DNA from: Boletus sp. NGJ
Taxonomy: Eukaryota > Basidiomycota > Agaricomycetes > Boletales > Boletaceae
DNA: 64,000 nucleotides
Reading direction: 5' to 3'
NCBI GenBank assembly: GCA_019096195.1
Contig: JAGTXK010000064.1
Location: 124,001 to 188,000 of the forward strand
Shown: piece by piece, positions 1 to 64,000 of the stretch
Layout: the number at the start of each line of letters is the position of its first letter
How positions within the stretch are numbered: position 1 is the first letter of the stretch
Translations under genes and position numbers: made by a program
Notes under the pieces: model-generated
Told to the model about the DNA's origin: nothing
Database searches by the model: none
Seen by the model: the letters and a program-made list of their open reading frames with translations, nothing else

Positions 1-1
1 G

Positions 2-1015
2 CATCGGGGTGTCAAGCGGAAACGTGAGGCCGGCCTCGACGAGGTGCATATGGGCAAGAATAAAGAGGAGGAAGGCACTGAGACATTCTGGACGGACGGG
101 CGGGCGGAGGATGCATGGGATTATCTGAGGGCCGTCGTTTATGGCGGTGTGGACGGGTACGCGTACGTGCGGAGTCTCGCCGAGTTCGTCTCTCCGTCCG
201 TCTATCTCAGCGACGCACGCAAAGTTGAAGATACAGATGGAGTGGATATGGATGGGAATACGCCCCCAGAAACTCCTGACGCAGCGCTCCCACTTGGCGT
301 TCCTCTCGCGCGGTACGTCGAGGACAACCTCGTTGACACGGTGACGCGAGGGCGACACGGTTGGCTGCGAGATGTCTTCCTCCCCGCTGCAGCGATCGCC
401 ATGGACCCCGCCTGCTCCTCGTTTTGTGGGGACGGGACCCCCTCGCCTTTCCATGTACGCTTGGCTGCGCTTCCCGGTGCTGCACGTGCAGTGGCGTTAT
501 TCAAGGAGTGGTCTGAGGAACCCCTAGATATGGCGGCGCTCATTCGGATGCCGGAGGAGTTGGCGAAGGAGGGTGTGCTCGAGTGTGGTCCTGGCGATGG
601 AGGGGAAGAGGCAGAGATCGAGCGCGCGTTGGAGTGGAGCGTTGAGGTGATCGAGGAGTTGGGTAGGCGAGTGAAGAATAAGCCTGTGGAACACGAGGGC
701 GGGGATAGAAACGTGAGGGTGAAGCAGGAGGTGGTTGATGATACACGCGTCGTTGAGGAGGAGGAGGAGGAGGAGGAGGATGCGATGGATGTGGAGGATG
801 CAAAGTCCGAGCCCGAGGGTAACGACGCCAATTCAAGTCGATCTCAGTCTCAGCCCAAGCTCGAACCCAATGCTGACACGGAGGAAGATCCACTGGTGAA
901 ACGCCTCCGCATGAACCTTCTCGCACTCGCCAAACGTGCACCCCTGGACAGGATTGCAAAGTTGCCTGTACAGCTCGTCCCTGAGGACATACGTGGGATC
1001 GTGCCCACAGCATAA
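2..1015 (+). CDS. BRD7/BRD9-like bromodomain protein, C-terminal part
   Basis: The frame is open from the first bases of the window and ends at the taa at 1013-1015, so the start and upstream exons lie outside. No bromodomain is visible in this part. The identification comes from the degraded copy at 17.4-18.7 kb, which has a BRD7/9-type bromodomain followed by a segment matching this one (LAALPGAARAV, LIRMPEELAKE). The C-terminal third is acidic and disordered, with a run of nine glutamates, then a short basic and hydrophobic tail. Proteins of this kind are acetyl-lysine readers in SWI/SNF-type chromatin remodellers; that role is inferred. The last part looks like one uninterrupted exon. It converges with the gene on the minus strand at 1445. 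Confidence 0.6.
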   Translation, partial: HRGVKRKREAGLDEVHMGKNKEEEGTETFWTDGRAEDAWDYLRAVVYGGVDGYAYVRSLAEFVSPSVYLSDARKVEDTDGVDMDGNTPPETPDAALPLGVPLARYVEDNLVDTVTRGRHGWLRDVFLPAAAIAMDPACSSFCGDGTPSPFHVRLAALPGAARAVALFKEWSEEPLDMAALIRMPEELAKEGVLECGPGDGGEEAEIERALEWSVEVIEELGRRVKNKPVEHEGGDRNVRVKQEVVDDTRVVEEEEEEEEDAMDVEDAKSEPEGNDANSSRSQSQPKLEPNADTEEDPLVKRLRMNLLALAKRAPLDRIAKLPVQLVPEDIRGIVPTA

Positions 1016-1444
1016 TTTGACGACGGTCCTGGGTCTCCGTGTTGCTGTGGTATAGCCTCCAGCTAATCTCTACCCATTGGACGCGGGCACATGTACATTG
1101 ACAGGTAGTGAGTCTAACGTAAACTAGGTAATAACTAGTACCGAAAGCTGAGACGAGTTAATCAGGAACGAAGAGTCCCCCCGCATACGATTGTAGTTGG
1201 AAAGAAAAACCCAGAGGAGCGTATGCACATACATAGTAAGTACAGGAATGAGTATATGAAAAAATGAAAAAGGAACGAAGGGAATCAGCAATACACAAGG
1301 AGAGCATTGCATGGAACAAGTAGTGTGTTGATACACAACAGAGCCGATGCGAGTGTACATCAGTGCAGAATGCGTGTGCAAGCGAGTCAGCGTAGGTGAT
1401 ATCGATCGTCCTAGGCATGTGGGAGGTGAATTTAGAAACATCGA
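1016..1444. other. Intergenic, convergent 3' ends
   Basis: About 430 bases lie between the bromodomain gene and the minus-strand nucleotidyltransferase gene. They hold AT-rich 3' flank sequence with no convincing coding or RNA gene. Confidence 0.5.
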
Positions 1445-2547
1445 TCAACGATGTGCGGTTGGGCCAAAACGTGGGTTGGGCATCACCAGAGGGTGGTGGA
1501 GCCAAGGTTCGGGCATGGATATGGATAGATTGTCGGTTGGGCTACTGAGGGGACTCAGCATATGCTGCGCTGAGCAATGGGGGACGAAAGCGAGGTCGAA
1601 AGAGGCGGGAAGAGGTTGTATGCGCGGCGGTGTGTGCATGTGCGAGTGTGAGGGAGGACTCTGCATGCGGTGCTCAGGCACCACGTGCATAGAGGGCCGA
1701 CGGTTTCGCACCGGGGCATAACTCTTTGCAGGCGTGAAGTCGTCGGACGAGTTCTGAAGCAATCTCACTGCGTCCTGGATACGGTCTCTGAGCTCGTCGA
1801 TCCTCTGCGGCTGATAGTTGTCGTATCCCATCGGCCAACACAGGGTCTTTATCCAGTTCTCCATGATCTGAGGTGTCCATTGTACGCCGTTGAGCTTGGT
1901 ACCGTGGCGGAGCATGGCAACGATGTCTGTCGGGTCTTCTTTCTGGTAACGGACGAGCTTGAGGGCGACGCCCCAGAACATGGTTACGCTGATGAGATTG
2001 AGGCCTGGTGATGAGTAGATGGTGTTCATGTCAACGTTGTTGGGCTGCTTAGCATCATAATAGATGGGATCGTAGATATGACCCCGTGGGCTGTGAGGAG
2101 CGCAACGTCAGCGTGGGTACCTCGTGGCGATAAAGAGATGGACCGACTCTCGGGCAAACGGGAGTGCGACGTCGGGATCAGCGTTCATCCAGTCTGTGCT
2201 GGTGGACGTTTAGGACGGGGCGAGTCATGGGAAGGTGGGTTACTGAGCACGCACCCAACGCGAAATCTATGGGCGGTTGCGTTGATACAGGACTGGAGAC
2301 GATCCTCGGCATCGTGGACGCCCTTCTTTCTCCACTCGTGCCCGAACGCGCGTCTAATGTAGTCAACGTCCCGTGTGGTTCTGCGGGTGGAGGAGGTCGA
2401 GAGAAGGGGGTGGATGATCATGACGGCGCCACCATGAACGAAGAGGCGAATCTGGCAGCCAAAGACTTGGAGAATGTGTTGCTGGAGGTCGTCGAGGAGG
2501 TCGAGGAGCATTGTACGGGTGAGCTGGACGTCGTTGTGGGAGGGCAT
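1445..2547 (-). CDS. Nucleotidyltransferase-fold hypothetical protein
   Basis: The N-terminal 90 residues show a nucleotidyltransferase-like core: a helix, then LFVHGGAVMIIHP, then RTTRDVDYIRRAF, where glycine and aspartate positions fit the substrate/metal loop of NTase folds. An intron fits at 2199-2254 (gtgcgt...ccaccag) and joins to TDWMNADPDVALPFARE. The frame changes again near 2090-2120, which could be a very short intron of about 30 nt or an indel. The C-terminal half is proline- and histidine-rich and looks disordered. I chose the start at 2547 (MPSHNDVQL) because homology-like structure begins there; upstream in-frame codons run into the PMS1 promoter. It is divergent from PMS1 with about 180 bp between starts. 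The true substrate is unknown, and a degenerate catalytic site cannot be excluded. Confidence 0.5.
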
Positions 2548-2724
2548 CGTGTACGACGACGACGACGACGGCGCGGGGAAGAGGCGTCTGAGCCCTAGAA
2601 GGGCCTCGTGTTTATTATAATAATAAGAAGTGAGCTGCCATTCCAGTTCGAGTCTCGTCGTGTGTTTGACCCGCCACACGTTCAAGTTGGGTCACAGCCT
2701 GAGGAACTTCCCGCTGCGGGGAAC

Positions 2725-5700
2725 ATGAGCGAGTTTACCACCATCAGAGCAATCGATGCCCTCTCAGTCCACCGCATCACTTCCGGTCAGGTCGTTATTG
2801 ACCTACAAACAGCCGTCAAGGAGCTCGTCGAGAACAGCCTCGATGCAGGTGCAACATCCATAGGTACGTCCGAATCTGTGATCACGCCACTGCCTGCCCA
2901 CAGCGTTCCCAGAGGTCCGCTTTCAGAATTACGGGCTCAAAACAATTGAGGTCGTCGACAATGGGTGTGGAATCGCACCAAAGGATTACGACAACGTCGG
3001 TCAGTCCAACCGTCCAGCATTGTCGTCCTTTGTGCCCACATCGTGACAGCACTCAAGCACTATACCTCAAAGCTGTCGTCCTTTGAAGATCTATCGCGCG
3101 TCCTTACCTTTGGTTTCCGTGGAGAAGCCCTTTCGTCCCTTTGCGCCCTAACAGACGGTCTCACAATCACAACAGCAACTTCCTCTGACGCCCCCATGGG
3201 AACGATCATCGAGATGGACAGAAACGGCAAGGTGCGATCAAAATGTAAAATTGCCCGGCAGGTGTGCCATCCTGTTGTTCGCCCGTCAAAGGTGCTATTC
3301 ATAGACGCTTGGTACAGAGAGGAACGACAGTTATGATTTCGACCCTATTCAAGCCACTCCCTGTGCGTCGTAAAGAGTTCGAGAGAAACACGAAACGCGA
3401 GTTTCAAAAGGCACTGAACCTTTTGCACGCGTATGCCCTCGTGCCGTGTGCACTGGAGAACAGAGGGGTGAGGTTCACAGTCAGCAATCAGACTGAAGGC
3501 GGGTAGGTGTCCGCTTCACTTGGAACAGCGCATCTTCCTCACTCAGCACAGCCGCAAGGTCATCCAATTCAAAACAGACGGATCTTCTTCCATACGTACC
3601 TCCGTCCTTGCAGTATGGGGATCCAGAGCGCTCGAAAACATTGTTGATCTCGATCTGTCCTTTGACGTAGAGACCGAAAAGTCCGTTCTAAGACGTGTGG
3701 ACCCGGAAAACGACATGTGTGTACCACTTCCATCGCATACAGCCTGGGGCATCGACACAGGACAACTGGTCATATGCTAAACCAGGAACTAGTTCACTCG
3801 TGACCCCTATCAAGGTTCAGGGTCTAATCTCCAAGTTTTCCGTTGGAGCTGGGCGGACGAGTGTCGACCGGCAGTTCTTCTTTGTCAACGGGCGGCCATA
3901 CAATCCTGGGAAGGTGAGCACCTACGATGCTGTAGAATACATTGTTCCGTATCCTTGGCACTGTAGGTCCAGAAAGCCATCAACGAGGTGTACAGGACAT
4001 TCAGCGTCAACCAGTCTCCCTTTGTGATCGCCAACGTCATTTTACCTACAGGTGAGTCCTTTACAGATCTCCCATTCAGACTTTCTGCCTTTTTTAAAAA
4101 ACCAAATCGACGAATTCCGAGCTGATAGCGACGCATATAGGCGCATGTGACATCAACGTTAGCCCTGACAAACGTACCATCTTCTTGCATAGCGAAACCA
4201 ACCTCGTCCAAGCCCTCAAAGTACGTCCGTGCATCTGCCAAGCTCTGTTTATCGTCCCATTTCACACGCGTTCCCACAGACCGCACTCGAAACCGCGTTT
4301 TCGTCTGCCCGATTAACGTATGACGTGACTGCCCAGTCTTCGCAGACGCAGGTGGCACAGCAGCACACGCAACAAGCAAAGGGCCAGGGTAAGTCGCAAA
4401 CGCAGACACGGGAACGGGAGCGGGAAAGGGGTGCGAAACGGTTGCGGCATGAACCTACGTCCTCGACCCCGGATGATCCAGCAGAGCGTAGTCTTGAATC
4501 GCCACATCCACCTCAACCTGACGATACAAACAATACAGGCGGCGGGGACGAACCAATCGCGATGGGGGTTCCGCATCTCTTGTTAGAGGGCGGGGTTGGG
4601 GCTGATGGGGAGTCTGAATCGCAATCGGAGCACGAGCCTGAACCTACGCTCGTCGCGAAGCCTAGGCCGACCAGTAAAAATGGCGAAGGTAATGAAGGCG
4701 GTGCACACGGTGGGAAGAGAAAGGGCAATGGTGGGATGATCGATCGTCCGAGGAGCCGAGAGCCGTCCGAGCCGCTCTTCTTCCCCGAGTCTGACGAGGA
4801 AAGTGAGGGAAACGATACAACTGGGCGAGTTGACAAGGGGAAGAAGAAGGAAGGTGTTGAATCTGGACGGAGCGGAGACCAGCGTGCGTGTCCTCTGCAA
4901 CCCGTGCGCAGTGCAACCATTGCCACGAGTTCTGCTACGTCAACATCGGCGACGAACCTCCTCCATATCTCGCGGTCGTCGACCAGCATCCCTGATAAAC
5001 CCCGTTCCGTACAGACCGTCCTGAGCACGCGTGGTGCTGCCTGGAACCTCCGGAAGGACGATGATGGGGATGTGGAGGCTGTGAGGGAACGAAAGCGGGC
5101 GAGGCTATCCAGTGAGGGCGACCATGTGCGGGCGAGGAGGAAGAGTTTCAGGTCGAGCCTAAGTCAGTTCTTGAGCCGTGGGAGCAAGCCATTACCGGAC
5201 GAAGAGGAGGACAGCGGGAGCGGGAGCGATGGAGACGGAGACGGAGATGCTGGGATGCGGAAAGGAGGTAGCCCTAATGAAGAGGTTGATGAACTTGACG
5301 GAGAGGATGAAGGAGAAGAACATTCGGGAAAGGGGAGGAAGAAGAGACCCAGAGCAGGGAGTAATTCGTCTCAAGTGACAATGGTGGTACCCTCTGACGA
5401 CGAGCACGCGATGGACGTTGATGAGCCATTATCTACCATCATCAAACCTTCAGGCGTTGCTGCTCCTTCGATCCCACAAACTTCTGCAGGAGATGTCGTA
5501 GATCTAACAGAGGATGTCGAAACCTCCTCGGAAGACGACTGGGCATTTTCATCGACCTTGGTCGGGACCTACGTTCCCCCCGCAGGCAAGATAGTTGAAC
5601 CATCATCGAACTCAAGATCTACCCGCCCTCTCGCGGAGACAGACACCGATTTCGTGATGCTCCGCGTGAACATCGTCAGCATTGGGTCACACTACCTGGA

Positions 5701-6802
5701 CATTTACAACCACCTCTTATCTTCGTCGGAGCCCCTGTCAACCCCTCCGGTGCCGACACCGAGCTCGATCTTCCGTTCCGCCGTTTCGGCCTCCAATCTT
5801 GAAACCGCTGCAGAGGATACCATTGCCTCGGCCGCGCTCTCGCGGATCATTTCTAAAGCCGATTTCGAACACATGGCAGTCGTGGGGCAGTTCAATCTCG
5901 GATTTATCATCGTGCGGAAACGGAGCGATGGCATCCAAGGCGGAGGGGCGATGGACGACCTGTTCATTGTCGACCAGCACGCTGCTGACGAAAAGTGGAA
6001 TTTTGAGACGTTGCAGGAGAAGACAGTCATTGCGTCTCAGAGGCTCTTTCGGTGTGTTTCTCTTTACGTTTAACGTTTGATGTGTGGTCTTGTCCTGATA
6101 CTCTTTGTTACGATGTATGGTGGGTTGTTGTAGGCCACAAGAGTTGCAGTTCACAGCAGCCGACGAGATGCTTGCACTCGAGAACATCGACGTGTTGAAG
6201 CTGAACGGGTTTGAGCTAGAGCGGGCAGAGGAGCGAGAGATATTTGGAGATGAGAGAGAGGAAGGGTCAGAAGGTGCGAGGATGCGGTTACAGCTGATCG
6301 CGCAGCCGATGTCCAAGGATACAGTATTCGACATGAAGGGTAACGTACCTCCTCTTGTCCCGTCTCACTCCGCGTCTGCGGATGCTGATCGATTCATGTG
6401 ACAGACCTGGAAGAGCTCATCCATCTCATGCAAGACCGCCCGAAGGGAACGATGGTTCGATGTTCGAAAGCGCGGGCCATGTTTGCGATGCGTGCCTGTA
6501 GGCGGAGCGTGATGGTAGGCAAGGCACTTGATAAGACGCGGATGACGGCGGTACGTTGCTCGTGGATGTTCTCCTCCTTTCACCGCTCATGCCTATCGCT
6601 CGTTGAATGCAATCGGTGCGCCTTGTGGTTTCCGCATGAGTAGATCGTACGACACATGGGAACGATGGATCAACCATGGAACTGTCCGCATGGTCGGCCG
6701 ACCATGCGGCATCTCTCGGACCTGGCCTCTTTCGGACGGTATGCTCCGCCACAGCGCGTGATCGATTGGGAGGCGTATGGATCTAGATTGGAGGAGGCAT
6801 GA
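2725..6802 (+). CDS. PMS1: DNA mismatch repair endonuclease PMS1 (MutL homolog)
   Basis: This is the eukaryotic MutL-alpha subunit that pairs with MLH1 and nicks the daughter strand during mismatch repair in the nucleus. The GHKL ATPase motifs are clear: [18 protein letters not shown] and [11 protein letters not shown]. The MutL transducer fold follows ([26 protein letters not shown]). A central disordered linker of roughly 500 residues is rich in acidic and Lys/Arg blocks. The C-terminal dimer/endonuclease domain has [12 protein letters not shown], the DQHA(X)2E(X)4E metal site, plus ACRRS and CPHGRPT. Exons read by eye: 2725-2863, 2913-2999, 3050-3261, 3318-3502, 3552-about 3715, about 3742-3913, 3967-4051, 4141-4220, 4280-6051, 6134-6339, 6405-6550 and 6644-6802. 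The junction near 3715-3745 is uncertain. The product is about 1,135 aa and looks intact. Confidence 0.95.
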
Positions 6803-7111
6803 CCCACCAGTGTGCCCGTGCGTGTTTGTCCCGATATCGCAAGCGCCCGTTGACGGCTCACCCGCATTTACAGAAACACTCGGGAAGTCGCACCGCTGTC
6901 ACCAGCGTGATCACGCGGATGGGGCGAATCGTTGGCCGCTCTCAGGCCCCTACGCCCGGGGCTGTTATCTATCGTACACGCCATCTACAGATATCTCAGT
7001 ATATATAGTGCCGATGCTTAATCTAGTGTACTTTTCATCGCATACATCCCTCGTCGTTCTACACGGCACAACAACATTGTAAGAACTACTGACTCGTTTG
7101 TTGTAACAGGA
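6803..7111 (+). other. Intergenic, formamidase upstream region
   Basis: This is the space between the PMS1 stop and the formamidase start. It includes a tatatat stretch near 7000 and ends in a splice-acceptor-like ttgtaacag directly before the ATG, so a short 5' untranslated exon is possible. Confidence 0.4.
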
Positions 7112-8499
7112 TGTCGATCCACGCAGTGAAGCGCGAGCAAGCGAATCTGGCATGGGACAATAGGTATGTTTCCTCATCTGATCCCACCTCTTCTTCACTT
7201 GACCTCTCTGTAGCATCCCACCTGTCTTGACAGTCTCTTCCGGATCCACCGTCCACTTCTCTTGTCTCGATGCCTCCAATGGCCAACTCAACCCCGCCTC
7301 AACCGCCACTTCCGTTGCCACCATGAAAATCGAGCTCTGTGACCAAGTCAACGGGCCCGTATACGTTGAAGGCGCGACACCCGGGGACACCCTCCAGATC
7401 GACGTGCTCGACGTGCGAACGGCAGATTGGGGCTGGACGGCACTCATCCCCGGTTTTGGACTGTTGGCGGACGAGTTTCCAGAGCCTGCGCTCAAGATTT
7501 GGGATCTCACCGAGAACGCGGGCATGGGCGAGGTGCAACGGTACGCGTATTTGAGCAAGGAAAGAGGGATCCGCGTCCCGCTACGTCCGTTTGCGGGTGA
7601 GATGGGTCTCGCGAGGGGTGAACGAGGAGCATGGTCGACGATCCCGCCGTATGTGACGGGTGGGAATTTGGACACGAAGTATTTGACCGAGGGAGCGACG
7701 TTGTATTTGCCGATCGAGGTCGAGGGGGCATTGTTTGCCATTGGGGTACGTTTTTGGTTTCTCTCTTGGAGGGAGTGGTCGGTGGTGTGTTGAATCTTTG
7801 TGATGGGTGATGTGTTGCGCAGGATGGACATGCAGCGCAGGGCGATGGGGGTGAGTGAACGACAGTTCTTCGACCGGCCTCGCTGAACAGGTTATATGGG
7901 ATCGATTGGAAGAGGTCTGCGGTAGGTTGTCGCATGCGTGGGCGTTTCATTTTGCGTCGACTGACTATGGGCTGGCTAGGCACGGCCATCGAGACGCCGA
8001 TGGACGTTACCGTGCGGCTCACCGTGCGCAAGGACAAACCATACACCAAGGCCCCCCACTTTCATACTGTCACGCCACACGTAAATGCCGAAGAGTACTA
8101 TTGCACGACGGGCGTCAATACTGGTGAGCCCTCCTTGCGTGTCCATGTGCATGTTTGTGCGACGAGTCCGAATGTGCACGTTTAGACATTCGGGAGGCGA
8201 CGCGCTCGGCCGTTCGTAACATGATCACATACCTGGTGGCGGAACATGGGCTGGACCGCGTGGAGGCGTACATCCTTTGTAGCGTCGCGGGCGATTTGAA
8301 GATGCACGAGGTGGTGCGTGGACGCGTTCTTCTTGATTATACTGAGCGGGCGATTGATGATTGTTTTCACGAGTACTAGGTGGACATGCCGAATTACGTT
8401 GTACGTCTTTTCATTTTTGTTTCACAGCACGTACAAGGTATGCTCAACACTGGAAAGATCGGAATGATGATTCCCAAGTCCGTGCTTGGGGCTTTGTAA
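7112..8499 (+). CDS. Formamidase/acetamidase (FmdA/AmdA family)
   Basis: This is a cytosolic zinc- or metal-dependent amidohydrolase of the FmdA_AmdA family, releasing ammonia from formamide or acetamide for nitrogen use. Family hallmarks are visible: the GPVYVEGATPGDTLQIDVLDV segment (split here into its halves GPVYVEGATPG and DTLQIDVLDV), WSTIPPYVTGGNLDTKYL, the HAAQGDGEVCGTAIET active-site loop and a C-terminal CSVAGDLK. Exons read by eye: 7112-7163, 7214-7745, 7823 to about 7850, a 9-nt microexon 7913-7921, 7980-8123, 8186-8313, 8380 to about 8400, and about 8435-8499. The last junction (MPNYV to GMLNTG) is uncertain. The product is about 390 aa, normal for the family. Confidence 0.9.
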
Positions 8500-8989
8500 G
8501 CGAGAGGAAGGGATCTTTGCACGTTTCTCAAGGACGAGATGAGAGAATGCGTTGTCAGAAGACCGTTGGCTTGTGTACGTTTGTAAGAAATGACCATCTC
8601 CACTACCGTGGATCGTCACAAGCCTTAAGGAGGCGAAATTGACGATATCATAGTTCGACCATCTTGAAGTGCCAGACTGCCAGTGTGAGATCGCTGTGAG
8701 GTCGTAATGTTACTCACGAACACTGATCGCGAAACTGTCACTTCTGCGACTTCCATTAGGCTCTTCGAGCATGGATTTCAGTCTTCCACCCCAAACTCCA
8801 TCGAGACAATAGGAACAATATTGTACAACGATGGCAATTAGATAATACATACATTGAGCTCAAAAGACGAGGCATATGCATAAGTAAAATAAATATCCGA
8901 GTCACCTTCAAAGTACCGCCTCCACTTCATCAATGCCTCGCGGCGCTAGTGTTCGTCCTCTTGTCGACGTTTCTATCCAAATTCCTCCT
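8500..8989. other. Intergenic
   Basis: I see no coding, RNA or repeat feature here. This is the shared 3' flank of the formamidase (+) and the membrane-protein fragment (-). Confidence 0.4.
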
Positions 8990-9985
8990 TCAAACCTGAT
9001 GCGTATTATCTCCCAGCGGTACGAGTTGAATCGCCTCCGATTCGTTTGGATCCCCCTCCACCTGATCCTGTCCCGGGGCGACATCCGCGAATGCAATTGC
9101 AGACACAGCCGCGGTTTGACTCGCATTGGGTTGCGACAACGCACCAAACCCGGTATCAACCCCTTGCAAGCCGCGGTGGGAGTCACGGTCGTACATCTCT
9201 CGTACGCTGATGATGAACCGAGGCATCATGGGGCATAGCGTGATGCCAGAAAACATGTACATGAGGTACACCCAAGTGTTGTCGCCTTCGATTACATTGG
9301 AAATATTGAAAAAAATGTTCCTAACAGTTCAGAAGAAAACAAGCGAGTGGTTAGTTTGTCTGCATTGAAATACTCGAGAGTCGAGAGTAACTTGGTGGGT
9401 AGGAGAACGTGCGGGTGACAAGTGGAAACAGGAGAGAGGAGCAAACCGAGACGTACACAAGGAAATAAACAATGCCATCTCTCGCGAGTCGTTCCATGTA
9501 ACGGTTAGGCTGCCACTGCTTTGTTGCTTTGTACATGTTAACTGACTCCTTCAATGTTTGAGTGACAGCAAGAATTAAAAGTGCAGCACTGAGAACAAAT
9601 CGTGGGAGTTCATCATACACGTCCATCATGCCTGTGTTGCTCGCTGAAGCAGAGCAAGAAGATAAATCCATGACTTGGACAACTGTGACTGGGGCGACAG
9701 GTGGAAGGGCATCCTGGGTGAGATTGGAGTGACATGTGAAGTTTACCCAGGACATACATGAGAGATATTGACTGGTATGGTAGACCCCTGCAATAATGCA
9801 GGTAACAATGACCTGTGGCGCGTAAATGAACAGAAGGAGATAAAGGATCCATTTGGATCGATTCCAGGCTTCCTTAGATGAGGGGCACGAAAGTGATGCG
9901 GAAAACCACAGTTGCTTCTTCGAACGGTGATGATCAAGAAGTGTGTCGTGACATCGACTGGGCCACGATTCTGCTTCAGATTCAT
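8990..9985 (-). pseudogene. DUF6533-like multi-helix membrane protein, 5'-truncated
   Basis: On the minus strand, hydrophobic segments follow each other: RSKWILYLLLFIYAPQ with IVTCIIAG, then MSWVNFTCHS, then PRFVLSAALLILAVTQTLKE, then NRYMERLARDGIVYFLV. After an intron the frame continues NIFFNISNVIEGDNTWV and YLMYMFSGITLCPMMPRF and stops at 8990. This order and wording fit the C-terminal half of the large basidiomycete family of seven-helix DUF6533-type proteins, whose function is unknown. The family's N-terminal DUF6533 helices and a convincing start are not found upstream, where the sequence becomes the dispersed repeat, so I call it a partial or decayed gene. The soluble tail carries MYDRD and an acidic stretch. 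Confidence 0.55.
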
Positions 9986-10245
9986 CATGGGACTGCGACG
10001 GCCCAAGTCAGGATGAATTCGGAATGATATGATTGAGGCACTGTCTTACACCAAGCCCCAGCAACAGCAACATCTTCTCCCAACTCGTCGCAATGCCGAA
10101 AAACATCCGACCTTACCTCTGCCCTTCCGTACCATGACATGTCACCTCTGCCTCGTTCGTAGTGATCGCCAACTATCAAAGCGCCAAGTGTCTCGCTTTT
10201 CTCTCCATATGAGTCTCTTTGTCTTCGCCGGCGGTACTGAGTAAA
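9880..10245. repeat. Dispersed repeat, copy 1 of 3
   Basis: By eye this stretch resembles 33150-33600 and 36733-37290. Shared points in order are a ccgcatcactt-type motif, gcccaagtca, cagcaa.at, a tctgccctt block and tcggcggtactgag. Similarity is moderate and interrupted by small indels, so the copies are old. It directly adjoins the 5'-truncated DUF6533-like gene and may represent that family's former 5' region. Confidence 0.45.
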
Positions 10246-10985
10246 CCCCAGACTCTTCTGACGGTGGTTCTTGTTCCATGTTGTGGGAAACCCGGTGGCG
10301 ATTCCGTATTCTACCCCGTTTGCGGCCGCTAAAGTATATTCTCCATTTCCCTCTTTCAAGCCTTCTCACCTCCTCAATTATATGCACTATACCCAACTGT
10401 GACGTGAATCAGGAGTGGGGCTTCGTGTGAGTAGCGGGGTACTACCAAGTGACGGTATCCCATCGAAAGTGGGTGGCGCAGATAATCAGGAGAGGGAGAA
10501 AAACAAAGCTTCTCTTCCATCGTCAGTGAGACGCATCTTTAGGTGTTCGTGTTTAGATCCATTTACACGTCACTCGAGACTCCGTCCCAAACCCAACTCA
10601 GACCCTACCGAGGGGAACACGTGGCCAAGGTCGTCTTTGACGAGAAGGGTATGTCTGTACTACGCATGGTTATGTCCGCAATGACTTGTCGATAAGGGTG
10701 AGGGCGTGGTCAATCGCGCCATCTCCGAGGCAGAAGATGGTGGTCGCAATGGGTATTGGGTTAAAAAATGAAACATGATTGATGAGTGCAATCACGGTGT
10801 CCAAACATCGGACTAAATATGATGGTCACTGCACACAAAAAGAAGGCGCGACAGAACAGAGTGAAGAGCGGAATTAATGGAGCTTACGGGATATGGTCAC
10901 CAGCTGGCAGATGAAATATCGGAGACCTACAGGTACCGGGGATCATTGTTTCAGCTCTGTGCTGTGTGCAGTTCCTGAAACATTG
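10246..10985. other. Unassigned sequence
   Basis: There is no gene I can support. Short frames are present but show no family features and no splice logic. The stretch separates the dispersed repeat from the WD40-tail remnant. Confidence 0.35.
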
Positions 10986-12060
10986 ATCTATGCGAGATGC
11001 AGAGCAAAGATGACGATGGTGATCTCCTCGAGATACCCATTCATTCATTCCCCCTCGATGTGAGTCCTCGTGATCGTACAGGTCGAGATACCCACAAATA
11101 TGCCTGCTGCCCAGTTTGATTACAGTGAGGTTACTCACCACTACATTTTCCTCTTCCCTTAGTGTTGCCCCCGTCCCCTGTGTCCCCCATCGATTCTCAT
11201 GAAGACGAGGCACCACTTGGCACATCCCCTGCTGTACCACAGTTGTCGGATGCTCTGTCAGTGACCTCCCCTCCAAAGATGCATCCACTACGTTGTCGAC
11301 TCATCTCACGGTATTCCAATGCTCAATGGGTGGCTGCAGATGAGGACGAGGACCCGACTTTGCATGAGCCAGATCGTGTTCCCGGAATGTCGCGTCAGCC
11401 GCTCGATCGTCGATCTCGTTTGCAGTCATCACCGAGAGTGAACACCGCAAACGAGGGCCTTTCGTGGATGGCTACAGGTCAACGTGTGCACGTGAGTGCT
11501 CGCCCTTCGTAGACGATTAGATATGGTGTGTGTAACATATCACTCTAGCGAACGGTGGCGAAACCTGTTCAACAACGAAAGGTTTGTTGTCCCTCGAGTT
11601 TGTATGCAGGCGCTCATCAGACGTTACAGCCTAAATCGTCCACCAAGGCTGCTGATCCTACTAGTAGCCATCCGAACAAGGATACATCTGGTAGTAGACA
11701 AGGTCATACAGACAACGGGAGCAGGCCCAGTGCGTCTGTTTCTGGTTATTATGATCCACGTCATGATACCTCATTTCCTATTAGGCACAACCCATCTCAT
11801 CCTCCTGCCGAAGGGGTGCATCTAACAGTGCGCGAACTTTGCCCAAGCTTATGTTGTGAGACTCACAGTAAAACAGCATCAGCGAGAACCGGGAAAGGCT
11901 ACCCTTTCGATCACATACCCCGCGGGGTTGTTGTGTTTGCGCTCAGGTACAACAGGTGGGACATATTGATCCAACTGTGCTCAATCATGATTATGCGGAC
12001 ATCGACTGCATGCTGACACGTCGCCTCGGCACTACTAATACTTGGCGAGTATGGACAAAT
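10986..12060 (+). pseudogene. Remnant of a WD40-protein C-terminal region
   Basis: This block parallels the tail of the WD40 gene at 35.2-36.2 kb. Matching runs include gtgatctcctcgag, gacgaggcaccacttggcac, catcccctgctgtaccacag, cctccaaagatg and ggtggcgaaacctgttc. No WD40 propeller precedes it, and the shared part is interrupted by stops in every frame. The encoded tail in the better copy is low-complexity and probably disordered, so this remnant has no predictable function. Confidence 0.55.
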
Positions 12061-13430
12061 CATGATGTACAACTATCATAAGACGCAAGTTGCGTGAGAT
12101 CCGTGATGATGGCGAAGACGATGCGCTACGAATAGCCTGAGATGGTGACATACCGCCAGACCTAATACACGCAACCCCGTCATCATGACTAATGTGTCAA
12201 TTTGGTGGTTACACCAAACACATTGACACTACCCTATTGATCGGTCCCGTTGTCGATCCGGGCGCCATCAGACAGCAGTGCTTGATGATAATGAATGCCG
12301 ATCGCAACATTTTTTCATCCTATATATGCGTGCTAGACGTAGATCCAAGGTAGTCTGGTTTGACAGTGTAGTATACTTGACAGATCGCCCACCTCAGAAG
12401 GGACAACCCGAAGACCTCGTCCCCAGGATTACAAACCCATGCGATCCTGCACTACGTCCAAAACGCAAATTCTCCAGCACTATACGTGTCATTTGTGAAC
12501 GTGAGCACGTTCGGATCCTCAAACGCCAAAAGCTGAGGCGAGTGATGGTGGTACTGCGGCCAGAAAATGTTGGACAACGGACGGGGCGGCATCAGAAGGA
12601 TAGCCATTGGGGGGAACACTCTGATTGAGGGTGTATGCAAAGTTGACTGGAGACGCAGAGGTCAGTCGGATTTGTACGTTGCACAGATAAATCGAACAAG
12701 TCACGTACTCAGTCACCAGTGCACCAGTGCCCACCCAACCAGGAGTCCCTGTGGGCTCATAACGAAGAGAATTGCGTTCATGCGGACCATCATCTTAGCT
12801 TTTGTTCAGCTTGAAAGGTAGGCCCTGCCAGTTGAAAGAGTCAAATGCAGAGCACAGAATTAGTTAGGCGAAAGGCATTGGTACATGAAAGGGACAGCAA
12901 ACGTCTCGACTATCTACGCCTCCTCCTTGCTTTGCTGTCTAAAATGTTTTGCCCACTAATGAGCCATTAAGAAAAAAAGTAAGACGAACTTTCATACCAA
13001 CATCGAAGGTATTGGACGATCGGGAAGCCATGAGCACAAAACATGGAAACGAAAAAGACTTCATCACCTCCCGCTCCGCGCTGACAGACGATCATGCGCC
13101 GTAAGCAAATATTGCCAAGGATGTCCGTCATGGTAATCGCCGTGTTGCTTGCCCAATTCGCAAAACGAGTCCACCATCCACCTGTCGGTCACTGTGCCTG
13201 GACCCTAAAGCAGGTAGCGAGAGTTATCTACCCCAACACACCTGCTGGCGACCACACATGTTTTGGAAATGGGTAACGCGCTCCACCTCCGCGTGTGCAA
13301 ACCAGTGAGACCTGGCAAGCGATGAACCAATGTTCGGGGCGTACCATGATGTTGTCTATGGTTGACGAAATGAGATTGAAAAGGAAACCCTAACCTTGGA
13401 CCGAACGAACTGTCATTGGCGTCGAACAGG
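12061..13430. other. Long stretch without a recognisable gene
   Basis: About 1.4 kb holds only short frames, such as 12278-12628 on the plus strand (basic, no known motif). I see no RNA gene, tandem repeat or transposon end. It precedes the start of the duplicated block that carries TPR-CHAT. Confidence 0.4.
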
Positions 13431-13679
13431 AAAGATATATTATATACAACGGAGTCGATTCAAGTCATGGTCATTTGGATGATGCAATTTGTGATGCATT
13501 AAAGGTACAGTATAGGTAGCAGGATGGTGCGAGAAAGAACAGTACTTGATCCTGTGCGAATAGATGATTGTAAATTACTTTGAGAGTCCAATACAACCTA
13601 GTGCTACCATGACGGTAAAGGTACACAAGTTTGAGTAACAGTGCACGCAGAAAAGCACGTAACGCACCATTATGATCCA

Positions 13680-16600
13680 CTAGGCACCAATATGTATATA
13701 GAGGATCTGTTGATCAAAGGGTATGTCGCTTGACCAGAAACTTCTCATCGTCCTGTGCAACGCCAGCGCTGCTTGCGTATGATCCAGACGACCAGACTCG
13801 TCAACCATATTGTCATAAAACTTGGATGTGATCTCGTTGGTGTGCACATCATCCACAGCCCACATCGTCCCAATGACCGAACGGAACCCGGCAAACTGCA
13901 TCGCGGCAGCAAGATGGATGACCTCGTCCGGACTCTCCTCGTCTCCAACGGTCGTATGGCAAGCAGACAGAGTACGCGAACTTGGCGTCCGGTAAGTCGT
14001 ATCGCATGATGTTTTCGATCGTCAACAGTCTGTCCAACGCAAACCCGGACTCGAATGGATTCTTCTCATGGGGGATCCCATGACAGGCAAGGTGAACGAA
14101 TTCGTTCTTGCTCAATTCTTCACCAACTTTGGCGATGGTTGCTTCCTGGTCTTGAACGCAAGTAAGCGTTGCAATAGACCCGACACGTTGTGATACAGTG
14201 GATAGCTCAGTATTCACCGAGGGGAGTTTGTTCTGTCCTGGAGCCTGTGCCCGGCCGATAATCAAAAAACGATGTCGTTCTATGGATGGATCCGATGGCC
14301 TCTCCTGTCGAGCACGAATGAGGGCTGTCAATGTCGGTGTATAGGAGGAAATATAGAGATCTGAGAGCATCCGTTGGCCCTTCCTAAAGGAGCCGGCGGC
14401 ATGCAATGGAAGAAGAGAGAACTCGGCGGTCGGGCACCACCAGATGCGCGATCGGTGAGGACAGAACTCCTGAAGAATGTTCACGATTGGAAAAACGATA
14501 ACATCCCAGAGTTCTCGTAGAAACGACATAATACCCCTCTTCACATTACTGAATTTGGAAAGGTGGATCAGGTAACGAAGTTGCAAGGACAATTTAGAGA
14601 CGTAGGCTTTCGTGATGAGGAGAGGAACGTGGATGGGATCTTGATGGGATAGAAGTAACAGTGCATCACAGCTGTATTGGCTTGCATTCACGATGATGAC
14701 TGGTCCAGCGGCCGCTGCCAGCTGGAGATCCGAGAAGCGTGGGGGCTGGAGGAAATGGGAGAGGCCAGGCAACCTGCGAATGTCATCCACGACATTCTGC
14801 AATTGGACGTTGAAACGCCACGCCCGATCGTGCTGAGAGTCAGCGTCGTGAGGGGCATCGGACACACCGCGAAGACAGGATGCAATATGGGTGAACTTCT
14901 CTGCCAATTCCTTACCTGTGTCACCTGATGCTATCACATCGTCAAGCTCGAGAGGAGAGCGAAGGCGGACTAGCTGACTCCAGAAGACACCGCGCCCTTG
15001 TTCAAGGAGTTCGATTGCATCGGTGGGACTGTCATAGCGAAGACAAGCGGAAAATGCATCAATTGCCAGAGATGTTATGAGCTCTTTGAGTAGTGCAAGA
15101 TTCTGAGGCAGAGATGGGAGGGTGGCGAGATGGCGACCACTGAGGCGCAAAAATGTTTGGTAGGCCAAAACTGTGGTATTGTGTTTGCGCTCTTCGGCTT
15201 TCTGGATCCATTCTTTCGCAAATTGGAAATCAGCGAGAAACACTGTGTGAGAGACCTCGGAGAGTTGGCAATATACATTGAATGTTTCCTGGAGGTCACT
15301 GATGTCGTGCACGGGTGAGTGTTCGAATCGAGCATGGAGGCAGGAAGCAAGGTTGCCCAAGGACGAAGCTCGATCAGGATGCCCTTGCGGACGAAGTTCC
15401 AATGCACTGCGTTGGAGGGCAATTGCCTCCTCGAGGTCAGACAACCTTCCAAGCTGGTTGAAACGGACGCCAAAGGAAGTTGCGAGGTTACCCAAGGATG
15501 CAGCTCGAGACCCTGCGGACAAAGTTCCAATGCACTGCGTTCGAGGGTAATTGCTTCCTCAAGGTCAGGCAGCCCTCCAAGTTGGTTGAAACGGCTACGG
15601 AGGGAAGTTGCGAGGTTGCCCAGTGAAAGGGCTCGATCAGGATGCCCTTGCGGACGAAGTTCCAGTGCGCTGCGTTCGAGGGTAATTGCCGCCTCAAGGT
15701 CAGGCAGCCCTCCAAGTTGGTTGAAACGACTCCAGAGGGAAGTCGCGAGGTTGTGCAGTGAAAGGGCTCGATCAGGATGCCCTTGCGGACGAAGTTCCAG
15801 TGCGCTGCGTTCGAGGGTAATTGCCTCCTCGAGGTCAGGGAGCCTTCCGAGCTGGCTGAAACGGCTACGGAGGGAAGTCGCGAGGTTGCCCAGTGAAAGG
15901 GCTCGATCAGGATGCCCTTGCGGACGAAGTTCCAGTGCGTTGCGTTCGAGGGTAATTGCCTCCTCGAGGTCAGGGAGCCTTCCGAGCTGGCTGAAACGGC
16001 TACAGAGGGAATTCGCAAGGATGTGCAGTAAATGAGCTCGATCAGGATGCCCTTGCGGACGAAGTTCCAGTGCGCTGCGTTCGAGGGCAATTGCCTCCTC
16101 GAGGTCAGGGAGCCTTCCGATCTGGCTGAAACGGCTACGGAGGGCATTCGCGAGGTTGTGCAGTGAACACGCTCGATCAGGATGCCCTTGCGGACGAAGT
16201 TCCAATGCACTACGTTGGAGGGTAATTGCCTCCTCGAGGTCAGGCAGCCTTCCGAGCTGGTTGAAACGGCTCCAGAGGTAACTCGCAAGGTTGCCCAGTG
16301 AAAATACTCGATCAGGATCCCCTCGCGGACGAAGTTCCAGTGCGCTGTGTTCGAGGGAAATTGCCTCCTCGAGGTCAGGGAGCCTTCCGAGCTGGCCGAA
16401 ACGGCTCCAGAGAGAAGCCGTGAGGTTGCCCAGTGAATGGGCTCGACCAGGATGTCCTTGTGGATGAAGTTCCAGTGCGCTGCGTTCGAGGGCAATAGCC
16501 TCCTCGAGGTCAGGCAGCATTCCGAGCTGGCTGAAACGACTCCAGAGGGAAGTCGCGAGGTTGCCCAGTGAAAGGGCTCGATCAGGATGCCCTTGTGGAC

Positions 16601-17099
16601 GAAGTGCCAGTGCACTGCGTTCGAGGGCAATTGCTTCCTCAAGGTCAGACAGCCTTCCGAGCTGGTTGAAACGGCTGTAAAGGGAACTCGCAAGGTTGCC
16701 CAGTGAATGGGCTCGATCTGGATTCCCCTGCTGGCAGAGTTCCGATGCATTGTGTCCGAGGACAGGTGCCTCCTCGAGGTCAGACGGCCTTACGAACTGC
16801 TTGAAACAGCTATAGAGGGAATTCACAATGTTGTGCAGTGAACACGCTCGCTGAGAATGCCCCTGCCGGCGAAGTTCCAATACAGCACGCCTGAGGGCAA
16901 TCGCCTCGTCGATGTCAGCTATCTCCCCTCTTTGATCGAACCGGTCGCAGAGCAAACAAGCAAGTTCATGTAGCGAATTGGCTTGATTGGGATACCCTTC
17001 GGGGTGGAGTTGTAGCTCATTGTAGCAGAGGGTGATTTGCTCGTCGAGTTCAGACATTGGTGCAGTGTAAATGGCGTGGATCGATTGTATCCTGTTCAA
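13680..17099 (-). pseudogene. TPR-CHAT domain protein, copy 1, frame-broken
   Basis: The N-terminal half is an array of 45-residue TPR-like repeats (pattern DLEEAIALERSALELRPQGH, then a GNLATSLWSRF helix). The C-terminal half is a CHAT (caspase HetF-associated) protease-like domain with the histidine block NEFVHLACHG. Reading by eye, the frame is lost in the array at 15503-15631, where unit spacing falls from 135 to 128 bp, and again near 13970, just before the SACH cysteine block, where copy 2 has one base fewer. The last 70 residues, from a QFAGFRSVIGTMW motif, resume in another frame. Families of this type are expanded in mushroom-forming fungi; roles in proteolysis or self-defence are inferred. 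It is probably non-functional unless the breaks are sequence errors. Confidence 0.75.
15340..17000 (-). repeat. Tandem 135-bp coding repeats (about 12 units)
   Basis: A gctcgatcaggatgccc marker (complement strand) recurs at 15368, 15503, 15631, 15766, 15901, 16036, 16171, 16306, 16441, 16576, 16711 and 16846, that is every 135 bp except one 128-bp step. Each unit encodes a 45-residue TPR-like repeat. The outermost units near 16846-16980 are the most diverged, the usual sign of an array that grows and homogenises in its middle. Confidence 0.85.
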
Positions 17100-17340
17100 A
17101 TGCTAAATTACTCCAGCTAGCTAGTCTTTTGAATCGCAGGCATACCTTTAGAACAATCTTATTCTTTGTGGACAGTGGTCGTCAAGGGTGGGATGGTATT
17201 CGAGAACTGCATGGGAACACCCCGAAGCAACTGACGCCCGTGACTTCTGATATTCGCATCTCGTCCCAAATTTGATCTGTTAGGAAAGACATCGAACAGA
17301 GTTGGACGTTCTACTCGAACATCCAGGAGACTGATTCCAT

Positions 17341-18720
17341 TTGATGTATGTTTTCTACACGGTATTTGTCATCCAAGTCGCGAGATTTGGACGTTGCTGG
17401 CGCGACAGCCCACGTACAGTACCGTCGACAGACCCTGTGACATTACCCTCGTTCTCCCATCTCCTTGCGCCTTCGAGCCGCCATCGCTGGGCAAATGTCC
17501 AAGTCCAAGCAGGCCACCACAGAACTCGAACAGCGGTTCAAAATTCCGAGACCGATCAAGATTCAAGCTCAAACCGCTCAAAGATGTGTTGCCAAAGTTG
17601 ATTACACGGATTGAGGGATGAGGGTGTAGTCAGTCTTGTAGGGGTTCGAGGTTGGGACAGGAAAAGATGATTACGCGTTCTTCATCCTTCCAGTCGACCA
17701 GCGCAGGTGCCCGGGTACGCAGACGTGATAAAAAATTCGATGGACTTTGGTACAATAACAGTCAAGGTAACCAGGGGAAGTATCGTTCCCTCGAAGAGTT
17801 CACCGTGCGTCTGGACTGGTCTCGCTCTTAACGTTTGCTCACGCCCCGCACAACAGATTGACTTTCGGCTCGTGAGGACGAATGCAAAGACGTTCAATCA
17901 TTTCGGATCGATCTACTACAGCGAAGCTGATCGGTTAGAAGCATTGGGACTCGATTACATCGCGCGGGCTTCTGCTGAAGTGATTGAATACGAGACAGAT
18001 AGGAACAACGACGTGGAGCAGGAGGACGATGGTTCTACTTTGCTACAGTACGCGAATGTCGACGACGAATGTCTACTCCGAGAGACCCGGACGAGAGCAT
18101 GGCTACTGGTAGCTGTGCGCCGTCGATGACAAGGACAGGCATGTACGCATGGGCAAGGATAGAGAGACCGTATCAAATACATGCTCAGATAAAATTCTCG
18201 GAAAGTCTGGATGCAAAAGGGAGGATACCTGAGGCCAAGGATGGGGTGGGGGAATTTACAGCCTGGAGCGATTGGGCAGAGCTGGCGATCGCGCTCAAAG
18301 TCAAAGGTGCCCCTCCTTCAATTTTTCATGCTTCTTCCAATGACATTGTATACATAGATAAACGGTCAACCTCAATCACGGATGATGCCCCCGCGCATAC
18401 GTACACTCATGCCTGTCACCATCCCTTTCAATCGCCTCGCCGGCATCTCCGGTCCCCTCGACCCTCTCCGACATTCCAACCAAATCCCTGTACGCTTGAT
18501 TGCACTTCCCGGCGTTGTGCCTGCCTTGGCATCGTTCAAGGAGGGTCTAAGGAATGGCTGGATATGACGGCGCTCATTCGGATGCCAAAGGAGTTGGCGA
18601 AGGGGAATGTGGTCCAGACGAGGGAGGGGAACTGGCAGAGATCGAGCGCGTGTTGGCGTGGGACGTTGGTGTGATTGAAGAGTTGAGCGACGCAAGCCAC
18701 GAGCGGAGGATGTCATGATG
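17341..18720 (+). pseudogene. Bromodomain (BRD7/9-like) pseudogene
   Basis: Parts of a bromodomain gene appear in order but in different frames: a basic linker and LKDVLPKLITRIEG near 17570-17620, PGYADVIKNSMDFGTI near 17705-17750, DFRLVRTNAKTFNHFGS near 17860-17915, and YYSEADRLEALGLDYI after it. Further on, LIALPGVVPALASFKEG and MTALIRMPKELAKGN near 18500-18600 match the gene at 2-1015. Stops and frame shifts interrupt any single reading, so it is a degraded duplicate of the window-start gene. It lies head-to-head with TPR-CHAT copy 1. Confidence 0.75.
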
Positions 18721-18794
18721 AGTGACCACCTTTTCTCCCTTTGGCCACAGACAAAGCTCAGAGCTGTTATAGTAAAGGAAGGGAAAGTACTATT

Positions 18795-19260
18795 GTATGA
18801 ATCGTATTACTGGTAACTGAACAATTCTAACAATTTCCAGAGCCAAATACTACGCGCTAAGCCATGACTGCGGCGGTTCAATACATGCGCTGCCTTCCGC
18901 CACCGCAGAACTGTTATGAATTTGATACCACAGCTGCAAATATTGTCAGCGATCCGCTTCAACCGCGCTGGCCGACTGCGCGTATGCGACTTTGCATTTT
19001 CACCGGTATTCAAGTCCTTTTCGTCCAGTTTGTTTTTCTAACACCTTATTCATGTTCCGAAAACTTCGTTCGCTCGCAAGCTTGTGGCGCTTATCTCCAG
19101 AAGAGTCCAGGTCGTAGCGCGAACCTTTAGTAACACGCCCGGTACACAGCCTCTCCCGCCTCCAACCAACGACACGTCTGCAAAGGCGATCCCAGCCGTA
19201 CGACAAGAAAGCAATCGAGTGCAAATCAGGATGAACTACACCGCGAGAAGTTACAGACGG
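18795..19260 (+). pseudogene. Partial tandem copy of the peroxygenase promoter and first exon
   Basis: The stretch from taactgaacaattctaac to about 19230 resembles 19340-19790. It shares the leader, ccttattcatgttccgaa (cf. ccttactcacgttccgaa), cgctcgcaagcttgtggcg (cf. cgctcgcaggcttatc) and acgacacgtctgcaaag (cf. acgacacgtccgcaaag). It lacks the signal-peptide coding part and the PCP heme-ligand region, so it cannot encode an enzyme. Confidence 0.7.
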
Positions 19261-19505
19261 CTAAGTTACAGTAGATGCATGTTAACATTCAGTCGAGAAT
19301 CCGCAGTTACAGCAAACGAAATACCTTGGCATTAACTGTGTTACCGGTAAACTGAAAAACTCTGTGTCACAGCCGAATCGAGGCTGCGGTGACCGCCGCA
19401 GCTACACTGCCAGTGGTCTGCTTCAGGGGCACAATGTATCGCGAGCTCTCCATGCAGCGCTGACCTAAACTAAACTGCACGCATGCCACCTTGCATTTTC
19501 CTTGG

Positions 19506-19514
19506 ATATAAAAA
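19506..19514 (+). promoter_or_regulatory. TATA box of the peroxygenase gene
   Basis: tataaaaag lies about 65 bp upstream of the start codon, followed by a pyrimidine-rich leader ending in ccttactcacgttccga. Confidence 0.55.
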
Positions 19515-19577
19515 GTCACCAGCAGTCGAGTCCCCTTCATCAGTTTTGTTTCCCTCAATTCCTTACTCACGTTCCGA

Positions 19578-21051
19578 ATGAATTTACAGAAACTCGCGAT
19601 ACTAATTGGGCTTGCCTCATATGCGCTAGGGTTCCCGCGTCTAGCAAACTTCCCAGAATACCGCTCGCTCGCAGGCTTATCTCCAGAAGAGGTCCGGGCC
19701 GTAGTGCGAACCTTCAGTAGCACGCCTGGTGCACAACCTCTCCCGCCTTCAATCAACGACACGTCCGCAAAGCTGGTCTATGACTCGGCCCACCCATACG
19801 AGCCCGATAGACCAGGTGACATCCGTGGTCCCTGCCCCGGATTGAATACCCTTGCCTCTCATGGGGTACGTGGTCGGAGATCTCGATGACGCGATTTACC
19901 CTGAGCATGCTTCTTTTGCAAAGTATCTCAACCGTACTGGCGTGGCCACTCCGGCTGAGATCATCAATGCCGTCCAAGAAGGTACGTAGACCATGGCACA
20001 GGGGTCCTCGTCGAGATTTCAATCTTAAACTTCATAGGTTTCAACATGGGATGGAACTTGGCTTCATTCGTCACTTATGGGGTATGACAGAGGGTACTCC
20101 ATCGTCTCGCTTTCCCTGCTAATGAGTGGATGGTGTTTGGGAATAAAATAGGCATTCGTCGTTGATGGGAACCATTTGACCAATCTGATGAGCATTGGTG
20201 CAAATACGACTGCGGATGGTCAACTCACTCCAGGGCTTAACATCCATGGCAACTTTGAAGGTAAACTTCGTTACCTCCTCCCGATGATGATACGCTAATT
20301 ACTGCTGTTGACTCTCAACACCAGGCGATGCTAGCACCACTCGCGGGGACTATTATTTCGGCAACAACTACAGTTTCAATGAGACCTTGTTTGATGAGGT
20401 AAGTACGGGCCACCACTTACATCTATATTGCTCATCCCTTTCACAGCTCGTCTATGCGGCCAATCTCGTCGGCGATGGCATGATCACCGTCGAATCTGCA
20501 TCCCTGCAAAAGTACCTCCGCATCAACGACTCCATCGCACGCAACCCGACCTTTTCGTTCGACACCCCCCGCTACCTCACCGCCTACGCAGAAACCACAT
20601 TTCCTCTCGCCTTCTTCGTGAGCAACCAGACGTTGAACACGACCATGAATGCCACGTTGGACGATGCGCGGAGTTTCTTCGAGGTCCACAAATACCCCGA
20701 GGGATTCTATCGTCGTCAGGCCCCATATGACTTTACCGAGGTCAACACCATGTTCAACACGATATTCGGCTTGGTCGGTGTGTCGCCTGGTCGTAACGAA
20801 GGCGTAGGCAACTACGTGGTGAATCCAGATGACCCTGGGACTGTACGTCGATCTGTCTGGTCCGGTACACCGTTTCTCGTGCTGATTTTTCTTAGTTGTG
20901 CTATGCGTACCAGAGACAGGTCAACTTGACAGCTGAGATGTACCCCAACCCGACTTCCGAACTCGAGGCTGCGATCAAGGCCAACTTGGTCACGTTCTAC
21001 CAGACGGTGGGAGACCCGAGTTGTGGACAACTTTTTCCATTCGGGCAGTAA
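19578..21051 (+). CDS. Secreted heme-thiolate peroxidase/peroxygenase (UPO-like)
   Basis: This enzyme of the chloroperoxidase/unspecific peroxygenase family uses hydrogen peroxide to oxyfunctionalise organic substrates outside the cell. A signal peptide is evident (MNLQKLAILIGLASYALG). The proximal motif GPCPGLNTLASHG supplies the cysteine heme ligand, and FEGDASTTRGDYYFG carries the acid-base EGD motif. Several N-glycosylation sequons are present (NDTS, NNYS, NETL, NQTL). Exons read by eye: 19578-19865, 19924-19981, 20038-20081, 20152-20260, 20325-20398, 20447-20842 and 20896-21051. The product is about 375 aa, at the long end of the family, and looks intact. A partial copy of its 5' region lies just upstream. 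Confidence 0.92.
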
Positions 21052-21635
21052 GAAAGACCAATTTGGAGCGATGGTTCAGCGAGGTCCTTCATTATGCTGT
21101 GGATGTAGCTCTCTCCCCATCGGTACTACAAATTAGTTTCTTGGTTGTTAATTACGATATATTGGACGTTGATCTCAGCACATGATAAATAGATTCCATC
21201 TGGACTTAGGAACCTTGCCATGTGGCGTTCCCGTCTTGAGCCCACCAGTCTTGAACTTTGTCAACATCTCCTCGAGCGAATACAACCGGCCTCAGAATTT
21301 CGGATATCTGCTCACGTTGCCTTTAATAGTGGTGAGACAGGCACTGGCAGACGAGGGAGATTCTCAAGCGTCTATTCGGTTGGCTCGCTACCCAATTATT
21401 TTCCCAACAAACAGTGCATATGATCCAGTCAACTCAGCTTGTGTTTCTAGTATAGGCTGATGGAACTTGAACAATGCAGCCAATCCATGGCGTTATTCGT
21501 TCTCACGTACAACCCTGCCTCATCATTCACCGCTATGATCCACGGGAACCAAGTCCCATAAGAGGTATGCTTGTCATTCAAAGGTCCGGGTAGTTGGAAC
21601 ATAGCCTAACACTTGAATCAAGCCTCTTTGCTGGG
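21052..21635. other. 3' flank of the peroxygenase, no clear gene
   Basis: A frame at 21182-21460 (with PVLNFVNISSSEYNRPQ) is not assignable to any family I know, and it lacks start or splice support. Nothing else is evident. Confidence 0.35.
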
Positions 21636-21639
21636 AGTG

Positions 21640-21800
21640 TTGCGTGTTGCCTCCATATCAAGGTGCCTTCAAGTTGATGAGGCACTTCCCATCCCGGGCC
21701 GCCCAATGCAATGCGTTGGAGCTTCGCCCGCAAAGGCGTCCCGACCGAGCAGTATCGCTCAGAAAAAGTGCCGATTGCCTCGCCGCATCTGGTGGCCCGG
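21640..21800 (+). pseudogene. TPR-repeat scrap related to TPR-CHAT
   Basis: In one frame the sequence reads NALELRPQRRPDRAVSLRKSADCLAAS, here quoted by its halves NALELRPQRRPDRAV and SLRKSADCLAAS. This is the 45-residue repeat of the TPR-CHAT genes (SALELRPQGHPDRAL, SLGNLAS) on the opposite strand. About one unit is left, with no protease domain. It is a third, nearly erased trace of the family in this window. Confidence 0.6.
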
Positions 21801-23028
21801 GAGTAGTCCCGGTTCCGCGTTTCTTCCCAACGCGGGGAAGTACATGTGATTGGAAACAGTTACCGGCACCTGGGAGTCAACGCCCTGCAAAAATCGTATT
21901 TCGTTTTGGATCTATGGGTACCCGACTGCCGTGTTCTCTCACTCCCAACGGCGAACTCAACTCAATCCCCCCAACCTGTATACCTCGTCACCTACACCGA
22001 CTTTGACAACCAGGCACAGGCTTCCAAACAGAAAGAACTTGTTTCAGTCGACACACAGCTATCTAATAATACAACACAACATATCACGCCCATCGCGATC
22101 TCGGCGTACTCCAAGGATGAGGTAAGAGTCAGAGGGAAGAACCTCTGCAATACGATCAATATTTGAATATTGATCATGACAAAGTTACTGCCATGTAAAG
22201 TCCGCCAGCCATGGGTTGAAGGGAAGAACGACGTGATTGTCATACTCATCAAGAAGCATCCCGAGGACAGACTGGTCCCGCAGGAACACCCCCTGTTTGT
22301 CGTTCAGCTGTCCACAACTCACGTACCCAGCAGTGTTGACTCAGTTCGGCACACTGGTAGTTTCGGCTCCGATCGCACAGCTAGCAACAACACTCCCTGT
22401 CTGATGTTGTGCCCTTTTCTATGCGGGGAAAGTGAACGAAGCTTGGCGGACATGCCTTGCCATGCATGACAGGTCGCGACAGCAGTGTGCGTTTCATGTC
22501 TTTTGGGGCCCGTCTCTCTTAATTCAAAACTCACACAGTCTATGGAACTGTTCAATGCGTGGTTAGAAAAGTTGTGCATGTGGTGTCCAACCAAATGTCA
22601 TCTACGTCGCGGTCATGGTCGAAGTATCGGAGCAAAGAGCATCGCAACCGCCCTTTGTCAAGATGTATCTCAATCGCCACAAGTTTCCCTCACACCCTCA
22701 CCATGACCAGATTGCTATAGCAGCTTCCAATGGAAATCGTTCGTTCAATTCAACTATCCCGGATTTCCCCTGCATCCTATGGTAACAACCAAACTCTTCG
22801 GTACCTTTCCCTTTCATACCATATCTACATCGCGAGACTTCACGTTGACATAGATCGCATGCATTCGATGCTTCCATCCGGCGCAGCGCATCGGGTAGAT
22901 AAGTGGCTTCAAGGTTGTCACGGTTACGTGTTTTGGGCCTTAGTTGCCGAAAGACAGAAGCCGTACTTTTCCGTCCATGGTCGCTAGACCTTTCCACCGG
23001 GTCTCAAGGTCACATCAGGCAAATGAAT
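21801..23028. other. Unassigned stretch between peroxygenase and pectinase
   Basis: About 1.2 kb has short frames on both strands (for example 21846-22166 and 22730-22987) but no recognised family, signal peptide or consistent intron pattern. It may be decayed coding sequence. Confidence 0.35.
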
Positions 23029-23030
23029 GC

Positions 23031-23040
23031 ATAAAAGGGG
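23031..23040 (+). promoter_or_regulatory. TATA-like element of the polygalacturonase gene
   Basis: cataaaaggg lies about 50 bp upstream of the start codon at 23089. Confidence 0.45.
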
Positions 23041-23088
23041 AAACACGGTCGTCGCTGGAGCCAACAAACATTCAGGCGCTCAACTCCC

Positions 23089-25012
23089 ATGAGGATGTTA
23101 CAATTCCTCGCTCTTCTTACACTCTTTACTATGACCAAGTCGGTGCCGCAGGCGGCGTCATATACCAACTGTGTAGGCACGATCTCATCACTGAGCGATG
23201 TGGACGCTGCAGTTCAGTGTACAACTGTGAACATTTATGGATTCACAGTGCCAGCTGGACAGACGTTCAGCCTTGACTTGTTGCAAGGCAGTACTGTCAA
23301 CATTTGTGAGTGATTCCTTGCATTTTTTTTGTGTTTGGTTGCATCGCTCGACGACTTGCCTCAGTGGGAGATTTCCAGTTTGGAAATAAATCCTGGTCCG
23401 GTCCTTTGTTCAAGATCATGTGGGTCGAGTTTGGGTTTGTTGAACGCCATTGCTCTTTGACTAACTCCGAATTGTTGGTGACAGTGGGGAGGACATCACA
23501 TGTGAGCCTGCTTCGAGTATATTTCAGCTCGATTCTAATGATACACCTTCAGTCAACGGAAACGGGCACCTCTGGGATGGCGGTGGATCTTTCTACTGGG
23601 TAAATGGCCTCAGTGATTATGTAGGTTGTCAATGCCTGACCTATCACAGGACGGTCTCGGAGGTAGTGGTGGCCTCAACAAGCCTTCTCCCATGATGCAG
23701 TGCGTAGATCCTACTGAAGTCGTGTCATCCCTAACTTGGTATTATAGGATCCTGATTACGGGAACGATGTCCGTACGTGATTGCCTGTTATATGTTATTG
23801 TATCACACCTGACCTGATTTCAGGGTGTCCACGTCATCAATTCCCCCGAAAGATGCTTTTCCATAAATAGTTTTGGCCAGCTGGTCCTCAGCGGTATCAT
23901 TGTTGACGACAGTGAGACACTAATTTCTCTCGCGACTAACTTTTTCGTCGACTTTTGAATGTAAAGGTCAAGGAGCGCTCCCCAATACTAACAGCAAAGG
24001 CCTTCCGGCTGGTAATTGGCACTCATCATTACGCGGAAGAACTTAAACATTGATTTAACCACAGGACGCAACACCGACGGTTTCGACGTCTCTGGAAATG
24101 ACATTGCCATCAAAAACAGGTAAAAGATGTGTATCTGTCCCGTTTTCATGTAGCACTGATAGAGGTGGCCAAGCACTGTGATCAACCAGGTACTTGTGAT
24201 TCTTCTCTGGCTCTGGTGAAATTTTTTATACTCACCTCGTATTCAGGATGATTGCTTGGCTATCAATAAGGGGAAGAACATTGTATTCGAAGATAATTAC
24301 TGCGAAGGTGGTCACGGTATATCCATCGTACGTGGTCTTACTTGGCCGCTGAAATGCGTAGATTCTCATGATCCATGCTACAGGGCTCAATCTCCTCCAA
24401 CGTTGTCGTTGAGAATGTCACCATTCAGGGCAACATAGTCGTTGATAGGTACTTCATTTCAGCTCGATACACAAAAGCTGTTCAAACTGTATTAACTTCT
24501 CACAGCGCAAATGGGTTCCGTATCAAGACTAAAAAAGCTGCGATCAACAGTAGCGTCTCTAATATTACCTATTCCGTATGCAAATCCATCGCATCTAGCC
24601 AGTACTAGTCGCACTCACTGTACCTATTATCAGGCCAACACTGCGAGGAACTGTACCAATTATGGTGTGCTGGTTACTCAGAGCTACCCCGAGTCGACCG
24701 GGACACCAGGAAATGGCGTTACTATATCTGTGAGTAGCCTTGTCAAGAACCATGCAAGTACTGATTCAATGTCAATGATAGGACATCCGCTTCAACCAGG
24801 GCACGACCGACGTCAGCGTGGCGAGTAATGCTGATATGGTTGTTCTGAACTGCGGTGAAAGTTCTTGTTATGGTACACTCCCATCCGTTTCAAACAGCGG
24901 GAAATGATCATCAGTTTCCGCAGGGTCCTGGGATTTCTCAGGCTTGACAACGAGTGGCGGCAAGGTCGGCCAGATTACAAACAACCCTCATGTCACTGGT
25001 TATCCCCAGTAG
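23089..25012 (+). CDS. Secreted polygalacturonase, GH28
   Basis: This pectin-degrading enzyme hydrolyses alpha-1,4-galacturonide bonds in plant cell walls. A signal peptide ([18 protein letters not shown]) leads into the beta-helix. The four GH28 signatures occur in order: NTDGFD near 24070-24090, [11 protein letters not shown] near 24185 and 24247-24280, a GGHGISI loop near 24305-24325, and FRIKT near 24515-24530. The gene is cut into about 14 short exons with 45-70 nt introns; for example [26 protein letters not shown] and [13 protein letters not shown] join across introns. The protein of about 365 aa ends HVTGYPQ. It looks intact and is consistent with a plant-associated or saprotrophic lifestyle. 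Whether it acts endo or exo is not certain; the length and motifs favour endo. Confidence 0.9.
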
Positions 25013-25250
25013 ATCCAGTCTTTTCTCGGTGAATATTTATACGGGTACATAGTGATTATTCGTAGCTGGTACTCGAATCATTCATGAGAGGGAGGCTCCG
25101 ACTCGGAACTGTCCACATAGGATAGGGGTCTGAGCTCCGCTATTGCCCTTTCCATTTAAGGTAATCCTCTAAGCTCCCTCAAACATACGCGAAATTTCTC
25201 CGAGTCGTCTCTTTGCTTGCTACCTCGCCTGCCAGCGAGTCGGCCCTCCG

Positions 25251-28200
25251 ATGAATGCTTGCGACGAAGAGTTTTGCTGGCTCTGTTCAATGCCGGGCTC
25301 TTGTTGTAACTGCGAATTCTCTGATTTCACTTGGTCGACACCTACATCCCAAGAGTCGTGCGCCTTCGATGATCGCGAAAAAGAAAAACAAGCAAATTTC
25401 GATGTGGGCGAACTAGCATCTCGTACGATCGACGGAAACTGTCTTTTAGGGGATTCCTCGGTTGAAGATCCAGACTTTGAAATAAATGACATAGTACCAT
25501 GTCCAGGACGTCGGTCACAGCAACCATGTGCGGCGAGCACTCCGAAGAACGATGGTTACGCTGAAGAATGGAAATCACCCGGCGCGATGCCCCCTCCGGA
25601 TTCTTCCTCTCCTGATGGTCTCGGAACCGACTCCTCGCCATTCTCGACGGATCCGGCCCTGAACCGCGAGGACGTGAGCGAGGGTCGACTTTTGTTTTGT
25701 CGCCTACGTGACAGTGGTCAATTCGGGGTCAAAGCACGAGAAGTCTCGTTTGCTCAGACCGACATGGGTGCTGGTTTGCAGGTCCAAGGTCACCTTGCAG
25801 ATACGTCCGAAAAGAGCCCCTCGGCATCCGAGTGTATCGCTGCTCAAGGATACCTCGATGAGCGTCTGCGTGCGATAAGCGAGCAACAAGTCGTGGCAGA
25901 CGACGTTTCAGTGGATGTGCAGGGTATATGCGCGGTGATGACCCGAACAGCTATCGAACGACCGAACAACCTTGGAAGAACCGGCAAGGTCGACCCTGTA
26001 TCTGTTCAGAGGAGTCTCGTACACGCTGCTCGAAAGAGAGCCGTTCTTTCAGGTCCTACCATCCTCGACTTGGCGATATCGACCGAACTCGAATCTGCTT
26101 CGTCGCACAGCACCGAGAATGATAGATCACACGATACCACAACCACGAGCCGCGAAACAAACGGAAACGATGGTGTCCCTTTCAATACGCCTCCTCGCAG
26201 AGTGTCTATCCTTTCGGTTTCTTTCCCGGCGCAGGCTACACTCGATGGTCGTCTGAAACGACGCCATTCCTCAGTCGGTTGTCCCCCGAAATCGAAGAAG
26301 ATGAAGCTTGATCGAGTCGTGTCTCATGTTTCCTGTGCCAGCGACTCGAGTGTCGAACTCAAATACCAAGCGACGGAACCTGCAAGTATACGACGCGCGC
26401 GGTCATTGAGATCCGAAGTCTCTGCGTGCTCGGGAGAGTCGACGGTACGTCCATCGTCACCATGTTTGCAAAAACGTCGTAATCAATGCGCATACATGCG
26501 TTTCTCTCCCAGGATTCGTTGGTCCTTTTCTACCCTTCCCCCCTAAGCTTACCGACCTTCCGACCTTGCCTGGACAGAGATTATCCACCGACGGTTCCAA
26601 GCACCCCACTCCCCAATTCCGTGGACTATGCCCGATCGAAAGCAAACCCTTTGGCTCGAACGGTGGCAGTCTATCGCCGTAGATCCTCGAACAGCCCCAC
26701 GATTCCCCCAGTCCCCATCATCGCACCACCTACACGCATCAGACCCACATTTGTCCATTGCGCTGAAGATCAAGCGATTGACCGGCTTCATGCTCTTCTC
26801 CACAGGGAACGATCGGAACGCGAAAGGGATGGTTTGAATGTCCACGATGAGAAACGCAGGGAGCGATTGAAAGCAGTTTATGGGACAGATCTGGCCTTTT
26901 CGCGACGAGACAGTGCGAGTACTTCCGACTCGAGCGACGGCCTTGGTCAATGGGAAGAAGAGAGTACGCTCTCTGCGATCGAGTGCCCAGAGAGCCAGGA
27001 GTCAGCAGCGAACGTGAAGATCCTCCCTGGACAGTATCGGCTTGTCAGTCAGGAAACCTGGTCCAACACATTCAGCATCACAAACGACCTTCGGAAAGAG
27101 GTTATAGGATGGATACTCAAGGTGCGATCAACCCCCAAGTGGATCGGTGTGTTTTCATGCAAACCTCACCTCGGCCTTAGAAACTCCCGAAAGAGCCGGT
27201 ATCATATAAAAAACCGTCTCGAGATGAATGTCATCTTGGTGTTGATCTTTACGACCAGCTCACGAACTCACGCCAGACGCGGTTTCACGCGGCACAGTTA
27301 TTTCAGAGGTACTTTCTTCTTTCCAGGAAGGTTCAGGTTTGGAGTGAGGCGCGCAAGCACGAACTTTTCGAACGGGATTCCAGGATATCGCGTCTCACCT
27401 CCCATTTGGAGAGGGGCGTCTGGGATCTCGCGGTTGCATGCATAGCATTGAGCGTCAAGGTATACAAATAGTTTGGTTTTCTTTTCTTTTTGGAAACCAA
27501 TTCAACGGTCATTAGCTTCATCGTGACTGCCTCCCGCCACTCGGCCCGGTATACACTTCCGAGTTTCTTGACATGGCACCCTATGCAATGACCCATGCGG
27601 CGTTTGAAGTGAGTACTTATTCGACGACTCCGGTTGATGTGGGGTCCTGATTCTACGATGTCCAGCTCGCACAGCATGATGTCATGTACACATTCGAGTT
27701 TCTGCTGGGGAGCTGCACGCCACAAGATGTCTTGGACGAACTGTGGGATGCGTTGCCTACCTTGCGTAAGGCGACTGCACCGATACGAGACGGTTGGGTA
27801 GTCGTTCAATGTGTGACTTGGGATAAGCTATTTGAATCGCTCTTCGGTAAGTCTCCGTTGATGCTAGCGACGCATCGATGTCTGAACACGAAAGTTGATG
27901 TGCAGAACCAGACATGTTGCAATATCCAGTTAGCTTGCTTACGGCAGCGGCACTCATCGAGGGCCTCCTTTTCGCGCTCGCACGTCACTACAGGGCGGAA
28001 GCGGAAGCTAACGTTTGTAAATGCAAGACTCCAGAATCGGCCCCTGAGTGTGTCCCCGACGGTGCCGAGCCGACGTCGTGGCAGATTCATCACTTTGAAG
28101 CGAGCCAGTTGGTAGACGACGTCATTTTGGACGTCAAAGATGTGCTTCAGCTTTCCGACGTGAGTCGCATATAATTCTCGTTGCACTAATGTTGGCCGAC

Positions 28201-28265
28201 AGCATCACTTGCAGATGGAGCTGGATGAATGCAGGACTTGGTTAAGCTATGTTGGCCAGGAATAA
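25251..28265 (+). CDS. Cyclin-fold protein with long disordered N-terminus
   Basis: Exon 1 (25251-26444) encodes a disordered region starting with Cys-rich MNACDEEFCWLCSMPGSCC. Exon 2 (26513-27121) continues with an Arg-rich helix (LHALLHRERSERERD) and reaches RKEVIGWILK, the start of a cyclin N domain. The next exons give DLYDQLTNSRQTRFHAAQ, LFQRYF, WDLAVACIALSVKFH and LPPLGPVYTSEFLDMAPY, then MYTFEFLLGSCTPQDVL. The last exons carry a second helical bundle (MLQYPVSLLTAAALIEGLL) and end WLSYVGQE with taa at 28263-28265. This matches fungal B-type-like cyclin folds that activate a CDK in the nucleus; the specific partner is unknown. About 870 aa is long for a cyclin. The start is the first ATG of the open frame. 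Confidence 0.65.
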
Positions 28266-28403
28266 GCCTATCATTGGAAATTTTGGGCCCTACGCTTGTA
28301 CACTTTGGCATGCTTGTGTAGCCTTCCTAATTTGTGTAAATGATCGCATCGATGACGTCGATACGAGGTGTGGAATGCACGATCGGTGCACCGGCGGCGA
28401 GGG

Positions 28404-28410
28404 TATAAAA
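28404..28410 (+). promoter_or_regulatory. TATA box of the DUF2945 gene
   Basis: tataaaa lies 35 bp before the ATG at 28439, in otherwise GC-rich flank. Confidence 0.5.
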
Positions 28411-28438
28411 GCAGACGAATAATGTAGACTCGAATTAT

Positions 28439-28830
28439 ATGGCAGACTCGAACAAGCTCGAAGAGGGACAAGAGGTGTCGTGAGTGGCCTCCTCTCGTGG
28501 GCGAGTCTTCACTAGCACTGACTGGCTCGAAGTTGGAACTGGGGTGGCGGGCAGCCTTCGGGCAAGATTGCGGATGTCGTCGAGGAAGGCACTGTCAAGG
28601 TGATGAGCAAGAAGGTGTGTCTCGTCCATCAATGACACGAACCTCGCTGACACACTTGAGCCGTAGGGTAATGCCGTGAGTCGGAACGCGAAAGAAGGTG
28701 ATCCTGCCGTCAAGATTTCTCGCGAGGGGGTGAGTGTTGTGTCAGTCTGGGAGCGCCTTGTTGATTATCTTTGGCACAGAACGACGTAGTCAAGCTCGCG
28801 CACGAGTTGAAAGGGGTGGACAAGAAATGA
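28439..28830 (+). CDS. Small DUF2945 (hypervirulence-associated, Tudor-like) protein
   Basis: Four exons (28439-28479, 28533-28614, 28667-28729, 28780-28830) join to give about 78 aa: MADSNKLEEGQEVSWNWGGG, then QPSGKIADVVEEGTVKVMSK, then KGNAVSRNAKEGDPAVKIS and REGNDVVKLAHELKGVDKK. The WNWGGGQPSG core and the VSRN and PAVKI.REGN pattern are those of DUF2945 proteins, found in bacteria and fungi and described as hypervirulence-associated with a Tudor-like barrel. The molecular function is unclear. No signal peptide is seen. It is too short and too spliced to appear as one frame, but every junction has a good GT-AG pair. Confidence 0.85.
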
Positions 28831-29157
28831 AGAAGGGACCGTCGCCAACACGTGTGATGTTGTTATGTACACGGCGTGGGAAGAAATGGAATTTGGACGA
28901 GCACTTCACATCGTCGCTTGAAGCCGCCTTCCGTTCTCTCCCTGCTCCTGTTCTTTTCGTCTCACTCTCGTTACGACCGTCAGGACAACCACGACCAACC
29001 TATCTTGCTAACTCGACGTGCTTCCATCTCTTTTGTTCGTGCTCTCGAAACATCTCATCAGTCCATCTATACCCGATACCCATCACCTGCCAACTAATAT
29101 CCTATATCCCATACTCTTGTAAAATCTGCACAGTAAGCTCTTCTCGATCTACAAAAC
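28831..29157 (+). promoter_or_regulatory. Promoter and leader region of the xylulokinase gene
   Basis: This pyrimidine-rich stretch (ctcctgttcttttcgtctcac and similar, from about 28940) leads to the ATG at 29158, as is usual for well-expressed fungal genes. No distinct TATA box is seen. Confidence 0.4.
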
Positions 29158-31968
29158 ATGGCCCCGGGTCCCAAAGTGGGTCCAGCGCTATTTCTTGGAC
29201 TCGAACTCGCTACCGATCAACTCCGCGCATCGATCGTTGACGAGAGTCTGGAGCTCGTGGGGGTCGAGTGTGTAGACTTTGATTCCGAATTATCCGAATA
29301 TCAGTGAGTGTACTCCCCATACCGATCCTGTTGGTCACTCTTCTTGTGTTTTATCTCGTACTTTGGCCCCCCAAAAAATCTATCACACTTATCAAGTGGT
29401 GCTGACGCTCAATCAGGACGCAGGGTGGTATATTCACGACGCCGGGAGATGCTTACACGACCCCAGTCGATATGTGGGTGAAAGCCCTAGGTGCGGCACT
29501 TCGCGGAATCAAAATTTTCAGCTATCAACGATTTACTAATTTGGGCTTTTTGATAATTCTCTCGATCATAACTTTATTCGGCACGTGTTCGACATAAAGA
29601 CTTTCTCCTAGAAAAACTTTCCAGAAACTGCGACCTAACGAGAATAAAATCGATTGGCGGTTGTGCTCAGGTGCGTTTCACGTCGTCGCCACCTCTCGCT
29701 GGCTCTTGTTTGTTGGTCGGTAATCCGACCCTCGGCATCCTTGTTTGTAGCATGCCGTCGTCTGGTGGAAATCTACCCCGATCCCTTCATTCCCCGCGTT
29801 GGACCCACGACTTCCGCTTCACTCCCAGCTCCTTCCAAACACGTTCTCGTTGGCCAACACCCCCGTCGCACAAGACACATCCGCACATACACATGCGTTG
29901 GCCCTCGAAGCACTTCTTGGAGGTCCAGACATCATGGCTGCGCGCGTCGGTACGTGTGCCAATGCATCGATTCTCGCAGCTCAGCTCCTTCGCATCCGGG
30001 AGTCTTGGACGTCTGACGTGTGGGCACGTACGGGCAAGGTGCAGCTTGCAAGCACGTTCGTCGCGAGCATGATCGTCGGCGAGTGGGTGAACATGGGCGA
30101 GTCGGAGGCATGTGCGACTGGCATGTGGACACATTCCAGTGGCCAAGGCAGTCCAACCCAGGGACACTGGGATGACGGTGTCCTTGAAATCGTCGGTGGT
30201 AGTCGAGAGGAGGGACGAAGGATCCGAGGGTGGCTGGGTGAGGTCGACTTGGCAAGTGGCAGGAAAGTCGCCAACGTGTCGCGGTATCTGTGTGAGAGAT
30301 TTGGATTTGAGCCTGGTACGTGTTGCACTTGTATAGACGTTCACGACCGATTTTTAATTCTCTCAGATACCGTCGTCACACCATTTACTTCTGATTATCT
30401 TTCTGGATATCTTTCTCTCTGTCCGTCTCCTGGAGATGCGGTACTATCGTTGGGACCAATGGACAGCCTCCTCGCACCCGCACAACACTATCATCCCACC
30501 CGCCTTTACAATTTATTTCCGCATCCAGCACAGGACCCTGGAGAAAAGCGCAGATACATCGCTATGCTAACGAGCAGGTAAACCTTTTTCCGTCGTTTCT
30601 ACGCATTGCCTAACGCCTGGTTCAGAAATGCTGATGTTCCTCGTGCCTTGGTTCGAGACATGTACACCAAGAGCTGGAGTGCTTTTGACCGTCTCGTCGC
30701 TATCGTCCCTCCTGGCGGCTCCATCGGGTACGTGAGCATCATCTGGGAGGAGATGGATCCCGACCCTAAATTACACGTGTCGCTCTGCACCTAGGCTCGA
30801 CGACAAGCTTTTCAGCTTTTGGTTGTTGCAGGGTGATAGCTATCCGCTATCACACGTCAAGGGAATCTACCGCTTCGAAACGGGCATCAAAGTCAATGAA
30901 TTCAGAGATCTTCGTGCAAATCCGCGATGTCTTCTCGAGAGTCAGGTTCTCTCCTTCCGTGTCCGATGGTCCCGGATGATAACAACCGGTGTGCTGGGGT
31001 CCAACATCAACCGCAATCGTGGGAATGTGCAGACACCAGGGCCGAGTCCGATCGCAACATCTGCTCCAAGTGGTCGTGCAGCAAGTCATGGGCTCTCGTT
31101 TGATCCGTACGACTACTCGCCCTTGCCAGCTCGGATGTTGGTCACGGGGGCAGCAGCAAATTTCCCTTCGGTCGCCAACCTAGTTGGGGACGTCTTCAAT
31201 GCGCCGGTATTCATGCCAAACACGCAAGTAGACTCTGCTCAAGTCGTCCCGCATCGCAACGCTCCCGCGGGTGGATTCCCCAGTCGAGCGTCTCTTGGCG
31301 GGGCATACTTTGCACGCTGGATCTGGGCCAAGGAGCGTAGTTCTGCCAGTGGTGGTTCTGGGACTGGTAGAGGTCTTGGTGGGTTTGAGGAGGAGATAAG
31401 GAGGCTACATGGGAAGCGGTGGGTTGCATCTGGTGGAACACCGCTACGCACCAACGTGAACGGACCTCTGGGCGGGAGCGGCGGGAGTGGTGCCAACAGT
31501 GGCACTAGCACGCCGTATGGACACCCGCGATCAGGTCTCGGTTCCAGTATCGTCGTGGAGGAAGAGGAGGAGGAGATGGAGGAGATGGAACGAAGTGGCG
31601 GGATGCTGAGCGCGTCGGTGTTTGCAGGCGGGTTTGCAGATCGGGATCTCGGGCGGGACATTGGGCGGATGCGGACGCTGACTGGATCGACCGTAGACAC
31701 GAACACGAGCACGGGCTCGGGTGCGCCTTCGACGGCGTTGACGACGCCTGATTTGGGAGGCGGAGCGAGTCCAGGGGCGAATGGTAGTGGTGCCGCACCA
31801 CAGACGACAAGTCTCACTCCTGTGACGGCGATGCCAACTGCAGATTCGGAGGCCCAGATTGGGCTGGCAAAAGTAGCGGAAGCAGACGTGGACGCGTTCA
31901 TGACTTATGCAGCCATCGTTCCAGAGTATTGCAGGCTGGAGGGCATGCTGTGCAAAACGCTCGTGTGA
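29158..31968 (+). CDS. XKS1: Xylulokinase (FGGY family)
   Basis: This cytosolic kinase phosphorylates D-xylulose to xylulose 5-phosphate, feeding pentoses into the pentose phosphate pathway. The FGGY N-domain begins ALFLGLELATDQLRASIVDE and includes GGCAQHAVVWWKS and the ANASILAAQLL and EACATGMW blocks. The C-domain includes SPGDAVLSLGPMDSLL and RNADVPRALVRDMY. The last exon, ending at 31968, carries MLVTGAAANFPSVANLVGDV and FNAPVFMP, then ASLGGAYFARW. After that comes a low-complexity insert of about 170 residues with GGSGGSGANSG and an eight-residue glutamate/aspartate-like run before the terminal FMTYAAIVPEYCRLE helix. That insert is longer than I expect for the family. There are at least five introns. 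A decayed second copy lies at 44.0-44.6 kb. Confidence 0.93.
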
Positions 31969-32179
31969 TCGTGCGGCCTTTTCTTTCTTTTCTTTTTTTT
32001 TTGGATAGGGATTCTTTTCGTCTTTTTCTTTCGACCGGCTTGTGCGGTTACGGTTGGAATCGATCGCATCGATGGAAGATGGCGCATGCCGGAGCTAGAA
32101 GCCAGTATCTGTACTTCAATCAGCGTAAAATCAGAGCATTCCATCAACCTCCATCTGTATAGTACATATAATAGGATCA

Positions 32180-32720
32180 CGTCAATAAGTATGTATCTAC
32201 CGTTGGATTCCCAAGTGGTGTGAGGTTGCTAGTTTACTGTCCATTCGGGGTGTGTGTGACTGAACTCTCGATAGGGGCAAACGGACGTCACATCCACCGA
32301 TTACGAACGTCATGCGGCCGTCTGCGGTATAAAATCAGTCCTCTGAGCCCCCTCTTCTTGCCTTCAAGCACCATGTAGCAATTCTCTCACCAACGCCAAG
32401 GGAGGTACTTGCATGGACCTCTCTGAAGGTGACAATGTTTCCAGTGCGTTTCATCTAGAACCCTTCTCGTCCTTCAAGTTTTGAATTCATTCACCGGACA
32501 TGGCTTCGACAGTCACTAGCTATGGGTACCACAACGGAGACAACCAGGCGGTACGTATCTCATTTTTGGTTTTCTCGCGTCGCGCAGTTGACGACGACGA
32601 CACGAGAGTTTCGTTGACCACTTGTTGTTTTTTGGGTGTTCCCAATGCGGCGGCGGTCGGTGATGCGTATACTCTCCCCGGCGAGCAACAGCAACTTTTG
32701 CGTCGACCTCACCTGTAAAC
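32180..32720 (+). pseudogene. Broken ricin-B-type lectin copy
   Basis: This copy matches the promoter and coding region of the whole lectin gene at 44.6-45.4 kb: the shared tcgataggggcaaac upstream block, tataaaatcag, a LTNxxGGTCxDLS-type first segment and the VTSYGYHNGDNQA-type second. It is partial and broken. It sits directly downstream of xylulokinase, the same neighbour as the kinase scraps in the other copy. Confidence 0.7.
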
Positions 32721-33149
32721 GTTCTGGCACATAGCCTCCCTTTGGAGTTCCACGACCCATCGGATCAGGAAGTGTTTCATTTGGTAAACAAGTCTAAACC
32801 AAAAGTTGAGCGTTGCGTAGTCGAAACGGGTCTAACGTTGTGAATCTAGCTGTAAACATCGACCATCGCACACCAGGGTTCCTTACATGCCCGCATTCTG
32901 CCCGGGGTAGGTACCTATGAATGGCAGCGCAGTATCCGTTGGTTACCTCCTGCCTGTCAATGCGTGTCCGATTCTCATCCATTACTTGTGCTGATCTCGG
33001 CTTGGAGATCGAGGGTATAGAATTCTTCCGAGTTGATGATCCGCGTCAACCTACTCATAAATGACCGGTAACCGAGAATCAGGATTCAGCAGTAACCTCC
33101 CCACTAACTCATCAAAGTACTCACCCTCATCTACAGCCACATTGCCTCA
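32721..33149. other. Intergenic
   Basis: I see no gene, RNA or repeat here; it separates the broken lectin copy from the second dispersed-repeat copy. Confidence 0.35.
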
Positions 33150-33600
33150 GTAGGGGAACTGCGGAAGTGATGCGGAGTACCACGGTTGGTTCTGCCGTCA
33201 GTGATTTGAGCGGCGATCACGAAAAAGTTTGTCCGCGGTAAGTCGGCCAACACACTTTGACATCTACCCCTGCCCGCAGCAATGTTCCGATTCACGATCC
33301 ATCGAAAACATCCCGTGTCATCCGGTCTGCCCTTCCCCGTACGTCCCCTGCAATTGTCTGCCTCGTCTCGACCTTATCGCCCACCACGATGGCTTTGAGG
33401 AGGACCACCCTTTGTCGTGTCCATTCCCGCGTCAATCTCTTTCTATTCGGCGGTACCGAGGCCATGCATAAACACCCGAAGTTCGGACACCGTAATCGTA
33501 CTCATATAGCCTTTTCTGACCCGATGCATATCGAGACCACTCTTCAACTGCCGCAAAGACCACATGATCGATCGACCCACACTGACAAATCCTCGTGGAA
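33150..33600. repeat. Dispersed repeat, copy 2 of 3
   Basis: It resembles 9880-10245 and especially 36733-37290. The shared end reads atatag/atatatccttttct then gatcacg/gagaccact and ends at atcctcgtggaaat versus atctcgtggaaat. No protein is assignable. Confidence 0.45.
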
Positions 33601-34029
33601 ATAATCCGCACAACTTGTCGTTGAGGGCGACCTCTACGGCATTTCCGCCCCTCTAGCGGTAGTGTCGGATGCCAGGTCTGACTCGGAGTCTTGAGTGGCG
33701 TGTGGATACAAAGTTGGGTCTAACCAAGATTATATCCCATCACCGCCGATGGCATGAAGTCTTGAAGCAGTGGCCCATCAGACAAAATCTATACACCGCA
33801 TTTCTCCCTTTCGTTCATTTCAAGGTAGCTACTCCAGATCAGCACAGACCCATATCGAGAACAAGGAAACGTGTTTATACAGCAACTTTACGCACTGAGA
33901 GTAAACAGGAACACCTCGTTCTTTCACTCTCCGAACCCCACCGCTGTGTACGACCGGCCCGGGTGAGAATGTCGTCGACGAATACCGGTGTGTAGCAGTC
34001 CCGAGCAGCGACCGCACGATGCTGACAAG
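33601..34029. other. Unassigned sequence upstream of the WD40 gene
   Basis: A plus-strand frame at 33669-33995 has no recognised motif. The upstream exons of the WD40 protein, if any survive, would be here, but I cannot identify them. Confidence 0.3.
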
Positions 34030-36210
34030 CCAGTAAGACCCAACGATAGTACTTGAGACCGGTGGTTCTGGCTGTTTATACGCGGTTGCATTTCACCCTG
34101 ACGGAAAGCATCTTTTTGGCGGGGGTAAGGATGGGATTCGACGATGGCGACTTGCGGACGGCCAAGAGGTCGGAAAGCAAACGGGAATGTCGGATTTCAA
34201 TGCCATTTCTGTGTCCAAGGATCACAGGTGGGTAGTGTGTGGGACTGATGAGGGCGCAAGCGTGTGGGATGCAGAGATGCACAACAAGCTCATCGACGTG
34301 GAGGGCACACATTGGGTGTATGCCGTCGACGTCTCTCCAGACTCAACCAGGCTTGCCACTGGGACTGAAGGCGAAGCGAGCGTCTGGAGCATAACAAGTG
34401 GGGAGAGACTCGTTGGCCCGCTCAAACATGACGAACCGGTCACGGGAATTGGGTACTCTCCAAATGGCGAGCACATCGCCACTTCCGGCCATGGTGGCTC
34501 TATCCGCATCTTTCACAGTCACAGCGGGGACGAGGTCGTTATCATCAAGACCATCACGCCCACGACACGGCCGAACATTCCACTAGCATGGTCCAACGAC
34601 GCTCAACAAATTTTCGCCACATCAAACGACAAGAAAATCCGATCTTTCGCTCTCTCAACGGGGTCCCAGATTTCTGAATCGCCGATTCTCGCTGGCGACC
34701 ACAAGTCTATCGCTCTAGCACCGAATGGACAAATTTATTGCTACCAACGCAGGCAGTTCCATCTCGTTCCTAGACACGTCGACTCTCTCTCTCATCGTCC
34801 CTGCCATTGAAGACGGGAAAGATATCTTGTCGATTGCAATCTCCCCGGATGGCAGTTATCTTGCGACTGGACGAGATGACGGGAAAATCAGCGTGCGCAA
34901 CCTCGGCGGCATTCTCCCGGACTCTTATGGCCCTTTCCGTGTAAGTTTCTGTCCGTTGACTATGTTGGCAAGCCGGGTGAGCCCCGTCCCGTCTTCCCCG
35001 TTGACATACTACGTTAGATATCTAGTACTCGCGAGGACGGACAACCAGATACACGCCCTTCGACATCGGGTGGCTATGAGGAACAAAGCACCTGACTATA
35101 ATCAAGTAGGGATTCGCTATATCATCACCAAACGAGTGGCACTGACTTGGTCATTGCGGATGTACACCAGGAAGAGCCCGGGAAATCCGGTGTATTCAGG
35201 TCCAAGACACACAACAGAGACGACTGTGATCTCCTCGAGGTCTCCGCATTCGTTCTTTTCCCCTTTGAAGCGAGTTCTCATGATCGTATAGGTCGAGGTG
35301 CCGACAAACATGCTCGCTGTTCAGTTCGACTACGGTGAAGTAAGTGATCACTACATTTTCCGCTTTCCTTCGTGTTGACCTTGCTGGAGTCACTGTCCCC
35401 AGTGTCCACCCATTCTTACGAGGACGAGGTACCGATACGTGGCACATCCCCTGCTGTACCACAGCCGTCGGATCCACTGCCATTGGCTCCCCCTCCAAAG
35501 ATGTGTCCAGAGGACCATTGCGATATTGTCGAGTCATCTCGGGGTATTCCGATGTCCAAAAGGTCGTTACCGACGTGGATCAGGAAGAGTAACAAGGACC
35601 CGGGATCGCATGAGCCCGGTCGAGTCCCTAGAAAGCCGTGTCAGGCTGCCGATCATCCATCTTGTTCCCAACCACCAGCAAGGGTGGAAGACTCGCATGT
35701 GGGACCTTCGAGGATGGCTGCAAATAAACGTGTCCCAGTGAGTGTTCTTCCTGCTAGACATTTGGATGTGGTGTGTCCAATACGTCCTCTCAGCGAGCGG
35801 TGGCGAAACCTGTTCGACAACGAAAGGTTCGTTGTTCCTCGAGTGTACATACAGGGACTCATCGGTCGTTGTAGCCCAATACCAAGCCCACTCATCCGAA
35901 AAAAGGTCCTTCTAAAAGCGGACAAGGTGTTGCAGAGCCAGCGGAAGCAGGTCATGTGTGTCTTTTTTCCGATGATGATAGACATCATGGCAGCTCATGT
36001 CCTATTAGGCACAACAAGCGGACGATCCATCTCATCCCTCGTCCAGGAGAATCCGTGTAACGGTGCGCGTATTTTCGTTGAGTTTACATTTTTAAACTCA
36101 CCGGTGGATCAGGATCGACGAGCATCGGGCGACGCTGTTATTTCGATCAGGCTACCTGCATGGATGTTGTGTCGTGGCTCGGCTAATGAAGATGGAACCC
36201 ACGGATGATC
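34030..36210 (+). pseudogene. WD40-repeat protein, partial and frame-broken
   Basis: At least six WD40 blades are readable: LYAVAFHPDGKHLFGGGKDG, FNAISVSKDHRWVVCGTDEG, VYAVDVSPDSTRLATGTEGE, VTGIGYSPNGEHIATSGHGG, LAWSNDAQQIFATSNDKK and LSIAISPDGSYLATGRDDG. The frame changes by one base near 34728 (APNG to FIATNAGSSISF), and the 3' part (35.0-36.2 kb) is low-complexity with several frame interruptions or introns. The latter is also present as a remnant at 11.0-12.1 kb. WD40 propellers of this type are scaffolds; no partner domain such as a NACHT ATPase is visible upstream, so the gene is probably 5'-truncated too. Confidence 0.65.
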
Positions 36211-36732
36211 TAGGCGATTTCACGTACCAAGACATGTAGGTACTCATGTAGCCGTCAATTGCACAATTCTTCGAGTTAGCTCGCAGCATTGGTATGAGTA
36301 CTCATCAGCACGTCCAGGTTGAGCCTGGCTTGTCACTCAACGGTCACCGACTAAATGATGATACGCACGCAAAGGTTGGGATGGAAGACAGCGTGTCATC
36401 CATTGCAAATATAAGAATGCCAATACGAGGGCGTGCGTGCGTCAGAGTGTCGCACATCTCCCACTTTGATGTCTTGTTCATAATGGCATTACAAGATATC
36501 GGCTACCTACTCTACAAGCCCATCAATAGGTATCTAATTCCATCACATGATCTCTACTTGAAGACGAGGAATTATTTCACTGTAAAATTCCTCTGGGTTG
36601 ATGATCTCTATCGACCCACCTGTAAACTTGGGGTCGTGGCCCAGCAACCCAAGTCTTTGGTGATGACGGGATTCACTGGGAGCAGTGCCTCCCAACCGAT
36701 ATCAAAGGACTCACCCTACCTTATCTTAGTGG
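36211..36732. other. Intergenic
   Basis: A 149-codon plus-strand frame at 36294-36743 shows no recognised domain or splice support. I do not call it a gene. Confidence 0.3.
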
Positions 36733-37290
36733 GGGAGCTGTGAATGATGCGGAGAATCCCTGCCAACAGTGATCTGCGATTGGGTCAACGTTCTTTGACC
36801 ATGAAGTACCGTCGTAACACATGTAGGTTGAGTCCGAGGGCGGGATAGGTACTGCAGCCAGGAAGACGTCCTGAACCATTGCGCGTTAGGAGTCTTTACG
36901 CAACTGCTTCGGGGACCGAGATGGCCCAAGTCAGCACCGACAGTTTATTGATAAAATAGCCTTGTGCCGAGCCCGCCCACAGCAACATACATATTCTCTC
37001 CCGACTTGCAGTGCCTCGAAACATCACCCTCACCCGTATCACTGCATGTTTGTACAAGACACCTCTGCCTCATCGCCAACGATGAATGCCTTGAACGGCT
37101 CTTGCGTGCCTCTCCATGTGTGGGCTTACCTTTTATCTTCGCTGGTACTGAGGAAGGAACCCCCCGATGTTCGGACGCCACGAGCGCGCTCACCAGATCT
37201 TATATATCCTTTTCTAACCCAAAGCACATCACGACCGCCGTCATCTACCGCAGAGAGGGCGCGATTAATGAAACGCTCACTCTGATCTCG
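36733..37290. repeat. Dispersed repeat, copy 3 of 3
   Basis: It shares gatggcccaagtcag with copy 1 (gacggcccaagtcag), cagcaacatacatattctctcccgac with copy 1 (cagcaacatcttctcccaac), and the tatatccttttctaaccc...atctcgtggaaat end with copy 2. Copies 2 and 3 flank the WD40 gene. Confidence 0.45.
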
Positions 37291-37921
37291 TGGAAATCAA
37301 CTCAAAAATGATCGATCTACTTCACCCTCACTGCCGCCGTTTTACGCGCGACAGCCTCCGAGAGTGGGTCGGTACGATCGCACCACAGAAGAGAAAGTCG
37401 GATTGGATGGGCTTCGCGAGTGAGAGATTTGTGGATGAGTTGCGAGCGTTTGTAGTGATTGTAGTCGAGTGGTATTGTAATTTTTTGAGGCGAGGAGCAC
37501 AGGGGGTTGGGTTTTGGAGTGAATACAGCAGGACCGCAGCGGAGCGGAACGAGCTCGAAGAAGGTCGTTGAGTAGTGCCGAGTTGCCACAAGTCCCGCAG
37601 GACCACTACACCATCCGCCAGCCTCTAGCACACATCCTCTCGCACCATTGGCAACGGAATATCGACGGTCAGATCTTGTGATGCTGACCCGGAACACTAA
37701 TTTCATTAGATCCCTTTGACATTCCTCGAAAGATTCTGTGAATTGGACCAATAGGATCCGAAGCGCGACTAGACAAAAGCACGTTCGATGCTAGGGAAGA
37801 GAAACCTTGAGTAATACAGGTTGAGGGGGCGAGGGCACTGTACCTAGGGAAGAAAAGCACAAGGCTAGGGACACGACGGGCCGTCGTTACAAATACAGAT
37901 TACAAAGCAAGACGCACGCGC
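37291..37921. other. Sequence between the repeat and the transposon left end
   Basis: The plus-strand frame at 37290-37571 lacks known features. Nothing else is evident up to the transposon boundary. Confidence 0.3.
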
Positions 37922-38108
37922 CATACACAATGCAAAAATCAATATTTAGGACAGGTCTGAATGTGTGGCGTGACATCTGCACATTTAATCCCACCGCATT
38001 TTTTGCATGCCGCGCCCCGCCGCGCATTGTCTTTAGTGACCGCACTTGCCACCATCCCGCGAGTTTTTTAAATATCCATCGCAATTTTAATACAATGCAT
38101 TGCACATA
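37922..38108 (+). repeat. Left terminal inverted repeat of the transposon
   Basis: It is the reverse complement of 43465-43608 plus 43806-43847. It contains ggcgtgacatctgcacattt and cgcgagttttttaaatatcc. Confidence 0.8.
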
Positions 38109-38302
38109 CTGTACTTCTGCTCAAACCTTGACCTCATCGCTGTCAGTCCTGACGAATATATTGCTTCAAATGCTGACTTGATTCTCCCAGGCCAAAACCA
38201 TCTGATGGCTAGAGTATGTTAGTGATTGAGCACGACAAATTCATTCAAGTTGACTATGTACTACAGTCATGGTACTATAGACAAGGTCATTAGTGAAAGA
38301 CA

Positions 38303-40211
38303 TTAGAAGAAGGTGTTGTATTCATCTCTGAATGACATGAGTGTAAACTCAGAATCCCATGGATGAATGACACGAGGAGCATTAGGGGAATCGGGGAAAT
38401 GACGCCCACGAAGAAGAACATCATTTTCACTGATGGAGACACTGGTAGGGGCAGACGAAATCTGTGGGCGTGGGGGTGTCTTTATGAACAACGGTACAGC
38501 CTTCGAAGAGGCTAGAAAGATGCTTGAGTAAACATCTGACATAATGAAATTAACATACCATCCTTTCGCTTCTTGGCAGCAGGTGGGGATTGTAGTGGTG
38601 ATCGAAGCATGTGGGAACGCTTCCCTGAGTGTAAAATAAATTTTAGTACATATAGTGCAACTAAAAGTGAACAACTTCCCAGACTGCCAGGGGGGTGTTA
38701 TTGGATCCACATACCTCACCACACCCTTTCCCTTGCCCATCGGTTCACTGGCAGCAGGTCCGTCATAAAGGTTGCCATCCAGAGTCAAATCAAGCATAGA
38801 GCTCGTCAGTTTGATATCAAGATCACTTCCACCCAGACTATCAGTGGAGATACTGATAACATCATTGTCAGTAGCTTTGCCGTCATGAGAATCATCAGCT
38901 GGGGCAGCATCTGACTCGAACTCAGAGTCCGATCCAACAATGAGCGGCTGCTTATTCCATGAATCATAAACCTCGTCAGGAATGGTTTTCCTGGTCACTA
39001 AGAAAGTTATTGTCATAGGTTAAATACGTTGCGACAATTGCAATTGAACCACTTACCGAACCACAATGCGCTGTCTAAAATACTAGCCTTGCCACGACCC
39101 TTATTCTCAAATAGAGTAGACCCATTAGGTTCAGCAACCTCCACAATTGAGAAAGTATTTCCAGAACGAACAAGCACTAGCCAGTTAGGTCGTTGAGATG
39201 ATCGAGGCAACAGTGCAGATGCACATGTTGTTGGCTTCTGAGCCTCAGCAAGATAGGCAAAGACATGTGGAAACCACTCATGGACTTGCTTGTTCACCTC
39301 CACATATGACCATGCAGCATTGATAGCAATTCCTCCGTTGGGACCAGTTGTACTAATATAACACCCTCGATTTTTCATTGCCTGCACCTCGCTAGTGAAT
39401 GTTTTTCTGAAGGGAGCTCTCGATTGTTTCAAGTGTCCATCCTGCTAGCAAAATCATGAGCCATCAAGATTCAGAATGATTCAAACATTGGACGACTTAC
39501 ACTAATTCCATATACCACCATTGTGACAGAGCTGACATGAAAAATTGATGTATTGGCAGTTGTTTGGATGGACAAACTGCTGGGTAGACGTGAACGGTTG
39601 GATCCTCCTGTGCCAGCCTGAGTTGAAGCCTGTACAATGTATATCTAGTTTAGCAACGAGAGACGCACTTGAAAAAAAAAAAAAAAACATGAACCTTACT
39701 TTGCGAGATCCAGACACTGCACTGGCGTTGGCGAGAACAGCCAGGCATTTTTGTTTCCTAAGTCCAAGTGTTGCTATGGCCTCAGCTCGAGCCCCAGCTG
39801 CTGTCTGGGTAACAGTCGACAACAAGTATTTCGCCTTGGATTCCTGTTTCGTGAGGTTGGAAAAGATAGTCTGAACCTTGGAATTCATTGCTGGCATGCT
39901 GGCAGTGGTCGCATCTGACGCTGGCTGGGAAGACAGTGCAGCTTTGGTGGTGCTGGCGGAGGTAATGGATCGGGTTGTTGGACAGCACTGGCCTGGGGAT
40001 GCTTACTAATACCATGGTCGCGTTCATGACAGACAGGCTTTCCATCATCTGGCCAACGGAATTCCTCACATTCGCAAGTCCCACCATTTCCACGACAGAA
40101 TGTAGAGGGATCAATCTTCATACCGTCCGGTGAAACAAGGGAAGTAGGAGCAGCAGGGAACGAGCGTTGAGAGGAGTCCAGCGTCAGCAGAATGAGGAGG
40201 TAACTAAACAA
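38303..40211 (-). CDS. Transposon accessory protein, Cys-rich with NLS-like tail
   Basis: Several minus-strand exons join plausibly into one gene. The first has a Cys-rich knot, FCRGNGGTCECEEFRWPDDG followed by KPVCHERDHG. The next has a Ser/Thr/Ala linker and a helical TIFSNLTKQESKAKYLLS segment. Another starts after an intron with DGHLKQSRAPFRKTF and has a compact domain (NRGCYISTTGPNGGIAINAA, HVFAYLAEAQK). The last exons are acidic (VGSDSEFESDAAPADDSHDG), then PPAAKKRKDASSKAV, NLS-like, and end FRDEYNTFF. The function is unknown. Its place just after the transposase on the same strand inside the inverted repeats points to a role in transposition or its control. The start and some junctions are uncertain; possibly two genes. 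Confidence 0.45.
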
Positions 40212-40261
40212 TATAGTCCACAGTATCTAAAACCAATGCTCGAAGATACTTATATATCCTA

Positions 40262-42313
40262 CTACAATGCATGAGTCTCCATAAAGTGCGTCAAACAAAC
40301 AAGTGCCTGGCACCAAAGGCAGGCCCGTTCATACCAAATTCGCTCTGTGAGTGACACATCTAACCGCTTGGATTGCTGTCGGCCCAGCCGAATTGTCTCG
40401 AAGGCAGGGTAATGGCCTAGCTCCCATTCGGCTGGCGTAAGTCCAAACCCATCAGGAATAATATCTTGACCAATCGTGTCATACAACATCACAAAAAAAA
40501 TTGCCTCGTTGTCGGAATTAGTAAACGGAGTTCAGTGTGATGGAACACGCACATGGCGTCTTGGTCTATATGCTGCTGCTGCTGATTGACGAGCTTGGTT
40601 ACTTGGGCCACGAATGCATTGTCTTCATCACCGCTCGCTTCTTCGTCTGCTGGATGTCCAGCACCAGACTGATTACCTTTGCGCATAAGTGGCTTTCTGT
40701 AAACACCATAATGCTTATCAATGACGTCCACATTGACACCTTCACAGTCGTCTTGGTATATGCCAAATTGTGTTTGGCCAAGGAAGCGAAGATCCTATGT
40801 ATTATTAGAAGTTTGTAATGTTAGTGTACTGTTTTATGACGAGCCACTAACGCACCTTTGGGCATTTGTTGTTCGTATCAACGCCATTGATAGGATGGCA
40901 ATTCCATTCATGCTGAAAATCAAGACAATCCTTGTTGACAGCAGGGACGAAAAGCACATGCAACAACCACAGGTGGCTCGGATTCTGGGGGTTAAGCATA
41001 TGTCGATTTTCAAGGCGGGTGAAAAACGCACGCCAACGGCGAGCAAACCGCGTTCCGACTTTGACCCACAAATGCTCGATACGTGAGTTATGTGTAGACC
41101 TAAAACGTCAAATCACTTGATGTTACAAAATATATAAAGTTCAGACTTACGAGCCCCACATAAACGAGGCACGGTGAGAACCATTCTTCATGATCATGTA
41201 CGTTGCAACATCTATATTCTCACCTCCACGATCACCCCTAACCCGGGATGGTATTCCATACTCCATTACTGCATACTGGAAGAGATCAAAAACAGTCGCC
41301 GAGCGGTTATTATCACTTGCTCGTAGCGCCGTTATCTGAGAGTTATGGAGACCATAAATATTAGTATCATGCACAAATTATGATATTTCTTAACACACAC
41401 CGTACGACAAAATCCGTCAATGAAACCATGAATTACAATTCCCCAACGAATAAGTTTGTGGTGGCCGTCAACACGCCAGAGTGCATTTGGGCGCTTTACG
41501 TAGTATTTGCGTCGCCTCTTTATCTGATGGTTGCGGAGAACATGACCAATAGAGTCAACTCTACGAAGTGATTTGAGGACACAGACGATACTGCACGCGA
41601 TGACCGTGAGCTCGTAAATGGCCCATCACGTATCGTAAACCGGCCTCTGGATGTGCAGCCTTATATCGGATTACATGCTGATCAAGTTCCGTGTTACTCA
41701 TTATTGAGTATGCACGTTTGATGGCGTGTTTGTCCATGTATGAGCGAAGGGTGCTCCTATGCACCCCCAGGGTACATGCCAGCTCAGTCAGCTTGATTTG
41801 CCGGGAATCAGAGGTCGCCTCCCTGAGGTAAGCTAGATCGATGACTTTCTGGGGACGACCATGTTTCCCAGTGTGGACAACACTCACGGGCTGCGAGCAT
41901 CCGAACATATCCATCTGTCCTGTGAATTTTACCAGTTAATACGTCAATTACTACACTACGGAGTCAGTGCAGACTTACTGATTTTGCACATTCTCAGAGT
42001 AACATGAGAGCGCAAGGAACAGGTCGCCAAGTTGGGTGGTTACCATCTCCAGCCATTGTTCGATGTCTGTTGACGTGTAATCATGTTTGACTGCTAGAAG
42101 CAGTGGAATTGCATCACCCTCAATTGCGGCAAGGTGGAACTTGAGTCGAATCGGATCCATCTGGTCTTGGTCGAGAACTCGCAGAGCATGCTGGTAGATA
42201 TCGCTTAGAGCATTATGTGCCAACACAAGATTGGGAGGCTGTTCAACTTGTGGAAGCGGAGGCAGCGTTCGTGGTAACATGCGGAGGCATAAAGTTGGAG
42301 GCGTACGCAACAA
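40262..42313 (-). CDS. Transposase with integrase-core (DDE) domain
   Basis: This minus-strand, multi-exon gene encodes about 560-600 aa. The N-terminal part is helical (LVLAHNALSDIYQHALRVLD, DIEQWLEMVTTQLGDLFLAL). A DNA-binding region follows: KHGRPQKVIDLAYLREATSD, then an HTH-like KLTELACTLGVHRSTLRSY. The catalytic core has the three acidic residues in NALWRVDGHHKLIRWG (D), RVRGDRGGENIDVATYM (D) and NSRIERLWVEVGTQFARR (E). The C-terminal part has DGFGLTPAEWELGHYPAFET and ends ACLWCQALVCLTHFMETHAL. The layout matches the integrase-core proteins abundant in Agaricomycetes genomes. The junction near 40500-40545 is unclear. The catalytic triad is intact, so it may still be active. Confidence 0.75.
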
Positions 42314-42432
42314 CCAATAGTATTATGTCACCGTAGAGTTCTTGTTGTCGGCACTCTATATTGCCCTCACCGTCTGTGGCCTTCGACGTGCCATTCTCTC
42401 TGCTTGATCCATCCTAGTCAACCTAGCAAGTC
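42314..42432. promoter_or_regulatory. Shared divergent promoter of transposase and BTB gene
   Basis: Only 119 bp separate the two opposing start codons, so the two transcripts must share this region. A ctatattgccc TATA-like motif lies near 42356. Confidence 0.45.
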
Positions 42433-43422
42433 ATGTCTGCATCTATTCAACACCATCCTCTTTATTACTTCCCGAATGGGACACACATCTTTCGTGTATG
42501 TATCCACTTCCAGTCCAGAACCTATTTTCTAAAAACGTTCCACCAGGTTGAAAACACACTTTACAAGTTGCACAATGGCATCCTCTCAGCGCATTCCGCC
42601 CTCTTCAAGGACATGTTTACAGTAGGCGAAGCTGGGCCCTACCTCCCAGTCGAAGGGAAGACCGACACGGACCCCATTTTGCTAGAGAGCGAACAACAAG
42701 CTGTCTTTGACTTATTTCTCGATCATATCAATGGCCGGTGGGTATTTACTATTTACTATCGTGTGCATTCTCCCTTGACAGAGCTCTGTAGTTCACGCAG
42801 TGTGGGCTCGGACGGTGCTTACTCTCACGAACAACTGTGGAACCTGCTGCGATTCGCAGACAAGTACCGCTGCCCAATGACACGACTCTTTGTTATCGAT
42901 CATATTTGGGATGCAAGGTACTCCTATCACCCCACAGAACTCGTACAGCTAGGCTCTCAATTCAAGGTCCCCAAGCTCTTCATACGTGGATTCAAGCTTC
43001 TTCTCGACATCCCACTCAAACAGATCAGAAAGGAACAACGTCTGCGAATGGGCAATGATGTATTCATTGCATTGACATATGCTAAATCCCTGCTCGAGGA
43101 GCATACTCGCCTTGTTGCCTGTGAGGAACCTGTGATCCTCACCCACACAGATGATTGTCCAGACCCACTCGCATGTCAAGAGGACTGGCACAACGTCTGG
43201 TGGAATGGAATGGGCCGGTTTTTGCTTGACGCGAGAAATCCGCAACCGTTTGCTGACGCTGTTAAGCGTTTTCGGGAGCTGCAGTTTGGTCGCATGGGTA
43301 CTGGCTGCGTGAAGCTAATGTTCCAGACCCTCGATCGTGGGGCTGGCTTTCGGCATGCCGACGTATTCATTGCTGATATTTGTAGTGGACTTGTAGATGA
43401 ACTCCATTTGGCCGATTCCTAA
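42433..43422 (+). CDS. BTB/POZ domain protein inside the transposon
   Basis: The N-terminus reads HHPLYYFPNGTHIFR, then after an intron (about 42500-42546) VENTLYKLHNGILSAHSALF and KDMF, the typical fungal BTB fold opening. It continues DPILLESEQQAVFDLFLDHI, and a second intron near 42740-42795 brings YSHEQLWNLLRFADKYRCPM, the BTB-BACK-like region. Tail residues include DPLACQEDWHNVWW. BTB domains dimerise and often recruit cullin-3 ubiquitin ligases; in fungi most family members are uncharacterised. It lies within the inverted repeats, divergent from the transposase with 119 bp between the two starts, so it is either cargo or an integral gene of the element. The frame is intact, with stop at 43420-43422. 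Confidence 0.8.
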   Translation: MSASIQHHPLYYFPNGTHIFRVCIHFQSRTYFLKTFHQVENTLYKLHNGILSAHSALFKDMFTVGEAGPYLPVEGKTDTDPILLESEQQAVFDLFLDHINGRWVFTIYYRVHSPLTELCSSRSVGSDGAYSHEQLWNLLRFADKYRCPMTRLFVIDHIWDARYSYHPTELVQLGSQFKVPKLFIRGFKLLLDIPLKQIRKEQRLRMGNDVFIALTYAKSLLEEHTRLVACEEPVILTHTDDCPDPLACQEDWHNVWWNGMGRFLLDARNPQPFADAVKRFRELQFGRMGTGCVKLMFQTLDRGAGFRHADVFIADICSGLVDELHLADS

Positions 43423-43464
43423 TACTACTATGCCTCTGCCACCGTGGTGTCCCCCTCTCTGTAC

Positions 43465-43847
43465 TATGTGCAATGCATTGTACTAAAATTGCGACGGATA
43501 TTTAAAAAACTCGCGGGATGGTGGCAAGTGCGGTCACTAAAGACAATGCAGCGGCGGGGCGCGGCATGCAAAAAATGCGGTGGGATTAAATGTGCAGATG
43601 TCACGCCAGATGAATGTTGTATGAAATGGGAAAATTGCAGTTAAAATTTAGTCTTGACATTTTGTGGCACTTAAACTTGAAGTTTAGACATAGATTAGGC
43701 AAAAGCTTGAAGTTTAGATATAGATTAGGCAAACTTTTCAAGTTTAAGTGCTGTGAAAATGTCAAGCTTAAACTTTAACTGCAATCTTCAAAGACATTTC
43801 ATACAACATTCAGACCTATCGTAAATATTGGTTTTTGTGTTGTGATA
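43465..43847 (-). repeat. Right terminal inverted repeat, interrupted
   Basis: 43465-43608 and 43806-43847 together match the left arm in reverse. The interruption is the MITE. Confidence 0.8.
43609..43806. mobile_element. MITE nested in the right inverted repeat
   Basis: This element of about 196 bp begins tgaatgttgtatgaaatg and ends with its reverse complement catttcatacaacattca. The arms extend further inward (gcagttaaa... / ...tttaactgc; ttgacattttgtggcactta / taagtgctgtgaaaatgtcaa, with mismatches), so it can fold into one long hairpin. Its centre has a 30-bp unit, cttgaagtttaga.atagat, repeated twice in direct orientation. It has no coding capacity. Confidence 0.75.
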
Positions 43848-44029
43848 GGGGTGGAACAAACCAAAACAAATCGACTCCATAAGAGATGTTATCATGGTGA
43901 TTAGCATCGAAGACGTTCTAGTACTGCCCCAGTGTCGTGTCAATGCAGCCTGAATGACGCACTTGCTCTCGCTCTTCATTTTCTCGCTGTTATTGTAAGC
44001 ATTCCTCGTGGCAGCAATGCACATAACGC

Positions 44030-44580
44030 GCGTCATCTTTGGCACAATCTCGCCGCGACCTAACGGGAATAAAATCGATTGGCGGTTGTCCTCGCCATCT
44101 CTCGCTGGCTCTTTTTTTTTTTTTTTTTTGGTTGGTCGGAGGCATGTGCGACTGGTATGTGGACGCATTCCAGTGGTCAAGGCAGTCCGACCCAGGGACA
44201 CGAAGGATCCGAGGATGGCTCGGTGAGGTAAGCGGCAGGAATGTCGCCAACGTGTGTGTCGCGGAGTATCTGTGTGAGAGATTTGGATTTTGAGCCTGGT
44301 ACGTGTCGTGCATGCTTGTACAAACGCTCAAGGCCGATACTGTCGTCACACCTTTCTGGATATCCGTCTCTTGGAGATGCACTAGTGCTATCGTTGGGAC
44401 CATGGACACTTCTTCCTTTACAACTTATTTCCGCATTCACGTGGTACATTCGCTATCCTAACAAGCAGGTAAACCTTTTCCGCCTAACGCCTGGTTCAGA
44501 TATGCTGATGTTCCTCGTGCGTTGGTCCGAGAGCTGGAGTGCTTTTGACCGCCTCGTCGCTATCGTTGTTGACCTGTATA
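44030..44580 (+). pseudogene. Xylulokinase scraps (second copy)
   Basis: Pieces of the xylulokinase gene appear in order with large gaps: a block like 29630-29710 (cctaacgggaataaaatcgattggcggttg), then ggcatgtgcgactggtatgtgg (cf. 30107), then ggatccgagg.tggct (cf. 30218), gtgtgagagatttggatttt (cf. 30290), and gctgatgttcctcgtgc (cf. 30630) to gaccgcctcgtcgctatcgt (cf. 30687). More than half of the gene is missing. A poly-T run sits in it at about 44114-44131. Confidence 0.8.
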
Positions 44581-44683
44581 ATACATATAACACTACCGTT
44601 GGATTCCCAAGTGGTGGCTGAACTCTCGATAGGGGCAAACAGACGTCACATCCACCGATTACAAACGTCATGCGGCCGTCTAG

Positions 44684-44690
44684 TATAAAA
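44684..44690 (+). promoter_or_regulatory. TATA box of the lectin gene
   Basis: tataaaa lies 58 bp before the ATG and is conserved in the broken copy at about 32328, along with roughly 100 bp around it. Confidence 0.55.
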
Positions 44691-44747
44691 AATCAGTCCT
44701 CAGACTAAGCCCCCTTTTTTTCTTTTCCAACATCGAACTCTTGCACC

Positions 44748-45403
44748 ATGTCCTTCATTCAAGCAAACGATATCTACTCTCTCACCAACGTCCAGGGAGG
44801 AACTTGCATTGACCTCTCTGCCGGTGACGATGTTTCCAGTACGTTCACCCTCTCTCACCATTCAGAACCCACGTCCCTTCACTCACCGGACATGGTTTCG
44901 ACAGTCACTGGCTACGAGTACCACAACGGAGACAATCAAGCGGTACGCATTACTTTTCTTCTTCTCGCAGTTGGATGAAACCACGACGACGACGTGTAGT
45001 GGATCTTTGAGAGCGCTGGCGGCGACAAGACGTTTTTCCTCAAGTCCAAGGGGATCAACAAGTATCTCTCGGCTGCTGGCGAACCGAGCGACGAGCAAAA
45101 GGTGATTGCTAGCGAGTCGCAATATGCGTGGCGCGTCGAGGACCAGTCGGGCGTGGAGGGTGGGGTGAGGTGCGTTGGCTTGGATGTAGATCTCGACGTT
45201 GCTCTGTTTCGTTGATGTTTTCCCCCTCTCTTTTGGGGCATTTCGCAATGCGGTCGGTGATGGGTAGACTCTCCCCGGCGAGCAACAACAACTTTTGCGT
45301 TGACCTTTCTGACAATGGGAATTCGACACCTGGAAACCCTATTCAATTGTGGGGTCGCTGGGCAGGCCAAAACCAGGTGTGGAAGGTGCAAAAGATTCAG
45401 TAG
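44748..45403 (+). CDS. Ricin-B-type beta-trefoil lectin (agglutinin-like)
   Basis: Four exons join to about 140 aa. Exon 1 gives MSFIQANDIYSLTNVQGG and TCIDLSAGDDVSS. After an intron comes TVTGYEYHNGDNQA. After another, WIFESAGGDKTFFLKSKGIN, with KYLSAAGEPSDEQKVIASES, up to GGVR. The last exon gives LSPASNNNFCVDLSDNGNST and IQLWGRWAGQNQVWKVQKIQ. The three QxW-type repeats (NQAW, SQYAW, NQVW) define a beta-trefoil. It resembles the secreted-without-signal agglutinin of Rhizoctonia solani, which binds Gal/GalNAc glycans and has been linked to storage and defence against grazers; that role is from family knowledge. No signal peptide is seen. The gene looks whole. Confidence 0.85.
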
Positions 45404-46515
45404 AGTCTCGGTGGACCGCTTTTCTTGCTGTACGAATAGGGGCATTGGGTAGCATATTCGTGAAATGTGGGTTTCTACTAGTGTTTGTCAAAGTCCCTGA
45501 CCCGGTAATGGATGACGGGAAGCATAGGTGTTCATAACCGTCTTGTCTTCGTCATTGTGACACCACGTCGACGCGAGCATCCACTGGGGTGATGGCACGA
45601 GAGTCGCTCGAGTGTAAAACCAGCGTACCTGCACAGAGAAGATCATCCATGGCCAATATGAAAACGTCTTTGACCGCCCTGGCGATTGACAGTCATCACC
45701 GAGTGTCAAAAAAAAACATCACACGGTTGCATTCACTGACTCCATGTATTTGTCGACGACGATCATGTTTAGTCACCACTCGATCGACGTTCCACTCATC
45801 GGGACCGGCGTTTTCCCGTGCGGATCATGTAAGCCTGCGATGAGTCGATGATTAATGATCGTGATCGATGACTCCCTGATGGGCCTCAATGATTGGTAAA
45901 TAATTTAAAATAAATAAACGACAAACTCGTTGGACTGTCGTCATGGATGTTCCACTCATCCATCGCATCACGCGCTGCCAGTGACCAAAAATAAACACAC
46001 GCCTCGATCCGATCATATATACCCCATCACAAGTAATTTGATTGATCATCTATCAAATATAGCGGGCCGCTCGACGAGGACGCTTGAGGAGGTTGAACAT
46101 TGTTTAGCCCAGGCCGGTCGGAGAGGACATCATTACAGCAACATTTCGCGACGTCCTCGTCCTCGCCTCGGTCGGTCTCGCCCGCTGATTGAGAACCCAC
46201 GCACATACCGGCTCGGTCCCGTCCTTGTGTGCGCTGCTGGCAAACTCAAAAAGTACGATGCACCGCTTTTGAGGTGAAAAAAAGCCGATAGACCCGTCCC
46301 GAGGTTCCCACTGTCATTCGACTGCGCCACGCGGAAAAAGAGACAAAGACATCGGTTCATTAAATGGCTACATACCCCTGCTACATGTATCAGCTACTTA
46401 TTACAATTACGCTGTATATATAAATAAATGTGCAAGACAAAGACGAGAATTAGGGCTCAGTTGGAAAATGGAAGCACAAATATATCAAGACCAAGAAAGA
46501 GTCCCCCTCATCGAT
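45404..46515. other. Intergenic, 1.1 kb
   Basis: I see only short frames and AT-rich flank, with no supported gene. A roughly palindromic atgatcg/cgatcat pattern near 45765-45870 is too loose to call. Confidence 0.4.
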
Positions 46516-48634
46516 TTAGATGACATTAATCTTCTCGAGATGGCCCCTCAGGATACCCTCGCGCACGCCTGAAAGAACAGATTGAGTCGCTTTCGTGTCC
46601 TGCGCGACCGATACCATCAATACAGGCTGCAAGGAGTTGACGCGGCAAACGTACAATGGCAGACGTTTCATGACAAAAAAAGGCGCGTTGCTTGGGCGAC
46701 AGACGTCCCTGTCAGGAGGGATCACGTCGACACAACTCCAACAGCAATGAAATGACGACATACGTGGTATGCGCGGAACTTTTCGCGAAAGTCTGTGACA
46801 GGCGTTACTACCAATGTACCCAAGGGACGTGGTTGACCTACATTTGACAACATGTTCAGGCTCGTTGGAATTTGAGCCGTAGGAAGGCACGTATGTCTGC
46901 ACGCGGACGCCAGACTTGAGCGTGGACTCGAGGATGTCCATTTTATTCAAAAAGAGAATGATGTTGGCGTGTGCAAGCAGGGGGCTCGCGCAGACCTTCT
47001 TCCATAAGCCAACCGAGTCTTCCTGTAGGACGGTATGAGCGCATGCCAAACGAGGGAATGAGCACGGACCAGGCGGTTGATCCTCTTGTCCTCGTCGAGG
47101 ACTTGGTTAAACACGAGTGGGGCAAGGAATATGATCGCTTGGACTAGAGAACGCAATCAGACGAGTGTCAAACGGAGGGGATGGACCAACCATCATCGAA
47201 ATAGGGCACCCATCGATGTCTTGAGCCACGGCTACCGCCGACGTCGTAGATGTACCATTCCGAACCTGGGAAGCCAAGTGAGCCAAGACCAAGGACGGTA
47301 GACAGCACCTACTTTCCTCCACCGCGAATCTGTGCTCTTCTACGCCAACGGTCTTGAGTCTAGCTCGCACAATATCGTCTGCGAGAGGTGTGAGAGGGTG
47401 GGTGAGAAAGGGTGTTGTGAGACGAACCTATGCCCGGCGTCCAACCGGGTTTACCGATTCTGATGATGTCGTTTAAAAAGAAACCGGCGCTGTGCTCCAT
47501 GTGCACGCCCTTGCGCTTGAGGAGGGCCTGAACGGCGGGGTCTGTCCAAAGGGCATGGATGTCGGGTGCGAGGGCTTCGAGAAGCGGCGTTGGATCAGAG
47601 GGATGGCGGCGGGTGCTGCGAGTAGCCTGTTTGTGGGGAGCAGACGGGGAGATGGCACGGTCATCCGTGGGAGAGTCTTCGTAGGTAGCAGCGGCATTGC
47701 GGGGTGTGCCTGTGACGCGCGCCAATATGCTCTTCCAGGCTCCACCGGCGCGGACACAGATCTCGCCGTCGCCATAGAGAAAGCCGTTGGCGGATTGGTC
47801 ACCAGCACCTGAAGCCCACTTTGTCCAACCGGTGGACGAGGCGAGGGGTGGAGATGCGCCGCCGAACTCGGGAAGGAGCTGACGAGCGAGGTTTGTCTCT
47901 ACGCTGAGGAGGGGAAGGAGACGGAGACGGAGGGCAGAGTGTGCTTGAGTGAGGGGAGGGTCGGTGGAGTCGAGAGAAGACTGTCTAGGGATGCTGAACG
48001 AGGCATGGGAAGAGGATGGTCGGAAGGCAGGGCCGGAGCTGGAGTGGTCGCTATGGTGCGTGGGTAGGGTGGGAGAAGGGAGGTCACGGAAGTTGGAGCG
48101 GGAGGGAGGGGAGCGAAGAGACTGAGAGTCGAGCTCGTCGTCGATGATGGCAAGGAGCTTTTTGACGGAGCTGTGGGGGAGTGAGGGAGAACAGAGGTGT
48201 GAGTAAAAGGGACGCACCCGATGAGATTGAGCTGTATGATGACCTTCCAGACTGGAGCCTCGCGATGGAAATAGGTGGGGACAAAAGGCGAGCTGAAAGT
48301 CTTTTGCTGTAGGGTGAGAAGAAGGGCAAGAGGACAAGCAAGAGAACGCACTTCTGAGCATGGTGGACTTGCCCGACTCTGCCTGACCTGTGTATGGATG
48401 AGGGCGGGCGAGAAGTGAGAAAAGACTCTGGGACGGACCGAGAAGGAGAACTTTGATGGCCTTTTTGCGCTTCTCGAGCTGTTTCTTTGACTTTTCGATG
48501 CCATCGTCGATTTCTTTCGATATTCTGAGAGCTTCGTGCTGTCGTGCGATGCGTTCTTGCTTGTCTCGTTCGGATTCGTTCTGGGGAGGTTTGAAGATCG
48601 CTGACCAGGCGTCGTCCTTTTCGTAGCCGATCAT
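46516..48634 (-). CDS. Divergent G-protein alpha subunit with long insert
   Basis: The N-terminus has the usual helix (ISKEIDDGIEKSKKQLEKRK) and KVLLLG leading, across an intron, to the P-loop QAESGKSTMLR. The helical domain holds a long Ser/Pro-rich insert of about 200 residues (SLRSPPSRSNFRDLPSP and following) before FFLNDIIRIGKPGWTP. Switch I is IVRARLKTVGVEEHRF, keeping the arginine and the Mg-binding threonine. Switch II is WYIYDVGGSRGSRHRW, where canonical subunits read DVGGQRSERKKW, so the catalytic glutamine position is serine. G4 is FLNKMD, and the end reads FFCHETSAIDTKATQSVLSG to HLEKINVI. About 610-620 aa, well over the standard 350. N-terminal Gly2 for myristoylation is absent (M-I-G). 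It seems intact, with seven or more introns. Confidence 0.88.
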
Positions 48635-50015
48635 GGCAGTGACGACAGGAATTCAACGTCTTTCCACTAGCACGTAATAAAGGAATTCACTCATCCCAAT
48701 TTGGACATCCCGATCCAAGATCCGACCCTCCGACCCGATTTCAAATTAAACAATAGATCTCCCGTCCCTGCCCCGGTCTCGCCCAATTGCATTCTTTCCC
48801 ATGCGGACTCTAACACGGCTTGCCAGCAAGTAGGAACGAATCACAACCGTACCTACAGCTGGCTACCATCAATAAAATATACGCGAGTCGGTAACCGAGT
48901 CCTCGTTTGGCTAGCGGTTCACATTGCTGATGCAATCCATTTTCTTATCATCTTTCGAACCGCGGACCTAGCCCTATGCCATCGGCGCGGTTCATGATCT
49001 CCGGGGATTTATCATAATCTCCCATTCAACGGCCCTTCGCACGCAGATGCGTTGGCAACAAGAAGAACAAACCGACCAGTAAGCTGACCTTCCTAGCATT
49101 TGTAATGGCTCAAAGTTTAAGATGCGGTGCCTATGACTCAGCACGTGGCGCATATTCACACTCCGATTTATCAAAATTCACACGCCGGTCGCTTCGCACA
49201 CCAATCCCTCGGGTCGTCATTTCCAAAAACTGCGGTGTACATGTAGCGTTCTCGCCTGACTACGAGGACCGCTACGAAAAAAGGGATAAAGGTACCTCTG
49301 ACTACACTCTCGCACCCACCTTTGTCGATCCCACGAATCTGTTCGTCTACCCCCAGCTCGGACGACCTACGGATTGGGTCGCTGTTCGTAGTGGACTCTA
49401 GAGCTGGGTGTCCTTTCTGTTCGCTGATCGGACTTGTGCTGCTCCTCGGGGATTTCATAACGGCTCAGGACTCGCTCCATACCCAACGGCTAATTGTCGC
49501 TGTCAAAGTCGGTGATTCTCCGGACGTGATGCCTAAAGCGTCACTGCAGCATAGCAGCCAAGTTGACGCGTCATTGATTCCGTCTCATTTCTCCCAGGCA
49601 AACAGGCCCAAAGAAATGCTGCGATGCAGATTGGACGAGTCTGATGGTCGGCAGAATCTGAAACCTTTTGCATGTCGGTCATAGCAAAACGGTATCGGAC
49701 GAAGCTACCGTAGGTTTCGACTGGCAGTTTCAACAACCCCTTCTCAGTCTCGGGCCCACGTTCTCTACTGGGAAAGAGCCCGCTCGTGTGACAAGTACTG
49801 GCAGTTCCAACTCGTGTAGATCCTGTCCCGAAGGTGCCTACTCAAAAATTTACGGTCTTCAAATTCAAATTCAAAACCTGGCCTGTGTTTCTGGCGGACA
49901 CGGCCGGCCCGTCGGTCCGCCCACAGACGAAACCCACGCTCAAGCGCTCATATGATGAAACTCGTTTGGTCAGAAAGCATCCACCTCCTGGTTGTTCCGC
50001 AACACGTTCACCAAC
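48635..50015. other. Intergenic, 1.4 kb, divergent promoters
   Basis: This long space between the G-alpha start (-) and the transporter start (+) has no supported gene. Frames at 49105-49401 and 49834-50015 have no family features; the latter leads straight into the transporter and could be a 5' exon or leader. Confidence 0.4.
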
Positions 50016-52100
50016 ATGTCCATCTTCAACTTTAAGAATATCCGAGTATATTGTGAGTGACACGGAGATTGACTGGCTTTTCCGCTATCAAGTACCCTTA
50101 TCCGTGTCGACAGGGCTGGCGTTTGTTGCTTACTGGGGTATCGTACTCTTTGGTTATGATGCGTGCGTGTCGGAATCAAGTCGGAGAGTACCTATCTCAC
50201 TCACTCTCCCGCTAGAGGTGTCGCGGGAGGCGTCGTATCTCAACCCTACTTTGATATGCAATTTGGCGCAGTCACAAAAACACAGATCGCGACAGTCTCG
50301 TCCAACGTCGTCTCAGTTCTCCAGGCTGGTGCATTCTTTGGCGCTCTCGGAAGTGCGCCAATCTCAGGTAGACGTTTCGACGTTTCATCCGTCCATCTGG
50401 TGTGTTGATATGGACGCCTTTCACAGCCTTCTTTGGACGTAGATGGACTCTTGTTGGGTTTACGATCGTGTTTTCCGTCGGTGCTGTGAGTTTTTGCTTG
50501 GCCGCGCATGGTGAATGTGCACATTGACGACAAGTAGATCCTTACGACGGTGGCCGGCGGTAGTCGTGGTATCGGCTACATCTACGGTGGACGCGTCGTA
50601 TCGGGTGTGGGCATCGGCGGGATATCCGCCGTCGCACCTGCGTACGTATCCGAATGTTCCCCCAAAGACGTTCGTGGGCGGATCACCGGCATGTTTCAAA
50701 TCATGGTGGCGATCGGCGTCATGATCTCATACTTTATCAATCGTACGTGAGCTCATGCATCTCCACTGTCCTTCATCGTCGTCCCTCTATGTAGTCGGCG
50801 TGAGCCTGCACATGCCCAACAGTCCCAACGTGTGGCGAGTTCCTTTCGGTTTCCAACTCGTTCTTGCTGGGTTGATGTTTCTCGGGTTGTTCACCGTCAA
50901 GGTCGATTTCCCCTTTGGTTTGATCTGGCGATAACTCATGCATCCTCAGGAATCACCCCGTTGGTTAGCGTCCAAGGACCGTATCGAGGAGGCAATAGCG
51001 AATCTTGCATACCTCCGCAGAGAGCCATACGATTCACCCTCTGTCAGGCACGAAATGGCAGAGATCGAGGCTGCAATTACAGAAGAACGCCAAGTACGCG
51101 AGGGACTCGGAATCAGGGAAGCCTTTCTCGGAAAGGGCAACTTGATCCGATTCGTGATCGCGTTCTTCATCTTTGTTCTCCAACAATGGAGTGGGCAGAA
51201 TTCTGTCGGATACTATGCACCCCAAATATTTTCATCGGTGAGCAGTATACCTATACACAAGCCCCCTAGTGCGCTCAACCTGACATGGGTGCAAAGATTG
51301 GGTATTCTGGAACGACGAATTCTCTCCTTGCCTCGGGGATCTACGGGATCGTCAAAGTGGTCGCGACCACCCTCTTCGTGTTCCTCATGGTCGACAGTCT
51401 CGGTCGTAAACCCTCCCTGTTCATCTCCGCAATGGGGATGGGCACCACGTTCTTCATCATCGGCGCAATTCTCAAGACACACCCCGTCACGACGCCACCA
51501 CCCGGCCAAGCTGCACCTCCCCCGCCACCCGCTTCGAAAGCCATGGCCGCGATGCTGTACATCTACGTCTGTTTCTATTCCATGGGGTGGGGACCTCTCC
51601 CGTGGGTGTACGTGTCCGATATCTTCCCGACGCGAACACGGCACTATGGTCTCGCTGTCGGTTCCGGATCACAATGGCTATGGAGTACGTGTCCAGCCGC
51701 TAATCCATTTTCCATGCCGCTCTCAACTATCCCTGACCCCAACATACATAGACTTTGTCGTGTCAAAGGAAACGCCTACGATCGAAGCCAACCTCGGGTA
51801 TAAACTGTTCATGATGTTCGCCACGATCAATATTGGCGGCATGGCCGTCTTTTCTCTGTGAGGGTTTTTTTTTTTTTTTAGGGGGGGGGGACCAATGTAT
51901 TAGGGCGTGCGATGGACTGACGTAGGTGGTCGTTTATTAGGATGATACCCGAGACCAAGGGATTGAGCTTGGAAGAGATGGACGTCATGTTTGGCGCCGT
52001 CAGCTCGGAGGCACGCGAGGCTCTGATTCGACGGGAGGAACGTGCGCTTAATGGTGCAAACGACGGTGGGTCGGAGCGATCGGGGGATTCCAAAGTGTAA
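50016..52100 (+). CDS. MFS sugar/quinate transporter
   Basis: This 12-helix plasma-membrane proton symporter of the sugar porter family starts MSIFNFKNIRVY. The first helix exon is LAFVAYWGIVLFGYDAG, followed by VVSQPYFDMQFG. Family signatures are present: FFGRRWTLVGFT (GRR loop), AYVSECSPKDVRGRITG, the KESPRWLASK motif, RFVIAFFIFVLQQWSGQNSV for helix 7, DSLGRKPSLF, and IPETKGLSLEEMDVMFG at the end. Exons are separated by about eight introns; the last intron (about 51860-51940) has a run of T then G. The protein of about 530-545 aa looks complete. Wording is closest to quinate/hexose permeases, but substrate cannot be decided from sequence. Confidence 0.9.
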
Positions 52101-52259
52101 CGTTGTCGTGTCTGTCCGGTACTTGTGACTCTTTCGCGTATTCGTTGTAACTTTATAAATCTGATTCAAACATGGCCGACCTACGTGGTACGAGTGAAAT
52201 GCTCTTGATACGTGCTCACAGAGGAAGTGGATATGAAAAAAAGCAACAGAGACTAAACG
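52101..52259. other. Intergenic between transporter and duplicated block
   Basis: 3' flank only; the duplicated block begins right after it. Confidence 0.4.
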
Positions 52260-52512
52260 AGAGAACAGGCGTGTTGATATATGACACACTCGGAGTCGAT
52301 TCGATTCGTTCGTCTGTGGTAGGATGCAATTTGTGATACATTAAAGGTACAGTATAGGTAGCAGGTTGATGCGAGAAAGAGAACAGTAGTACTTGATCCT
52401 GTGCGAATAGATGATCGTAAACTACTTTGAGAGTCCAGTACAACCTAGTGCTACCATGACGATAAAGTACACAAGTTTGAGTAAGCACGTAACGCACCAT
52501 AAAGCTGATCCA

Positions 52513-55500
52513 CTAGGCACCAATATGTATATAGAGGATCCGTTGATCAAAGGGTATGTCGCTTGACCAGATACTTCTCATCGTCTTGTGCAACGCCAGC
52601 GCTGCTTGCGTATGATCCAGACGACCAGACTCGTCAATCATATTGTCATAAAACTTGGACGTGATCTCGTTGGTGTGCGCATCGTCCACAGCCCACATCG
52701 TCCCAATGACCGAACGGAACCCGGCAAACTGCATCGCGGCAGCAAGATGGATGACCTCGTCCGGACTCTCCTCGTCTCCAACGGTCGTATGGCAAGCAGA
52801 CAAGTACGCGAACTTGGCGTCCGGTAAGTCGTATCGCATGATGTTTTCGATCGTCAACAGTCTGTCCAACGCAAACCCGGACTCGAATGGATTCTTCTCA
52901 TTGGGGATTCCATGACAGGCAAGGTGAACGAATTCGTTCTTGCTCAATTCTTCACCAACTTTGGCGATGGTTGCTTCCTGGTCTTGAACACAAGTAAGCA
53001 TTGCGATAGATCCGATACGTTGGGATACAGTGGATAGCTCTGTATTCACCGAATCGAGTTTGTTCTGTCCTGGAGCCTGTGCCCGGCCGATAATCAAAAA
53101 ACGATGTCGTTCTATGGATGGATCCGATGGCCTCTCCTGTCGAGCACGAATGAGGGCTGTCAATGTCGGTGTATAGGAGGAAATATAGAGATCTGAGAGC
53201 ATCCGTTGGCCCTTCCTAAAGGAGCCGGCGGCATGCAATGGAAGAAGAGAGAACTCGGCGGTCGGACACCACCAGATGCGCGATCGGTGAGGACAGAATT
53301 CCTGAAGAATGTTCACGATTGGAAAAACAATAACATCCCAGAGTTCTCGTAGAAACGCCATAATACCCCTCTTCACATCACTGAATTTGGAAAGGTGGAT
53401 CAGAGAACGAAGTTGCAAGGACAGTTCAGAGACGTAGGCTTTCGTGATGGGGAGAGGAACGTGGATGGGATCTTGGTGGGATAGAAGTAACAGTGCATCA
53501 CAGCTGTATTGGCTTGCATTCACGATGATGACTGGTCCAGCGGCCGCTGCCAACTGGAGATCTGAGAAGCGTGGGGGCTGGAGGAAATGGGAGAGGCCAG
53601 GCAACCTGCGAATGTCATCCACGACATTCTGCAATTGGACGTTGAAACGCCACGCCCGATCGTGCTGAGAGTCAGCGTCGTGAGGGGCATCGGACACACC
53701 GCGAAGACAGGATGCAATATGGGTGAACTTCTCTGCCAATTCCTTACCTGTGTCACCTGATGCTATCACATCGTCAAGCTTGAGAGGAGAGCGAAGGCGG
53801 ACTAGCTGACTCCAGAAGACACCGCGCCCTTGTTCAAGGAGTTCGATTGCATCGGTGGGACTGTCATAGCGAAGACAAGCGGAAAATGCATCAATTGCCA
53901 AAGATGTTATGAGCTCTTTGAGTAGTGCAAGATTCTGAGGCAGAGATGGGAGGGTGGCGAGATGGCGACCACTGAGGCGCAAAAATGTTTGGTAGGCCAA
54001 AACTGTGGTATTGTGTTTGCGCTCTTCGGCTTTCTGGATCCATTCTTTCGCAAATTGGAAATCAGCGAGAAACACTGTGTGAGAGACCTCGGAGAGTTGG
54101 CAATATACATTGAATGTTTCCTGGAGGTCACTGATGTCGTGCACGGGTGAGTGTTCGAATCGAGCATGGAGGTAGGAAGCAAGGTTACCCAAGGACGAAG
54201 CTCGATCAGGATGCCCTTGCGGACGAAGTTCCAATGCACTACCTTCGAGGGCAATTGCCTCCTCAAGGTCAGGCAGCCTTCCAAGCTGCTTGAAACGGGT
54301 ACCAAATAAACTCGCGAGGTTGCCCAAGGACAAAGCTCGATTAGGATGCCCTTGCGGACGAAGTTCCAATGCACTGCGTTCGAGGGCAATTTCCTCCTCG
54401 AGGTCAGACAACCTTCCAAGCTGGTTGAAACGGCTCGACAGGGAAGTCGCGAGGTTGCCCAGTGAAATGGCTCGATCAGGATGCCCTTGTGGACGAAGTT
54501 CCAATGCACTGCGTTGGAGGGCAATTGCCTCCTCAAGGTCAGGCAGCCTTCCAAGCTGCTTGAAACGGGCACCAAATAAACTCGCGAGGTTGCCCAGTGA
54601 AATGGCTCGATCAGGATGCCCTTGCGGACGAAGTTCCAGTGCACTGCGTTGGAGGGCAATTGCCTCCTCGAGGTCAGGCAGCCTTCCGAAGCTGGTCGAA
54701 ACGGCTCGACAGGGAATTCGCGAGGTTGCCCAGTGAAATGGCTCGATCAGGATGCCCTTGTGGACGAAGTTCCAGTGCACTGCGTTGGAGGGCAATTGCC
54801 TCCTCGAGGTCAGGCAGCCTTCCAAGCTGGTTGAAACGGCTCGACAGGGAATTCGCGAGGTTGCCCAGTGAATGGGCTCGACCAGGATGTCCTTGTGGAC
54901 GAAGTTCCAGTGCACTGCGTTCGAGGGCAATTGCCTCCTCGAGGTCAGGCAGCCTTCCAAGCTGGTTGAAACGGCTCGACAGGGAATTCGCGAGGTTGCC
55001 CAGTGAAATGGCTCGATCAGGATGCCCTTGTGGACGAAGTTCCAGTGCACTGCGTTGGAGGGCAATTGCCTCCTCGAGGTCAGGCAGCCTTCCGAGCTGG
55101 CTGAAACGGCTATAGAGGGAAGTCGCGAGGTTGCCCAGTGAAAAGGCTCGATCAGGATGCCCTTGTGGACGAAGTTCCAGTGCACTGCATTCGAGGGCAA
55201 TTGCCTCCTCAAGGTCAGGCAGCCTTCCAAGCTGGTTGAAACGTCTCCACAGGGAACTCGCAATATTGCCCAGTGAAAAGGCTCGATCAGGATGCCCTTG
55301 TGGACAAAGTTCCAATGCAGTACGCCCGAGGGCAATCGCCTCGTCGATGTCATCTATCTCACCTCTTTGGTCAAACTGGTCGCAGAGCAAACAAGCAAGT
55401 ACATGTAGCGAATCGGCTCGATTGGGATGCCCTTCGAGGTGGAGTTGTAATTCATTGCGGCAGAGTGTGATTTGCTCGTCGAGTCCAGACATTGGTGCAG
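52513..55500 (-). CDS. TPR-CHAT domain protein, copy 2
   Basis: It has the same architecture as the 13.7-17.1 kb copy but with about 9-10 TPR-like repeats. The CHAT domain is whole: histidine block EFVHLACHGIPNEKNP and cysteine block FAYLSACHTTVGDE, the presumed catalytic dyad, then QFAGFRSVIGTMWAVDDAHT. I start it near the shared MSGLDEQITLC at about 55491; a 5' exon is likely because an acceptor-like sequence precedes VQESIHAIY. The reading frame steps by one base near 54690, where repeat spacing is 136 instead of 135 bp, so either the gene is disrupted in the array or the base is an error. The last part, from 54.68 kb to the stop at 52513, is one open frame of about 720 residues and may be translated alone. 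The biological target is unknown. Confidence 0.75.
54170..55440 (-). repeat. Tandem 135-bp coding repeats (about 10 units)
   Basis: The gctcgatcaggatgccc marker recurs at 54200, 54335, 54470, 54605, 54741, 54876, 55011, 55146, 55281 and 55416. Spacing is 135 bp throughout except for one step of 136. Confidence 0.85.
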
Positions 55501-55899
55501 AGTAAATGGCGTGGATCGACTCTTGTACCCTGTTGAAATGGTAAATCACTCCAACTAGCCAGTCTTTTGAATCACAGGCGCACCTCTGGAATGGTTTTAT
55601 TCTTTGTAGACAGTGGTCGTCAAGGGCGAGAGAGAATTCGAGCACTGCCAGCGCATGGGAACAGCACGAAGCAACTGACGCCCTTGACTTTTGATATTCC
55701 CATCTCGTCCTGAATTAGATATGTTGGGAAAGATATCGAACAGATTGAGAGTGTATGCATTCCCTTCTCTAGCATAGCCTGATGCATTGATGTCTGGCCA
55801 CGACGAGTGCACGGACGTTGGTCTTGCAGAGTAGCTATAAAGTCCAGCTAGCGCTGCCTGGACTGTTAGCGCCAACACCCGTCCTACCCATGCGCTTAG

Positions 55900-56225
55900 C
55901 TCCGCAGTGTTGCAAGGTTGTCGGTTCATAGTAGTGGCAACTTCAATTTGGTTACTATCGCGGAAGACTCATTCCATCTTAGGTATATTTTCTGCACGGT
56001 ACTTGTCAGATCTAGCAGCGGCGCGGGGATCATTCTTTGGATATTTCCAAGTCGAGATGGACGATTTGGTCGTTGCAGGCGACAGCTTACGGTGCATGGT
56101 GCCGTTGATGTGGATAGACCCTGACATTACCCTTGTTTTCCCATTTCTTCGCCCCCTTAGAGCCGCCGCCATCGCAGGGAAAAGTTCCAAGTCCAAGAAG
56201 ATCATTGTTCACCATGGAATGAAGA
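55900..56225 (+). pseudogene. Bromodomain-gene 5' scrap, second copy
   Basis: tatattttctgcacggtacttgtca (about 55983) and gaccctgacattacccttgttttcccat to ccaagtccaag (about 56115-56200) match 17345-17505, the start of the bromodomain pseudogene beside TPR-CHAT copy 1. No bromodomain remains here; the sequence runs into the TatD gene's 3' end. Confidence 0.65.
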
Positions 56226-56271
56226 CCGTGCGTACGTCGTGGAAAATGGTATGTATGGCATCTATCAGGGA

Positions 56272-57530
56272 CTACGGTATACCATACACCGACCTCGCGT
56301 TCTGATTCGCCTGCTGCATCACGTTCACCGTCCCCCATTCACCTCCGACGACGCCCGCCGTGAAATCAGCGATCCATGGGATCATCGCGGTATGACAGAG
56401 TGGCAGTCTCCCCTTGAGCCCCGGAAGTGATCCGTAGAGATTGGAGGGCACCATGAACGGCGCGTCGGTCTCTAGCAGGATGCGCGGACCGGCCGGACCT
56501 GCTGTTCCGGCCATGTGACGGACGAGCGCGGCGGTGTGAAGGTTGGTGGCATAAGAGATGACGCCTGTGATTCCGATGTAGAGGTTGGGGAAGTAGGCTA
56601 AAAGTCGTTGTGCAAATTCGGGCGAGTCGGTAAAGCAGTGGATATGGATCTACGTTTGAACGAAGAAAACAAAGGTGGTCCGTATGTCATCGAGGGAAGA
56701 GAGGAGCGATAGGGACACGCACCTTGTGATTGGCAGGCACGTGTCGCTTCAATATCCGTTCAGTGTCTTCCTCTGCTTCTCGAGTGTGAATCGTGAGCGG
56801 CTTTCTGAGCTTGACGGCCTCGCAGAGTTGTCTCACAAAGACGCGTTGTTGGATGTCGCGAGGTGAGTTATCGTAGTGGTAATCGAGGCCGATCTCTCCC
56901 CATCCCACGCAGCGGGGATGGGCCATGGCTTCAAGACTGGAAGCGAGGGCGGTTGAGTGCGGTACTGGGGAACTCTGATCCCGGGACTTACATCGATCGT
57001 TCGACCGCATCATCGTAAAACTTCGCTTCGTGTCTAGAAAGAAAACACGGACGATGAGCCCATCTCGACATTCGTCGGTTGGCGCCGGGGGAACGTACGT
57101 ACGGATGAACACCTATCCATTGAAAATGACGGGAACGACCGAGTCCGAGTACCCCGAGTCAACTCACGTCCCGGGATACAAAACAAAATCGAACCCCCTG
57201 CTTACCCATCACGAACCAATACTCGACCCCACCCCAGTTTGTTACCCTGTCTTGTGAGCTCAACGCCGAATCTGCCAGTTCCTTCCAAGCATGCTGGACT
57301 GGCGCCTCGCACCACACGTCTACGATCGCCTTGACGTTCCGCCCGTCATACACCCCTCGAGCAAAGTCCCAGACGGTATCGTATTTTCCAGTCGGATATT
57401 TGCTCTTGTAGGCGGAAAACGTCGAGAGGAGGTGGGTGTGCGTGTCGATGATGGGTGTCGCTGCGTTGGGATGAGCGGGGAGGGATAGGTGTGATTCGTC
57501 GGGGACGGTGTATTTTTTGTTTTTGCCCAT
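56272..57530 (-). CDS. TatD-family metal-dependent DNase
   Basis: TatD enzymes are metal-dependent 3'-5' exonucleases with a TIM-barrel amidohydrolase fold, involved in DNA repair and apoptotic DNA breakdown. The metal ligands are visible: IIDTHTHLLSTF, the glutamate in GWGEIGLDYHYD, the histidine in KPLTIHTREAEEDTE, HIHCFTDSPEFA, and the aspartate in ILLETDAPFM. At least three introns interrupt it, joining WFVMG to VHPHEAKFYDDAVERS. The end is NQNARSVYGIP. I chose the start at 57530 (MGKNKKYTVPDESHL). An upstream in-frame ATG at 57710 would add a basic, Arg/Pro-rich stretch (ISRRFRYPPRPGHH) that could be a mitochondrial presequence. The protein is about 350 aa and appears intact. Confidence 0.88.
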
Positions 57531-58808
57531 CTCGCCGGTGTTGGGGAGTCGTCGGTGTGGGTTTTTTTTGAAAGAGTGGGCGTGGTGTGGTCGTATGAGG
57601 GTGTCACGTTGGAAGCGGAGCGCCGTGGCATGATGGCCCGGGCGCGGAGGATACCTGAACCTTCGCGATATCGATCCGAGTCGGGTCAGTGGTGGCTTGA
57701 GAGGAAACATCAAGAAGAGCCTTTGTCGAAATCTCGTCGCACCCCAAGCATGACGGTTACCCTCGCCCAGTCGGCATTTGTTTTTTGTTTCTGGTACTAG
57801 CTCTATTGACACATAACTCACCAGGTATGGACGTCAGATCAACAAGGGAGGTCCGTACCCGAGCGGCGCACGATGCTCTCATTGATACTTAGCACATGCA
57901 TGGTGACCTCTCGACAAGTGACAGGACAACGTTGGCCAGCCCCATCTCGAATACAACTTAAACCCTGTGTGTCCAGGCGGTAGGGGACACCCAAAAAAAA
58001 GGTCCATTGCAACGGAACAAAGTATCCCAGAAGGTCGTCAAAACGAATCTCGCTTGACGAGTCCCATGCGGACGGTCACTGTTGGCAATGGCCATCCGTA
58101 AAGTGCCAAGTTCTTCAGGCTGCTTCATTTCGGGTTCTCCTGGTGCGGCATATCCTAGCCGTCGATAGACGGGTTCCGAATCCTGATCTCTCGGCACCAG
58201 ATGAGATGCCTCCCTTCCGCAGATTTGAACCACAAAAAAAAAACATTCTGGTTGAATACGGCATCTGCGTGGTGGCACTCGGGTTTGGACTCCCCGGTTG
58301 GCCAGAGAGAGCCGCACATGACTTGTTCTACTTCCAGAAGGTAACTCTCCAGGTGAACCCCTTTCAAGCCGCACCAAACCAGTCCAAAGAAAAGCACGAA
58401 ATCAGATTAAACTTGACATTTAATTATATCATCTTTTAGAGCTCGTAGGCATACTATTCAGCCCAGCAACAACAACGAGAGGACTATTCCTAGTATACAA
58501 AACGAGTGCCGAGCGATGTCCATTAGAGAGAAAAGTAATGAGAGACGAGATATGGGTGAGTCCAGCTTCGTGTTTTCACGACTTTGAAACTGTTGGTATA
58601 GTTGCGCCAGCGTTTACTACGTTGGAAACGTTAGGGAACGTAAAATGTCGTCGCCATTTCGGAGATTCCGAACAACCTGCAGTTCAGGGGGAGTTGCGGG
58701 GGATGCACTTTGAACTGTAACACCATAAGTAGGCAAGTGAGCGGCGTCGACGAGAAAATGAAGCATAATTGATTCTGACCTGATGCAAGTACGTACAAAA
58801 CGAGTGGG
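57531..58808. other. Intergenic, 1.3 kb
   Basis: No supported gene. Frames around 57958-58439 on both strands lack family features. A perfect 5-bp hairpin (ccgtc gata gacgg near 58161) is all that stands out. Confidence 0.4.
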
Positions 58809-60085
58809 TTAGTTGTAAGAGAGAATCCCCGAAGAGGGTGTGGAAGGAGAGCCGGTGGAGTAGCCGGAACAGTCAAAAGGCGATATGGCCGTAGAGAACT
58901 CATTATCCACCGGGATGGCGGCCAGCGCGGAAAAGGGATCGGTAAAGGTCGTTCCTATTGCCAAATATTCCATGTACTGCAAGTCGTGCACGGTCAACCC
59001 GGAATTGTTCTTGTCCTGCGAGAACGTCTATGTCGAGAGAGTGAGCAAGCAGGTCAAAGTATGAAAGGCGGACGTACTGGTTCATAGTCAAAGAAATTAC
59101 AAGTCGACGCTGCGTAAGATTCAGGGCTCTGGTTCAGATCAGGGAGTGCATATGTGGGGTCCAGTAGCATTGGATCCATCTGTGGCATGCCAAGCCAGTC
59201 CATGCCTTGCAGGGGATACAAAGGATTATAACTATCTGGAATTGGAGCGGCTGGTTCGACAACGGACTGTGGTGTCGCCGAGTGATACATGATGGTCCGA
59301 CTTGGGCGACGTTGCATGTCGTCTTGACTGAAGGTGGGAGCCCATCCCTCCAATGGAGGATGCGATGGTACTGGAACAGCACCGACAGGGGGACAAGACG
59401 AAGAGCGTCTCCGAGGTATAGATTGAGGGTACGGCCGTGAGCGCTCAGGCTGGCGACGTGGCTTCGGTTGATCCGAGGGCGAGGCAGCACCCATTCGGGA
59501 TACCTGGCGCGAATGGCGTTCTTCTAGGTAAGCATCATCGTTCTTGGTTTTCTTGGTTTTTGAGCCACTCTGACCCGGTGCGTATTTGTAGTCAGGATAC
59601 AGGAGGGCGTGGCGCGCCTTCTCCTGTGCAGCGAGCTCGACCCATGGTTTCTTCTGCGCTGCGGTCATTTCGCGCCATAAATCTCCGGCTATGCGGGAGA
59701 TATTCGTGTCATCAAGGTCTGATCTTGGTAGCATCTTTCGTTGATGAACGAGGTCACAACGAAAGAGGATAAAAGGATTGCGAGGACGAGGGACATGACG
59801 ACGACCGTCGGCCAGTCGCGTGGGTTTAGCTTGTACCGCACCGGAAGAACCAGGCAGAGGGAGCGGCTTCGCGGAAGCAGAGGTCAAGGCTGTAGCGGGA
59901 AGCTCAGGTAACTCGAGGGACCTCGGGGGAAGAAAACACGGAGGGATGTGTATGTTTTCTGCGCACAAGGTTGGCACATGGTTGGGGAACTCGTTTGCGG
60001 CCCGTTGATTGGTGAGAGGAGAACGAACGCTGCGGCGCGACAGAAAAATATCGCACACATCGTCGAGGCTCCTCTTCTGGTTCAT
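58809..60085 (-). CDS. HMG-box transcription factor
   Basis: A MATA-type HMG box lies at residues 97-165: HVPRPRNPFILFRCDLVHQR, then DLDDTNISRIAGDLWREMTA, AQKKPWVELAAQEKARHALL and YPDYKYAP. The RPRN.FI.FR opening and the NISRIAG.LW pattern are those of fungal Rox1/Prf1/mating-type-like factors, which bind DNA in the minor groove in the nucleus. Before it is a Pro/Leu/Ala-rich region; after it a basic linker (KTKKTKNDDAYLEERHSRQV) and a Ser/Pro/Tyr-rich region. One intron (about 59038-59087) joins FFDYEP to TFSQDKNNSGLTVHDLQYME, ending GILSYN at 58809. About 400 aa. It is not next to homeodomain or pheromone genes, so a mating-type role is not supported. Confidence 0.85.
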
Positions 60086-60882
60086 GTCGTGGTAAGAGGT
60101 AAAGAAATCTTGGAGATGTGCGGTGCATTAAATTGAAGTGGCCCTTTGTCACGCTGAACCCAGGCATGAAGATCACCAAGGGGGGGAACTGTGAAAGGAA
60201 AAAATCTTCCAGAAGGCTGTATGATCATGGCAGGACAAAGGGGTTATGACATGAAACGTACTACGGGACCAATCGAGGAGGGATCTGATAGTGACAGACG
60301 GAGGCGACACCCTTCGCTGAGTCGTTTGTTTTCCAGTCCGCCCAATTGTCCACCCCAGTTTGGGCAATCACATAAAACTGTCAAAAACATCCTCTTTGAA
60401 GAACAAACCCTCAGTGAGTCACTAACGTACCGAGTCGCCATCGCCAAGCACCACGTTTTTTTCTCCGAGTTGAGTCTGACACTAGGCGTAACGTTCACCT
60501 TGGCCACCCATCGCACGGCATGGTTGCAGCGAACTGGCGCTAGGTGGCGACTATTACCAGGGTTGATGTGCACGTATATACAAGCCAGAAACCACCTTTG
60601 AGGGTTGTTCAAAGAATATGGAGGCCTCTGCGCTCAGAGAGTGTGTCGAAAGGCACACCGATTTTTTGGGTTTTTGGCTCTTTGACACAGCAAGTTCTTG
60701 GCCTTTCATAGTAGCTCGAGGTAAAGGTCTTTTGATCTCGATATGTAGCTCGAGAACTAGCTCGATATTTGGTAAAGTCCAGAATAATGGCCGATGTGCG
60801 ATAAGATGAGTGATAAGATCATGCAAGTCAGATGGCGAGTCGAAACTTGATTGTCAGATCGTTCCTTTCAACGACGCACAAA
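60086..60882. other. Intergenic, divergent promoters
   Basis: About 800 bp lie between the HMG-box start (-) and the Spe-Sdh start (+). There is no supported gene. A small frame from the atg at 60807 ends before the main start and could act as an upstream reading frame in the Spe-Sdh leader. Confidence 0.4.
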
Positions 60883-63508
<2,626 letters not shown>

Positions 63509-63644
63509 AGGTAGAAAATAGAAGTGCTGTATGTATCGGTAATAGTAACAAGACTCTCGACCACATTCAACTTGGATGACCACACGCCTGTGGAGGTTAT
63601 TGAGTTCGAACTCGGCTGCCCTTTGAGCCACTCGTCCTTGTCCA

Positions 63645-63933
63645 TTGCCCGTGATGGCCCAACCGCGACGATCATTAGACGATCAACACCCCACAGAGAC
63701 CTCTGACCTCCAAGCAAAAACAGAGTCGATCCTCCTCAAACATGTCCCACTCAATCCAGAGTCTCTGCCACCCCTGCAACGGCAACAGCATCTTCAATAC
63801 CTCGTCCGAAGCCTCGTACAAGGCTTCCCATCGCGCTACATCAGTCAAGACGCCAGCCAACCATGGCTTCTGTACTGGACACTCCAAAGCTTCTGCGCGA
63901 TGGGTGTGGTCTTGGACCCCGATAACAAGCAAC
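63645..63933 (+). CDS. RAM1: Protein farnesyltransferase beta subunit, 5' exon
   Basis: The first exon starts MPVMAQPRRSLDDQHPTET (or MAQPRRS, three codons later) and contains FPSRYISQDASQPWLLYWTL and QSFCAMGVVLDPDNKQR. These are the opening helices of the prenyltransferase alpha-alpha barrel in farnesyltransferase beta subunits, which add farnesyl to CaaX cysteines of Ras and pheromone-type proteins. The exon ends at a gtgcgcg donor near 63934, and the rest of the gene lies beyond the window. It is 136 bp downstream of the Spe-Sdh stop, same strand. Confidence 0.85.
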
Positions 63934-64000
63934 GGTGCGCGAAACCGTCTCTCTCTCTCTGATTACAGCAAACGGTTTAGCTGACGTGTTCTGTCTACCT

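Follow-up and report, generated by a model that had tools for sequence, protein, structure and literature searches.

The closest described systems to the element reported here are the IS3EU/GingerRoot transposons. According to the main text of Kojima and Bao (2023, PMC10045372), in which the word "BTB" occurs 0 times, IS3EU elements have TA..TA termini, target-site duplications that are usually 6 bp long, and an integrase-like DDE core. The main text of a later account of rust fungi (Kojima 2025, PMC12730594), which uses neither "BTB" nor "POZ", describes TET+ IS3EU families with termini of the form TAYGG..CCRTA, all of which carry a TET/JBP gene between the transposase gene and an alpha-kinase gene in the opposite orientation. 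Domains of the ubiquitin-adaptor type are described alongside transposon proteins in parts of two further papers (PMC12062965, PMC3212892), namely F-box with Zisupton, BTB with an integrase zinc-binding domain (ZBTB11-type), and BTB with Crypton (KCTD1). Among the literature matches listed, none was seen to describe a BTB gene inside a DNA transposon, Repbase Reports and most subscription journals lying outside the scope of that search.

The window analysed here, meaning the whole stretch of 64,000 nucleotides from Boletus sp. NGJ, holds such an element at 37964-43610, inserted inside a MITE of about 266 bp. The MITE is split into a left piece (37925..37963, plus strand) and a right piece (43617..43844, plus strand), and the sequence TGAATG is present in identical form on both sides of the transposon, at 37958..37963 and 43611..43616. 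The left terminal inverted repeat (37964..38108, plus strand) and the right one (43465..43610, minus strand) align over 37966-38108 and 43465-43608 (143/144 nt, 97.9% identity), and counting in the two terminal bases that belong to the IS3EU end brings the repeat that we report to about 145 bp. An earlier note on this DNA had described 187-bp inverted arms. Long inverted arms do exist, but their length and outer coordinates were wrong in that description, which joined the ~145-bp repeat to an outer ~40 bp of MITE. The outer 39-bp arms (37926-37964 and 43806-43844) were considered as transposon sequence and rejected, as they are the ends of the MITE and have many other copies; the MITE was found elsewhere in the genome at 20 places, plus four short weaker matches.

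When the element and one TGAATG are taken out, the alignment of the window flanks to all four of the other MITE copies examined is gap-free where the two sides meet; three of these copies have a single TGAATG there, and the fourth has TGAAGG, with one base changed. As the flanks match empty MITE copies, the element can be delimited as 37964-43610 with a perfect 6-bp duplication of TGAATG. The dinucleotide TA was also considered as the target duplication and rejected, since the sequences are better explained by 6-bp duplications lying outside the TA, together with the IS3EU termini as published. Outside the window element, matches of 94-100% identity to the terminal repeat are found at seven places in the genome, and a 73-bp piece of it at one more, a recurrence that is far beyond chance.

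Going by its ends, the length of its duplication and its integrase-core DDE transposase (PF24764), the element is filed under IS3EU/GingerRoot. Five copies were checked in this respect: the window copy, three siblings of the same family (C35, C124, and C114) and a divergent relative (C102a). The termini TATGG..CCATA are present in four of the five, and the window copy has TG..GA instead of TA..TA, its left terminus reading TGTGG and its right terminus CCAGA. Perfect 6-bp duplications flank three of the five (TGAATG in the window, GCCTTT at C35, and CCCAAT at C102a); the duplication of C114 is 5 bp only, and no target duplication was recognised at C124. In contrast, Ginger1 and Ginger2 have 4- or 5-bp duplications, a length found in just one of these five copies.

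The gene content between the repeats is as the earlier note had claimed, i.e., an integrase-core DDE transposase and a Cys-rich accessory gene on the minus strand and a BTB/POZ gene on the plus strand, with the last better described as BTB-like. The transposase gene (40259..42280, several exons, ends approximate) gave PF24764 (rva_4) matches over the cut-off on three exon pieces, with E values from 2e-14 to 5e-18. Its D, D, and E motifs could be aligned and are kept in most lineages, the first D being changed in C31 and the second D in C42. Two one-base insertions in coding exons of the window copy, absent from C35, C124, and C114, break its reading frame; the C35 transposase has one stop codon, and stops are present in that of C114. 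The accessory gene (38303..40121, several exons, ends approximate) encodes an N-terminal Cys/His cluster of the form C-x6-C-x-C ... C-x2-C-x-H-x4-H in C35 and relatives, where the window copy has another residue in place of one Cys, and it contains stops in C124. Its product had no Pfam match, and a structure model of a piece of it had a mean pLDDT of 38 and was unusable.

The BTB gene (42433..43422, plus strand) was modelled with three exons (42433-42495, 42547-42737, and 42792-43422) and about 293 codons. Its start codon and that of the divergently oriented transposase gene are separated by a gap of 152 bp (42281..42432), which is a candidate shared promoter. The identification as BTB rests on three observations. 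The spliced window protein scored at the border of the Pfam BTB profile PF00651 (E 6e-4; 20.4 bits against a cut-off of 20.5), the homologue in C102a, an element of the same kind, passed it with 25.0 bits, and the best PDB structural match of the fold model was the BTB-BACK region of KLHL11 with Cul3, a resemblance that is not significant (E 0.35) and that comes from a weak model (mean pLDDT 60, with residues 1-93, the BTB part, nearly all below 50). A PDB sequence search with the BTB protein gave nothing better than E 0.24.

Is the BTB gene a regular part of the element? The C35 sibling is full length and 98.9% identical to the window element, and C124 and C114 carry nested inserts. When the siblings were checked for copies of the arms that have the transposase but never the BTB gene, as the earlier note had proposed, all four copies that keep the right half (window, C35, C124, and C114) were found to hold it. 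The BTB frame is open in three of these four copies (window, C35, and C124), and there are three stops in C114. Two other copies, one at a contig end (C73) and one with its left part only (C31), are uninformative on BTB content. The pairing of the two genes could also be supposed to reflect a preference of the transposon for insertion beside host BTB genes. We found no point in support of such a preference and hold it to be extremely improbable: the BTB gene is enclosed by both the inverted repeats and the target duplication in the window, C35, and C102a, and the target in the window is a MITE, of which all four other copies examined are without BTB.

We then looked across the genome for divergent relatives, all of the evidence coming from this one genome. 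A search with PF24764 returned at least 35 matches, grouped into at least 16 places, and a search with the BTB protein returned at least 20 matches, grouped into at least 13 places. A BTB match lies within 3 kb at nine of 16 PF24764 places. At two more it is farther off, within 9 kb in C114, where a nested insert intervenes, and at 15 kb in C37. The five PF24764 places without a BTB match are C94 and C120, C81 and C122, which are transposase fragments that come in two pairs with nearly identical members (C120 being below the Pfam cut-off), and C107:342k, which keeps the N-terminal part of the transposase and has only a remnant resembling the first BTB exon. Conversely, BTB matches without a transposase are found at C44, where the frame is broken, and at C31:144k. 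As a control, the Pfam BTB profile was searched and gave at least 17 matches, 16 of them at none of the transposase places and one being C102a itself (C102:667897); because this search missed the window's own BTB, its list is incomplete and the count is a lower bound. A search of viral contigs with a transposase piece as query gave one match of 26 residues (L078), where the best E value obtained for the element proteins was 0.016; with BTB exon 3 as query, no match was found in viral contigs.

Outside the window family, six regions could be read with the N terminus of the transposase, and in five of them (C102a, C107, C121, C31, and C42) the transposase and BTB genes lie head to head; the sixth is C107:342k. 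All five also share with the window an accessory gene, or a piece of one, situated behind the transposase, with homologues at the equivalent position in C121, C42, and C31 and short pieces in C102a and C107. Gene order is thus conserved in five divergent families whose BTB proteins are 29-47% identical to that of the window. One of them is C102a (C102:661706-668913), which has TATGG..CCATA repeats of about 105 bp that are 75% identical, its own perfect duplication (CCCAAT), and a BTB protein with 36% identity to the window BTB over 268 aligned residues. C121, C42, and C31 each have inverted arms that are long and similar, with no target duplication identified, and no inverted arms were found at the ends of C107.

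The two genes also appear to have a common history. In six lineages, the pairwise identity matrices of BTB and transposase are correlated with r 0.95, a value reached by three of 720 label permutations; four of the five full-layout divergent regions are CpG-decayed, so the distances are inflated in both genes (the observed/expected CpG ratio is 0.06-0.27 in the C121, C42, C31, C107, and C102b regions). For accessory gene and transposase, r is 0.90 (1/720), a figure for which every comparison involving C102a or C107 has no more than 30-73 accessory residues. C44, C37, and C102b, with no or little transposase, were omitted from this comparison. The BTB and transposase trees have the identical topology, (C102a,C107),(window,(C31,(C121,C42))), with support of 83/84 for the C121-C42 fork of the BTB tree and at least 97 for the other forks. 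In a BTB tree that omitted three of the 16 other BTB places (less than 150 aa), C37, and C102b, the seven BTBs of the element clade, C44 included, fall on one side of a branch with 13 other BTBs of the genome on the opposite side (support 91/95). L070, one of those other BTBs, sits on a long branch and adjoins the element clade in this tree (94/90).

These results bear on whether an ordinary host BTB gene was recently captured as cargo by the window family alone and is of no use to the element. BTB genes are numerous in fungi, and the BTBs of the window family show no measurable constraint at their short distance, both of which would suit a recent capture. Against it stand the BTB genes at the equivalent position in five divergent regions with agreeing trees, the separation of the element BTBs from the 13 others in the genome, and C102a with its own ends, duplication, and BTB, and we consider a recent capture very unlikely. 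The earlier note had left the BTB as a cargo or integral gene, and the data support the stronger form of that claim: as the siblings hold the BTB, divergent families share the gene order, the trees agree, and the element BTBs form one clade, the BTB gene is integral rather than a recent capture. Its descent alongside the transposase in several separate families suggests that it is needed by the transposon, possibly for managing the host. The earlier note had also raised a possible link of the BTB gene to host ubiquitin ligase or chromatin control.

Selection and decay were also examined. Between the window and C44, BTB exon 3 gives a dN/dS of about 0.16 over 125 codons, with synonymous sites 57% different. 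Within the window family the differences are too few to reveal selection (four non-synonymous and zero synonymous between the window and C35; one and zero between the window and C124). In C114, C:G to T:A changes make up 140 of 157 private changes, and 105 of these fall at CpG, amounting to 26% of CpGs versus 1-3% of other C sites. This pattern suggests methylation of the element's copies by the host, with mutation as its consequence, and the C-to-T decay at CpG in the genome's copies would mean that there is a silencing pressure to act against. Matches to DNA methylases and to cullins are both present in the genome. The CpG decay is evidence of silencing pressure, not of the BTB protein as an answer to it.

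Taken as a whole, we lean towards the reading that this is a cut-and-paste DNA transposon of the IS3EU/GingerRoot type with three genes of its own (the DDE transposase, the head-to-head BTB gene, and the Cys-rich accessory gene), the BTB protein being a candidate CUL3-type adaptor directed against host silencing. The ends, 6-bp duplication, empty site, copies, gene content, order in divergent families, and agreeing trees are observed in the DNA, and the workings that follow are read from this anatomy. The transposase would bind the inverted repeats of about 145 bp, excise the element, and join it to target sites with a 6-bp stagger, and the BTB and transposase genes may be expressed from their shared promoter of about 150 bp. 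The window copy, with its broken transposase and open BTB frame, would require help from a sibling copy. The BTB protein could work in trans, as an adaptor or scaffold of the CUL3 type through which a host silencing factor is removed or blocked, a role to which we give a little less than an even chance and in which it would fill the slot of the alpha-kinase and TET/JBP genes in rust IS3EU elements.

The BTB protein may instead be a cofactor of transposition that dimerises or tethers the transposase, pairs the ends, or helps nuclear entry. Second proteins act as cofactors in some other DNA transposons, such as the Myb-like protein of Harbinger, and BTB domains are multimerisation domains; the head-to-head layout and the co-inheritance with the transposase would fit such a role as well. 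However, the window BTB protein has no Pfam DNA-binding domain, and in the rust TET+ IS3EU elements, as described in the main text of PMC12730594, the gene opposite the transposase encodes an enzyme, the alpha-kinase. We regard the cofactor role as the less likely of the two and rank a CUL3-type adaptor against silencing above it as most likely. A broader proposal, on which we place distinctly less confidence, is that a whole IS3EU lineage of Agaricomycetes encodes a BTB-type CUL3 adaptor of its own by which a host silencing or DNA-methylation factor would be destroyed or diverted, as a counter-defence borne by the transposon, and that the large and uncharacterised BTB gene families of mushroom-forming fungi descend in part from such elements.

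Going by the literature matches listed, what appears to be new here is the BTB gene within an IS3EU-type element, the IS3EU/GingerRoot kind itself being already known. A BTB gene that stays tied to a single transposase lineage offers a concrete, testable case of a transposon that possibly acts on the host's ubiquitin ligase or silencing pathways, comparable with the fungal transposons that carry TET/JBP genes. There is also a warning in it, as a fungal gene model labelled BTB or "integrase core" is in some cases a transposon gene and not a host gene. With regard to the genes of the rust elements, TET/JBP searches gave 23 matches in this genome, none of them at the element places read, and the alpha-kinase search gave no match in this genome and was blank in the control genomes too, so that this blank is no evidence of absence.

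Compared with IS3EU/GingerRoot as set out in the main text of PMC10045372, the element described here is alike in its TA..TA termini (in the siblings and C102a), its 6-bp duplications, and its integrase-like DDE core. Similar to the rust and Tuber IS3EU elements, as far as the main text of PMC12730594 describes them, it combines a 6-bp duplication, TAYGG..CCRTA termini (in the copies other than that of the window), repeats longer than 30 bp, and several genes, the second of which lies opposite the transposase. The difference lies in the identity of that gene, an alpha-kinase in the rust TET+ elements of the same account and a BTB gene here. ZBTB11, KCTD1, and Zisupton, as covered in parts of PMC12062965 and PMC3212892, have in common a BTB or F-box interaction domain alongside transposon domains. 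ZBTB11 and KCTD1 are host fusion genes, whereas the BTB of the window is a separate gene inside a mobile element.

The IS3EU/GingerRoot-type element of the window (37964-43610) lies within a MITE of about 266 bp, which its insertion split into pieces at 37925-37963 and 43617-43844. This MITE is found at 20 further places in the genome with 81-96% identity, and its sequence also aligns with its own reverse orientation, at about 72-76%.

In five other element regions (on contig C107 at 13.5-22.5 kb, C121, C31 at 38.5-48 kb, C42, and C102 at 138-144 kb), the observed/expected CpG ratio is 0.06-0.27, as compared to 0.99 for the whole window, which reflects how strongly old transposons of Boletus sp. 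NGJ have decayed at CpG sites. A BTB gene belonging to the clade of the element's BTB is also present on C44 (stretch L049, 316.7-317.6 kb), with frame breaks and normal CpG; no transposase match was detected within the 6 kb read near it.

Among the sibling copies, those on C124 and C31 share their left flank and left element end (C124:17000-18603 and C31:264807-266410, 99.6% identical), this shared stretch being either a duplicated segment or a haplotype copy within the assembly. The C124 copy is interrupted by an insert of ~6 kb (stretch L010, about local 1449-7438) whose termini read AGTGATGTT..AACATCACT and which has CTCATGGAT (9 bp) as a direct repeat; this is probably a second DNA transposon nested within the element. 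The C114 copy likewise carries an insert, of ~7.4 kb (joined stretch L012/L013, local 3030-10454), and with direct repeats at each end (matches of 260 and 225 bp, 94-97%), this insert looks like an LTR element.
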